Source: Rhododendron vialii
Taxonomy: Eukaryota > Streptophyta > Magnoliopsida > Ericales > Ericaceae
DNA length: 64,000 nucleotides
Direction: 5' to 3'
Assembly: GCF_030253575.1 (NCBI RefSeq)
Contig: NC_080562.1
Coordinates: 28,108,352 to 28,172,351, forward strand
The stretch's first letter is position 1; each line of letters begins with the position of its first letter. Of the stretch, positions 1-64,000 are shown one piece after another. The notes below the pieces were generated by a model. That model saw only the letters and a list, made by a program, of their open reading frames with translations. It was not told the origin of the DNA and searched no databases. The position numbers and the translations under genes were made by a program.

Positions 1-901
1 AAATGAAACCAATCCTGATCAAAGCACTATATGAAATCCCTAAACTTGTCCCGGTTAGCTAGTGACCAACTTTTGTAATGTTGTTTATTTCAACTACAAA
101 AAAAAAAAAAAAAAAACATTGCGTCGGTTGGTCCATTTTGGGAATCGAATTTTTATATGGAGACCATGATTTCGTTCTTGAATTTTGAACCTTTCAGAAA
201 TACCCTTGAGTTTGAATATTTAATGAAAAAGTTGTTCTTTGTTCTCTACACTTCCTTTTTTGTTGATTTGTGAGAAAAGAAAGAGAAAAAACCTCATTCG
301 AAGAACGTTGAGCTGCACAAATGGCAGCAAATGCTGAAGTCAAAGAGGCCGAGATGCCTATGATTAGATATGCCTGTTGAGATTGGGGGTAGTTTGATTC
401 TGGGAACCTATGGAGTGGCTGAGAATAGGTTGTTGCTGAGGATTGCAATCTTAGATTCCCACATTAGTGCAAAAGAGGACACGGGGAGTATTACCAACTA
501 TTTTCCATTCACTTTTCAAGTTGGACAAATACTGTGGGAGATCCCAAAGTGGAATACTCGACCAACATGAAGGGACGGAGGGGGTAGAAGCTAAGAAGTA
601 TGGACATGTGTCCTCAATTGTTTTGTGCATTGTCTGACCCGTTTGATATTCAGGCACTTTTACATACTATGGACACCATTTATGTCTCCGATTTTTGTCT
701 TACTTTTGGAATACTTATCTGGTGTCGTATTTTACATCTTTGTGAAGTTAATACTCCATTATTTGTGTTTTCTGTCCCTGATTTGATATGTATGTATGTT
801 TTTGCACTTTATATATCTACGTGTGTTTGCGTTTGTTCTCCTTACTGATTCCACTTATCAAATGCTAGAAAGTTTATGGGTTGTAATTGATGTATCTGCA
901 G
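1..901 (+). other. presumed last intron of the FtsH2-like gene
   Basis: No stretch here reads as an FtsH catalytic exon, and the exon at 902 begins after a good acceptor (tgtatctgcag), so this is probably intron reaching past the left edge. A short line of sequence near 565-590 (gggacggagggggta) resembles one end of a Stowaway-type MITE; its partner end was not found. A poly-A tract lies at about 98-116. An open stretch at 370-570 has no recognisable family and is not annotated. Confidence 0.5.
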
Positions 902-1240
902 ATGGTGGTCACATTTGGGATGTCTGAAATCGGTCCATGGTCACTTATGGACCCCTCCGGTCAGAGTGATGTGATCATGAGAATGATGGCGAGAAATTCA
1001 ATGTCAGAAAAGCTTGCCGAAGACATTGATTCTGCAGTGAAGAGGATTTCGGATAGTGCATACGAGATTGCCTTGAGGCACATAAAGAACAACCGCGAGG
1101 CTATGGACAAGATTGTGGAAGTCCTACTAGAGAAGGAAACGATGACTGGTGATGAATTCCGTGCAATCCTCTCCGAATTCGTTGAAATCCCAGTTGAAAA
1201 CCGAGTCGCGGCTACGGTGCCGTCTCCAGTCGCTGTATAA
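902..1240 (+). CDS. FTSH2: ATP-dependent zinc metalloprotease FtsH2/VAR2-like, last exon (partial gene)
   Basis: This 113-codon exon (112 residues plus TAA) is the C-terminal end of a chloroplast thylakoid FtsH protease of the FtsH2/FtsH8 type. Those proteins form the hexamer that degrades damaged photosystem II D1 protein. The exon starts in phase 0 after a ctgcag acceptor with MVVTFGMSEIGPWSLMDPSG, a very conserved segment of the M41 peptidase domain, and continues with VIMRMMARNSMSEKLAEDID, the helix EIALRHIKNNREAMDKIVEV and the end DEFRAILSEFVEIPVENRVA. Both the zinc-binding HEXXH and the AAA ATPase domain lie in upstream exons outside the window. The reading frame is clean, so I treat it as a live gene end, but a 5'-truncated copy cannot be excluded without the left neighbour. 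Confidence 0.88.
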   Translation: MVVTFGMSEIGPWSLMDPSGQSDVIMRMMARNSMSEKLAEDIDSAVKRISDSAYEIALRHIKNNREAMDKIVEVLLEKETMTGDEFRAILSEFVEIPVENRVAATVPSPVAV

Positions 1241-2670
1241 ATAGCATATGTTAATTTTGCAAATTCAATTTACACTTCTCATACGTCTTCAATAGTTTGA
1301 ATGTATCATTGTGTAATCTTGGTTTATATGTAGGAATAACTATTAGCTGCTTACTAATTTGAGGGTATTTTTGCACTGCTTTCCCTTTAAAGACTCCGTT
1401 ATACCCAGATGGTCAAATTAGTTCCCTGCATTCTAATAGCCCATAGTAACCGACAATTCTTTGCAAGCATGAACAAGGTTAACCAGTTAGATCAATATTG
1501 AGAAATCTCCTAGTTTCGTACCGCAACTCCGGGGAATCTCCGAGAGGCTTTTGCCATAGAAATCTTAATGCTGATTCTCTCTTTTCTCCTGTCTGTGGTT
1601 CAATTTTCCAATTCATGTCCTTGTATGCAGCTCGTGATCTGGTTCTTTATTTACATGAACTAATACTTCAAAGGGTGATGTAGAAGAGTGGAACGAGGAG
1701 CGGAGCTATGTTGGGGCCCCAGAGGCCCTCGGTCTACTCGAGTTATTAAAAAATCTATTTTGTGTATAGCTATTTATAATCTTAATAAAAGCCTTTTAAT
1801 TTCTGAATTCTTCTCTGTATTCAGAAGAAAAAGAATTCATCTCCAGCTTTGGTTTACAAGCCTGTTAGCACAACGTTTTTCTTTTCCACAACACCAAATA
1901 GAACTATAATCAAATAAAACTGCAAATACTAGAGTAGTTCTCGTTAGAACAACTGAAGGGATCAAAACAAACGAGATTAATCCTTAAAATTTCTCGTAGA
2001 AATCCTCATCAAGTTATTGCCCCTAGATGTCTGTTCCTCGCATTATTGCCCTTCAAAAACCTTCAAGAGCCCAGCTTAGCTATCATACATCCACCACTAC
2101 ACTTGCAACAGCCTTGTGATGGAAGATTGTCAAATCTAACGAAGCAAAACTATCACACGAAGACTAGATAGCATTCCAGCAAATAAAAGAATATTCGAAT
2201 CCACATGACAACTAGAATCTACAATGGAAAGAGAGAAACTCTGAAATATTAATGATGATTGGAATGCTCATATGCCGTAGGCTACATCCTTATTTGTAGG
2301 CTGAAGCCCAAACTCAACTAAAAAATTGTTGAATATTGCTAATCAAGGACAACGGTCAACGTAAGAAAGGAAAAAAAAAAGAAAAGAAAAGACGACTAAT
2401 AAGAATGAAATATTTGACTTAAACTACTCATGAAAATTAAGACTATGAAAGAATTAAACATGCCAAAACAAGTGGCACAAATGTCCTAACCGAAGTTTTT
2501 ACTGAAATTAGTCTTCATTATTTAAAACCCACAGCAATGTCATATTCCCTATTGCACCGCTCCAAGAAAGAATCATTCCAACCTGTTCTTTCCAACCCAA
2601 AAAACAATCATTGAAATTGAACACTATAACTTCCCGTTTTCCCTTCGCTTTGGCTTATCAAAGTTAGGAA
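1241..2670. other. intergenic; FtsH 3' flank and F-box array edge
   Basis: No gene was recognised. The first few hundred bases are probably FtsH 3'UTR. A small scrap of F-box/LRR coding sequence lies at about 1430-1497 (listed separately). From about 2640 the sequence matches the 3' flanks of the other F-box copies (tttggcttatcaaagttagg is shared with about 11170). Confidence 0.5.
1430..1497 (-). pseudogene. short detached fragment of an F-box/LRR gene
   Basis: The stretch gacaattctttgcaagcatg, followed by aacaaggtt and cagttagat, matches the LRR part of the three F-box copies (for example 11840-11885 and 18930-18975) in the same orientation. Only about 65 bases are recognisable. It is the outermost trace of the tandem array and probably marks a rearrangement breakpoint. 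Confidence 0.6.
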
Positions 2671-4377
2671 TTACCGTGCCACTGCCGACAAAACAAGACA
2701 TCCATGGCGCAATAAAAGCTTCCTCTGGCTTTCAGAAGGCAAAGACGAATGTGACAGGATAATTTCCCTCAGTGATTGCCTTGAAAACACCATCCACCCT
2801 ATCGTATCCGAACTCATACTAAAACAGCTAGTCAAATTCATCTTTCTCAATCTTTTGCAATTTCTCAAAATTTCTTCCAACCCTACAATTGTCACTCCCA
2901 AACAACCATTCAAGTTCAATTCCAGGAGCTTGCCACATCTATTCCCAATAGCCACCAACCCATCATCATTAATCCCAGATCTAGCTGCTCCAAGAACCTC
3001 CAATTCAGAAAGTTCAAAACCATTTCCAATGTCCATAATCCCTCCACATTTATTGATCTGCAACTTCCTAATCTTGGAGCTGCTCTTCAAGAAATCAGCA
3101 ATGCCTTTTTCTGTAATATCCTTGCAAGAAGACACATCAAGCACCTCTAAACTGGGGCATCACAAAGCAAGTTTTGCAAGACATTCTTCGCTCAGTTTCG
3201 GATTATTTTTCAAGTCCAGGAACTTGATTCGTGAATTTTTCACAATATCGGCAGCCTTGTATCCTCCTCCTCCTCTTCCAAGATTAGTTTCCTGCATACT
3301 AATATCCTCTAGTAAAGGACAATTCTTTGCAAGCGTGAAAAAAGGTTGTCTCAGTTAGACCAATGCTAAGTATCGAGCCATATGGTGTCTAAAGCAGAGA
3401 GACATTGAGATAAATCACTCATTTTCTCATCAGTGAGGAAATCTATGGCAGCTAAAGATAAAAACGTCAGGGACCGGTACTTGTTTAAAAGCGACGAAAA
3501 TTCCACAGAAGGTGAAGCACGAGCTCATGGGTTGAAATTCCAGAGAAAGAGTGAAACCCTTTAACGGAATACCAGAACTTTTTGCAAGCAAATGGAGATA
3601 TTCATCAGGAACTACTGAATCGTAGATAGTAAGATCCGATAAATTTCTTGCACAACGAATTGAATAATCATCTAGTCGACCGAAATCTATATCGCTAACT
3701 GACAATAGATTCAAATTGGTACTATTGCGCAGAACAAATTAAATTCCAATCGGAGTAACCAACGAACAGTCGATAACATAAATATGTGTCAAGTAGACGC
3801 AATTCGTGGAAAGAGCTATAAGCGAATTATCGGTGAGCAATTCGTTTCCAGATATGGCGATTATTCTCATACCCTTTACTTTCGACGACAATACCTCGAT
3901 TCCACGATCGGTCGCGCTCCCTCCGTGCAGAGGAAAGGAGATATCTAGATCCTTCAAACACGGCATCGAATCGGCGATAACTTCTAAATGAACGTCGCCT
4001 AAGGTGCGAAGGTGGGAGAAGTTCAGAGCCTTCAAATTCTTCATTCGGAATCCCAATATCTTCAAACCCAACAAGGGAAGCTCGGTTCCCGACAGGTTGA
4101 GGGTTTCGATCAGGTCGAAATCGGAACTCTCCGCGACGTCGATGATGAGGCGGTCGAGGGAGCTGAGGCGCGGGAAGCGGTGGAAGAGGTTGGAGAGCGG
4201 GCCGATGAGGGCTGGGTCGGTGATTGCGAAGTGGGTGCGGAGGGCGTTGGCGATGGAGAGGAATCGCTTGCAGGAGAGGGACGGGGATTCGAGGTGAGAG
4301 TGGCGGCGTTGGTGTAGTTTGTTGAGTATGAGTTCCCAGCACTCGTCTGGAAGATCTTTGCAACTCCCGTTCGCCAT
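2671..4377 (-). pseudogene. F-box/LRR-repeat protein pseudogene (array copy 1)
   Basis: This is the first and dead member of a three-copy F-box/LRR array. It starts normally with MANGSCKDLPDECWELILNK, so the F-box at residues about 6-45 is recognisable. It aligns along its length with the intact copies at 11191-13014 and 18302-20071. The frame is broken several times: an in-frame TAA at 3739-3741 replaces the Gly codon that follows Ile in the intact copies' GI-GFVMRN; a frameshift near 3510-3430 disrupts the leucine-rich repeats; and a TGA near 3160 replaces a Val codon. It also lacks a block found in the others after the F-box. Antisense open stretches at 4004-4317 are shadows of GC-rich coding DNA. 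A truncated F-box-only protein of about 212 residues could in principle be made, but I see no reason to call it functional. Confidence 0.88.
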
Positions 4378-4424
4378 TGTATTTGTGTATGCCCTTCGAA
4401 TGCAGAGGTTTTATAAAGGGAGGG

Positions 4425-4426
4425 AA

Positions 4427-4464
<38 letters not shown>
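4425..4464. repeat. (GA)n microsatellite just upstream of F-box copy 1
   Basis: A run of GA dinucleotides lies about 50 bases upstream of the copy 1 start codon (CT repeat on the gene's own strand), in the 5'UTR or promoter. CT-rich tracts are common in plant 5'UTRs. Confidence 0.9.
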
Positions 4465-4465
<1 letters not shown>

Positions 4466-4530
4466 TTTATAGAGGGAGAGGGAGGGAGAGAAGAGAGAGA
4501 GGTGAAACCCCTTTCGAGTTTCTTGGGAAA

Positions 4531-4748
4531 AATATTATTTGGAAAAGAAATTAATTTTAAGTTTAAAAATTATGTATTTATATAAATAATTTTTTTACTG
4601 ATATAAATCTTATGTGATAGATTTTATTGAGATATTTTTAAATGGTGCAAAAAAAATTAAAAAATTATTTTTTAATTTTATTATATTTAAATTTAAAATT
4701 ACATTCTTTTTATAAAAAAAATTGCTTAAAAAGAAAGCCGCACAGCCC
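4531..4748. mobile_element. degenerate MITE related to the element at 25764-25967
   Basis: The AT-rich core (attttaagtttaaaaattat, then tatataaataat and gatataaatctt) closely matches the interior of the better-kept element at 25764-25967. The right end (cttaaaaagaaagccgcaca) resembles that element's end. The left terminal inverted repeat is poor here. Confidence 0.5.
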
Positions 4749-4842
4749 TAAGTTATTTTATCACCGGAAATTCGAGATGCTCTAAAGCCGTAAACTAATC
4801 CAACCGATTGTACTACGAGTCTACGAGTAATTATTCAATATT
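4744..4842. repeat. direct repeat, copy A (partner at 5440-5555)
   Basis: Both copies contain tcaccggaaa, cgagatgctctaaag, ccaa followed by attgtactacgagt, and aattattcaata in the same order. In both cases the repeat runs into the palindromic element that begins gagtaccgcc, but in copy B a solo LTR lies between them. Confidence 0.75.
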
Positions 4843-4846
4843 TCAA

Positions 4847-4974
4847 GAGTACCGCCACGTGGTATTTCGGATCATTTTATAACACATGTTTTTGTGAAGT
4901 TCATATATTTAATAGTAAACCTCACAGAAATGTTTGGTTTAAAGTGATCCAGAGTATCACATGACGATATTCTC
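4847..4974. mobile_element. short foldback MITE, copy 1
   Basis: A 128-bp palindrome. The left end gagtaccgccacgtggtatt pairs with the right end (gtatcacatgacgatattctc), and the central arms (aacacatgtttttgtgaagtt / cctcacagaaatgtttggttt) also pair. A second copy lies at 7311-7441. Homology also continues beyond the right end into attgtataatttcacttgtg in both copies, so this palindrome may be one part of a longer repeat. Confidence 0.7.
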
Positions 4975-5405
4975 GGACTATTGTATAATTTCACTTGTGT
5001 TAATAATAACACGACCATTAGATTTCACACTTTTTGAAATGGCATAGGTCTTACCATATAGCAATATCATGTATAGATTTTTTAATAAAAATGACATCAA
5101 AGGTAATGCTCAACCTCTTTTAGGAAGGTGAACCCAGCCCCTGTGTCCGACCGTTGCTGTCCGACTCCTCTGCTACGTCATTTGGGTAGCAACAATGAAA
5201 ATTTTCTCGTATATGATTCTCTTAAGATTCTCATTGAAAAATCTTGAAGCAAAAATTAATTATGACTTGTAAGGACAAAATGATCAGAAAAATAACATCT
5301 TTGTACCGGTTTAAACAGATTGAAAATTGGAACACTTAATTGTTTAGTAATATTTTTTTAATATATAAACCGTAAAAAAAATGAAGCGTGTGTGGAAAAA
5401 TTTAT

Positions 5406-5438
5406 AGAGAGAGAGAGAGAGAGTGTGTGTGTGTGTGT
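5406..5438. repeat. (GA)n(GT)n compound microsatellite
   Basis: A GA run passes directly into a GT run, a simple compound microsatellite. Confidence 0.95.
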
Positions 5439-5439
5439 A

Positions 5440-5555
5440 TTTTATCACCGGAAAATATTGAATTTTGAAGAATTGGGTTCGAGATGCTCTAAAGTCGTAA
5501 AAATTCATCAAAAATCCAATCAATTGTACTACGAGTAATTATTCAATAGTACGAG
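5440..5555. repeat. direct repeat, copy B (partner at 4744-4842)
   Basis: This is the second copy of the repeat described at 4744. It ends with acgag at the edge of the solo LTR. The palindrome that should follow it resumes on the other side of the LTR at 7311, so the LTR inserted within the second copy. Confidence 0.75.
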
Positions 5556-7306
5556 CGTAGAGACCCGTATATTTTTAATTCTTGAAATGATTAGTAAATG
5601 TTTAATTGAGAAAATATGGGTTATTTGGTAGTTAGTTGAATTGAGGATTGGGGTGAGAAAATAGAAGATTGAGAGGGTATGAGTGTGATTAAAGGATATA
5701 TGAGTATATATAGTGGGTATATGGTGTGTAGGAGATCATTTCTCCCATTTCTCTCTCTCATCCGTCCTCTCTCCCTCTCACCAGCCGATTCTCTCTCTCT
5801 CTCTTTTGCTCCCTCTCACAAAACTTCACTCCATCTCTCAAGAACCTCAAGAATCAACCTCCATTCAGTCTTTTAATCGCGTTCGTGAGCTTGGAATTCT
5901 TTGGGAAAAGCTTAGAGAATAGCTTTCTTTGATTTTGAAGTTCAAGGAGGCTAGAGCTTGCTCAAATCTCGTAGATCTTAGTTTTCGTCGCGAGGTTGGG
6001 ACTTCTTTATCTCTTTTATGTGTTTGTATGTTGATTTGGTGTAGATATCCAGCCTTGATCGTCCCCCGTCCCCCCCGATCCCTTTGAAAGTTGTCAAATT
6101 TCTATAGAAATCACCCGAAATTGCCCAGGGATCGATCCCTCATTTCAAATATGGACTTTTGCATCTTGGTTATCGATCCCCATGAGAGGAGGGATCGATC
6201 CCTCCCTTCTCTGGACAATTTTGACCCTGTTTTGTGTTCCCTCGATCGCATCGACTCCCGATCACTTTTAAACCCTTTCGGAGACTTTCTAACCTATCTC
6301 AAGTGTGTTCAATTGACTTCCTATGATTCATTGATGTTATCCTTGATCCGTTGGCATTCCGTTAGTAAGAAAAAAATAGGAATTCACTTGGTTAAAACCA
6401 CGTTAAAATGGAACTTATTGATTGATTGATTACTTGAGAGTCTTTGTGGCATATTGGTGGCATTGTTGGCATAACGTATGATGTTTCATGCATGAGTGTG
6501 ATTATGAGAATGTCTTAGTTTGCATGTTGAGTAAGAAAGTAGTTATTCAGGTCAGAAGTTGGGATAGGGAGTCTCACAACGCAATGGGTGGTAATACGGT
6601 GATCCAAGTGGTTAGGGTTCTTCGTAACGCAAGGGGTGGCAATACGGTAACCCTCGTGGTGTTATACTGTAATGCGAGGGGTGGAAATACAGACGGTGGA
6701 GATTGGTGACAGTGAGTTGTGTCAAAATCGTAAAGTTGCTTGAGTTTTGTGAACTATATGGCTAACTTGTGATAGTGGCATCTCTTAGAATGATTGCGAA
6801 TGATTGGCATCCCTATGAGTTGATTGCTATCCATCGATTGAGCTATACTTTCATGTCTTTTTCTTTTGCACTTATCATCATATCTTGTACATAGAATTGA
6901 TAAAGATTTTGCTACTGAGTTAGTGTAGCTCAATCTATTATTCTTTTCAAGTTCAATTGCTGGACAATAGCTTGCATGCTTCGTGTATTGGAATGTGAAA
7001 ACTTTTGGAAGCTATCTTCATTTAGCTACTAAATCATCTTGTAATAGTTTTCTTTTGACAAAAATAGGTTTGTAACTAATTACTCTAGAACTCCTTTTAA
7101 CTAAATTGTTTGTAACTCAATAACTTGTTCATAATCGTACTTAAGCTTATTTTGGGGCTGGTGTGCCAATGTTGTATGTTTCCTTAAATTTGGGGACTTG
7201 TTTGTATATTAAACTGGTGGAAACTCTTTTGGGTATTATTTATGATATGCGAGGATCTTTTACTGAAATAAAATATTTATTTATGTTAAAAATCAAGGGC
7301 GTGACA
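5556..7306 (+). mobile_element. solo LTR, Ty3/Gypsy Del/Tekay-like (fossil)
   Basis: A 1.75 kb sequence starting with a gtagagacccgta terminus and ending gggcgtgaca, flanked by near-matching 5-base target repeats (acgag at 5551-5555, ccgag at 7307-7311). No gag or pol reading frame is present, so it is a solo LTR left by recombination between two LTRs. It contains a CT-rich stretch downstream of a TATA-like region (about 5700-5870) and a threefold internal tandem repeat at 6578-6700. The termini resemble the element at 38545-39895. The imperfect target repeats suggest moderate age. Confidence 0.8.
6578..6700 (+). repeat. three-copy minisatellite inside the solo LTR
   Basis: The motif taacgcaatgggtggtaata recurs three times with small differences at a spacing of about 45 bases (near 6580, 6630 and 6670). 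It belongs to the LTR fossil and has no coding role. Confidence 0.8.
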
Positions 7307-7310
7307 CCGA

Positions 7311-7441
7311 GAGTACCGCCACAAGGTACTTCGGACCACTTTACAACCACACATTTTTTTGAGGTCTATACACTTAATTAGTGGTAACCCCACAGAAATG
7401 TATGATTATAAAGTGGTTCAGAGTATCACGTGGAGGTACTC
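7311..7441. mobile_element. short foldback MITE, copy 2
   Basis: The left end gagtaccgccacaaggtact pairs with the right end (gtatcacgtggaggtactc), and the inner arms contain ggaccactttacaacc and ttataaagtggttc. It is homologous to 4847-4974. It abuts the right target repeat of the solo LTR. Confidence 0.75.
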
Positions 7442-8239
7442 CCGAATTATTGTATAATTTCACTTGTGTTAGTAACGTTATCACGTCACTTGGCACCACC
7501 ATTAGATTTGTCTCATAACGAAAGACTAGAACCATAATGCGGTGCAAAAATTGGATACATGTAGCATTGGCGTTCATGACTAGTGTTACATGTACTCTTC
7601 CGGGCATGGATATCAGAAGTGGCCGACGTAGAAATTTACGCTGGTAGTATATTATTTACAGTGGTGGTAAAGATGAATTTCATTAATCACTTTTACTTAT
7701 TAAGTTACAGTATTGTTTATTTCCATTGAACTTGCAAAAAAATTCTTATAAAAGTAATGCCTTATGATAATATATTTATAAGTGAAGACATAACATTCCC
7801 ATTATCATTAACTAGAATGGAGTGTGTCGAGAAGAGAACGGTGCAAAATTTTTAGATCTGAAAAGAAGCTTAATAAGTATTTGCATACGAAGAATTAGTG
7901 TAATTTTAAAAGGACACTATCATAATTTTAAGACTATATTAGAAGGGAACAAAATCAGTACGAAAAGTTGAATCCCAAGGAGTTGGTCGGGTCGATAAGG
8001 CCTAAGACTTAGTAGTAGTTTATTTCCTCCTAAGGTCTTAGTTTCAAAATATTTAAGGTGTTTTCAATTCTTACAGAGGTATGAACTTTTTCTTATGTTC
8101 ATTTTCATATTTTTTTTTGAGTTATTTGGAAAGAATTTTCATGTTATTTGTAGGATAATGGATGATGAATGTTTGGACTGTGAGTTAAACCAAATGAAAA
8201 GAAGAAATACTTTTGACTTGAAAGAGATTTATCAGGAAG

Positions 8240-8340
8240 ATGAATTTTTGTACGGTTGTTATACAACTGTAATTTTTGTAAAAAACTTACAAACACAAGA
8301 AATACTTTTGTACGGTTGTTATACAACTGTAATTTTTTTC
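8240..8340. repeat. tandem duplication of about 61 bases
   Basis: The string ttttgtacggttgttataca, continuing actgtaattttt, occurs at about 8246 and again at about 8307. Each copy contains the small palindrome gttgtatacaac-like core (ggttgttatacaact). Confidence 0.85.
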
Positions 8341-9390
8341 CTCTCTTTTAGACGTTAAAAATTGGAGCTCCTGAATTTTTATTTTAATTGTTTGTGATAG
8401 TATTATCCAATTGTTAATTTTCCATATTTATAAATATATTCTTGTGTATGTTAGTTTTTTTTTTCTTTTTCGAGCATTGTTTTGTTTGGAAAATAGGTGC
8501 CGTCAAGCATTGTTTTGTTTGGAACACAAGTTACGGGAACAATTTGATTTTAAAAAAAAAAGTTACAGGAACAGCAGAAGAAGGAAATAGTTGCCTTCAA
8601 GCATTTGCCTTATTTATCCCTCTTTTTTTATTTGCGCTATACCTTTCACCTACCTAATTTTTAAAAGGAAATAAGGGTAGTATTGTCATTTCAAAAAGTA
8701 TTACAAATGTTTAAGGAATTCTTAAAAAATAATGGTGAAAAGTAATGCTTTGTTAGTACCTATAAACACAACTTATAGATTTAGGTATATTTATTGCATC
8801 TAAAAGTATTATCCTTATGAATTTAGGTATATTTATTGCACCTAAAGTATTGCCGCAGGGGCACCTATTAGCGGGGTAAACATGCTAATTTAACATGCAA
8901 TTATCTCTCCTTTATAAATAGGACTCCTATGTCCTCCTCCAACACAAAATTCCATTACAAACGGCATGGCTTTTTGTTCATAAAAAGCTACTACTACTAC
9001 TACATTGTTTTTGAATCCATTGAAATAAGACGTAAATTCGAACCCGTTCCAGATTCAGGTGGAGTTTATTATTATTATTATTATTATTTGTTGTTTTGCT
9101 TCAAAAATAAATCCACGATGTCTTGTTCTGTGGTCAAATATGTGTTCGAAAATTGTCAAAATCTTCCCCAGTCCGCGGCTGCATCGATCCTCATGTTGTA
9201 ATGCAACAAAAGGTATGAGAACTTTCAACGGATTTGGTGTTTTAGGAAACAATTTTTGAACAAAGAGCAACTCAGAAGTCATGACATGCAAAGATAAACT
9301 TGTTTATACGGGTTACGGGGTGCACTACAGCACCCCGGGTCCTTTTCCAAAACCCAAGGATCATAGCAATGTAACTTTTCATTTCAAACT

Positions 9391-9393
<3 letters not shown>

Positions 9394-9444
<51 letters not shown>
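9394..9444. repeat. (CT)n microsatellite
   Basis: An uninterrupted CT run of about 50 bases. Confidence 0.97.
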
Positions 9445-9449
<5 letters not shown>

Positions 9450-9858
9450 CATTTGATAGTTGTGGTTTTGTAATGCTTTCACTGGCGGTGTGCCAAGCGG
9501 CCAATGAGGTCGGAAAAAATAAAAGTATTATAGAACACATTAAATTCTATCAAATGAGATCCACATTGCATATTTTTTCAAGATCGATATTGAAAGATAT
9601 AGACAATAGACACAGAACAAATAATGGACAAAATAAACGAGACGGAGGGAGTATATTGCACACTTACTGTGAATTCATATCCAAAGTATAAAAACTTTAA
9701 CCTAACACTCGATATGCAGTCCCTTTAGTTGTATGTATGTTATTATAATCCGATGCACACACCCTGTCAAACAAATAGACCCTATTGTCGTATGGTTTTC
9801 TACCTTTTCATCTGCAATTGTCTGTCAAGGTTTCTCTCATGGGATGTTTCATCACACA

Positions 9859-10060
9859 GGCCACTATTTGGAGCATCAGTTTCCGTCGTTGGATACCGAC
9901 ACACCGCATCACTTGCTTATAGGCCAGTTCGCAATGCATATCGTTTCATTGACAATCCACGACATGGTTAACGGCCAATATGAGGATTTGGCCAATTCCA
10001 CTGCTATAAAACAATTTCCGCCACTAATCAATGTAAAAAATTCCCAATCACATCAGAAAG
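9859..10060 (+). repeat. ADH-type upstream block, copy 1 (no ADH body left)
   Basis: This block contains ggataccgacacaccgcatc, cttgcttataggccagttcg, acaatccacgac and a TATA-like ctataaaac, and recurs at 14094 and 21471. At those two places it runs into alcohol dehydrogenase-like sequence, so it probably was the promoter and leader of that gene. Here it runs directly into the 3' flank of F-box copy 2, so the ADH body was lost. Confidence 0.75.
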
Positions 10061-10074
10061 TTCTTAATACATGT

Positions 10075-11190
10075 TGCTCAATCACATCAAATGTCCTGCA
10101 ACAAACTCAAAAACAGATTGCACTCAATGGAACAACATGCAACCTACAATATACCAACAAAATCCAAGGCCATCACTCGATTGATGGAATTCTTGACGAC
10201 GACATGCCGCAAAGACTGTGCCAGAGGGAACATAAATAAGGAAAGTAACACTCTGACAAAGGTAAACTCATGTTCATCATCCTTTGAAGGATTAGTCAAT
10301 CTAAACGAGCAATAAGATCAAAAGCTGCATACAAGGACATGAACTGGAAAATTGAACCAAGAGTGAGAGGCAAGAGAGAACCAGCATCAAGATTTCTAGT
10401 ATTCCTCGTTAATAAAAGCCTCGTGGAGATTCCCCAGACCTATGGTAAGTAGGATATTTGACGAAGACATCGAAGCATTGGAATTGTCAAACAAAAAAAC
10501 TCAACCTAAGCCACCAGTACTTCGTACCCAAACTTTGAGAGACACAGACAACTACAAGTAACCTGCATCCTAAGCCACCAATTCAGAATACAAAGACTAC
10601 TTTTTCTTCTGAAGAGAAAGCCATAACATTTGAAAACTTACAGGAAAAACATCAGAAAGATTTTTATGTCCATCAGAAAGGAAAGACTTTGAGCTTTTAA
10701 TCAATCCTTTGATGCACATTCTGATTTTTCAAACCCCGCGTTTTGCTATCAAATCCTTAAGCAATCTCCTCGTTCCGCTTACTAAAATAATGACATGTAT
10801 CGTAAAGCGGGAAATAAGTACTTAAAAAATAAGAACCATAGCAGAAAGGGGCCCGCACTTCGTTCGCAGTATCAATCAACACAACATTGTAATATGCTTC
10901 CACTTTACAAGGCACATGTCTTTCACGTTTAAGCATTCTATTCTAGCACATCTTCCTCACTCTTTAAAACTTCGTTCAAAAGTCCTATCTCTCTTTACAA
11001 TTCCAAGACACTTACTCATCAAATGGAGTTTACATTCAAGCCGATATATCACTCCATCCTTCCTCTGAATTTCCTCATAGTTGGACTTTAAGGTGTTCAA
11101 TCAGACAGTTACTAAACTTGCTAGGTAAATTTATTCTATTTTTCAAACACAAAATAAAGTTTCTTCACTTTGGCTTATCAAAGTTAAGAA
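10075..11190. repeat. 3' flank of F-box copy 2, duplicated at about 17000-18300
   Basis: Blocks shared in order with the 3' flank of F-box copy 3 include aaactcaaaaacagattgc (10105; also 16325 and, more diverged, 17035), agataag-type atgaactggaaaattgaac (10340 and 17265), ggcaagagagaaccagcat (10372 and 17293), and tttgagagacaca (10533 and 17458). No gene was recognised. The length and conservation fit 3'UTR and downstream DNA that was copied together with the gene. Confidence 0.7.
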
Positions 11191-13014
11191 TTACGACTCC
11201 TCTGCTGATTTGTCTGACATAACAAGGCATCCATGGCGCAAGAAAAGCTTCCTCCAGCTTTCTTCAGAAGGCAAACATGAATATGACAGGTTGATTTTCC
11301 TCAATGATGGCCTTGAAAACATCATCCAATCTACCGTTTCCGTACCCACATTAAGACACCCAGTCAAATTTATCTTTCTCAATCTTTCGCAATTTGTCAA
11401 TATTTCTTTCAATCCGATTGTTGTCACTCCCAAGCAACCGTCCAAGTTCAAATGCAGGAGCCTGCGACATCTATTCCCTATAACCACCAACCCTTCATCA
11501 TTAATCCCTGAGCTAGCTGCTCCTAGAATCTCCAAGTCGGAGAGTTCAAAACCATTTCCAATGTTCTTAATCCCCCCACATCCAACGATACACAACTTCC
11601 TAATCTTGGAGCCAGTCTTCAAGAAATCAGCAATGCCTTTCTCTGTTATACCCTTACAATGAGACAGATCAAGCACCTCTAAACTGGGGCATACAGAAGC
11701 AAATTTAGCAAGACATTCATCGCTCAGATTCTGATTATATCCCAAGTTCAGAGACTTTATTCGTGGGTTTTCCACAATTTCGGTAGCCCTATCTCCTCCT
11801 CCAAAATTCGCTGCCTCCATAGTAATATCCTCAAGTAAAGGACAATTCTTTGCAAGCGTGAAAAAGGTTGACTCAGTTAGATTATAACAAATAGCGAGCC
11901 TTATCTTGACTAAAGCAGAGAGACATTGAGATAAATCACTCATTGTCTCATCAGTGAGAAAATATGTTTGTACTAAAGATAAACACTCCAGGGACTGGTA
12001 CTTGTTTAAAAGCGACGAAATTCCAGACAAGGTGTAACTTGGGAGTTGGAGGGAAAAATCAAGGTGGATGCTCTTCAAAGGAATACCAGCTTTAACAAGC
12101 AAATGGAGAAATTCATCAGGGACAGTCGAAGTGCAGAAAACAAGAGTTGCTAAATTTCTTGCACAACAAAGTGAATGCTCATCTAATTGACCACATTCAA
12201 TTCCCTGAACTGACAATGAACTCAAATTGGGACTATTGCGCATCACAAATCCAATTCCATACTCAGTAACCGACCAACAGTTGCAAAGTGCAATATCTGT
12301 CAAGTAGATGCAATTCGCGGAAAGAGTTATAAGTGAGTAATTGGTGAGAAACTCGTTACCAGATACGTCTATCTTTCGCAAACGCTTCAACTTGGACGAC
12401 AGCACCTCGATCCCGGTATCTGTCACGCCCATTTCACCCGGGCTCCGAGCCTCGAATTCATCATCCTCCCAACCAAAGTTATTTACAGGATAGGAGATAT
12501 CTAGATCCTCCAAACACGGCATCGAATCGGCTATAGCAAATAATTCAAGGTCGCGTAAAGTGCGAAGCTCGGAGCACGTCAAAACCGTCAAATTCTTCAT
12601 ACGGGATCCCAGTATTCTCAAGCCCTTCAAATGAAGCTCGGTTCCCGAGAAACTGAGGGAGTCGAGGTTCAAATTGGAGGTTGCGACGTCTACGGTCATG
12701 CGTCGGAAATCGAGGGGTTCGAGGGCAAAATGGGGTGTTGGGTTATCGATGCTCCGTCGGTCGAAGGTATCTTTGTCGCGGAAGCAGCTGAGATGGATGG
12801 AATTGAGATTCGGAAACCGATTCAAGAGTACGGAGACGGGAAAGACCCTTGGATCGACGATGGTGAGGTGGGTGCGGAGGGCGTTGGTGAGGGAGAGGAA
12901 TCGCTTGCAGGAGAGGGATGGGGATTCGAGAAGAGAGTGGTGGAGTTGGTGCAATTTGTTGAGTATGAGTTCCCAGCACTCGTCTGGTAGATCTTTGCAA
13001 CCCTTCTTTGCCAT
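11191..13014 (-). CDS. F-box/LRR-repeat protein (array copy 2, intact)
   Basis: A single-exon gene for a 607-residue F-box protein, probably a substrate receptor of an SCF (Skp1-cullin-F-box) ubiquitin ligase. The start MAKKGCKDLPDECWELILNK leads straight into the F-box (residues about 6-50), and the rest is leucine-rich repeats of the cysteine-containing F-box type (for example CPSLEVLDLSHCKGITEKGI near residue 440 and CRRLLHLNLDGCLGV near residue 520). The repeats would form the horseshoe that binds the target, which cannot be told from the sequence. The ATG is preceded by an A-rich leader. It is the middle member of a tandem array, and the copy at 18302 is very similar. Against that copy it carries about ten extra residues after the KDTF motif near residue 85 and a slightly longer C-terminus. 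It resembles plant FBXL proteins of the RNI-like superfamily; I cannot name an ortholog. Confidence 0.92.
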   Translation of the reverse strand: MAKKGCKDLPDECWELILNKLHQLHHSLLESPSLSCKRFLSLTNALRTHLTIVDPRVFPVSVLLNRFPNLNSIHLSCFRDKDTFDRRSIDNPTPHFALEPLDFRRMTVDVATSNLNLDSLSFSGTELHLKGLRILGSRMKNLTVLTCSELRTLRDLELFAIADSMPCLEDLDISYPVNNFGWEDDEFEARSPGEMGVTDTGIEVLSSKLKRLRKIDVSGNEFLTNYSLITLSANCIYLTDIALCNCWSVTEYGIGFVMRNSPNLSSLSVQGIECGQLDEHSLCCARNLATLVFCTSTVPDEFLHLLVKAGIPLKSIHLDFSLQLPSYTLSGISSLLNKYQSLECLSLVQTYFLTDETMSDLSQCLSALVKIRLAICYNLTESTFFTLAKNCPLLEDITMEAANFGGGDRATEIVENPRIKSLNLGYNQNLSDECLAKFASVCPSLEVLDLSHCKGITEKGIADFLKTGSKIRKLCIVGCGGIKNIGNGFELSDLEILGAASSGINDEGLVVIGNRCRRLLHLNLDGCLGVTTIGLKEILTNCERLRKINLTGCLNVGTETVDWMMFSRPSLRKINLSYSCLPSEESWRKLFLRHGCLVMSDKSAEES

Positions 13015-13556
13015 TTTTTTTGCTACTGGTTGGTTGGGAAGACACCAAGAAGAAGATAACTACAGGACTATGGCGAGAGAGGCGCCAAAAACACGCCCAT
13101 AATTACACATCCAAATACATACCCTTTCACAAAACATAAGAATTTCACGCACATTACACACATAGTATGTGTGAAATCCTTATATATTTTGTAAGAGATT
13201 ATGTATTTGGGTGTGTGATTTTGAGTGTGGTGGTAAAATATTTTGGTGAGATAATACAGAAGAGACAGGTTAAGAGGTGTACAGAGTTCGCGGACTAATT
13301 TTTTTTTGTGTTTTGGGGGAAATTCTTCGACAAAAGTTAAAAAGAAATTAGCTACCATCGTGGCTCTTTAGTATGAAATGGGAATTTTGTTAGAAATGAT
13401 TCATTGCAAGTGTATAACATAAAGTACAGAGAAATACAGAGCGGAACCAATTTAAAAGAATCGAATAATCGCATGTTATTGTTGTGCATGCGATATAGAC
13501 GAGAAGATATCTCTATTGGTTTTTTTGTAGGAATAATGATTTGTTCTTTTTTTTTT

Positions 13557-13795
13557 CATTCTCTCCGTCCCAATTTTTTAGTCTCTCGTGCTATTCTAAC
13601 CGAATAATAAATTTGTTATATTTATCAATCGGTAATAATTTTTATATGTAATATGATTCTTGTTTGATAGATCTCAACTAGTACTATTAAACAAAATTTT
13701 CAAAATCATCTAAAACCTTATAAATTACAAAATATGATCAATTAAAAAGTGCACAAAACTCCTAAAACGACTAAAAAATTGGGACAGAGATAGTA
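13557..13795. mobile_element. Stowaway-type MITE
   Basis: Terminal inverted repeats ctctccgtcccaatttttta (left) and ctaaaaaattgggacagaga (right) are separated by about 190 AT-rich bases. The ctccgtccc terminus is typical of plant Stowaway (Tc1/mariner) MITEs, which duplicate TA. No coding capacity. Confidence 0.85.
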
Positions 13796-14093
13796 CATGA
13801 ATTCTAGTATGCACCCACTTCCCCACCAAATTGACTAGGATCATCGCTCTTTTCCATGGCTCCATGTGGGGCCCACTTCTAACCCCCACAAAATAAAAAA
13901 AATACCCATAAGTTTTAAAATATTTTTTAATGAGGCCAAGAAAAAAATCAGCTCAATTACATATCGGTAGGTATGTTTTTTGAACTGTTCAATTTCGTCT
14001 CTACAAATTCATAAACAAACCTACCTATAATTTTTTACGGGCCCCAAAAATCTTTTTTACAGGACCCCAAAAATATTGAATTGATTTTTTACG
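13796..14093. other. spacer with no recognised gene
   Basis: AT-rich spacer. Two short direct repeats are visible (gggccccaaaaatcttttttac and ggaccccaaaaatattgaat, 14040-14078). Nothing else was recognised. Confidence 0.5.
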
Positions 14094-14482
14094 GGCCAAT
14101 ATTTGGAGCGTCAGTTTTCGTCGTTGGATACCAACACACCGCATCACTTGCTTATAGGCCAGTTCGCAATGCACATCGATTCATTGACAATCCACGACCT
14201 GGTTAACAGCCGATATTAGGATTTGGCCAATTCCGCTGCTGCTATAAAACAATTTCCACCACTAAACATTGTAAAAAAAATACCCAATCCCATCAGAAAA
14301 TTCCAAATATATGTTGCTTAATACTCCTGGTACTCCTTCACAGGCTCACAGCCACCAATTCAGATTCCCCTCTCAAGAGTCATACTGCAATTTAAATCGC
14401 AGTTTGTCTTTGTGCATATACTTATTTTTAGACACATTCTAAACAGCAGTTTCCTATGGCTACAACTTGATCAAAAATTCGC
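14094..14482 (+). repeat. ADH-type upstream block, copy 2
   Basis: This matches 21471-21855 along its length and 9859-10060 in its first 200 bases. Shared strings include cttgcttataggccagttcg, acaatccacgacctggttaa, a TATA-like ctataaaac and the later aagagtcata and aatttaaatcgcag. It probably represents promoter, leader and decayed 5' exon of the alcohol dehydrogenase-like gene that follows. Confidence 0.75.
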
Positions 14483-14850
14483 TGCAGTGTGGTCGAGAGT
14501 GTTGGCAAGGAAGTCGTAGGGTTCAAAGTTGGAGACATTGTGAAAATATATGCCATGCATGAGAGAATTGCACCTCTGGGAAGACAAACATACGCCCAAC
14601 ATACCTCATGCCATTCAGCGGCCTAATCCTAGACGGCTCGTCGAGGATGTCTGCTGAATGGAATATGCTCTACCCACCTTTTCAGCTGCTCCACATGGTC
14701 GGAATATATGGTGATTAATGTCAATTACGCTGTTAAGGTTGGTCCAAGGTTACCTCTAGCACTGCTAGTCTGCTATCAAGCGGGTTTTCGACGGGGTGTG
14801 GGGCGCCTAAGAAGGAAGCCAAGGTTGAAGAAGGATCATCTATATCAGTA
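14483..14850 (+). pseudogene. alcohol dehydrogenase-like pseudogene fragment (array copy 2)
   Basis: Three short blocks in different frames match zinc-type plant alcohol dehydrogenase-like proteins: CSVVESVGKEVVGFKVGDIV (the strand around the catalytic domain's GHE..G..VESVG motif), then a [13 protein letters not shown]-type block in another frame, then [20 protein letters not shown] and a [10 protein letters not shown]-like end just before the nucleotide-binding GLGAVGL motif. The frame shifts at least twice and several zinc-ligand segments are absent, so it is dead. It lies downstream of F-box copy 2 in opposite orientation, as does its twin at 21856. Confidence 0.82.
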
Positions 14851-15697
14851 ACTACTTAGTACTATCAACTAATAAGCACAAAACGTCAAAACACAACCTA
14901 AACTCAACTAGAGTTAACTGGACTCTTTGGAATGTGAAGAATTACCAGCGGATGTTTGTAACAGAACAACTAACTTGATGATCTCCAATAAACCTGTTTC
15001 AGACCTTGTTGAAGAATGACACACAGAATGGGAGTGGAGCTGTACCGCTGGTGCAGGAAGCCCTCAAAGCCTCTAAACCAGTAGGTATCCAAAAAGGAAA
15101 ACCATTTAAATGCAAAATTTCCAACCAGAATTATGTGGCAGTGGATTAGTAATTATACATCAAATCAGAACTCTGAAGGGTAAGACTGCATAATACAAAT
15201 TTTTTCGGTGGGTTTGGATTGAAAAGTTAAGTGACTTTTTTTTTTCTTAATCAAAATTTTTTTTTTTTTGCATTTGTTTGTTTTACATTAGTGTGACTTA
15301 TTGATTTGTTTCGACGAGAAGAATAGGAAAAGTAAAAAAATTTGATCGAAACTCATACTTTTTTGAATAAATACAAAAATAAGTCAATAAGTCAATTTAT
15401 TTTTGTCTTTTTAAAAAAAAAATTATGAGTTTCAATCAAAAATTTTTATTTTTTCGATTTTTCTCGCCAAGACAAATCAATAAATCACAAAAGTTTGACG
15501 CAAAACTAACAAATGCAAATTTTTTTTAATAAAAAAAATAAATTACTATTTGTCTTTTAAATCCAAATCCACCCTCATTAAGCATGCGTGTGCTCTCTCT
15601 CTCTCTCAGTGCGCATTTCTTTACCTGACCCAGCCATTTTGGACTCAGAAGTCTCAAACCATTCAAATCAAAGCAAGGATAATAGTGCAGTATACAA

Positions 15698-15701
<4 letters not shown>

Positions 15702-15734
<33 letters not shown>
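15702..15734. repeat. (CT)n microsatellite
   Basis: An uninterrupted CT run. Confidence 0.95.
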
Positions 15735-15737
<3 letters not shown>

Positions 15738-15865
15738 CATGTGTGTGTATATTTATGAGTCTCCTTCCTACGAGGGCATCCTCATTTTAAATAAAATGCG
15801 GACGTCCTATTTTCTCCAATTTTCCGATCAAATTTCGATGATCCGAGCCGTTCAATGTGTTCAAA

Positions 15866-16036
15866 ACGTGATTTTAAAGATACCCACGAAAAATCAGCCA
15901 AAAAAAAAAACCGGGGACTTAATTTGAGCAATTTTTATTTGAACCGTTCGATAAAATATAAACTAAAACTGCTTGGATCAAACCTTTCTGGTCTTTTTTT
16001 TGCTGATTTCTTACAGATACCCTTAAAATCACGTTC
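15866..16036. mobile_element. MITE-like foldback
   Basis: The left arm aacgtgattttaaagatacc, then aaaaatcagc, pairs with the right arm (gctgatttcttacagataccc then ttaaaatcacgtt). It is preceded by gatccgagccgttca, a string shared with the elements near 21150 and 22660. The full ends were not determined. Confidence 0.5.
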
Positions 16037-16300
16037 TTACTTAATAAGTTAAGGGCACCCTTATTGAAAGTTGTGTGTGTGTGTGTACACACACGCATTT
16101 TATTTTTCTGATCCAGCCATTTTGGAAAGGAAGAGATCACATACCCGTTCACTTAGATCCAAGACGACTACCGGATTAGAGCTCCACACTATGATATCTC
16201 AAACTGAACGAAAGGCAAAACCCATGACACCTAAGTATGCAGCAATGACCAAATCAGTCCATAAATACACCAGAAACTGTTATCCATTTACCGCTACTCG

Positions 16301-18301
16301 ATCGCAGTCAAATATCCTGCAACAAACTCAAAACAGATTGCACTCAATGGAACATCATGCAACCAACGATATACCAACAAAATCCAAGGCCATCACTGTC
16401 TCAAAGCAGAGCTTATAAGCATCTGATTAGACTTTTTTTTGCTGGGTTCTTGTCCACTTTAAGCATCTGATTAGACTAAATCTACTTTAAAATACTCTTA
16501 CAATCCTAGTTAGTGTTGTTAGATGTTAGTTTTTTCCCCCCAACTATTGCGGTCATGTGGTTAAAATTTCAACACAGTTTAATACTTCTAGACAAGGTCT
16601 ATATTTTTCAGATAGTGTTCGAATTCATCTACAAAAGTACTTCGAATAAAGACCTTGTCCAAAGGTCAAACAACGCCTGTTCTAGTATGTCGCCCCTCTG
16701 GAGAAGATAACATTGAATAAAGGATTTTCAAGAGGTCATGGCTCTTTGATGGGTTGCTCCTACATTTTTGAGGCCCTCGGCAAGGTTCGGATCGGATTTC
16801 ATTCAAGATTGGAGATTGAGTCTCAGCCACAAAGACGGACACAGAGACGGAGCTCTCCGACCATAAGGATAAGTCTGGGCTGGCGATATTCCTCATTTGG
16901 TAGTTCTCTAGGAAAGCAGATCCAAATTGGCCGAATCAGATGAATAAAAGGATTCACTCAGTTCCTAAACACACCGGAAAATGATCTCCATTTCCCGTTA
17001 CTGGATTGCAGTTAAAAATCCTGCCAAAAAACTCAAAAGTAGATAGCACTGAATGCAACAACATGCAACCTACAATATAAAAACAAAACCCAAGGCAATC
17101 ACTGTCTGAATGCCGAGCCTAGAAGCATTTCATGGAATCCTGACTTATGCATCTAAGAGAAAGGCTTATAATGCTTTGACAAAGGTCCACTCATCTACAT
17201 CATCCTTGGAAGGATCAGTTCGTATTAACAACAAATAAGATCAAAAGTTGCATAAAAGGACAAGAACTGGAAAATTGAACTACAGCATGGGAGGCAAGAG
17301 AGAACCAGCATTAAGATTTCTAGTAGATCCGCATTAATAAAAGCCTCATGGAGATTCCCAGAGCTAAGGTAACTAGGAGATTTCACGAAGACATTGAGGA
17401 CTAGGAATTGTCAGACAAAAAAACTAAACCTAAGCCACCAATACTTTGTATCCATACTTTGAGAGACACAGGAAACTACAAGGAACCTGCATCCTCCTCA
17501 GAAGGCCCTACCACACGGATAATATGGCTCAAATAGAGAATACCTGTAGCCTAAACACTAACAACCTAACTTTAACATCAACAGTTTGTAACAAGCAAAA
17601 TCATACTAAAGAATAACAATGCAAGATCTTAGTTGGAGAAGAGGGCGTTCAACACTATTATGGAGCTCTTACTAGCTTGTTTATTTCTCTTTTACTTTTT
17701 CCTTCCCGCTTTAATTATTTTAACACAGTAAAAAATCAATACCGCATCTTATTTTTAGGCACTTCATTTACCTAAAAATACACAACAAACAAATTATTGA
17801 TTCACACAGAAATTAACATACTATCATATATGTATCAGAAAAAGTAGATCAGAAGTTCCAAATACGAACACTGCATTCTCTTGAAGAAAGCAAGCCATAC
17901 ATCAAAAAACTTGCAGGAAAAACATCATAATCATTCCTTTCATGCACATCCTGATGTTTCAAACCCTGCCTTTTTACAGTCAAATACTTAAGTAGTCTCA
18001 CTTCATTCTCATTATCCATCAACCTCTTATCCAGCTTTTGAACCCCATTAAAATATGCTTCCAGCATGCAAGACATGACCTTCTTCATGTTTAATAGGTT
18101 GGTTTTAGCACATCAAATGAAGTTCATGTTCAAGCCGATGCATCTCCCCATCCTTTTCATGCTTTCCTCCAAGTTGGACTTGGACAATTGTTCCAATCAC
18201 ATGGTCCTGACACTAAACTTGCTAATTATTTTTTTTGCTAATGAAATAAATCTTCTTCCACTTTGGCTCATCAAAGTAAAGAATTGCGGCTCCACTCCTG
18301 C
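16301..18301. repeat. 3' flank of F-box copy 3, partly duplicated within itself
   Basis: This holds two diverged copies of the same block (16250-16400 and 16960-17110, each with a cctgc-aa-aaactcaaaa core and aaaatccaaggc/aaaacccaaggc) and then matches the flank of F-box copy 2 (17178-17480 against 10255-10560; 17900-18060 and 18100-18300 against 10620-10760 and 10940-11190). A 22-base direct repeat around agcatctgattagact lies at 16418-16478. A 16700-16940 open stretch on both strands is unassigned. Confidence 0.65.
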
Positions 18302-20071
18302 TTATTCAGACGAAACAAGACATCCATGGTGCAAGAAAAGCTGCCTCTGGCTTTCAGAAGGCAAATATGAACGTGGCAGGGTAATTTTCCTCAGTGATGG
18401 CCTTGAAAACACCATCCAATCTACAGTCTCCGTACACACATTAAGACACCCAGACAAATTTATCTTTCTCAATCTTTCGCAATTTGTCAATATTTCTTTC
18501 AACCCTACTGTTGTCACTCCCAAGCAACCATCCAAGTCCAAATTCAGGAGCCCGTGACATCTATTCCCTATAACAACCAGCCCATCATCATTAATGCCTG
18601 ATTTGGCTGCTTCAATAAAGTCCAATTCAGAGAGTTCAAAACCATTTCCGACGTTCTTAATCCCCGTACATTCAACAATATGCAACTTCCTAATCTTGGA
18701 GCCACTCTTCAAGAAATCAGCAATGCCTTTCTCTGTTATGCCCTTACAACAAGACACATCAAGCACTTCTAAACTGGGGCAAACAGAAGCAAGTTTAGCA
18801 AGACATTCATCGCTCAGATTTTGATTATATTCCAAGTTCAGAGACTTTATTCGTGGGTTTTCCACAATTTCGGTAGCCCTATCTCCTCCTCCAAAATTCG
18901 CTGTCTCCATAGTAATATCCTCAAGTAAAGGACAATTCTTTGCAAGCATGAAAAAGGTTGACTCAGTTAGATTATAACAAAAAGTGAGCCTTATCGTGAC
19001 TAAAGCAGAGAGACATTGAGATAAATCACTCATTGCCTCATCAGTGAGAAAATATGTTTGTACTAAAGACAAACACTCCAGGGACCGGTATTTGTTTAAA
19101 AGCGATGAAATTCCAGACAAGGTGAATCCTGGGAGATAGGGGGAAAGATCTAGGTGGATGCTCTTCAAAGGAAAACTAGCTTTAACAAGCAAATGGAGAA
19201 ATTCATCAGGGACGGCAGAAAAGTAGATATCAAGATTTGCTATATTTCTTGCACAACAAAGTGAATGCTCATCAAATTCACCAAATTCAATTTCCTGAAC
19301 AGACAATGAACGCAGATTGGGACTATTGCGCATCACAAATTCAATTCCATGGTTAGTAAACGAACAGTCGCAAAGTACAATATCTGTCAAGTAGATGCAA
19401 TTCGTGGAAAGAGTTATGAGCGAGTAATCGGTGAGAAACTCGTTACCAGATACGTCTATCTTTCGTAAACTCTTCAACTTGGACGACAACACCTCGATCC
19501 CGGTATCTGTCACGCCCACTTCACCCGGGCTCCGAGCCTCGAATTCATCAGCCTCCCAACCAAAGTCATTTACAGGATAGGAGATATCTAGATCCTCCAA
19601 ACACGGCATCGAATCGGCTATGACAACTAATTCAAGGTCGCGTAAAGTGCGAAGCTGGGAGCACATCAAAACCTTCAAATTCTTCATACGGGATCCGAGC
19701 ATTCTCAAGCTCTCCAAATGAAGTCCGGTTCCCGAGAAACTGAGGGATTCGAGGTTTAAATCGGAGGCTGCGACGTCTATGGTCATGCGTTGCAAATCGA
19801 GGGGTTCGAGGGTTAAATTGAAGGTATCTTTGTCGCGAAAGCAGCTGAGATGGATGGAATTGAGATTCGGAAACCGATTCAAGAGTACGGAGACGGGAAA
19901 GACCCTTGGATCGACGACGGTGAGGTGGGTGCGGAGGGCGTTGGCGAGGGAGAGGAATCGCTTGCAGGAGAGGGATAGGGATTCGAGAAGAGAGTGGTGG
20001 CGTTGGTGTAATTTGTTGAAGATGAGTTCCCAGCACTCGTCTGGAAGATCTTTGCAACCCTTCTTTGCCAT
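18302..20071 (-). CDS. F-box/LRR-repeat protein (array copy 3, intact)
   Basis: A single-exon 589-residue F-box protein, close paralog of the gene at 11191-13014 and likewise a probable SCF ubiquitin-ligase receptor. It begins MAKKGCKDLPDECWELIFNK (F-box, residues about 6-50), and the remainder is leucine-rich repeats, including CPSLEVLDVSCCKGITEKGI and CHGLLNLDLDGCLGVTTVGL. The N-terminal F-box and the mid repeats (for example SLNLEYNQNLSDECLAKLAS) are nearly identical to copy 2. Differences cluster in the repeat faces, such as VLCDCSFTNHGIEFVMRNS against the CNCWSVTEYGI region of copy 2, and copy 3 lacks about ten residues after KDTF. The last residues (CLVSSE) are shorter than in copy 2. 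Both keep full-length frames, unlike copy 1, which argues that they are expressed. The substrate is unknown. Confidence 0.92.
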   Translation of the reverse strand: MAKKGCKDLPDECWELIFNKLHQRHHSLLESLSLSCKRFLSLANALRTHLTVVDPRVFPVSVLLNRFPNLNSIHLSCFRDKDTFNLTLEPLDLQRMTIDVAASDLNLESLSFSGTGLHLESLRMLGSRMKNLKVLMCSQLRTLRDLELVVIADSMPCLEDLDISYPVNDFGWEADEFEARSPGEVGVTDTGIEVLSSKLKSLRKIDVSGNEFLTDYSLITLSTNCIYLTDIVLCDCSFTNHGIEFVMRNSPNLRSLSVQEIEFGEFDEHSLCCARNIANLDIYFSAVPDEFLHLLVKASFPLKSIHLDLSPYLPGFTLSGISSLLNKYRSLECLSLVQTYFLTDEAMSDLSQCLSALVTIRLTFCYNLTESTFFMLAKNCPLLEDITMETANFGGGDRATEIVENPRIKSLNLEYNQNLSDECLAKLASVCPSLEVLDVSCCKGITEKGIADFLKSGSKIRKLHIVECTGIKNVGNGFELSELDFIEAAKSGINDDGLVVIGNRCHGLLNLDLDGCLGVTTVGLKEILTNCERLRKINLSGCLNVCTETVDWMVFSRPSLRKITLPRSYLPSESQRQLFLHHGCLVSSE

Positions 20072-20259
20072 TTTTTTGCTACTGGACTATGGCGAGACTT
20101 GGAGGTAGATAAACAAACAAAAGGGGAAGACAACCTGAATTCAAATTTCAAATCAAATCACTTTTTTTTAATTTTCATTTTAAGCGGGACCGCTCTGTTC
20201 TTGTTTTTTTTTGGTCTAAGCGGAAAATCAGACCGCTCTGTTCTTGTGTTTAGAGGTTA

Positions 20260-20592
20260 AGAGCATGTACATAAGTTGTGAGCAAAAATGACTATGAACA
20301 ATAGATTGTTTTACTTTATCTATCCATCCATCTTTTCCTTTCAAACTGCACCCGTCTCTGTACTTTATCTACACCATCCAAAAAAAAAATGAGGTAGTGG
20401 TAGGGAGGAGAGAGAGGAAGAATTATTATACTAATGGTTTGTTGATGAATAGTTGCTCGGTAGTTTTGGAGAGGATTTTTTGGAAAGAAAAAATAGCTTT
20501 GTGTTTTGCTAGACTGCTGTAGGCACTTTTAGTGTTTTGAATAGATAAAATGACTATAAAGGATGTTTTTGTTAATCTGGTGTACATGCCCT
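20260..20592. mobile_element. MITE flanked by TA
   Basis: Inverted ends agagcatgtaca (left) and tgtacatgccct (right) bound 333 bases with no coding capacity, flanked by TA on each side. It lies just upstream of F-box copy 3, about 190 bases from the start codon, so it could carry promoter elements for that gene. Confidence 0.75.
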
Positions 20593-21090
20593 TAGTATGT
20601 TTTTCGTTAGAAATGCACTGGTGCCTTTATTCGTTTTTCTTTTTGGAAAAAAAAAATTCAACTTAAAGAATATTCAAAAACAAAATTCAACTCAAAAGAA
20701 TATTTATTACTCCTACTTTTAATTATTACTCTTCATTCATTACTCATATTTTTAATTATTATTTTCATTTCTCTCTCTATATATTTCTCCACTCTTTACT
20801 CATATTTTTAATCATTATTCTCATTTTTCTCTCCACTTATAACCAAAAAAAATATCTCAAAATCTTTTTATTTTTTGATGAGAAAAATCTAAAAAACTTA
20901 TCCAAACACAGCAGGTACAATTTCAAAACTCTTTAAAAAGTTGTCCTTAATGTTTTATATGCTCTCAAACTTATTGATTAAGGCTCCGTTCCAGAAATGG
21001 AATAAGAATTTATTTTTTGTTCAATAATAAGGCTTGTTCCATAAAGATAAGGAAGAGGTGCTTATTTTTGAAGAATTTATATAGGTACCA
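20593..21090. other. AT-rich spacer
   Basis: No gene was recognised. Repeated ttactcatatttttaat-type strings occur at 20728-20806, and an aaggctccgttccagaaatgg string near 20980 recalls the ends of MITEs elsewhere in the window. Confidence 0.4.
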
Positions 21091-21290
21091 ACAGGCGCCG
21101 GGGAGGGAAATTGTACCGACGGCCGCGCCGGGCCGTCTCCGGCCACCGGATGACCGATCCGAGCCGTTCAAAAATTCTAAAAAAAACAACCGAGGGGGCT
21201 TCTGCGGGAATCAACGGCATCCGAGGTGTGTAAGGTGCTTGATCCGAACACCCTTTTTCAGTGTGTATATATGATCAACGGCATCCGAGA
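21090..21290. repeat. GC-rich repeat, inverted relative to 22565-22745
   Basis: It contains ggccaccggatgaccgatcc, gagccgttcaaaaattct, atcaacggcatccgag and agtgtgtatata. The reverse complement of 22565-22745 carries the same words in the same order. It is probably a transposon-derived repeat family; the type is not clear. Confidence 0.6.
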
Positions 21291-21470
21291 TATTTAAAAT
21301 AAGTTTAAAAGAACGAAGCCATAGTATGCACCCACTTCCCTACTCTCTCTCTCTCTCTCTCTTTGAATTCTATGTATGAAATCTTACATTTTTTCTGTTT
21401 CTACCCTCCATCTCTACCTTCTCATTTGCCACTGTGTGTCGAGGGTTTTTTTCAGGGGATGGTTCATGAC

Positions 21471-21855
21471 AGGCCAATATTTGGAGTGTCAGTTTTCGTC
21501 ATTGGATACCGACACACCGCGTCACTTGCTTATAGGCCAGTTCGCAATGCATATCGATTCATTGACAATCCACGACCTGGTTAACAGCCGATATTAGGAT
21601 TTGGCCAATTCCACTGCTACTATAAAACAATTCCCACCGCTCATCATTGTAAAAAAATACCCAATTACATCAGAAAATTCCTAATATGTGTTGCTCAGTA
21701 CTCCTTGTACTCCTTCACAGCCACCACGATTCAGATTCCCCTCTCAAGAGTCATACCGCAATTTAAATCGCAGCTTTGTCTCTGTGCATAGACTTATTTT
21801 TAGACACATTCTAAACAGCAGTTTCCTATGGCTACAACTTGATCAAAAAATTCGC
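21471..21855 (+). repeat. ADH-type upstream block, copy 3
   Basis: This matches 14094-14482 along its length, including cttgcttataggccagttcg, a TATA-like ctataaaac near 21620 and the leader strings leading into the dehydrogenase-like fragment at 21856. Confidence 0.75.
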
Positions 21856-22268
21856 TGCAGTGTGGTCGAGAGTGTTGGCAAGGAAGTAGTCATAGGGTTC
21901 AAAGTTGTAGACATTGTGAGAATATATGCCATGAATGTGAGAATTGCACCTCCGGGAAGACAAACATACGCCCAACATACCTCATGCCATTCAGCGGTCT
22001 AATCCTAGACGGCTTGTCGAGGATGTCTGCTGAATGGAATATGCTCTACCCACCTTTTCAGCTGCTCCACATGGTTGGAATACATGGTGATTAACGTCAA
22101 TTATGCCGTCAAGGTTGGTCCAAGGTTACCTCTAGCACATGCTAGTCTGCTATCACGCGGGTTTTTGACAGGGTGTGGGGCGACTAAGAAGGAAGCCAAG
22201 GTTGAAGAAGGATCATCTGTTGCTGCGATTCGACTAGGAGCTGTTGGATTGGGGGTATACACAGTATA
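21856..22268 (+). pseudogene. alcohol dehydrogenase-like pseudogene fragment (array copy 3)
   Basis: Twin of the fragment at 14483. Visible blocks are CSVVESVGKEVV, then [20 protein letters not shown] in a second frame (plant ADH-like proteins have FTGLMLDGTSRMSA here), then [20 protein letters not shown], then [20 protein letters not shown], which corresponds to the start of the Rossmann nucleotide-binding domain (GLGAVGL). It extends slightly further than the copy 2 fragment. At least two frame changes and missing zinc-binding segments show that it is dead. The coding body downstream of the Rossmann motif is absent. Confidence 0.85.
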
Positions 22269-22429
22269 GTATATGTCGTTCTTTTTCTTACTGTTGGTAA
22301 GAAAATAGATTAAAGGATCAACCAAAAGGTCGGACAAGGGAAAGAAAACTCGAAGGTTGGATTCTCCAAATTAGAGATTAGGAAGAAGAAAAAAATGACA
22401 GGTATGGAATACTTGCACAATTTAAGACG

Positions 22430-22745
22430 AAGAAGAAGATAGGCAGACAACGCGGAAATCGAGTGGGCCAACGCGGAAATCAATGGTATCCGACGTGTGT
22501 AGGTGACCGATCCAAGCACTCCATTTTTGTGTGTATAAACACTAAAAAATGAAGTGTTATACACACAAAAATGGAGTGCTAGGATCGGTCGCCTACACAA
22601 GTCAGATGCCGTTAATTCTCGCTTAGGCCCACTCGATTTTTTTTAAAGAATTTTTGGACGGCTCGGATTAGCCGTCCGGTGGCCGGAGTGGGCTCGGCGG
22701 GCCGTCGGGAATCCGATCGGGATTCCCCGTCGGGAACTGTAACGC
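22430..22745. mobile_element. foldback element with 36-base hairpin core
   Basis: The core is an almost perfect inverted repeat: gcactccatttttgtgtgta on the left (about 22516) and tacacacaaaaatggagtgc on the right (about 22561), with about 11 bases between the arms. Pairing extends imperfectly outward through accgatcc/ggatcggt and cctac/gtagg to about 22465 and 22614. The right side continues into a GC-rich block (gccgtccggtggccggagtg) shared in inverted orientation with 21090-21290. Confidence 0.7.
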
Positions 22746-25249
22746 TACTCATAATTTTGCTTGGTTTGGTTTTCCAGAACCACCTACTCTGTCAGCGCGA
22801 TTCTTTATAAGTTCTCTTTAATTATATTTTTTATTCTTTATAAGTTCTCTTTAATTATATTTTTTATTTTTTTATTTATATTTCTCCACTCATTATTCTA
22901 AAAACTCTCTCAGAATCCAAACTAAACAAAGTCAACTTGGAATACCTTCATTCCCACACAAATCTGAAGATTCCGAATATAGCAACAAGTCCTGGGCATT
23001 CTCCATGAACTTGTGATTGGCGACGTTCATGTAAGTGGTGGAGTTAGAATTTTGATCTGAGGAGGGACAGCTTAATAGACATATTTTTTTATCGGAACAT
23101 ATAATTATTACATCATAATTTTTTTTTGCTTTTTAATACATTAAATTTGTACATTAAAATGATTCTAGCCTAATGCATTTAAAATATACCAATCATATAT
23201 TTTTTTTATCTAGGCTACTTCAATAGTCACGTGTTTATTTTTTATTTATGAAAGAGATTTTTTATCAAATCAAACCAAAATTATAAAAATTATAAGTACA
23301 TATGCAAGAATAATTATTGATAATATTCAAAGTCAAGTATATAAAAAATAAAAATTTCAAAACTCGGGTCTTGGCCCTCTGAGTCCCAACATAGCTCCGC
23401 CATTGGTTGAGGTTGAAAAATAGTAGTATATAAGTCTTTATGTTCAAACTTTAGTCACATAATCTCTGTCTTTCGCAAATAAAACACTACATAATTCCTC
23501 AAAAATGTCATGCGCTACACTTTTAATCATCGCACTGCGTTTGCGTTCTCAATTCCACTCTCGCGTGTTCTCATTGTTTGAGGTATAACTTAAGAGCGTT
23601 TAAACGCTTGCACTCACGCTCTCACTCAAACACTTGTACGCGAACTATGTACTACTTAGTAACTTATTAAAGTGGAGACAGCCCAATTATGGCTGCAGGC
23701 CCATATGATCCGCCCATACAAACCGATGCCGAGGCTTTGACGGGCCCGAGTCTCATAGTCAAAATCCCCACCACCGGACGTGCTTGGCACATGGTCACCC
23801 GCCGCGTCACACCAGCTGGACCTTAACCCACAATCGGCTGGCATCAGAAAAACTTTTTTTTTTTATTTTTTATTTTTCCAATTGTGAGGATCATCCTTTC
23901 AGTTTCACTACATTCTCTGTATCACTCTCAATTGTGATGAGTTTTGACATTTAAGTCTCCTTTGGCCTAAATTATTGCCGAATTTTACCACCACATCGTT
24001 TGTCGTGATGGGATGGATCGAAAAAATATAAAAAATATAAAATAGAATTAAAATAGTTCATATAGGAAGATGGAAAAGTCCTCTGCTAACCTTTTTGTGT
24101 GTTTTTGTCGTTTTATATTATTTTTTTTTCCAACTTTAGACTATTTTTATTACTTTTTTTATTTTTATCATCAAGACGAATGGTGTACTATAAACATTTG
24201 ACCAATATTCTAATAAAAATTAAGAGAAAATAATCAAAAAGATTGTGCTAAAAAATCAAAAATTAATTAGGCCAAAGGGGAGTTTGACCAATTAAAATTT
24301 TTTTTTCTTTAAAAGAGTGAGTATTGTCAATATTTTATTTACCTTTCGACATAATTTTGAAATTAATCATTCGTCTCGCAATAGGAATCAAAAATATGAA
24401 ACAAAAGTCCAGATAAAGTTTCTTTTTAAAACTTTTTTTCGTCTTTAGTGACTTTTTTTTTTTGGGATTTTTGGTCATTATCATTACCATTTAGATTTCG
24501 ATCGTCAATACAAATAGTTAATCCAAAAATTCAACATAAATCTTACAAAATCTTTTAAAAAAATGAGTCAAAGGTCAATGGTACAAGTTGATATCTTATT
24601 AATGGATGAAAAGGACAGGGTCAATTTTTCTTTTCTTTATCTGGCTATGTTAACTTGGGAGTGTTTCCGGTAGTGAAAAATTTGTAGATTTTTATTTGTG
24701 GTTGAAAAGTTGTTGGGTGTTTTCGGTAGTGAATAAATTGTGAAAAATGTTAAGTTATTTCCGATAGTGAATAAGTTGTTGATGAGTTTGTGAGTAGAGT
24801 TACTGTAACAAAAAGTTTTTTTCTTGACAAAAAAACTTTTTGTTAGTAAAACCGAGATGGTAAAATGCTGAAACTTTTTTGTTAGTAAAAACGAAATAGT
24901 AAAATACGTTAAATCATAGCCAATTGAGGGTGGTTGGCCGCAAACAAGATTTTGGGTTGGTCTGCGATGGATGTGTTCATGACTTTCAACACAAAATATG
25001 TGTTGAGTGCACCATGTTAGACTCTTAAACATACATTACTTTGTTTTATACTCGTCTTATGAATCACATTTTTTTTATATAAAACATTGCTTTACCTAAA
25101 AATAAGAAAATCACTGAAGCATAATTACAGGTCTTAAAGTTGTTATGTATATTCCTGAAATATGTGGTCTAAATTTTTTCAATCTATTTGTACTTTTGAA
25201 AAAATAAGGTCAACGGTGTAAAATAGTTTTATTGTGTTCGCAATAAAGC
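22746..25249. other. intergenic; no gene recognised
   Basis: Mostly AT-rich. It has a 36-base tandem duplication at 22801-22872 (unit ttctttataagttctcttta), a GC-rich island at 23685-23845 with no recognisable family, and a set of three spaced repeats around 24660-24785 (gtttccggtagtgaaaaatt and variants). Poly-T runs are frequent. I see nothing that supports a gene. Confidence 0.5.
24655..24790. repeat. three spaced copies of a (t)gttt-cggtagtgaa motif
   Basis: gtttccggtagtgaaaaatt (24663), gttttcggtagtgaataaat (24719) and atttccgatagtgaataagt (24757) occur at roughly 40-55 base spacing, which suggests an old minisatellite or MITE interior. Confidence 0.65.
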
Positions 25250-25258
25250 ATATTATGT

Positions 25259-25431
25259 CTGTTTTTTTTTTGCCACACGGTATAATTAGCGGAGTGTGTT
25301 CGGTTAGCACAGGAGGTGCAGGAACTATCCGTAGCCCTGACCCTAAACTGCCCACGGAGGGGCTCGAACCTCCGACTCGTAAAAAAAGGGAGTGGTAGGC
25401 AACCAACTGCACTAGGCAGTGATTCCTGCAT
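25259..25431 (-). mobile_element. tRNA-derived SINE with 9-base target duplication
   Basis: Read on the minus strand, the element has a tRNA-like head (gttggttgcctaccact as box A region and ggttcgagcccctc as box B) and ends in a run of ten A residues. It is flanked by the direct repeat atattatgt at 25250-25258 and 25432-25440. The box B string is the reason it could be mistaken for a tRNA gene, but no cloverleaf fits. Confidence 0.82.
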
Positions 25432-25763
25432 ATATTATGTACATTCATCGTTGAAAAAAATTGTAATGAATTTGATCGTACAAATCGCTGAAGATACATT
25501 ATACAAATCACTGAAGATACATTATTGTCATCCAAACCAATGCTTTATTTAGCCTATATATTTAATCGTTCCCCTATTCCAAAAGGCAAAGCTGCCATTA
25601 AAAAAGGCCTTTCTTATCTCTGTCATGTTCTCCATTGCGGTCAGACTCGGCTAGGGGCTAAATCGTTATTAACTTTTCAAGAGTGAGGACGTAAAATGGT
25701 ACTCCCATGATTAAGGGGGCTGACAGTGTTATTACAGAGTTCTAACTGGGGTGCTAGACTACT

Positions 25764-25967
25764 GGGCCCGTTCCAGTTTCCATTTTAAGAATATAATTTT
25801 AAGTTAAAAAATTATATGTTTATGTAAATAATTTTCTTAGTAATATAAATCTTGTTTAATACAGTGTAAAAAAAATCAAAAAATTATTTTATATTTACAT
25901 TATATTTAAATTAAAAAATTAAAAATAAATACTACTTATTTCTTAAAAAGGAAAAATGGAACGGGCC
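25764..25967. mobile_element. MITE with gggcccgttcca termini
   Basis: The left end gggcccgttccagtttccat, then tttaagaa, pairs with the right end (ttcttaaaaaggaaaaatgg then aacgggcc). The interior is AT-rich and matches the degenerate copy at 4531-4748. I could not find a convincing target duplication. Confidence 0.75.
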
Positions 25968-26700
25968 TGGGCCACTAGCCGGTGAGGTTAAAAGATCAAC
26001 TGCAGGTGGATGTAGTATTTCCATTGGAATTGCATCCACATGTTTTTGACGAAAAATACATTTTGTACCCCTGCATTTATCACGTTGTATGAAAATAAAG
26101 CCCAAAATTTTTAACAAAAGTTCACTAACTAATAACCTGTAAGTCGGTAGTAACTTGGTATACCGAGTTTTTGATGAGTGAAGGATGACCACAAAAGTAA
26201 CTTGTAGTTCATTTTGTTATGGTCATTTTTCACAGAATGCAACATGGTCGTTGCACTAAAAAAGTAATCATACTTACGGAAGAAATTATTTGAAAACTTT
26301 TTCTTGCAAAGAAAAAAGGAACAAGGCAACTTGAGAAATATTTTGGAACATGCGGGGAAAAAACTATTCCACTCTAGAAAATGAGATGAAAAACTTGGGT
26401 TAAAGAGGGAAGGTAATTATGTCTTCAAATTTTAGATTCATTATCTACTATATCGATTTTTAAGTTTTTATGATAATACAATTAATCGAACGCAGTATCA
26501 CAGAACTAATATTTTTCCCTAGTAGAATATAACGGCAACGGAAAATTGACACTTGACCGTAAATGCAAGGGCTTGATAAATGAAGTTGGAAGTGTGAGGA
26601 GCAAAGCGGCTAAGTGTAAAGTGTAGGGGTGTAAAGTGTACATCACCCTTTTTTTTTTCTCCAGAGAAAACAAATTGATTAATTGAATTCACCTAATTAA
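25968..26700. other. TPS upstream region
   Basis: No gene was recognised; this is the probable promoter region of the TPS gene. I could not identify a convincing TATA box at a defined distance from a start site. Confidence 0.4.
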
Positions 26701-26905
26701 TTTGTTTAATATATTATTCTTTGGATATTCACATCCAAGACTTTCCTCGATTAAAAGATCGTTTTGTTTTTTTCCCCATATATGTATAGCTGCCAAGACA
26801 GAACAAAACCCTAGATTTTTGTTGTACATTTTGATCCCCAGACGATCGGGACTGGCGAAGGAAAAAGCTGCTTTTTGGCTGATCTTCGGCCTATAGAGCC
26901 TAGAG

Positions 26906-27155
26906 GTCAGTATTTCTAGATTACTTGATATTCTTATCCGTATGTGATGAATTCGATTTATCCAATTAGGGTTTAAGAGTATGTATTTTTGTTTTTCATT
27001 AGCTTTTATGATGTGGGTATTGTTCAGATCATTGATTTTGGGGATACCCAGTTGTATGATGATCTTTTTGATTGGTTTCCTACCGTGATTTGCTTAATTT
27101 TCACTGCATTGTTTTTTACATTTTGGTTGAAAAGAGTGGCTTCTTTTCATTGCAG
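26906..27155 (+). other. 5'UTR intron of the TPS gene (inferred)
   Basis: A donor tagag/gtcagt at 26905/26906 and a pyrimidine-rich acceptor ttttcattgcag ending at 27155 define a 250-base intron located 112 bases before the start codon. A leader intron is common in plant class II TPS genes. A 10-codon upstream reading frame (ATG at 26782, TAG at 26812-26814) may lie in the leader if transcription starts before it. Confidence 0.6.
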
Positions 27156-27267
27156 ATAACTTGAAATTAGCAATCTAAAGGGAGAGACAAAAAGATCTTT
27201 GGTTTCTGGGTTTGTTGAGATCTTGAAAGGGGTATTTGGAGGTAGATAAGAAGACCTTGTGGTAAAA

Positions 27268-30200
27268 ATGATGTCCAGGTCGTATACCAACCTTTTAGAT
27301 TTGGCATCTGGTAATTTCCCCGTAATGGGTAGAGAGAGGGAGCGGCGGCGGCTTCTTCCTAGGGTAATGACGGTTCCGGGAAGTATTGCTGAGCTTGATG
27401 ATGATCAGGCTCATAGCGTTGCATCTGATAATCCCTCTTCTCTTGCCTCAGATAGGATGATTATTGTGGCGAATCAGTTACCTTTGAAAGCAAAGCGCCG
27501 GCAGGATAATAAAGCGTGGGTTTTTAGTTGGGATGAGGACTCTGTGCTTTCGCAACTGAAGGATGGTTTACCTGAAGATATGGAAGTGTTGTATATTGGG
27601 TCATTGAGGGTTGATGTCGATCCAATTGAACAGGATGATGTCGCGCAACTTCTGTTGGACAGATATAAATGCGTCCCTACTTTTTTACCACCGAATATTT
27701 TGGAGAAGTTCTATGATGGTTTCTGTAAGAAACAATTATGGTCACTTTTTCACTACATGTTGCCGTTTTCAGCAGACAACGGACGCCGGTTCGATCGGTC
27801 TATGTGGGAAGCTTATGTGTCTGCGAATAAGTTATTTTCCCAGAAAGTGATTGAGGTGCTGAATCCAGAGGATGATTTTGTGTGGATTCATGACTACCAT
27901 TTGATGGTATTGCCCACCTTTTTGAGGCGGCGCTTCAACCGTTTACGAATGGGATTTTTCCTCCACAGCCCATGGCCCTCATCTGAGATTTACAGGACGC
28001 TTCCTGTTAGAGAAGAGATTTTGAAGGCTCTTCTCAACTGTGACCTTATCGGTTTTCACACATTCGACTATGCTCGGCATTTTCTTTCTTGTTGCAGTCG
28101 GATGTTGGGTTTAGAGTATCAGTCGAAAAGGGGATATATAGGGTTGGAATATTATGGAAGGACTGTTGGGGTAAAGATAATGCCAGTTGGGGTTCACATG
28201 GGTCAGATTGAGTCGGTGATGAAACTTGCTGATAAGGAGGGGAAGGTTGAGGAGCTCAGGCAGAAATATGAAGGAAAAACAGTATTTCTTGGAGTTGATG
28301 ACATGGATATTTTTAAGGGTATCGATTTAAAACTTTTAGCAATGGAACAGATGCTCAAGCAACACCCAAAATGGCTGGGAAGGGCTGTGTTAGTTCAGAT
28401 TGCAAATCCTGCTAGGGGTAAAGGGATAGGTTTGGAAGAAGCTCAGGTGGAGATACGAGAAAGCTGTAAGAGGATCAATGAAGAATATGGAAAGCCTGGT
28501 TATGAGCCCATAATATTTATTGATAGGCCGGTGTCCATAAATGAAAAGATTGCTTATTACAGCATTGCTGAGTGTGTTGTTGTGACAGCTGTGAGAGACG
28601 GAATGAACTTGACTCCATATGAGTATATTGTTTGTAGACAGGGTGCACTTGATACGGAATCAGGTACGGACTTGAGTGGACCCAAGAAGAGCATGTTGGT
28701 TGTGTCAGAGTTCATTGGATGTTCTCCTTCACTGAGTGGGGCGATTCGTGTCAATCCCTGGAATGTTGAAGCTACTGCAGAGGCAATGAATGAGGCTATA
28801 TCAATGGAAGAAGCAGAGAAGCAGTTGAGGCACGAAAAACATTACAAGTATGTTAGCACCCATGACGTGGCTTATTGGTCAAGGAGCTTTATGCAAGATA
28901 TGGAGAGAACTTGCGCGGAGCATTTTAGGCGAAGATGTTGGGGGATTGGTTTGGGATTTGGGTTCAGAGTTGTGGCACTTGATCCTAATTTCAGAAAGCT
29001 GTCGATAGATGCGATTGTTTCGGAATACTGCAGGGCGAAGAGTAGAGCCATTCTTTTGGACTACGATGGAACTGTGATGCCGCAGAACTCCCTCAACAAA
29101 ACTCCAAGTGCAGAGGTGATCTCGATACTCAACAGACTATGTGGAGACCCCAGAAATACAGTGTTCATTGTCAGTGGAAGAGGAAAGGATAGCTTAAGCA
29201 AGTGGTTATCTCCTTGTAGGAAGCTTGGAATTGCTGCTGAACATGGCTACTTCTTGAGGTTTGCTTTCTTCTTCTCCCTATCTTTTTGTTTGAAAAATAT
29301 ACCAGATTCAATTCATCCGGGAAATGTTTTTGGACATAACATGCATATGAATGTATTTCACACGATATATTTGACATCCCAAGCGTACACGGCATTTATG
29401 GCGATCCTCCTATTTCTGGGTTCATTTTAGCCTTTTAGGAAACATTCTATGTTGGACTTAGTATAGGAACTGTCTTGTCTACGTGTTAGCATGTTGGATC
29501 ATTATACCAGTAGCAGTGAAGCTGTCTCTGCTTACACGATGTCAGAAAGAACCTCCTCATTTCATCACTGCATCACTCGTTGGCTATTGAGGTTTATGAT
29601 CCATTACTTTAATTGATTAGGATGGGTGGGGCATGTGTGTAAATTGGTCCGGTTTGTGTTGTTGTTTTCTATACCAGTGCATATTAGTGCATAGTTGTCA
29701 AGGATGAGAGGCGCACCGAGGTGCAAGGTGAGGTACACGCCTTTTTGAGGTGAGGCACGCGCCTTTTTGAAGCGAGGCTCACTTATGCGAAAAAAAATAA
29801 GAAAAATAGCATACAAAAATATTTCAATAGTAAACACTAAGTCAATGAGTTTTCGAAATCCATTATTAACCTTAATAATCAAAGCTATCATGTCATTATG
29901 AGTTTTCAAATATCTCTTCTTATCCCATTTGTAAGTTTAATATACTATGAAGAATATCATGTATCCTTGGTTCTTTAATAAATGAAATAAAATTGGGATC
30001 TTTGTTCATCTAATTTTTTTTGGGGGGCAAAACAAGAACTTCATGGAGAAAGTAAAAACAATAAGAGGTTTCAAGTTTCTTCCTTAATTTTCTTCCTTTA
30101 TCGAAAAAAAAAAAAAATCAATTGTTGTGAACTAAAAACAACCGTCGAATACCTGAGTAATCGAGAGAAGAGAAGAGAGAAGTCGAATGGGCCTGAGTCT

Positions 30201-32713
30201 AATGATCGACTGGAGAGAAAGAGAGATTGACCAGAGAGAGAAGAGGGAGATCGACTGAAGAGAGAACAGGGATATCAATTGGAGAGAAGAGGGAGACAAG
30301 GGCTGGAGTCGACTGAGGAGACCGACTGGGTATATGGTTGATGAGAGAGCGAAAGTAACAACTTAACCTAGCTTGATCCTACGGGTGTGATTAAAAGTGA
30401 AAAGGCGCCTTTTTTGCGCCTTTTGCCTATCGCGCCTTGCCTGCGCCTCTTTCAACTCGCCTCACCGTAGCTCCTACAAGGCGCAAGGACTACCCCTCAC
30501 ACCTAGGCGTGTCTTTGACAACTATGGGTATATAACTGGCTGTTTATGTATCTTAGCATTGTGAACTGGAATGTATTGATGCCTTAGGTACCTTTAGATA
30601 CGTTGTGCAGTCTTAATTTATCTGTGTGAATGAAATTCTTCATTTTCGTTTAGAAAGTGTTATTGTTAATTGTGCAACATCTCAGGTGGCCACAAAATAA
30701 AGAATGGGAAACTTCCAATCAGAGTTCTGAATTTGGATGGAAGCAAATGGCTGAACCTGTAATGAGTTTGTATACCGAGTCTACTGATGGTTCTTCTATT
30801 GAAAAGAAGGAAAGTGCGTTAGTCTGGAAATACCGTGATGCAGACCCAGGCTTCGGATTTGCTCAGGCAAAGGAGTTGTTAGATCATCTAGAGAGTGTTT
30901 TGGCGAATGAAGCTGTAGCTGTGAAGAGTGGTCAGTTCATTGTGGAAGTCAGGCCCCAGGCATGTATCCCGTAATTCTAAATTAACACAACTATTTTATT
31001 GTACGTTAGTGTTAGGGTTCCAATTATGAAACTGTCTGAACATGGATAAGAAAGGAATGGAAAGGCTCAGCCTCGCTCACTCAAAATCCAGCAACCTTTC
31101 GTAGAAAAATATTCCTGTTTATTCTCTGAGATATCTTTAATCATATGCTACATTTCATCTTAGTCAAATAAGAGTATCTCCAATGGTTGACATGCTATTT
31201 GACTAGTTATTGCATAATATATCATTGAGTAGTTCCAAATTGCTATATCATTGCAACATTGTTCCATGGTGTGATGCTATTCAGTCTACTCCTTTTACGA
31301 CAAGACACATCAAAATGTTGCTTGTGTAGCCCTAAGAAGCACAGACACTTTAAAGGATATGTGTAGGATGCCGACACTTCTCAGACACTTGTCCGACACT
31401 CTTTTTGCAATGCATCATACACGTCTTAGGTGTCTATGACTAAAAATTTCGCATAGAATTGACACTTAAAAACTTGCTAACGTGATATAATCAAGTTCCA
31501 GAATTCGACATCGCTATCTTCTTATACAAGTTGGAAAAATTTGAAGTTCAGTCAAAATTTGTAGAGAAATGGAAAAGGTACATTAAAGAAATATTAGGAA
31601 GAGGATTTAGCATTGCCTAGCTGTGTCGATGCCCTTCTTTTTAATGATTTCTTGAGTACTGTGTCCGCAAATTCTTCATAACTTCTTGAACCTTATCTAT
31701 GATTTAATGTGTGGCCAAAAAATTATTGTGGTAGATACACTGCTATATGTCTCAACAAATACAAAGACAGTATTCTCCATGTATTTATCTCAAATCTCAA
31801 TGAATACAAGACAGTATTCTCCTCATGTCTGTGTCATCCTTTTTACAGAAAAAATAGTGTATTTGCCTGTCCATGTCGTATCCTTGTCCCATGGCCGTAT
31901 CCATGCTTCTTAGGTGTGTCCCATCAGGAGAGAGATAGAGGGAAATAGTCTTGCTAAGATTTACCTATTGGTTAACCTTGAGCTTTACGTGGCACCAAGT
32001 TTAGCTAGTGGTAAAAATAGCACCCCAACTAGCATTCCTTTGGAGCAAGAAAAATAAGTTTTAAAACTTAATGCTTGATTTAGCAATAGCAAGCCGATGG
32101 AGAAGGTCCAAGTAGAGAACCAGATTTTTGATGCATGCACTGAGCCTATTTTAAGCAATGCTATGCAGCCCTGCTAATCTTCAGAAGGTTTCTGGTATAC
32201 TGTTTTGAAGACTTTTGCCATGTTTTTTTCCCTTTGTGATGCTGGCAGTGAGTTTCACAAATTGTCAGTCATCTCAATTGCTCTATTTTTTTTTTTGCTT
32301 TGAATACGGGTTGTTACAAATGTCACTTCCATTAACATCAAACTGTTCACAACCAGCAGTGGGCCTGGGAGCTCTAAAATGTGTTTAACTTACTTTTCCA
32401 GGGAGTAACCAAAGGCCTGGTTGCAGAAAAGATATTCACATCTATGGCTGAGAATGGTAAACGAGCAGATTTTGTGCTTTGCATTGGTGATGACAGATCC
32501 GATGAAGACATGTTTGAAATAATTGGTAATGCCGTGTCGAGGAACATCCTTTCATCCTATACTTCGATATTCGCATGTACAGTCGGACAGAAGCCAAGCA
32601 AAGCCAAATACTATTTGGATGATACAACTGAAGTGATAACCATGCTTGAATCTCTTGCTGAATTCGCTGATTCTCCGGCTTCCTCTGAAGAAGACTCTGA
32701 TGGGTCCCCATGA
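27268..32713 (+). CDS. TPS7: class II trehalose-6-phosphate synthase, TPS7-like
   Basis: Three coding exons, 27268-29258, 30686-30959 and 32402-32713, join to 2577 bases, giving 858 residues, the normal class II length. The start MMSRSYTNLLDLASGNFPVM matches plant TPS5-TPS7; the in-frame GTG nine bases earlier is not needed. Residues about 60-550 form the GT20 synthase domain (RMIIVANQLP, WIHDYHLMVLP, RDGMNLTPYEYI). From about 590 on follows the HAD phosphatase-like domain with AILLDYDGT (about 592), VSGRG (about 635) and GDDRSDEDMFE (about 784). Class II proteins generally lack proven synthase or phosphatase activity and are thought to act in the cytosol as regulators of sugar signalling, with SnRK1 and 14-3-3 contacts known for several. 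The exon 1 junction splits an Arg codon (AG/G). The exon 2 end is CAG/GCATGT, a GC donor (see findings). Both introns hold small transposons. Confidence 0.96.
29690..30526. mobile_element. MITE-like element in TPS intron 1
   Basis: Inverted termini catagttgtcaaggatgag (left) and the complement of gtctttgacaactatg (right) enclose about 840 bases. GCGCC/aggcgc-rich subterminal blocks lie inside both ends (gcacgcgcctttttgaagcg; aaaaggcgccttttttgcgc). No transposase frame is present. I could not find a matching target duplication. The element is in the middle of the intron, well away from both splice sites. Confidence 0.7.
31331..31914. mobile_element. MITE-like element in TPS intron 2
   Basis: The left end cctaagaagcacagacactt and the right end (gtatccatgcttcttagg) are inverted repeats, and interior strings such as gccgacacttctcagacac and gtccgacact repeat the same theme. 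A plant repeat family of this kind is familiar to me, but I cannot name it. No coding capacity. Confidence 0.6.
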
Positions 32714-34160
32714 TGGCATCAGGTTTCTCTTGATCGAAATTCCCTTCTCCAGTGGAATGTTCTTTCTAGATTGGAAAATGGATATGTGTTGTATAGTGTG
32801 TCGGTTTTTATTGTAGTTTTACTTTTTCCCATCTTGTGTTGTTTCCCTTTCTTGGTGGACGCATTTTGTGGTCCTTTTTTGGGTTCAGCTTAGATTTAGC
32901 TTGGAGAAAAGCTGTGAAAATTTTAGTTATCATCCCTTTGAACAATGCTAGAAGAGAAAAATACTATTCTAGAAGGGAGAGAGAACCCTGGTCGGCTTAC
33001 ATCTGAAATGCGATGGTGGAAAGGAAAGTTGAAGTCTGCTGAGTGCCTATATGAGCAACATGTGCCTGAACAGTGGACAGTCAATGATAACGACAGAGGA
33101 GCCTTGTGACTTGATTTTAGATCTATGGGTTTTTACTCAATCACTGTCGAGGTAGCTCTTGAACATTTCGCCATAATATAGCTGTGGATGTTTATGGCAA
33201 AACTGTCAAATTGGTGATGTTCTTCAGTGATTTGAAAGCTAAACATGGAAGTTGAAGGGCCATTTGTCTGGATTATGTAAAAGTTGCTGGCTGTATTAGC
33301 CTCACCAAAGGTTTTCTTTGTCTTCTGTCATGGAGGAGTGTCGAGAGATCGGAAGATTTGGCATTCTTATACCTGCAACGGATGAACAAGCTTCTGTTGA
33401 TTCAGCCAGTTTCCATCAATGCTCATGACACGAAGAGCTGGTATGGGCTTCGCTTTTATTCCTTTTAACAACAATCTGTGTAAAAAGATTTGAAGCAACA
33501 CCATTAAGTTTGTAATTTTTGTTCTATTGATGTCCTGTGAAGTATCACTAATGATGTTGAGACTGTCATCCCTTTTGTACTTTTTCTTGTGAATAGCTCT
33601 CGTTATGTCAATTACGAGCGGTAGAACATTTAGTTTCTCTATATGTTGTTTTGATTCGTTTCTCTAGCTGCATCTTCAGTTCGAAACTTCAGCAAGTACT
33701 AACTACTTGAGATTCAATACCTTGTTTTATTGCCAGAAGTGCAAATAATATTCTCGGTACTTGCAAGTGAGATCTACAGTGCGGAGTAGATGCCAAATGA
33801 AAAAAGTTTCTGCAATTTGGAAGGAGATATTTCAGCTCACACCATATGTTGGTCCAGTGAAATTGATGAGAACTTGATCAATTTGTTTAAGTTTAACCGA
33901 TGCACATGTTCAACAGCTTTTGTTTAAGTTTATTCTTTAGTTGAGTAATGCTCGTTTACTTGAAACTCTTACCAATTTTTTTATTTTTTGTTTGTCTTTT
34001 CACAATGGGTTGGGGAGAATAGGGGAAGAGGCAGCTACTTTTAAAAACCAGGTATCATTTCCTGTAACAGAGCAGCATATCTGTTGTGCCAACCTCTTCT
34101 TGTTAATAAGATGATCCTCATTTAGTAGTATTTATTTTCACTACCTACTGTATTGAACTT
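32714..34160. other. TPS 3'UTR and intergenic DNA
   Basis: The first 200-300 bases after the TPS stop are probably 3'UTR. Beyond that nothing could be assigned; the composition is less AT-rich than typical spacer up to about 33450, but all frames are broken. Confidence 0.5.
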
Positions 34161-34164
34161 TGTT

Positions 34165-34258
34165 CCAGTTTTAATTGGGTCCCTGCTGGTGGACGTGATT
34201 CCCAAAATTAATCAAGATGCGCGTAAGCTGGCTCGGAGACTTGAGTTATAAAAAAGGA
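34165..34258 (+). mobile_element. SINE 3' fragment
   Basis: The stretch atcaagatgcgcgtaagctg, followed by gctcggagac, ttgagttat and an A run, is the 3' body and tail of a plant SINE type also seen at 37925-38019. The tRNA-like head is weak or missing. Confidence 0.55.
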
Positions 34259-34401
34259 AAGGTAAACAACCGTAATGCTACGCACCACCAAATCCTATTA
34301 TATGAAGTTTTGACATTGGATTCTCCCTTTCAAAACAGGGACCAGCGCTAGTACTTTCTAAGAAAAGTTTGGAATCACACCACAACTTTGGTACAAACTA
34401 A

Positions 34402-34857
34402 GAGCATCTACATTGTAATAAGTAAATTAGTATGGATAAGCAAATTTAACAACAATGCTAAAAAAACATCTCACATTGTAATAAGCAAAGTTACAAGTCT
34501 TTTAGCAAATAACCAAATTCTACCCATTCCATAACTAAATTTAACAACTTTTACCAATAACCAAAACTCAATAATCAAACCCAATAACCAAATTCAAAAC
34601 TAAAAAACTAAAAAACACCCCACATTAGAATCGTCTCATCGAGAAGAATAATTTAGTGTGGTCGGGTGCGTGATTAAAACTCGTTTGTAATTGGACACAG
34701 GTGCATTGTGTATTGTGGGGTTTTTTTTTATAGAGATGCAAAAATAACCAATGTGGAGGTAAAGTTTGTTAAGTTTGATTATGAACTAAATGGATAATCA
34801 AATGCTGACGTGGCACAATTTTGTTATTGATTTTGATTATTCCCATTGCGGATGCTC
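34402..34857. mobile_element. Tourist-like MITE, copy A
   Basis: Inverted ends gagcatctacattgtaataa and (cattgcggatgctc) bound 456 bases, flanked by TAA on both sides (34399-34401 and 34858-34860), as expected for PIF/Harbinger-type elements. It shares its interior (aataaccaaa..., gaatcgtctcatcgag, ggtcgggtgcgtgatt) with copy B, which begins immediately after the shared TAA. Confidence 0.85.
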
Positions 34858-34860
34858 TAA

Positions 34861-35323
34861 GAGCATCCACAATGTAATAATTAAAACCAAAATGTTGCTA
34901 AACTTAGCAATGTTTGCTCAAAAAAGTGCTCACATTGTAATAACCAAACTTAGAAATCTCTTAGCAACTCATCAAATTTTGACCTTTGAATAACCAAACT
35001 TAACAGCTTTTACCAATAACCAAAACTCAATAACCAAACCCAATAACCAAATTCATAACTAAAAAATTAAAAAACACATCACATTAGAATCGTCTCATCG
35101 AGACGAATAATTTGGTGTGGTCGGGTGCGTGATTGGAACTCGTTTGCAATTGGACATAGGTGCATTGCGTATTGTGGGGGGGGGGGGGGGGGGTTATAGG
35201 GATACAAAAATAACCAATGTGAAGATCAAGTTTGTTAGGTTTGATTATGAACCAAATGGATAATCAAATGCTGATGTGGCACATTTTGGTTATCGATTTT
35301 GATTATTCCCATTGCGGATGCTC
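34861..35323. mobile_element. Tourist-like MITE, copy B
   Basis: Inverted ends gagcatccacaatgtaataa and (cattgcggatgctc) bound 463 bases. It is flanked by TAA at 34858-34860 (shared with copy A) and at 35324-35326 (shared with the element that follows). It carries an 18-base G run at 35176-35193 where copy A has four G followed by T residues. Confidence 0.85.
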
Positions 35324-35326
35324 TAA

Positions 35327-35500
35327 GAGCATCCACAATGGACTAATCAAAATTGGATAATCAAAAGTTGTCACATCAACTTTTGATTATCCATTTAAGG
35401 GGTTGCTAAGGTTAACAATATAGATGTCCACAGTAGCATAATTAACATTGAATAATCAAAATTTGTCACATCCTTTTCAATCTGTAAAAATCTAAAAATT
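35327..35500. mobile_element. third, truncated Tourist-like MITE
   Basis: It begins gagcatccacaatggactaa directly after the TAA that ends copy B, and continues with ataatcaaaa and a caacttttgattatccattt block also found in the element at 55041-56127. No right terminal repeat could be found before the PPR gene, so the right limit is approximate. Confidence 0.65.
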
Positions 35501-35750
35501 GTCACCATATAAAACAATTTTTTAAAAATAATTTTCAAACTAATAAAAACAGATTATTGGAAATAGAAAATAATATTTGGAAAAAATTTTATTTTGAAAA
35601 AACACTTTTCCGAAAAAGTTTAAAAAAAACAGTTTTTGAAAAAAACACAATTTTTTTAAATAACAAATTTGAAAAAAAAAAAGTTTAAAAAAAACTGTTT
35701 TTAATAAACACTTACTAGTAAAGAAGTTAAAAAACCAGAGTGACCTTTCC

Positions 35751-37754
35751 CTACCAGTAATCGCCACAAGAACATTTCCCATTTTTGAAATGGTGAAACC
35801 TACTAGCATCTCTAACAACAATTTCCCGGTTTTTAATCTCCGATATATGCTTGATTGCCGCATGGCAGTCACCACAAACACGCAAATTCTTCATCACCCG
35901 GATTGGAAAACCCTTTGGGGTGTTCATTAGAGCAAATGCAATGGCCAACTTTTCGCTGTGGTGTGTCAAGTGGTTTTCCTTTTCCTCGGCATCCATGTCG
36001 TGCAGAACAGAGCCGGTATCCGGCACATAACCCCTTAGCTTCATTTCCCAAGTCAATTCTTTCAAGTATGAATCAATCTCCATTAACTGTGGATGAGATT
36101 CATCACCCATACAAAATTGGTGAACTTGGTTCTTCACCTCAAACCAGCTGATACCTGGTTCCTTCTTCACCTTCCGGTCTCTCATTGCTTTCCTCACTTC
36201 TGAAACATCCTTCCATCTTTTAGCCGAGGCCTGAGTATTAGACAAAAGCACATACGAAGCTGAATCATGCGGATCAAGCCTAAATACTTCTTCAGCCATC
36301 CTTTTTGCCATATCGGCGTTTTTATAGATTTTACAGGCGGATAATAAAGTCTTCCATATAATAGTATCTGCCTTTACAGTCATAGTTCTTATGAAAGATT
36401 CTGCTTCCTCCAAACGTCCGGATCGCCCAAGGAGATCAACCACACATGTATAATGTTCTAGTCGAGGTTCCAATTTGTGTTTCTCTACCATCATGTCAAA
36501 GATTTCAATTCCTGTATCTTTGAATCCACAGTGACTACAAGAATAAAGCAAACTTAAGAAAGTAACATCATTTGCCTCCAACCCTTCTTGATCCATCCTA
36601 TTGAACAACTCGATGGCTTCCTTTCCCTTCCCATGAAACCCATAAGCAGCAATCATTGAGCTCCACACGACAACATCAGCTTCCTCACTTTCTGAGAAGG
36701 CATTTACAGAATCGTCCAGACACCCACATCTGGAGTACATACTAACTAGTGAACTAATTACACTTGCAACCCTGCTATAGCCAGTTTTAACAGCCTCTGC
36801 ATGAATCTGTTGGCCTTGGCCAAGTGTTGCCAACTCCGAACACGAACTGATTACACTCACAAACGTAATCTTGTCAGGCCTAAAACCTGCTGTTTTCATC
36901 TTATTGTATTGGTCCAAAGCTCCCTCAGAAAACCCGTTTTGAGCTCTTCCCGCGATCAGAGTGTTGTAAGCAACCACACTTGTTATTGGCATTGCCTCAA
37001 TCACTTTCTCTCCTTCTCCCAAATTTCCAGACTTCATGTACATATGAGCCAAAGAATTCCCAACAACCGAATTCAACTCCAACCCGGATTTCACCACGTA
37101 CCCATGGACCTGCCTACCCAAATTCAAATCTTTTGAACCAGCACAACCTCTAAACACACTCCCAAGAGTGAACCTGTCAGGCATAAAACCCAAACCACGC
37201 ATCCGGGAAAACAAACTCAAACCCTCTTCGTTAAACTCGAACTGTGTCAGACCCATAACCATCACATTCCACGTCGCGACATTCCGTTCGGGCATTTCAT
37301 CAAACACCTTGCGCGCGCTTTCCAAATCCCCATTCTGAACAAACCCACCTATCAAAATGTTGCAAGACATGACGTTCCTCCTGGGCATTACATCAAACAG
37401 CTTAAAGGCGATTCTCAGGTCTCCAATTTTGGCGTAAGCGTTGAGGAGATGGTTGGTGACAGACTTGTCTGCGGAACAACCAGATGTGAGGATCAATGAA
37501 TGGAGCTGTTGGGTGAGGGAAAGTGATTGGGTTTGAATGCATGATTTGAGGAGGAGAGGGAAGAAGAGAGGTGGGTCTGACCATATATGTGATCGGAAGG
37601 CTTCGAATGCCTCTTTGAGGCGGCCTCTGGAGCAGAGGTTTGTGAATGCGGTGGGTGCTTCGGAGGTGTTTGTGGTGGAGAGACAACGAGGGGTTGGAGA
37701 GTGCTGTGGAATGGAGTAGCTGAGAGGCCTAAGATGACAAGAGTACTTACCCAT
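35751..37754 (-). CDS. DYW-type PLS pentatricopeptide repeat protein, At2g41080-like
   Basis: A single-exon 667-residue PPR protein of the PLS-DYW class. Such proteins bind one RNA site in mitochondria or chloroplasts and edit a C to U. The first 30-35 residues (MGKYSCHLRPLSYSIPQHSP...) are rich in Ser, Pro and basic residues and look like an organelle transit peptide. PPR repeats run from about 65 to 480 (for example ARKVFDEMPERNVATWNVMV, LTLGSVFRGCAG-type L motifs, IAAYGFHGKGKEAIELFNRM). E/E+ motifs follow (KEPGISWFEVKNQVHQFCMG), and the DYW deaminase domain ends in GKCSCGDYW with the zinc motif HSEKLA and CGDCHA intact. The closest protein I recall is Arabidopsis At2g41080, which matches over nearly the whole length. 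The editing target cannot be read from the sequence. Confidence 0.95.
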   Translation of the reverse strand: MGKYSCHLRPLSYSIPQHSPTPRCLSTTNTSEAPTAFTNLCSRGRLKEAFEAFRSHIWSDPPLFFPLLLKSCIQTQSLSLTQQLHSLILTSGCSADKSVTNHLLNAYAKIGDLRIAFKLFDVMPRRNVMSCNILIGGFVQNGDLESARKVFDEMPERNVATWNVMVMGLTQFEFNEEGLSLFSRMRGLGFMPDRFTLGSVFRGCAGSKDLNLGRQVHGYVVKSGLELNSVVGNSLAHMYMKSGNLGEGEKVIEAMPITSVVAYNTLIAGRAQNGFSEGALDQYNKMKTAGFRPDKITFVSVISSCSELATLGQGQQIHAEAVKTGYSRVASVISSLVSMYSRCGCLDDSVNAFSESEEADVVVWSSMIAAYGFHGKGKEAIELFNRMDQEGLEANDVTFLSLLYSCSHCGFKDTGIEIFDMMVEKHKLEPRLEHYTCVVDLLGRSGRLEEAESFIRTMTVKADTIIWKTLLSACKIYKNADMAKRMAEEVFRLDPHDSASYVLLSNTQASAKRWKDVSEVRKAMRDRKVKKEPGISWFEVKNQVHQFCMGDESHPQLMEIDSYLKELTWEMKLRGYVPDTGSVLHDMDAEEKENHLTHHSEKLAIAFALMNTPKGFPIRVMKNLRVCGDCHAAIKHISEIKNREIVVRDASRFHHFKNGKCSCGDYW

Positions 37755-37924
37755 ACATTTGGGTTTTCGTGGGATGGGTTGGGTTGGGTTGTGTACTTGT
37801 GTGATCTGTTAGTAGTATTAACCCCAAGCGTTTCGCCACGTGGTTATGAGAAATTAATAATAAATGTTCCTCCACAATATCATAGGTTTTATTATTACGG
37901 GGGCTAAACATTCATATTTTTGTA

Positions 37925-38019
37925 GTCACCAGAGGTAATGCTCGGTCATTACCTTCAAGGCTCCAAAATTATTTGAGATACGCGCAAGTTGGTCTGGACA
38001 TTCGGTTATCAAAAAAAAA
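37925..38019 (+). mobile_element. SINE 3' fragment
   Basis: The string gagatacgcgcaagttggtc, followed by tggacattcggttatc and a run of A residues, is the 3' end of a plant SINE, of the same type as 34165-34258. It lies about 170 bases upstream of the PPR start codon. Confidence 0.6.
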
Positions 38020-38544
38020 TAAAATCTGCTAGTAGTATTTGGAATAATTTCTGCTACTTTCGTACCGCTTTGCTTGTCCCATACAAAAGGATGTGCAAAT
38101 TTTTGATAAAAAAACAAGTCTCTTTTTGTATTATGTTTTGAATTTTTTGCACCAAATTAAAGTAAATGACAAGTTCTTTAATTTGATGTAAAAAAACTAT
38201 CAAAAATGATGCATGAAAGTATTTTATTTATTGCTTAAAAAAATTTATGATTTTTTGTAGAGGACAAATAATTTAAGACGGATGGAGTAGTTTTTTAGAA
38301 ACTAAATATTGTGCAAGACAGTACATGGGGAACACAATTCTACCCATCACTCCAAATCAAGAAAGAATGGTACAATGGTGTTTTTTAGGATTTTTCAAAT
38401 GGACAAATTAATTTGGATCAACGTAAAATAAAAAAGGAGACAAACGAAATGCAATAGTACAACCACACACAATTACACAAACAAGTTGACTAATCAGATC
38501 CCAAAATAAAAAAAAAAAGTTGACTAAGGGTACCCGACCCCATG

Positions 38545-39895
38545 TGTGAGACCCGAACCATACATATCACACATTTTTTTTCGCATTTGATGGGATGAAA
38601 AAAATGCTATTCACTGATTTTGCCACTCATGAGGGATTTGTTACTTTTCATAGGTACATTTTTAGCGTAAATATGTAATTGCATTGAAACCCAAGAACCT
38701 GTTTCTAGCTATATGAATTCTGACTTTAAGGACTCGACCTAACATTAATGCGCTGAGACTAAATTATGGGGAAAAGAAAAGAGTTTGGACAAGATTAATT
38801 TTAGAAGCTAAAGCTGCAATATCTACAAAAGTTGAGACTAAAGTAGTAATTAGTTACTAGTACAGGAGTTTAATTGCATAACCTGATTTTCCCCTAAGTG
38901 CTGGAAATAGTATTAATTAAGTGCTGAATTATGTGTTCAAAAGTTGAATCAGACTACCGAGCCGCCGGAGTTTATATGGTGATGAGATGCTAAAATGAAG
39001 TGACTAGCTGCAGGAATTGCACTGCACATGCTGGAAATGACAGTATGGGAGTTGACATGGTTTACAAATTGCGATCGCTCATTCGCATCCCCGTGTGATC
39101 GCTCGTGCTACGTTCGGAGAGGTTTACGCCCATGTTAGCTCCGCCTAGGAGTTCGGTAGAGGTAGAGGTTCCGGTTGTTACTAAAGGCGAGAGTACATGT
39201 GAATGATATCGATCGGAACTAAAATAATTCGCTTGGAATTATTATAAGTACTCTCTTTTTACGAACTGTGGTTTGATTGTTGAAATATTATGGATCACGA
39301 ATATTTGTGAAATGTGTTTTGATATTCATGATACAATAGCTTTGTTGCTCTGCTCGTGGGCTAATGTAGGAGTGTGCCCCGCTCCTTGGCAAATGTAGGA
39401 GTGGTTGCCCACTTGGGCTTATATTCTTATTGGCTCGCATATGGGTTATGTGAGTGTGTCCCAATGGGTCCCTCCCATTGGGAATTATATTTGAATAGCT
39501 CTTGGTTTCGCCAATGTACTTATTTAAGCTGATGCTCATGGTAACGGTACCGTGGTAACTTTGATTGGAGGTAAACGGCTCTCGGCCATATGGGATGAGT
39601 TGACGGACCCTGTGGTGGTCTTTGCGGAATACTTTTACTGAAAGACTCGTTTGATTTAAACTTAATCCATAATTGTTTTGTTTGTACTTTTTCTGTACAT
39701 ATATGGTTTGAGTTGTGGCCTGGGTGAGATCCTGATATTTTTGTAACTCTTGTACTATATTGTACACTTCACTTTTATTTTAATAAGAGAGGTTGGTTCG
39801 ACTTATATCCGGCTTACTAGTTTGGAGGTAATCAGGTATTGCTGCATCACTTTCTTGGGGCGGTGTCATTAACCTACCATGTTTGGGGCGTGACA
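38545..39895 (+). mobile_element. solo LTR, Ty3/Gypsy Del/Tekay-like (fossil)
   Basis: A 1351-base sequence starting tgtgagacccgaaccataca and ending ggggcgtgaca, flanked by the perfect 5-base direct repeat ccatg (38540-38544 and 39896-39900). There is no internal coding region, so it is a solo LTR that looks whole from end to end. The shared gagacccg start and gggcgtgaca end tie it to the element at 5556-7306. The perfect target repeat suggests it is younger than that one. Confidence 0.88.
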
Positions 39896-39900
39896 CCATG

Positions 39901-40800
39901 GATACCATATGTGTGAGCTTGTTGGCCCTATTCTGAAGTCCCACACAAATAATTCAAGTCGTTCACTATTTTACTGAAAATAATTTTTCAAGTTGTACTG
40001 TGAAAGCGATTAACATCTCTAAAACAAAGACTAGGCGCTAGATTCACATGAAGATGTCATTGCGTGATAATTTTTCAAACTATTTTGCTATACAATTAGC
40101 TGTCAGAGCTTTACCGATACCCGTTTCCGTTTCCCTTTGTTCCATACTCGGTAGGATGCCCAGTGCTACGCACGACCATCGTGCCCGTTTATTTGATTTT
40201 GTGTAAGTTGTTTTTTGATATTTTGGTGAAATATTAGGGAGCGGGAAATTTTCTGTGAGTTTTGGAGTGCATTTGTTTTTAAAATGAGACTGTTATTGCT
40301 GAGTTTTTGTAATTTAAAGTCTTGATTGAGTCGTGTTCTATTATGTTTGATGCCTGGTTACCTGTTACCCTTGAGTTTAAGACAGAGCCAAGTTGTATGC
40401 ATTGAGTGCAATAAACGATTGTCTAATATCTCCCATATACAAGTCTTTCTTCCACAGCGTAAACCGACTATTCCTCTTGTAGATTCAATCGGATTCTCGA
40501 ATCATTCATCAAAAGATCCATAAGAGTTGACTTATAGCCATTCAGTTACAAGGCATAGTCTTAAAAGTGAAGGAAGTAAAAGGAGAAGTTCAAACGAATT
40601 TCATTAAAATCGTATCAATTGGTTGAAAGGCTTCATGTTATATTGTCTTTAAGGCAACCTGACAACATTCCCGTTGCACTTAACTCATCGTTTTTCAGAT
40701 AATATTTTTGAAAAAAGAAAAATATTGTGGTCGGGAAAGTTAAGAGTTTGGAATGGAGTAGGAGACTGCAGTTATAATTACATGGTCTAATAAATTACAA
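39901..40800. other. spacer; rearranged relative of the RLK 3' flank
   Basis: Between about 40025 and 40135 the strings agactaggcgctagattcac, atgaagatg and ttttgctatacaattagctg are shared with about 59365-59475 near the receptor kinase cluster, but in the opposite order. No gene was recognised. Confidence 0.5.
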
Positions 40801-40805
40801 TAATC

Positions 40806-40925
40806 TTGCAAGTTGCAACTCTGCCAAAGCAAACATCTTTGATTATCTGGGACGAAGCTTCAATGGCAAAAAAAGAAAGCATTGAAGCCCTGGCCAGTTT
40901 GCTACATTCTGCATATCATAATTCT
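40806..40925 (+). pseudogene. possible Helitron/PIF1-type helicase fragment
   Basis: One clean block, LPKQTSLIIWDEASMAKKES followed by IEALASLL, resembles the Walker B region of the PIF1-like helicase of plant Helitrons (typically SLIIWDEAPMA...). The next expected motifs (GGDFRQ-type) were not found, and the frame ends soon after. The rest of the neighbourhood up to 41450 has no clear helicase sequence and no Helitron terminal hairpin was identified. Confidence 0.45.
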
Positions 40926-41973
40926 AACAACGCACATAATTTTAACATCTACCCACAGCAATATGAGTTGTATAAGACATGGATATCACGAAAAAAATCC
41001 TTGAGGCAAAGAGCTTAGCGCTACCATTTCATGATAAACTGATCCAGGTAAAACTCTGATGGAAGACAATCCTACAAAATTCAGATGAAAAAGTCACAAG
41101 ACATTAAGGGAATCGCAACAACAGTCTAGGGAACTTCAAATAAGCGCATCTTGGAATTCCATAACGAACCAGGTTAATATCATTAGATAATTACAGTTCA
41201 AAAAATGAGGCCTTTTCCATGTATGTATGCACACAAAAGCCAGAAACTTAGCAAAATGGTTAATCTATGGTGATATCTTACACAAAAACCATGGAAGAAC
41301 TCAAAAAAGATATATTGTATGCTACATCTTCCAGGTATATATTGCATCTTTGCAAGGGATCGACAGCTTGCAGAATGGAGTAATTATACTCAAAAGTATG
41401 CAACACCATAACGCGTAACTGATTTGTTGACCAAATTCATTAGCACTCAATATTTTCGTGAAACAAACATTAAACTTTACCTCCACTCGTAGTCTTTTGG
41501 AATCGAGGACTCCATCAACATAATTAAGCTGACCTGACAGCCCAAAAGTCTTGCCTGCATATGCCAAACCCTAATCAGTCAAGTTCAAAAGAAGTTTCTC
41601 ATGGTGTTGCCGATTTAAAGCGGCATCGGCAAAATAAAGTTGGATTATCAACACAAGAAGGTAAAATCTCTCCTATCAGTAAGCAAACTACATAAGCTCA
41701 ACATTAATTAATCAATTAACAGAAAAAGAAAAAGTAAATAAAGATCGGAGTTTACTTCTTCAATTCAACAGTTCAAAAGAGAAACCCTAGAAGGCGATCT
41801 CATGCAAACATTTTTTTGGAATAGGGGAGGAAAAACCCATACCTAACGTAAGATCGTCTCGGAAGCTCGCGTCACTTCCCAATTCTTCCTTTCCTCATCA
41901 CCTGGAAAAGTCCCACGCCTCCGCTACCTTACAAAATTCGGGCTGTGATCTCCAACTGCTGGTGGTTGTCGGT
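40926..41973. other. spacer with exon-like scraps
   Basis: On the minus strand, 41485-41551 is bounded by a good acceptor (tatgcag) and donor (gtaaag), and 41770-41950 has 5'UTR-like character with a donor-like gttaggtatg. No protein family could be recognised in either, so no gene is called. Confidence 0.35.
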
Positions 41974-42456
41974 GTTGGAGAAAATTTAATTCAACATTAG
42001 TTAGTTACGGAAAATAACATACTACTAATATTTTGGAGGAAAATTGGGACAAAATCAAGTCTAATTGGTTATATGTGTGCCGAATAAGTAAAGGCAGTAA
42101 TTATACCGTTAGTGCTCCTAGACTCAAGGAGACTAAGTCACTGGGTTCAACTATACCTCTTTAACACATCCACGTAATTAATATAAAAGGTATGTGATAC
42201 ATAATCCTTCAATAGCAAATCTTAAATAGATATATGAAAGTAAAACATAAAATTAGTTCAACAATTTCCTCGGACTCTGGAGATCCCTGTGCACTATGCT
42301 CTCCTTTACCTCCCACTCCTTGTAAATTCTCCACCTCCTCCTCAACCTCCATCTAATGATGGTCCTTCTGCTCAACCCAGTGGATGTTTTTCTCCCAAAA
42401 CATGGTTAAAATGGGTATCAATAACGTTTAGTGTATTTTTCACAACCCCCAATACC

Positions 42457-42905
42457 GTCCATTTGGACTAGAGAATGTGGACTTGTTGGAGTACCTCAGC
42501 ATGCACTTCTCATGCCAGATCGTCGCCGCTTTGACCAGGGGCACTTTTTGACTGCATCTCTGCTAGCGGAAACAATACATTCTCGACACACGGTAGTGAA
42601 GATGTCGCCATGGTAGAGGAAGAGGCTGTAGGTGACATCAAGGGGGCTGCTGCCAGTGGTGAAGTTGAAAAATCCGATAGAGGTGTTGGAGTTGAAGGAG
42701 AGAACGGATAGGAGGTTCTAGAGGTTTGCTTGGTAGGTGCTGTTTGATTGTGGTCCCAGATATGCTGGCAGTCCATGAATAAAGGTTCAGCTTTGATCAT
42801 TGGGATTGGGATTGGGATGAGGCCGACGAAGCAAATTGAGTAAATAAACAAACAGAGCCTTTTTGGGCATTTGTAGGGCATATTATGCATTGTAGAGCCG
42901 AGCAC
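42457..42905 (-). pseudogene. DUF26 (Gnk2) secreted/receptor-kinase ectodomain pseudogene, left arm
   Basis: On the minus strand this starts with a good signal peptide (KRLCLFIYSICFVGLIPIPI, then KAEPLFMDC), as in cysteine-rich receptor kinases (CRKs) or cysteine-rich repeat secreted proteins. It continues with HIWDHN and then, in shifted frames, an NSTYQANL-type segment with an in-frame TAG and the C-terminal half of a Gnk2 domain. A deletion of about 14 bases after HIWDHN relative to the right arm breaks the frame. Downstream on the same strand, TLNVIDTHFNHVLGEK recalls the N..RFN..LGE segment that follows the first Gnk2 repeat. It is dead, but the leader makes it the more complete 5' end of the two copies. 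Confidence 0.8.
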
Positions 42906-42918
42906 AACTAATTAATTA

Positions 42919-43310
42919 CATATCTGGGACCACAATCTTTACTTACGCCCTAAACAGCACCAAGCAAACCTCAACAACCTCCTGTCCGTTCTCTCCTCCA
43001 ACTCCAACGCCTCTTTAAGATTTTTCAACTTCACCGCCCGCAGCAGCCCCCCTGACGTCGCCTATGGCCTCTTCCTTTGCCGCGAAGACGTCTCTGTGGC
43101 CATGTGTCAGGAATGTCTCGTATCCGCTAGCAGAGATGTAGTCGATAAGTGCTCCAGGTCGAAGCGGGTCATGATTTGGCATGAGAAGTGCATGCTGAGG
43201 TACTCCAACAAGTCCACCTTCTCTGGTCCGGATGGACCGTAAACCTCAACAACCTCCTACCCGTTTTAATGAAGTTTTGGGAGAGGTAATTCTTGAAATA
43301 ATTTTATGTT
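42919..43310 (+). pseudogene. DUF26 (Gnk2) pseudogene, right arm
   Basis: From 42967 to 43242 a clean frame reads NLNNLLSVLSSNSNASLRFF, then VAYGLFLCREDVSVAMCQEC and KCSRSKRVMIWHEKCMLRYS, ending in TAA. This is most of one Gnk2 domain with the C-x8-C-x2-C cysteines in place. It lacks a signal peptide, a short deletion before NLNNLL (absent from the left arm) shifts the upstream frame, and a second block around 43262-43287 (RFNEVLGE in another frame) is followed by a donor-like gtaatt. Gnk2 domains in live proteins bind mannose or act in apoplastic defence and ROS signalling. Confidence 0.82.
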
Positions 43311-43622
43311 TTACTTTCATATATTTATTTAAGATTTGCTATTGATGGATTATTTATCACATACCTTTTATATTAATTACGTGGGTTTGTAAAGGACGTA
43401 TATACATAATAGTAAGAGATCATGGGAGAAATCATAGGGGTTGGTTGAAACCACTGACTTAGTCTCCTTGATACTAGGAGCACTAACGGTAATTATTGCC
43501 TTTACTTATTATTCGGCACACATATAACCAATTAGACTTGATTTTCTCCTAATTTTCCTCCAAAATATCGTTAGTATATTTTTATCCCTAACTAACTAAT
43601 GTTGCATTAAATTTTCTCCAAC

Positions 43623-43950
43623 AATCTAAGGAACAATACACCTCCTTTCTGCACTGCGTTGACTGGTGTTCCTTCCCTAAGATAAAACGACCATCGAGTT
43701 TGCTTTGTGTAGTGAAGCAAAAGCTCACAAACCTGTAGTTGCCTGACACTCCAAAATCACTTGTCAAATATATAATCATAGCAAGGTTTATCATTGATGT
43801 TATCGGAGGTTTTCTGGAGCAAGAATTGAACTACAGGAGAAGAAAGATTATTTCACTTGCTCTGTCTTTTTCCGTTGGAATGGGTAAGAGGAGTAAAGGC
43901 TTTTGTTTTCCAGTGGGACAAGAAATTGCTGGTATATGTGTATGTATAGG

Positions 43951-43990
<40 letters not shown>

Positions 43991-44450
43991 TTTCCAAAAG
44001 TTAAGAAACCACCATGTGGTGCATGTAGTTAATAGCCTCCTGATGATAAGGGGGGAGTAATGAGGTCAGACAATGAATGAGCACCGCCCGCTATAAAATC
44101 AGCATGGGTATGCAACGGCATCCAACGAGTATGGATATGGGAATCCAACGGCTCTCAAAACAATTAAAAGATGGAATTGAAAATTTATACCAAGAAACCA
44201 GTATAGGAAAATAAAATTTAAATTACTTACAACAGTCCGCAATGCCGTCGAGGCTGATCTACGGAACTTGGAGTTGTTTTGTGCAGATGTCTGCCGGATT
44301 GGGCCAGTTCTCCAGCGGCTGTATTGAAGCCGCAGAGAAAGAAAGAGAACCTAGTAACAGAGAGAGAGACAGATGATTTTTTCAATCTCTTTTCTTTAAA
44401 CAGAGTAAGTCGAGTTCGGGGGGGTGGGGGGGTGGGTTTGTGTGGTGGTT
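43623..44450. other. spacer with CA microsatellite and G-rich tract
   Basis: No gene was recognised. A CA run lies at 43953-43988 and a G-rich stretch at about 44418-44436. An open stretch at 44279-44506 has no family. Confidence 0.5.
43953..43988. repeat. (CA)n microsatellite
   Basis: An uninterrupted CA run of about 36 bases. Confidence 0.97.
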
Positions 44451-44456
44451 TTACAT

Positions 44457-44620
44457 GTAGGGCTGTAAACGAGCCGAATGTTAGAATGTTCAGATTCGTT
44501 AGTTAAGTTTTTAAGTGAACTCGAGCCGAACTCAATGAAAATTTGAAGAGCCGAGCTCGAGCTGAGCTTGCCTAGGTTTGAGTCAAACTTGAGCTTGTTT
44601 GTGAGCTTTAACGAGTCAAT
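44457..44620. mobile_element. remnant of a common plant MITE (gagccgaa/gagctcgagc type)
   Basis: The start tagggctgtaaacgagccga followed by repeated gagccgaactc, gagccgagctcgagctgagc and gagcttg strings is typical of a widespread plant short repeat, which I believe is hAT-related. The right end is not clear, so it is partial. Confidence 0.5.
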
Positions 44621-45168
44621 AATATCATATATTTATGCTTTCATATATGTCTAAAAATGAAAATAAAATTTTACTATGTACCTAAATACATTTATACACT
44701 AGGATAAAGGCAGGAAAAAAAGGGATAAATTTTACTATGGAAAAACGAACTTCATAAATCTAAACATTCATGCACTAGGATAAAGGCGGCGTGCTTCACA
44801 CGTTTATGTCGTGCTCATTGCTTATGGTGTTTGCATATTAATATGGATGTTTTAATGCGATGAGGATAACCATTTCATACCATATATTCTTTCCAGGAAA
44901 CCATGGGTGCTAGGTAGTCAATATTGCTAAAGTTGGATTGTCTGTTTTCCCTTTTTAGTTAAGTTACAAGTCAGACTTAAAAGTTTCCCCCATTATGTTC
45001 TCCTGCAAATGAAGGTAAGCACATTGGGGGAAAGTGAAGCCTTACAATCTCTAAAAAATGCACATAATTTTTCACTGTTAATTACACATAATGGTATGAA
45101 AACAAGTATTATTTTGCTAATGCACAGAATGTGACAGTTCCTCCTACGTGATCCCCACATTTAGGGTG

Positions 45169-45297
45169 TGTTCCACTAAGTACAATAAGTGCTTATTTTT
45201 TTAAATTAAAGGTGATGTATTGTGAAAGAATGACCTGTCTCGTAAAGCGGAAAATATCTACTTAAAAATAAGAACCTTAGTAGAACCGAGCCTTAGC
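45169..45297. mobile_element. small MITE-like foldback
   Basis: The left end gtgtgttccactaagtacaa, then taagtgcttattttt, pairs imperfectly with the right end (aaaaataagaacc ttagtagaaccgagcc). The string cgtaaagcgg followed by acttaaaaa(t)aagaacc also occurs near 10802, a degraded second copy. Confidence 0.5.
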
Positions 45298-46949
45298 GTT
45301 CTATGTGCTTTTCCTCCTCCACCCCCATTTCAACTCCCATCCCCTTTTGAGGCCTGGTGCGGTTGGTGGATCGAAATCTGATAATTTACATTTATGTACA
45401 TATGAAGTCGAAGTTCTTAAGTACACATTCTAAGTTGCAAGGATTAAGTTTGAGACATAATAACGAGTACACATTTTAAGCAAATCACATAGTCCAAAAG
45501 ATGTGCTTTTGCTTTGATAGCCCTAGACTTCGCAAATGTTTTGGTCATGACTTGGTCATCCTCTTTGGTCTTGCTAACTGTAAGATCAGTGCCATTCAAG
45601 GGCAGAGGGAGTGTGAGACAAGTGAAGGCAGGTGACCCCACTGCTCCCAAATTTTTATAGGGATAGGTATAATTTTCACTCCATTTTTACTCACTTGACC
45701 CCACTTTAAAATTCATTCTTGCCCTAGCCCATAAAAGGGTTTGGTACTTGGGAAAAAAAGGGGTTAAAATAGAATCTCCACCCACAAAATCCCCAAACGT
45801 CAACATGGCGTTTCATTCGTTCTTCAAAAAGAACAAGGGTTTCGTCGATCGTTTCTCCTAATCTCTACATAGACTATACCAAGATCTCCATGGATGCATG
45901 ATAGTTTGGTTGTGTACATATAGAAAGATATTTTTGAAACCATTACAAATAAGGCTATCATCCATCGTTACCAAAGTATGAAAAGTAGTCGAGGTCAATT
46001 GTAAATCGAAGCTACATTTTGTTATTAATATATATCTACTTTTTGATTAACTTGTTAATAAAAAACAAAGTGAATCGTACGATTCTTATTATTCACCTTA
46101 CGATTCACCGATTCAAAGCACAATTCTGCAATTCTCACTTCGATTCTTACCTATTCACAATTCATATCATCGATCCAAATTGTTTTATACCTGAATCGAA
46201 CCGAATCTTACGATTCAAATTGGGAATCATACAATTTCGATAACTATGGTTTAAACACCCAAAGTAATAATACAACACAAAAAGGCTTAAATAGGCACAG
46301 CCCTCGCATTTACATGTAATATATGTAACAAAAAAGATAACGGAACAGAGCTTCAAAATCACAGTTGTCCAAGAAATTGAAAGCTGGATGAAGAAGATTG
46401 TCATCCGTTAAAAGTCATTCACAAGGCATGGTTCAGATGCTCAATTTTCCATTTTAAACGAATTAGAAGCACCAGAATTTGAAAATTAGTTCCAACTTTA
46501 ACTCCAAATTGGCATCCTGGGGAAAAGTTGTGGCAAGAATAAAAAGAAAGGATTACCCATAACCACAAAGCCTTCTAAAGAATTTAAGCATGATCCAAGC
46601 TCTAACCTACATGGTTCAAAGTTACAAATACAAAACATTTGGAGCCCTAGCCCATAGTGGTTTATATCAAGTTAAAAGCTAATAAAGTACCTCACTTCAT
46701 AATTCATCAAGTACTCAAATGAGAATATAAGAGGACTCACGCTCAGGCCTTGAATTTGTGATTGTTGAAAAAAATAGATCATTGTTTGATGTTTGGATGA
46801 AGAATTTGCAAAGGAGCTGAAAATGATAGGAAAATCAAAAATTAGTTTCGTCACTTCACTCTCTTCTTATCATTTACGTCACCTTTTCGGTTTACTCCAT
46901 AAAAGCCAAAGAGTGACAGTATTTCTAAGGAAGGAAGAGAGGTACTAAC
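45298..46949. other. intergenic; no gene recognised
   Basis: A region at 46060-46250 is built of repeated variants of acgattc (tacgattc, gaatcg) and ends with ataactatgg, resembling plant repeats that begin catagtta; it is probably an old transposon remnant. The rest has no recognisable content. Confidence 0.45.
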
Positions 46950-47280
46950 CTCTAAGCCTTGTGGTCATACTGCCCTTAGACATGAAGGGATACACCAGAA
47001 GCCTCTCGTTCTGGATGGTACAGTATCCGATTAAGCGCAACAAAGTCTGATGGACAGCAAGCTAATCATCTCCGATTCAGTCCTAAATTGTGATTCTCCA
47101 GCTGTTCCTATCATGTCCTTCAAGCGTTATACGGCCACAATTGTCTCATCCGGCAACTTTCCCCTGTACACATTTCCAAAGCCCCTGGCGCCAAGCATGT
47201 TCTTAGAGCTAAAATAGTCTGTAGAAACTTGGAGCTCTAACTTCTGAGAATGCCTAAGCTCATCAGACCCTCTTGCATGT
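46950..47280 (-). pseudogene. NIK-like LRR-II receptor kinase exon, dead
   Basis: On the minus strand the exon reads ELQVSTDYFSSKNMLGARGF, then GNVYRGKLPDETIVAV, RLKDMIGTAGESQFRTESEM, and [20 protein letters not shown]. This is the glycine loop to hinge of an NSP-interacting kinase (NIK/SERK-related LRR-II) domain. An in-frame TAA stands where the invariant ATP-binding lysine (AVKRLKD) should be, and the segment between ISL and RLIGYC is frame-shifted. Splice sites fit the family: acceptor ttgtcgtag before 47280 and donor gag/gttagt at 46950, right after the [13 protein letters not shown] segment where related genes have an intron. No neighbouring exons were found. Confidence 0.78.
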
Positions 47281-48343
47281 CTACGACAAAGTTAAGCCCC
47301 TGTTAAGGATCTTGAAAAACATTGATATACACCATATGGGTACTTATCAAAAGAAAAAGAAATAAGAGACTGTTTCTTTCTCTCTTTTTTCAGTTCTCTT
47401 TTCCGAAAAACTCCACTAAGGTTAAACAAACATTTTTGAAAACTCATAATGGCAAGATTTTCCTGAAATAGTCAACTTGAAAAGGAAAAATGTTTCTGAA
47501 TTTTTTAAAACTACTCCATTTTCGTACATAGATGAAAAATCTATTCCCACAACGAGGTCTTTCGGAATTTTCATTGGTTTTATTCCAAAGCACAAAACAA
47601 AACCAAAAACACAAAGCCAACCAAACAAAAACAATTCTAAGCAGATCGATGCATCTTTGGAATGGTAATTGCTAGTTACTAACCAGTGATGTTAAGAATT
47701 GTATGCTTTTTTGATCTATTTCTCCTCCAAGTGCAGTAACTACTTTCTTGGAGCTGTCTTTTCCTGAAAAAATAACTATAGTGTAAGAAAAGTTTGGATC
47801 AAGAAAAGAAAAATAGAGAGATAGACAACGGACCAGGGGATGAACAAAGAGAAAATGGCTCTGTTTGAAACTTAAGGAAAAGAAAGGGAAAAAAAATAAA
47901 AAAATTCCCTTCTATTGTTTGGTTGGAAGAGGAAGGGAGAAAGAAATAAAAATTTCTAACTTTCCTCCCATTTTCCTCCCATTTTCTTTTCTTTTCCTTA
48001 GGTTCCAAGGATGATCCAGAGCAACATTCATCCAAAAATAGCGAGTTTACCCACAAACTGCCACAATACATGGTAAACCCATTGTCAGAATAAGAGAGAC
48101 AGAGCGTCAAGCTTCTGATTAAAAACCTTATAATATCCATTAATTGATAACAAATGTTAGATTGTGATTTTGGCACTCCAAAAATTGACAGAGGTGCTCC
48201 AAAATTGAACTGTGTTGATATACAAAACAGCGTTGTTTTGGAGCCCTTACATCAATTTTTGAAGTGCTAAAATCAATTTCCCAAATGTTTTGTGCAGATT
48301 GATACACAATAAATGCTCTGATTTCTAACACTTGGCAAAGATT
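47281..48343. other. spacer between kinase and Mg-transporter pseudogenes
   Basis: No gene was recognised. Open stretches (47422-47634, 47799-48176 on the minus strand) are AT- or purine-rich and match nothing I know. Confidence 0.45.
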
Positions 48344-48681
48344 GTCGGACCAGGATATTGGAGGAGTGAGAGAAGACGGGCCAAGAATCCTCAAATCCCT
48401 TGCCGGAATCGACACGCACTTGATGATCGAGCTCTTGTCTCACTCGATCAGCTCCGACTGCCCAAACCGTTCGAACCGCATCCACAGCCACGCTCCGCCT
48501 GCCTCCTTCTTCGCCTTCCCTGCCGCAGGCACTATCGCCGACGCGATCGAGCTGCTGGCGGACGCCACCGCGGCAGCGGCGAGGGCCGTGATCTCAATCG
48601 CCGCCGCCTGCGGTGGATCCGCCAATTACTTTACACGGCCGCGGCTGGCCGTCCGGTGGAAGGAGAAAGGCCCCTTCCCCT
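48344..48681 (-). pseudogene. MRS2-4/MGT6-like magnesium transporter, first-exon fragment, dead
   Basis: On the minus strand the sequence reads GKGPFSFHRTASRGRVK, stop, LADPPQAAAIEITALAAAAV, GKAKKEAGGAWLWMRFERFG, QSELIE, stop, DKSSIIKCVSIPARDLRILG, P, then FSHSSNILVR in a shifted frame. Arabidopsis MRS2-4 has the same order (GKGPLSFRR, GKAKKKTGGARLWMRFDRTG, ECDKSTIIKRASVPARDLRI, FSHSSNILAREKA). MRS2 proteins are CorA-type Mg channels with a C-terminal GMN motif, which is absent here. Lesions are loss of the initiator ATG, two in-frame stops (one replacing the Cys of ECDK) and a one-base deletion after RILGP. Homology stops at about 48344, inside exon 1. The GC-rich content explains the long open frames on the opposite strand. 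Confidence 0.83.
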
Positions 48682-48689
48682 CCGCATAT

Positions 48690-49740
48690 CCTCTCTCCCT
48701 CTCTCTCTCTCTGTAACGCCACCGGGCTTTGCGATTAGTCTGTATCTGGCTTTCTATCTGGATATATTTGTTACGTCTTCGTCTTCGCGTGTTGGACTTC
48801 CCTACTTCGTTTGTCTAACATTGTTAAAAATGAGTAGAAACTTATGTTCTCGAAAAATGAGCAATTTTATCTGTTTATTTCGGTAATTAAGGGTTGAGAT
48901 ATATATTTCTAATCATTGATCGATAATAAATATCTATTATCGATAATAGTTTATCTTTAATCTGAATCGTTCAAAACACTTTTAACGGTTGAAATTGATC
49001 TCTGTAAATTTTATTTACGAAATCTCCGTAAATAAAAAAATTTCCTCGTACATAGGACATAGACGGAAAATGACAAAAGTCTGGAAAGACATTATGGTAA
49101 TCTCGCAAAACATCACTATCAGGGGAGAACAAGCAGAAATGGCCTTGAGGCCAAAACCAACGAAACCAATCAAAAGGATATACAATTGAAAAAATCAAGC
49201 AAAACTGGCCAATTGATGGAAGTGAACAACTCTTTCCATCACTCCCAATCCCAGCAGATGAGAAAATCCGGTCAACATGCAAATCAATGGATGAGCGAGA
49301 CAGAAATCTACAAAATTTGACCTCGATGAATGTACAAAATTACCCCGAGATTTTGTCTTGTGGGTTCCCAATCAAGGGATCCAATTGGAAAAATCAGACA
49401 AAAACTGTCAAGCCTTTGATTTGAAAAAATGTTTCTTTTTCTTTAAGTGTATAGAAACTCAAGACTAAGTTTGGATAACAGGAATCTTGAAGAGGAATGT
49501 GAATGAGAATGTGATGTCATACTTTTATGATTCCAACGTTTAGAAACAACAACAATATGAATGTGATGCTTTACTGAATTAATTCAAACACCGGAATAAA
49601 GTTACTTTAGTTATTACATTTCTTAAGAATTTAATTCCTAGTAATCACATTCTTATTCCTACTCAAGAAAACTTCTAGAAATTTAATTCTTAGTAATCAT
49701 ATTCATATTCCAACGAAAGATTCCGGTCATCCAAACATAG
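48690..49740. other. spacer; no gene recognised
   Basis: A CT tract lies at 48692-48713. The region at 48900-49010 is AT-rich with a small palindrome (tatctattatcgataatag). Nothing else was recognised. Confidence 0.45.
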
Positions 49741-49744
49741 GCTT

Positions 49745-50432
49745 AGAGAAAGACTAGTTGTTGGATTCACATGAGGACGGCATTCTTTAGTAGTGTTACA
49801 GAGGTGAAAAGTTACGAGCAAATAATTATTCAAGTACATTCAATCGCGTAAGGAACTTGCAGATTGATACAAACTAAGAACATACAAGAGACAAAACAAA
49901 AATTACAGCATAGGGTATTAGCTATACACTTAACACAGCCGAATAAATATCCAGCATCAACAAATCTTCAAGGCCTAGTAGACATCAAATACCCTGAACA
50001 AGAAAATAATGTCGTTAGATCGCAAAATTTTAGCATGGGACATGGCGGAAAACTAAAAAAAGAAACGAAACAAAAAGAAAAGACAGATGTCATGAACTAC
50101 GACAGCTTGAAAATCAGTTTTGTTGGTACCATACCAAATAAATGACTCATAATTCAGGAAAAAGGTGAAAGATAAAAGGCAAATACAAGAAAATATAATC
50201 AAATAAATGATCTATTATGGATTCCTTTCATGTGTGGCTGAAAGTTTAACATTTGTCGCAAGTCGACTTTTTCTTCCATTTTCAAAGATGATTCAAACAT
50301 CGATAACACCATTTTCTTCAAAACCTTGTGAAGTGGAGAGGCAGAGAGCTGACTTATGCTTTGTAAGAAGCCATAAAGCAAACAAAATGTTTGCGGGCTT
50401 TTAAAATCTTTTTGTAGTTTTAGAACTAAAAG

Positions 50433-50507
<75 letters not shown>

Positions 50508-50550
50508 CTTCAAGTCACCAAGAAAGTGCCGGGTTCATACCTGTTCATGA
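49745..50550. repeat. RLK downstream block, copy 1 (partner 59448-60147)
   Basis: Strings shared with the block at 59448-60147 in the same order include aagactag, gattca, caagtacattcaat, cgtaaggaac, gcagattga, acagcatagg, ccagcatcaacaaatcttca, aggcc-agtagacatc, attttgttg/ttttgttg-taccataccaaata and ttcctttcatgt. The block immediately follows the 3' end of a receptor kinase in both places. This copy additionally holds a (TA)n run. Confidence 0.85.
50438..50505. repeat. (TA)n microsatellite
   Basis: About 66 bases of TA repeats lie 46 bases beyond the stop codon of the dead receptor kinase; the partner block at 60090-60110 has no such run, so the expansion is specific to this copy. Confidence 0.97.
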
Positions 50551-53104
50551 TCACCCAACAATTCTAGTACCACTTTGGGCTCTATGAGATCCACTTTGAA
50601 GCATAGTGTTTCTGATCGCATGCAACTGATTAACAACATCCTTGATGTCCATTCGATCTGCCGCTAGATCATGTGAACAAATGACTCCAATTTTAAGTAT
50701 TGAAACCAAGCACTCTTGGGTTTTGTGAGCGGTAGAAGAGCTATGGTTCTGAGCAGTTTGTATGCTTGAGCTTGCCTCCACCATTTCCCTTTCTGGAAAT
50801 AGTGTTGGATCACAGATGTTCTCTACTTGTTCAAGCGGAGCCATCTGGGCAAAGTTGTGGAGAGTCAAACCATCGGTGAACGTGCTATCGGTAGGTCTCT
50901 TCCCTGTAAACATCTCCAATAAAAGTATGCCATAACTGTACACATCACCTTATGGTGACACTTCGTTTCCCATGCCATACTCTGCAAAGGTCATGCACAA
51001 TATATACATAGTGGATACAAGTATTATGATGATCTGTTCAAAACATATCAAAGAATTTTAATGTACTTTCTAAACACGCACGACAGAAAACAAGTTTTAG
51101 AACAATTTGTTTTGCACTTCAACGACTCCATATGGTCTAAACTATAAATAAATAGAGACAAACTCCAACGGGCAACACTCCCCTGCACGTGCGATACCCG
51201 ACTCGCACTCGGATGTGGCACAAACAAGGGGGAATGAATTCTCCAAAATCCTAGCTTTCATACCATGTTAAAGCATCCAACTGAAAACCTATTGGTAAGG
51301 AGTGGAGAGGCCGCCCAGGCTCATATACTAGTTTTGGAGAAGATAATTAACCGATGTGGGACAAGTTCAACAACTGGGCTGTCCCTTCACATCATTTTGG
51401 TATTGGTAGTGAGAAACGGCTATTGGTAAAATAACGATTTGCTTTTATTCTCTCTAACTCATCTTACTACGGTGAACATTAAAAGTCACATACTGGACCA
51501 TGTGTGAGCAGAAATTAGTTCTAATTCAAGTAAACTATGATTTGGATGATAGAAGACATGAAAATTACACTATAAAGTGCTTAAAAATTGGGGTACTTAT
51601 AAGCAAGAAACTAATCAAGTTAAGAACATGAATTTTTCTAGCTGGTTACATTCTTTTGCTAACTTGCCTATCAATATCCTGTACGACAAACTTCTTTAAT
51701 TGTAGCTTTAACGATAAACTGGAAACGTCATCTCCAACATTTTCTTGATACAGGTGCCCGACCATATTAAATGCATCTCGACCAATCTTGAGAACTAATC
51801 CCACCGTCCACTAGCTGAGCCTAAATTTCATGCCTAACATTCATTCTCGTGCTTTTGAAAAGTTGGATGTTGGTGTGAGGACCAAAAATGAGCAATCAGC
51901 TTTATTTAAGTGATTGAAATAGCAACTATGATACTGCATGAATCAACTTTGAAATAATGTTTTAAGTGAAGGTACAAAGGGAAAAGTTGAAGAGCCGAGG
52001 TAACATTACCTGGAGCGGTATAACCAATAGACCCTCGTATGCCAATGGAGCTTGATTGATTTGGAGACGACTTGGAGGTGGTTTCGAGAAAGAACCTTGA
52101 TAATCCAAAATCCCTACATGCGCAATCATTTCATCATCCAAAAGAACGTTGCTCGGTTTCAAATCACAGTGCACTATTGGTTCTGAGCAGCAATGATGAA
52201 GATAGTCGAGTGCAGAAGCTATGTCAATTACAATATTTAACCTCTGTACAAAGTTTAATCTCCTTCACTCCTTTTGCGCATCATCATTGTGGTCGTTTGG
52301 ATGCAACCATTCCTCTAGGCTCCCATTGACCATGAATTCACAGACAAGAGCTTTGAATTCATTGCCTTGATAATCGACACTTGAACATGCAGTGAGTACC
52401 TTTAGAAGATTTTGATGTCTGATGCTCTTCAGGGCTTTACACTCAGCTATGAAACTCTTGGAAGCACCACGGAATCGAAGGTTAAGTACCTTCACTGCAA
52501 CAATTTTCTTAGCCCCATCAAGAACTCCTTTACATACTGAACCAAAACTACCCACACCAATCAAATTGGTTGAAGAAAAGCCATCAGTTGAAGTAGATTT
52601 TGGTACGACAATTGGAGAAAAGAGTTTCCCAGGAATGTGATGGAAGGTATAGTTATTGTCTTTTTAAACCAACACAGATATATAAAACACAAGAACAGAA
52701 GCAGACCAAGAAGCCCCAAAGATATAGAATTAATTAATTTCATGGTGAGTGCAAATCCTTTGTTTCTGGACCCTTTGGTCAACTTTGCAGCTGCAATTCA
52801 GGTATTCCCCCACAGAGCTTCTTGTTTCCTTCAACAGAAAAGGCTGATGCATTCTTGAATACACCTCTTTCTGGTACCGTCCCCTCAAAATCATTGAATG
52901 ACAGGTTTAGTTTCTTTAGAAAGACAAAGCCATTCAGATAGTTTGGGATTTTTCCCGACAAGTTGTTGTGAGAATGATCTTACTCCTCCATTCCTCTCAA
53001 ATTAGCTAAAGTTGAAGGAAGGATTCCCCACAATTTGTTTCCCTCCATGTTTAATGAAAACAACATTACACAACTACCCAAAGAACTTGGAATATTGCCG
53101 GTTT
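50551..53104 (-). pseudogene. LRR-XII receptor-like kinase pseudogene (EFR/Xa21/At3g47570 type)
   Basis: A 5'-truncated, multiply broken paralog of the gene at 61007-64000. Recognisable parts are the last LRR/cap segment (MSGKIPNYLNGFVFLKKLNL, KLCGGIPELQLQ), the membrane span (SLGLLGLLLFLCFIYLCWFK), the glycine loop and kinase N-lobe (GVGSFGSVCKGVLDG, AVKVLNLRFRGASKSF), the catalytic loop [15 protein letters not shown], and the C-lobe YSYGILLLEMFTGKRPTDST ending in GTRIVG. Frameshifts separate these blocks, and the last exon has an in-frame TAA just before GDVYSYG (near 50947). The LRR region ends abruptly near 53104 where similarity to the intact copy stops, so most repeats and the signal peptide are gone. 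The intron position after GYTAP (donor near 52013) matches the intact gene. Confidence 0.9.
51130..51400. repeat. dispersed plant repeat inside the RLK pseudogene intron
   Basis: The segment with ctcccctgcacgtgcgatac, taccatgttaaagcatccaa and aaccgatgtgggacaagttc is of a type I recognise as common in plant genomes, but I cannot assign it to a named family or give exact ends. It lies between the exons of the dead kinase. Confidence 0.4.
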
Positions 53105-53239
53105 AATCAATTTGTTTGTGTTCTAGTAAAGCTGATATTAACTTTCTTGACCTTGGTAGACTTGTTTACCGGTTTAATCAATTGTCCCAAATACGTTTTC
53201 AGACCGTATATTATTAGATAATTTACTTACATTATCTTT

Positions 53240-53360
53240 CCAGGTTGGAGTTTGTGGAAACAACCTCTTTGCTCGTAGGGGTAAGGCTGCGTATATCAAC
53301 CATTTTTCAGACCCCGCAATGGCGGGAGCCTCATGCACTGAGTTTGTCTTTTTTTTTTTA
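53240..53360 (+). mobile_element. SINE 3' portion (plant TS-like)
   Basis: The stretch gttggagtttgtggaaacaa, followed by cctctttgct, ggtaaggctgcg, gaccccgcaatggcgggagc and ctcatgcactg, is the conserved 3' body of a plant SINE; it ends in a T run. The tRNA-like head is truncated. It lies about 135 bases beyond the broken 5' edge of the kinase pseudogene. Confidence 0.7.
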
Positions 53361-55037
53361 ATTTAGTCAGATTATAGGTTTCCACTTATTTTCTACCGAA
53401 AGCTACATAAACTGAAATTCGGTGTTAGAAATTTATGATTATTTTTACCCCACAGTTTGCAAGCCCAACAATGGATTTCACAGCCTCGATTGCAAGCCAT
53501 TTCTGATTGTTTCTGTTAGTCGATAGTGTGGTCTTTATTCTCATCAATGACATTATCGAATAGTGATTTTACCCCTCTTCATGCACGAAAGTGCTGACTT
53601 TGAGAGGTCGAGAGGCCCGAATCATTGCCCATGGATGGATGGTGCGTACTAGACTTTCTGTTTTTGTTTCTATTTTGTATTTCTTTTGTTTGGAATTTCA
53701 ATAGTTCTTGCCAGTCTGTCTAGTAAGAGTGCATTCCAATGGTTCTTCACAATTCCCAATTGAACTTGGAATGTGGTCTGTACATTCTTATCGCAGATCA
53801 TGCGACGCGGTATGTAGGAGGAAGCATTTGGTTACGGTTGAGGGTAACACTAGAAGGTGGGTTACGTAGATCATAATTGACATAAGAGGATTTGGTTACG
53901 GTCGAGGGCAATACTAGGAGGGCTTAGGTGTATGAGTAAAAAGGTCAAGAGTTCAACTCTTCTAAGGTGTTAATTTAACTATTCTAGCAATAGTAACTTT
54001 TGCCAAACAAAAAAGAGAGAGTAACAGTATGAGAAGAGAGACATTAGAGGCGATAATTCGAAATGATCTAGGTTTTCTAAATATCATGAAACGCAATGCC
54101 CTTTACAAAATTCAGTTAGAAATGGATGCATTACCTGAACCCAATTGATTGGGACTTACTTTGTTTGATTTTGGTAAAAGAGTTTAAATTCTTTCCGTCG
54201 GTAGTGGAAACCATGGGTTTTTCCACCACTGCCACTGTGGGCATACCGTGCATTTATTGTATTAATCTAAACTGTTCATCTTATAGGATCCACGGAGTAG
54301 TATAACCCCACAAAAAATTAGCTTGATCAGAAATTAATATGTATATCCAAAAATCAAATTTCGTTTATCAAATGGAGGTTCATGGATAGTCTAACTTTAA
54401 AATTAGACAATGACCGTCCATTTTATAAATCGAAATTCTAATTTTGAAGCCTATAGAAGTCCAATCAAGTCTTTGTGTTGCTGGTCAAAAGCAAAAATGG
54501 AAAAGTAATATTGGTAGTTGTTTTTTTTTTTTTTTTACTTTCGGAAAGGGAATTAAAGCAATATTCATGATGCTATGTACTTATGTAGTAGTTAAATGTG
54601 AAAAGCAAGTTTGCGTTAAAAATATGTATGTGCAGTCAACGCGTTTATCAGGGACCACAGCCTCGCGTCGATTCAGTCATTATTGTCGAATTATAGTACT
54701 GGGTTAGTTCAAGCATGGGAGGCATCTAACACAACTCTTTTTGTAGAGAAAATTTTTAGTGCCGGGTAGGTACCGCGTCACCCGGCTGATGTGGTGTCCG
54801 AGCGGGCACATCCGAGCTGTCCAAAAGTGTATTGTAGACTCAGTAAATTAAGAATTCTATGAATTGATGACATTGTTTGCCCATTTACTTGTGTCTTTAG
54901 GTGGGTATTGTTTCATTGTGATCTATGGAATGTACATGATTTGTTTACCACTCCACGTGCGAGTCGAAGTCAGGAGAGTGTACGTTGGAGCTTGCCATAT
55001 TGATTAATTAGCAGCTCTCCAAAATAAATACATGAGC
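53361..55037. other. intergenic; no gene recognised
   Basis: It contains a direct repeat around ggtta(c)ggt-gagggtaacactaggagg (53830 and 53893), and near 54745-54830 a GC-rich stretch (gtgccgggtaggtaccgcgt, then cacccggctgatgtgg and gagctgtccaaaag) related in style to the repeat at 21090/22650. No gene was supported. Confidence 0.5.
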
Positions 55038-55040
55038 TTA

Positions 55041-56127
55041 GGCCATCCACAGTGGTATAATCAAAAATGGATAACCAAAAGTTGACACGTCAGCTTTTGA
55101 TTATTCACTTAAGAGATTGCTAAGCTTAACAATATTGAGGTTCACAATGGTCACTTCTAGTCCATAACCAAAATAAAGGGTCCACTACAATTTCACACAA
55201 TCTCTTTCTCCCCCTTTATTTTCTGCTATTCACTTCCCCCCATTACGTTTTTTTTTTTGGCAAAAATATATCGAATATATGGTGTTCTTCATAGTGTTAT
55301 CTATCAAAACAACACCGAAACTTTTTTTTTTCTTCCTATTCCTATAGCCTATATCACAAATCCACCACTCTCTTAATCTTTCAAAAAAAAAAATCAAATG
55401 TGTTTTTAAATTTGAAAAAGAATGCAAGGTTCTTCCTCTTTATTTTTTTTGCAAGGTTCTTTGTTTACTCAACCATAGGGGCAGGAACAAAAAATGAATA
55501 ACCACTTTTTAGTTGAAAAAATCAAAATTTTTTGCTAAAAAGTGATTATTTATCAAAATATTTGGGTAAAAGTAAAAAAAAAACACTTTTCCCGATTCCT
55601 CTCATTGAGACGAATCAATAACCCATAAAAGTTTGGTGCAAAACTAAAAAATGAGAAAAAAATTCAAATAAAGACAACTTTCAAATTTAATTAAGTTGAG
55701 TTTAAGTTAAATTCATAAGAATGCAGCCTAAAATAGAAACGGAAAAGAAGAGTAAAATACCTTAATCTAGCAACGATGGGTTAAATTATAGATGGTCGAG
55801 AAATATGAGTTTCACTTTTGGAGGAAAAGAAAGAGAAACAGTTTGTGGTTGAAATGAAGAAGATATAGAGCAAGTGAAGAAGAGAATAATAAAATAGTAG
55901 TTGAAATACGTGTGTATATAAATTTTGGAACTAGTTAACTTATGTAGTGTGGGGTTCACAAATTTTGATTATTGAAAAAGGTTGTTAGTTTTGGTTATCC
56001 AAAGCCCAAAATTTGATTATTTCTAAGGATGTTGCTAAGTTTGATTATACCATTGTAAGCCATTTTTTACACAAATATTGTTAACTTTAACAATAATTGG
56101 CTTTTGGTTATACCACTGTGGATGGCC
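55041..56127. mobile_element. 1.09 kb TTA-flanked MITE (PIF/Harbinger-like)
   Basis: Terminal inverted repeats ggccatccacagtggtataa (left) and (ttataccactgtggatggcc, right) are perfect over 20 bases, with TTA on each side (55038-55040 and 56128-56130). Subterminal repeats of ataatcaaaa and ttgctaag(c/t)ttaacaat are shared with the elements at 34402-35500. No transposase frame is present; the interior is poly-A/T rich. Confidence 0.92.
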
Positions 56128-56208
56128 TTAGGTGACCTTTCAACATATTGCTAATTGGTTTTGATTTCAATGCTTCAAAGACAATACAAACCAAATTAAA
56201 AGAGAGTA

Positions 56209-56417
56209 AACCACCCATGGGTTGTCAACATGGTAAGGGCGAATTTGAGCTTGTAACATAGCAGGGTTCGATTCCCCCTGGAGGCAAACCATAATTTAAG
56301 TGGGGGGGCATGGCGGTGGGTTGCTGCGCTAGCCTCCCCCGAAATTTGGATTGCGCAGTCTGGTCCAATAGTGGCTCAACTGCAGGGTTGTTCCTAGGTT
56401 ACCAAAAAAAAATGAAT
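56209..56417 (+). mobile_element. tRNA-derived SINE with perfect 16-base target duplication
   Basis: Box A-like tcaacatggtaagggcg and box B ggttcgattcc mark a pol III promoter at the head. The body includes tgcgctagcctcccccgaaa, the tail is a run of A residues, and the direct repeat aaattaaaagagagta flanks it on both sides (56193-56208 and 56418-56433). This is a structurally complete SINE. Confidence 0.93.
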
Positions 56418-56433
56418 AAATTAAAAGAGAGTA

Positions 56434-57539
56434 TGCAAAAAGCTATGAAATCAAGCTCATGCCATGTCAGCTTATGAAGTTTTACCAAGGAAAGCTAGCA
56501 CTAGGATATTTCCTTGTGATTTGATAATGGTTGCGATTCTTGCCTTTAAATGTCACATGATTGAATAAAGTTAGGATCAAAAGGGAACAAAACGACAAAA
56601 AAAAAGCATTTGGGAAGTTTGAATTGCAGTCACACCAAACGACTTGGGCTCACCATGTTGGTTCCCTCGTTGCAATTTTTCCATCCCCTCCGAGCGATCC
56701 CAAACCGTTTCCCACGGGAAACCACCCATTTAAAATTTACGCGTTGGAAGTTAGACATATTCCCTTATCCAATGACTGCATTTGAATTTTGAAGCATGGA
56801 TTTTGGGAAAGTGTTCACGAAGAAAACAAGAATAACAGGAACCATTTGAATTTACTTGTTGGAAGTTCCACTTCTTCCCTAATCCAGTAGCTGAATTTGT
56901 AATCATGGATTTGGGCAGTTGTTCATGAGTGAAAGGAGAGTGGCCGAACCTATTTGAATTTTCTTCTTGGAAGTTCGATTTCTTCCCTAATCTGGCGGCT
57001 GCGTTTGAGCCATGCATTTGGGGAGTTGTTCTCTTAGGAAAAGGAGAGTAACTGGACACTTAAACAACAGTCAGCAAAAATCAAAACCACTCTACTTTGT
57101 ACATTGATCTTCTCCGTTTAAGCTAACGCAAAGGCAGAGAAACCTTGTAAATGAAAAGGGAACGCATGTATATATGTGGCAGGCACGTTTTAGCATATCG
57201 AGAGTGTGTCACGTGAGAGTGTGTCCAAACGTGTCCCTGTCCCAATCATGTCGAACAAAGATACATTTTTCTTAGCATATTCTGTTTGAATTAAACATAG
57301 CCTAGATATATTGAGAAATCCAAAAGTACCTAATGAGGGGATAACATGGCACAAAAATGCACATGAAATTTCTCGCTAGCCCTAGCCGGCTAATGCGAGG
57401 CAGAAATCCTTCTAAATGAAAAGCAAATCCTATGCTTATTAATTCTTAACTGCCATCTTCAGTAATGTTCTTCAGTAATGTGAAATCGCTGACCACACAT
57501 GTAGAAGATCCAAATAAATATAGTCGAAGGATCGAGGAG
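56434..57539. other. spacer with a three-fold local repeat
   Basis: Between 56740 and 57060 a unit containing ttgaattt, cttggaagtt, cttccctaatc and gaatttg/gcatttggg recurs three times at a spacing of about 110 bases (for example near 56750, 56855 and 56955). No gene was recognised. The reading frame across it on the minus strand is a product of the repeat. Confidence 0.6.
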
Positions 57540-58716
57540 TGATAGCAAAACGACAGCATGAGTCAAGTTGGTCTGTCGTTTTCGTACCAAAAATATAATT
57601 TATAAAACCAAGGAATTAACTAGTATTCCGAAGAACAGTGGTTAAGTCCAGGATTGCCTGCAGGGAGTAAAAAGCTGAGTTGCAGTAGTTTCAATTAATT
57701 TCTAATTTAATTCGGAAAGTAAAGAGAAGTTGGATTTTGATTTGAATTGATTAAACTAAAACTAAACTAGAGAGCAGATTAAAGTAGTTTGAAACAAATG
57801 AGAGAAAGGACTAGGGTTTCCGATTCAGTCTCCCCTTGCAACATAATTATTTCGAAACCTAGGGTTCCCATTCAACATTCAACCAGACCACCGTAGGGTA
57901 GCAATTCCTATCGATAATTCCCAAAAAGATAATCAAGATTCGTACTTCGTATAGGTTATCTCAACACGGCACAGATCGTCTCATTGGATTTAACCAACGG
58001 CACGATCCGTCTCACGTCGTATAATCTATCTCAAAGCCTATCCTGAAATATTAGAAACCATTGTATGATAGTGCTTGAAACCATGGATATAAACACATTC
58101 GAAGATTGGAAAAATATAAAACTTCATAAAAAGTTATGAATCGATCAAGTCATACAATCAAGTTGAATATAAAACCCTAGAAATCAAATAACTACGCTAC
58201 TTGGAGAGTTACCCTAGCCGAGGGATTTAGCCGCTCATAGAGTTAGAATAAATAATCATGAAACACATAGACTCCATTAAAGTTAAAGCTTTCGGAAGAA
58301 TAAGAAAAGAATAAAACCCAAAGCTGCTGTTGGCAATATTCGGCTGTGATTGTGATCCGCAAGACGTGATCTCTGTTTCTGGCGTGGGAATAAAAGTTAT
58401 CCAACAAAACCCTTGCTTTCTTTTTTTATACCAGCCGAGAGTTCTCCACCGTAGGTAATTAAGTGGGGTCCAATTCCAGTAGCTTAGGAATTTTATACAG
58501 TGCTTCTCTTCTTCAAATATCCAATATAAACTTGGTCTCTTTTCTTAATTAATTCGATTGGTGCCGGTAAAATTCTCAATTTAGCTCCGATTGTTATCCA
58601 ACGGTTCCGTGGAAACTGAAACAAGGAAAACGAATATCAAACTCTAAATAAAATAATAAACGGACATAACAAGAGTAAATTAAGGGGCGTAAATAGGCAC
58701 ATTTACGCACCTATCA
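57540..58716 (-). mobile_element. LTR-like element, family not assigned (fossil)
   Basis: On the minus strand the sequence starts tgataggtgcgtaaatgtgc and ends cgttttgctatca, so its ends form the short inverted pair tgatag/ctatca expected of an LTR. It is 1177 bases long and has no coding region. I could not find a matching target duplication. It may be a solo LTR; the family cannot be told without a library. Confidence 0.5.
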
Positions 58717-59447
58717 CCAGTACATATAGGACGAACACGTCGTTTGATTGAAGCTAAAACAATATGCAGCATATAATATTCTTTGTGACAAATAGACAAA
58801 GCAATATGCAGCATTGCATAGTTATTCTGCAACAAGTATCTCAAGACAGCAGAACCACGTAGAGGAGAAAGAATAAGTAATTTGAACTTGAATCAGCTTT
58901 TCAAGTCTTAATTAGAATTACGGATAAAGTGTTCCAAGCTGCAACTTTCATCATACAAGTGATTCTTATAATAAAAGATGACCAAAATACGAATCTAATT
59001 AACAGGATACTTTGAAAATTAGAGCTATATATTCCATTTCATTAAAATCTTGCTGCTTCTGCCAGAATGTGCGTGACCTGCTTCAAGGGAAGTTTTCGTG
59101 GCAGCTTCTTTGTCGAATGCAAGAAAACAAAAAGCCAACTTAACTGGCCTGTTTTATTTCTCGATCGCCTCTCTTCATGTCAATCAAACCATTTGGGTTA
59201 CTCAAATACCACTTGGCCATTCTAATTCTGAACGTGCTTTCTGATCCAGAAGGACATCCGAATCTAGACCTTTGACCTTTTTTTTTTCTTTTTCTGATCA
59301 GAAATCTAGACCTTTGACCTTGGTACAGGCTTTGGCAGTTGTTTAAAAATTTCCTGTTTTTTTCATGCTGTTTTGCTATACAATTAGCAGTCAGAGCTTT
59401 TCCTATATGTCCCCCTTTGTTCCATAAACCACCTTAGAGAAAGACTA
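58717..59447. other. spacer; no gene recognised
   Basis: A short duplication of atctagacctttgacctt lies at 59262-59325. The string ttttgctatacaattagcag (59378) is shared with about 40080. Confidence 0.5.
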
Positions 59448-60147
59448 GGCACTGGATTCAGATGAAGATGGTATTCCTTAGTATTGTAATGGAGCGAAAA
59501 GTTACAAGGAAATTAATGGGTCCATAGTATTAGACATGATAATCAATTGAAGTCAAAACCTTATCCAAGTACATTCAATTACGTAAGGAACATGCAGATT
59601 GAGACAAACTAAGACCATAAAAGAGGCAAAACAAAAAAGTACAGCATAGGTTAATATACGTGACACAGCTGAAGAAATGTCCAGCATCAACAAATCTTCA
59701 AGGCCAAGTAGACATCAAAATCTCTGGACAGGAGAAAAATGTAGTTAGATCACAAAAAAGAAGAGTAAAGAAAAGAAAAGAAATGAAAAGACAGATGCCA
59801 GAAACTACACCAGCTTGAAAATTAGTTTTGTTGCTACCATACCAAATAAAGGATCCGTAATGCAGGGCAAAGGCGAAAAAGAAAAGAAAAGAAAATGCCA
59901 TCCAATATGGATTCCTTTCATGTATGGCTGGAAGTTAACATCTGCTGCGAGTATACTTTGTCTTCCATTTTCAAAGATAATCGAAACATCGATAACTCCA
60001 TTTTCTTCATAACTTCATGAAGTGGAGAGCTGAGTTATGTTTTGTCAGAAGCTATAAAGCAAAAGAAATGTTTGTGGGCTTTTAAAGAAATTTTGTGGTA
60101 TTTTTCTCAAGTCACCAAGAAAGTGCAGGGATCATACCTGCTCATGA
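59448..60147. repeat. RLK downstream block, copy 2 (partner 49745-50550)
   Basis: This is the second copy of the block described at 49745. It leads into the receptor-kinase C-terminal scrap at 60148, so an entire kinase copy once stood here. Confidence 0.85.
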
Positions 60148-60263
60148 TCACCCAACAATTCTAGTACCTCGGCCTCTATGAGCTCCAGTTTGAAGCAATG
60201 TGCTTCTGATCTCATGCAACTGAGTGACAGCATCCTTAATGTCCATTCAATTTGTCGTTATAT
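60148..60263 (-). pseudogene. LRR-XII receptor kinase C-terminal scrap
   Basis: On the minus strand this reads MDIKDAVTQLHEIRSTLLQT, then GAHRGRGTRIVG and TGA, matching the last 38 residues of the dead kinase at 50551 (MDIKDVVNQLHAIRN..., GTRIVG). It breaks off at about 60263, where unrelated sequence begins. It is the sole coding trace of a third kinase copy. Confidence 0.88.
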
Positions 60264-60660
60264 CGCGTAGCATTCCACTCGACGCTATTAATCGCAGAAG
60301 ACACTCACGCGACCAAGTCACACACTTGATTGTAGGAGGAATCCTCAACTCCAAGCAAGAAGTACTTGCAAATATTTTCATAAACTCAAACTCCAAACTC
60401 TACTTTTTCATTCATTAGAACACATATAAATAGGCATTACAAAAGATGACTCTTCATGACTCAATGAAGATTAGTCGATTTCCTAGACAGACCTTTCAAA
60501 TACCTAGACCACTATTAAAGCAAAAACACAACTTACTAGATAATCAAAACACAGATTCTTAGACCAGAAATTAAAAGACATTGACTAGAAACTAAATAGG
60601 CACTTCAAAAATAACTAAGAGAACGCTTCAACATCCACACGGTTGCCAAGGCTAAGCTCC
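60264..60660 (-). mobile_element. possible LTR remnant (fossil)
   Basis: On the minus strand the sequence has an LTR-like layout: T-rich stretch with repeated aatttctggtctaag-type words, a TATA-like tatttatatgtgttc near 60425, then ttaatg-like aatgaatgaaaaagtag. It begins exactly where the kinase scrap is cut off. Boundaries, family and completeness are unknown. Confidence 0.35.
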
Positions 60661-61006
60661 TGCATCAGACAAGATAGAAAAATTAAAATTAGATCATTAA
60701 ACACTTGGATGGGTACGACGATATTCAATCAATAATTAGATCACTAAACTGTTGCATGTAATATAATCAAAATCAATTTTGTTGGTATGGTACCCAATTC
60801 ATTTTTCAGCAGGTATGCTGGTTAGCATATATATAGATCATGGCTGACTTTTGCCAACCCCAAAATGGTAACGCTAGAGGTTGTTCACCAACTAGTGCCA
60901 AAAATGCAGTGGTCCTAGATATTGATGAATGTTCCTTCTCAAGTTACTAAGAAAGTGAAGGGGTAATACCAACTTGTGATGACCAACAATACTTGCTCTT
61001 TTTGCC

Positions 61007-64000
61007 TCAATGAACTCCAATGTCAAGTAGAGTGTTTCGGATTGCATGTAACTGAGGAACAACGTCATTGATGTTCGGTCGATGTGTCGGTTGTTCTTCT
61101 GAACAAGCAATTCCAACTTTAAGTAGTGAAATCACGCAGTCCTGAATTTTGTAACTGGTATGAGAGCTTTGACTCTGATTGCTGTCGATACTTGAACTGG
61201 CCTGCCCCGTTTCTCTCTGCTGCAACAATGTTGCATCAACAATTTTTGCTATTTTTTCAGGGAGAGACATCTTAACAAAGTTGTGGAGAGTGAGACTATC
61301 GCTAAACATGCCATCAGTTGGTCTCTTCCCGGTAAACATCTCCAATAACAGGATTCCATAACTATAGACATCACCAAATGTTGACACCTCATTGGCCAAT
61401 CCATACTCTGCAATTTGGGCACCATATAATAAGAAAGCTGACGAAGACTTGTTCTTGTTCTTGCCATGGTAAAAGTAGTTGGTTTGTGGCTATTGTCATG
61501 AGAAAAACAGTACATACTTGAAACAAGCTTGATTCACAGTGACATTTTGAAAGCCATCTAATTGATGGTCTTAAGAAGTCAAAGCTTGGGACAGTTTAAC
61601 CAAAGATTAACCATAAATTATCACAATAATTTGTACAACTTTTCATATTTTTAAACTCAAAAATAATGTAAATGAAAAAAAAAATTCAAGGAAAGACACT
61701 AATAAAAGAACAAGTAGCTATTTCATTAACATTGAACTAGGAATAACAGCATAAACCAACTCCCACATGGCTTAACTTACAGTCATCCTGGGCTTGTACT
61801 ACATAGCTACTTGGCTGCATAACTAGCTAGCTTCTCATTAGGGTATTGGTACTACTACCATATAGATATTTACTAGTGACAGATTAACCATAGATGACTG
61901 TTTGTAGAGCAACAATTTTTCTCTCTCTTTACTCCTATGGATGCAATCAAAGGACACAAGCAACAACCCGAAAATTTGACATATTTATCACTTATGTAGC
62001 CAGGTAGAAAACTAAGGTTTTAGACGTTTCTACATCTTGTAGGGGTTTAGGGAAGACCTCTCTGGGGCACCTATTTGTCACATACACTAGGTTAAACTCA
62101 AGTATGAATCATTAAAAGAACACACAAGAATGTAAAAATAACAAAAGGTGACAAGGAAAAATGACAAATTAAAGTAGAGTCTATGAGGAACATTTACCTG
62201 GAGCCACGTAACCAACAGACCCCCTTATGCCAGTTGAACATGATTGATTTATGGAAGAGCTATTGGTAGCTTCTCGAAGGAATCTCGCTAAACCAAAATC
62301 ACCGACGTGTCCCATCATTTCATTATCTAGAAGAATATTGCTTGGCTTCAAGTCACAGTGAAGTATTGGGTTGGAGGAATGATGGTGAAGATAATCAACT
62401 GCACATGCGACATCAATGGCAATATTTAACCTTTGTCGAATGTTTAAATGCCTTGATTCCATGTGGGCATCTTCTTCATTCTCATTTGGATGCAACCACT
62501 CCTCTAGGCTCCCATTAACCATGAACTCATACACAAGAGCTTTGAAATCGTTTCCTTGATAATCGACACTTGAACATGCTGTGAGTACCTTTAGAAGATT
62601 TCGATGTCTGATGCTTTTTAAGGCCTTACACTCAGCAAGGAAACTCTTGGAAGCACCGCGAAATTGAAGGTTTAGTACTTTAACTGCAACAACTTTCCGG
62701 TCCTCATCAAGAATTCCTTTATACACTGAACCAAAACTACCAACACCAATCAAATTTGCTGGAGAAAAGCCATCGGTAGCTTTAAGCAGACTTTGGTAGG
62801 ACAATTGGAGAAACGAGTTTCCTAAGATTTTGATAGACGGTACTTTTTTTGTCTTTCTAAACCAACACAGATATAGGAAACACAAGAACAGAAGTAGCCC
62901 TAGAAGCCCCAAGGGTATAAAAGTACTTAATTTCATGGTAAGAGTAAATCCTTTATTTCTTGACCCTTTGGAGTTGCACGGTTGCAACTGCAATTCAGGT
63001 ATTCCCCCACAGAGTTTCTTGTTTTCTTCGACAGAAAAGGCTGATGCATTCTTAAATACACCTCTTTCTGGTACATGACCCTCAAAATCATTGAATGATA
63101 GGTTTAGTTTCTTTAGAAAGACAAATTCATCCAAGTAGTCTGGAATTTTTCCTGAGAGGTTGTTGTGAGAAAGATCTAACTCCTCCATACCTCTCAAAGT
63201 AGCTAAAGTTGAAGGAAGGGTGCCCCGTAATTTGTTCCCCTTCATGTTTAGTGACGTAAACTTTACACAACTACCAAGAGAACTTGGAATATTACCATCC
63301 AACTTATTTTGAGAAACATCTAGTGTTTCTAGATTTTGGAGAAGTCCAATTTCCAACGGAAGGGAACCACTCAATTTATTATACGCAAGGTTTAGATCCA
63401 ACAACGATGAGAGATTGCCAACTTCTTTGGGTATTGTACCACTAAGATAGTTATGATCAAGACAAAGCGACTCCAAAAAATGGCATTTACCCATATGTGA
63501 AGGGATGTTCCCACGAAGATCATTTCCAGATACGTTGAGATCAAGTAACAAAGTTAAATTTGAAAAAGTTGTCGGGATCTCCCCATGGAATTTATTTCCA
63601 TTGAGTGTTAAAATCTGCAGCCTTTGAAGCTTCCCGATATCAGAAGGAATGTTACCACTTAAATGGTTGATGGACATTCCAAGAACCTGCAAATTGATAA
63701 GGTTCCCTATGCCAGATGGGATGCTCCCAACTATTTTATTCATATCGAAGCTCAAAAACTCAAATTTAGCGGAGAAATTGCTGATTGATTCAGGCAACAC
63801 ACCTCCAAAGTTGTTGACAGCTAGACCCACGTCGGACAATCTAGTGTTATTAGTCAAAGTGTCAAGAAAGCTCAAGTCATCTACTTCCCCTGTTCCTAGA
63901 AGATTAATTTCAAGCACTATTCTCGTAAGATCAGGCAGATTTTCCAAAGAAGGGACTTTTCCTATAAATCTGTTTTGCCCCAAGAACAGGTAAACTAGTT
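61007..64000 (-). CDS. LRR-XII receptor-like serine/threonine kinase (EFR/Xa21/At3g47570 type), 5' end off the window
   Basis: Two exons are visible: 62198-64000 (open to the right edge) and 61007-61407, joined in phase at GYVAP-E-YGLANEV (donor gctccag/gtaaat, acceptor ttgcag). About 733 residues are seen. The first 340 or so are extracellular leucine-rich repeats (NLINLQVLGMSINHLSGNIP and similar), then the cap, a membrane span near residue 355-378 of the visible part (LGLLGLLLFLCFLYLCWF), and the kinase: GVGSFGSVYKG near 411, [19 protein letters not shown] near 540, DFG near 560, and YSYGILLLEMFTGKRPTDG. The catalytic loop has HCD instead of HRD, so it is a non-RD kinase, the class tied to immune receptors such as FLS2, EFR and Xa21. 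The ligand is unknown. The signal peptide and first repeats lie beyond base 64000. All visible frames are intact. Confidence 0.94.

Follow-up and report, generated by a model that had tools for sequence, protein, structure and literature searches.

A near-palindrome formed by two head-to-head remnants of a CRK gene lies within the 64,000-nucleotide stretch of Rhododendron vialii DNA analysed in this study (the window; C6:28108352-28172351). The locus raises the question of whether the inverted pair arose in place, by duplication of a resident gene, or was brought there from elsewhere. We addressed this by comparing the window with its own genome (532.6 Mb, 13 contigs). The coordinates of the identified features are collected in Table 1.

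Structure of the palindrome

The inverted repeat is close to the 1.65 kb originally predicted (41973-43623). Its arms are 88% identical over 636 aligned columns (560 identical positions; blastn, two main matches with E values of 1.1e-89 and 9.6e-78), and they are separated by the expected loop of 154 bp. In the left CRK copy this loop forms the 5' part and encodes a putative signal peptide, recognised by eye, which agrees with its previous reading as the signal-peptide region of that copy. The description of the arms as two dead DUF26 copies in head-to-head orientation was also borne out, as each of them carries a broken CRK first exon with a DUF26 domain (PF01657). The right copy matched PF01657 with 75.3 bits (cut-off 25), its first ~14 residues being out of frame owing to a 4-bp deletion (judged by eye from alignments), and the left copy with 42.9 bits and one TAG. 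The solved chain nearest to the right copy is that of cysteine-rich repeat secretory protein 2 (6gre). The full CRK architecture (signal peptide, two DUF26 domains and kinase) is absent from the arms, which contain pieces of exon 1 only, with frameshifts and stops.

The lesions said to distinguish the two arms, i.e. a 14-bp gap and an extra block in the left arm and a 4-bp gap in the right one, were all present. The extra block belongs to a larger repeat: of its five fetched copies, the other four align to L016 over ~1.2 kb with 87-89% identity. The short segment of the right arm that occurs twice (43241-43265 vs 42966-42990) is 92% identical between its copies. Comparison of the arms by region revealed 91.3% identity for the outer arms (289 columns) and 83.5% for the DUF26 part (310 columns).

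At E <= 1, the outer arms (~290 bp) matched only the C6 and C10 loci and a 64-bp piece on C5 (L025; C5:674348-674410, 83% identity). No gene was recognised around L025 among frames of at least 80 aa. The CRK exon tail and the first 25-50 bp of CRK intron 1 align to the arm; over a longer stretch of intron 1, five of ten loci scored above the best of 20 shuffles and five did not, with a query that included the exon tail, which raises the score. Beyond ~43310, the outer arms may thus be the remainder of a CRK intron or have another source. The outer-arm distances (K 0.085-0.146) do not agree with the claim of a young locus, since they do not indicate an especially recent origin. With rates of 1.3e-8 and 7e-9 per year, they correspond to 3.3-5.6 My and 6.0-10.5 My, respectively.

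Table 1. Features of the palindrome, its carrier element and the insertion site (positions in the window)
Feature	Position	Strand	Remarks
Left flank	41852-41972		87% identity to C7:38632134-38632254
Left target-site duplication, GTCGG	41968-41972		C7 empty-site paralogue
Whole inserted element, 2,262 bp	41973-44234	+	TGTTGGAG...TTACAACA; probable solo LTR with inserted palindrome
Left arm (C6A)	41973-42764	-	first ~12-18 bp of the family, then ~280 bp of outer arm, inserted block and CRK exon 1 containing DUF26 (minus strand)
119-bp fragment of a larger dispersed repeat	42272-42390		left arm only
Broken DUF26 (PF01657) coding sequence, left copy	42453-42745	-	frameshifts and TAG
Loop, 5' part of left CRK copy	42765-42918	-	matches CRK loci L010 and L014
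Right arm (C6B)	42919-43623	+	CRK exon 1 with its tail and the intron-1 donor, followed by the outer arm and the family 5' end in inverted orientation
Open frame of right copy, DUF26 (PF01657)	42919-43243	+	75.3 bits; 5' truncated, TAA at end
Second copy (25 nt) of 42966-42990	43241-43265	+	replaces part of exon tail
CRK exon 1 (3' end) with the beginning of intron 1 (GAG|GTAATT)	43259-43310	+	kept
Element 3' part	43624-44234	+	common in pieces to dispersed family
Right target-site duplication, GTCCG	44235-44239		4/5 bases match the left one
Right flank	44239-44373		79% identity to C7:38632254-38632377

Insertion sites and the carrier family

The palindrome constitutes 73% of a 2,262-bp insertion. 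The inverted repeat stops at 43623, and the inserted unit continues to 44234; its termini, TGTTG at 41973 and CAACA up to 44234, represent a TG...CA pair with a short inverted repeat. Both flanks of the insertion adjoin each other on C7 (38632134-38632377), which defines a paralogous empty site at C7:38632254 that lacks the segment 41973-44238. The target duplication on C6 is imperfect (GTCGG/GTCCG, 4/5). Motifs identified by eye in the 3' part of the element are TATAAAA (44092-44098) and AATAAA (44210-44215). A 96-bp segment of this part (43988-44083) has 11 further occurrences on C9 (32.07-32.79 Mb), as if tracking a tandem array, and three on other sequences.

The sequence on the right of the insertion (44239-44373) is leader-like, pyrimidine-rich and conserved with C7. 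The PPR gene at 35751-37754 was considered as the owner of this leader and rejected, as it had no match at the C7 empty site among the matches listed (66 of 1237 candidates scored); its closest paralogue among these matches lies on C9. This paralogue (C9:37364225-37366222) is 89% identical and contains three stop codons. Four further PPR matches were listed within C3:29716930-29935016, each of 1,587 bp, spaced by 58-80 kb and with one TGA in two of them.

The search of the genome also revealed that the inverted structure is present once more, on C10. The C6 and C10 loci are homologous over the palindrome and up to 44234-44238, where the similarity stops (with an interruption at ~43949-44087), and the left-type arm on C10 has lost ~15 bp just inside its end. 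Because this diverged copy sits in a different flank, an assembly artefact is an unlikely source of the palindrome. The C10 element (2978689-2980982) is bordered on each side by GAAGG, and joining its flanks with one GAAGG yields a sequence that is in frame over the junction (...TDEFKGVMEEGKAIELKNRQWKLYT...). The interrupted gene is presumably BCS1-like. The upstream part of its left-flank exon matched PF14363 (AAA_assoc, 54.1 bits) in another frame, so the host gene either contains an additional lesion or had been defective before the insertion; the 71-residue piece downstream of the insertion gave no Pfam match. Synteny of the two regions was considered and rejected: when the window was compared with 100 kb of C10, the matches besides the element were scattered and short, and looked like dispersed repeats; LRR-kinase similarity of 39-44% was seen by tblastx among the matches listed. 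Two window segments (21104-21273 and 22456-22753) are repeats, perhaps MITE-like, with several copies in both orientations within these 100 kb, and a separate 397-bp inverted repeat with 78.6% identity (C10:2977369-2977765; L009 1370-1766) lies ~0.9 kb from the C10 element.

Thus, one palindrome-bearing unit was inserted at two unrelated places. The empty site on C7 and the C10 copy with its own duplication indicate that an element carried the palindrome along when it moved, and we have very little doubt that this element is mobile.

The ends of the unit are those of a dispersed family. Its complete 679-bp member L056 (C7:39972603-39973281), bordered by GTATC on each side, starts with CGTTGGAGAAAA, compared with TGTTGGAGAAAA in the window element, and has the same ends. 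L056 was the only one of five relatives fetched together that contained both ends; L054 and L058 match near the 3' end only, and L055 and L057 have no match there. The inner module, a stretch to the right of the palindrome, is also present at other places; in a search with the whole element, the homology of all three fetched relatives with this module begins 2-8 bp past the palindrome edge. The last ~145 bp of the element were found at three further places beyond C10, and all four non-self matches stop at 44234, even though the query was longer. A search with L056 (40 of 122 candidates scored) revealed, among the matches listed, that (i) 27 of 41 rows begin at the same 5' base, (ii) most rows span only about the first 272 bp, (iii) three other places reach the 3' end and (iv) three same-strand pairs of family members lie 3.1, 3.9 and 4.9 kb apart (C6:14893263-14896612, C5:30790775-30794888 and C6:34328355-34333452), which suggests that these are LTR pairs. 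The last 125 bp of L056 are present at six places besides its own, five of which end at the last base of the element and one two bases before it.

In all three insertions the target duplication has a length of 5 bp (GTCGG/GTCCG, GAAGG and GTATC), which lies within the 4-6 bp of LTR retrotransposons, the C6 pair agreeing at 4/5 bases. The exact tRNA-Met primer-site pattern was absent from all three presumed LTR intervals; this search used the exact pattern only, with 100 of 136 places listed, C5 and C6 among them. No direct repeat was found at the two ends of the window element, which means that a complete LTR retrotransposon is not present at this site. We regard it as likely that the dispersed family is the LTR of a retrotransposon and, judging from its ends, duplications and family matches, the window element is probably such an LTR.

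The original prediction had assumed a local inverted gene duplication, i.e. a CRK gene duplicated head-to-head in place and possibly forming a young MIRNA or siRNA locus. Such an origin of MIRNA genes from inverted duplications of gene pieces has been reported (PMC3237417), and the arms of the C6 copy retain perfect helices of 41, 37, 30 and 26 nt and have at least one exact 21-mer in common with 8 of 18 fetched CRK loci of C13. However, the insertion with its target duplication and empty site, together with the second copy on C10, contradicts an event in place; moreover, PF01657 matches in the window are confined to the two arms (150 of 188 genome-wide candidates scored), and Rfam gave no match. 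We therefore find a local origin extremely unlikely. A plain segmental duplication between C10 and C6, without transposition, would explain why the homology covers 611 bp past the palindrome, but that stretch ends at a family terminus, and the two loci differ in their 5-bp duplications and have unrelated flanks on either side, which makes this the least likely of the explanations.

The carrier could also be a DNA transposon of the foldback, Pack-MULE or MITE-like type, with the inverted arms within its terminal repeats. Elements of this kind typically possess long inverted repeats and capture genes; moreover, the left arm extends exactly to one terminus, and the two real ends have 13 of 17 bases in common as an inverted repeat (counted by eye). 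Nevertheless, the unit continues for 611 bp past the right arm, and the arms are thus not its two terminal repeats. Mutator elements generate target duplications of 9-11 bp, in contrast to the 5 bp found in three of three insertions, and the same-strand pairs of family members also argue against this class, which we consider unlikely. The reading that we hold with considerable confidence is that the palindrome is the cargo of a mobile, probably retrotransposon-derived element carrying an inverted CRK pair.

Assembly, descent and decay of the inverted pair

From its left end, the element consists of the first ~12-18 bases of the family, the palindrome, the same first bases inverted, and the family again from ~base 145 of L056. 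The far end of the right arm coincides with the terminal base of the family; the template of the inversion may therefore have been a linear element end, e.g. extrachromosomal cDNA, or a self-insertion. The CRK exon-intron boundary is kept (GAG|GTAATT, about 43283-43291), hence unspliced sequence was captured. In the order of events that we infer, an element of the dispersed family with TGTTGG...CAACA ends, most likely a retrotransposon LTR, would have served as the carrier and acquired, close to its 5' end, unspliced CRK exon 1 together with the beginning of intron 1. The segment between the family 5' terminus and the CRK fragment would then have been turned into an inverted repeat, which stands in the place of ~125 bp in L056. 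The finished element inserted at least twice, on C10 (inside the presumed BCS1-like gene) and on C6 (in the window), with its own 5-bp duplication in each case. Both copies have degenerated since, and in the window the CRK part of the left arm has suffered heavy CpG loss.

The resemblance of the arms to CRK genes reflects true CRK ancestry, as seen in the genome matches and in a tree that combined 18 loci of C13 with the four arms of the C6 and C10 copies. In this tree the arms and L037 formed a clade with a support of 100 (66 for the four arms without L037); the two right-type arms grouped together (88), and the left-type arms did not form a clade. L037 (C13:24345179-24345562), an isolated CRK pseudogene with one TAG and a long branch, is by its sequence the nearest trace of the donor lineage. 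Of the site patterns among the four arms, 9 united arms of the same type (A+A/B+B), 7 united arms of the same locus and 1 was otherwise, which weakly points to an inversion before the split of the C6 and C10 copies; the common loop orientation and common arm ends point in the same direction. With regard to gene conversion between the arms, these counts (9 vs 7 vs 1) favoured neither reading clearly.

Transitions in the CRK part of the left arm in the window affected 20 of 53 CpG sites, compared with 12 of 259 non-CpG sites. The CpG values were 9/56 for the right arm and 11/55 and 4/47 for the C10 arms, and non-CpG transitions in the four arms together amounted to 57/984; in 17 C13 genes the corresponding numbers were 116/946 (CpG) and 383/4619 (other sites). 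All these counts refer to an ancestor defined ad hoc as the majority of genes and arms. The pattern fits past CG methylation, which would have affected the left arm of the window most of all and one C10 arm (4/47) hardly. After removal of CpG sites, the exon was still less similar than the outer arm in all four comparisons; the difference was 0.2 points in one of them and 4-11 points in the other three (88.7 vs 92.4% for the window arms; 82.1 vs 93.2, 87.5 vs 87.7 and 79.7 vs 88.2% for the others), so CpG loss is only part of the reason for the lower exon identity. With regard to selection on the right-copy open frame, its N/S counts agreed with the neutral expectation, as did those of the four C13 genes tested, and with the crude ancestor used these counts do not discriminate.

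Hairpin potential and known systems

In the predicted folds of the palindrome, arm-to-arm pairs account for 573 of 660 pairs in one strand and for 465 of 649 in its complement. The longest perfect helix of the C10 copy has a length of 19 nt. The helices that remain, together with the 21-mers common to the arms and CRK genes, make the production of siRNAs from the hairpin mechanically possible. A search of Rfam gave no matches at E <= 1 within 41900-43700. The presumed promoter of the element (TATAAAA at 44092, by eye) faces away from the palindrome. Transcription of the hairpin would thus depend on read-through, for which the leader-like sequence at 44239-44373 would be the simplest source, on the minus strand. 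The element seems to be a decaying passenger, most likely without a present-day coding role; if it has any effect, this would stem from read-through transcripts that include the hairpin or from the spread of silencing to a neighbour. It is also conceivable that the element acts as a mobile hairpin, which lands in host leaders (perhaps on C6, where leader-like sequence is present on both sides of it) and yields siRNAs from host promoters that damp the C13 CRK cluster in trans. We consider this very unlikely; if true, silencing of a receptor family would spread by transposition.

Gene capture by retroelements is a known phenomenon; the present case differs in that the captured piece forms an inverted pair. 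LTR retrotransposons known to have captured plant genes include Bs1 of maize, Rider of tomato and TRIMs (PMC13317346). As described there, a fragment of a host gene is carried and re-inserted by the retroelement, which would also be the case for the element analysed here. In contrast to these examples, the fragment in the window is present as an inverted pair, close to the 5' end within the repeat; it keeps an intron start and sits on the side facing away from the presumed transcript of the element. The MIRNA and siRNA loci derived from inverted duplications likewise contain two inverted gene pieces with the potential for a long hairpin (PMC3237417), but the window pair is carried by a mobile element, and its hairpin is a predicted one that matches no known precursor in Rfam. 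Captured gene pieces in maize Helitrons, Pack-MULEs and Sireviruses have been described as siRNA reservoirs and, similarly to the arms, could silence their donor genes (PMC13317346). Differently from these reservoirs, there are two copies only in the present case, both heavily decayed, and the donor lineage is known through its relatives. No inverted captured gene pair inside an LTR was recognised among the literature entries listed, by title or start of abstract, which is not a proof of absence. Foldback and Pack-MULE elements combine long inverted repeats with gene pieces, as does the window element; the latter, however, has 5-bp duplications and one arm ending inside the element.

The target duplications and empty sites demonstrate that inverted gene duplications are able to move, and apparent in-place inversions may therefore have been imported. 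The right arm, which ends on the terminal base of the family, hints at an inversion at the end of a linear element. Should the palindrome give rise to small RNAs, a mobile locus could silence a family of receptor genes.
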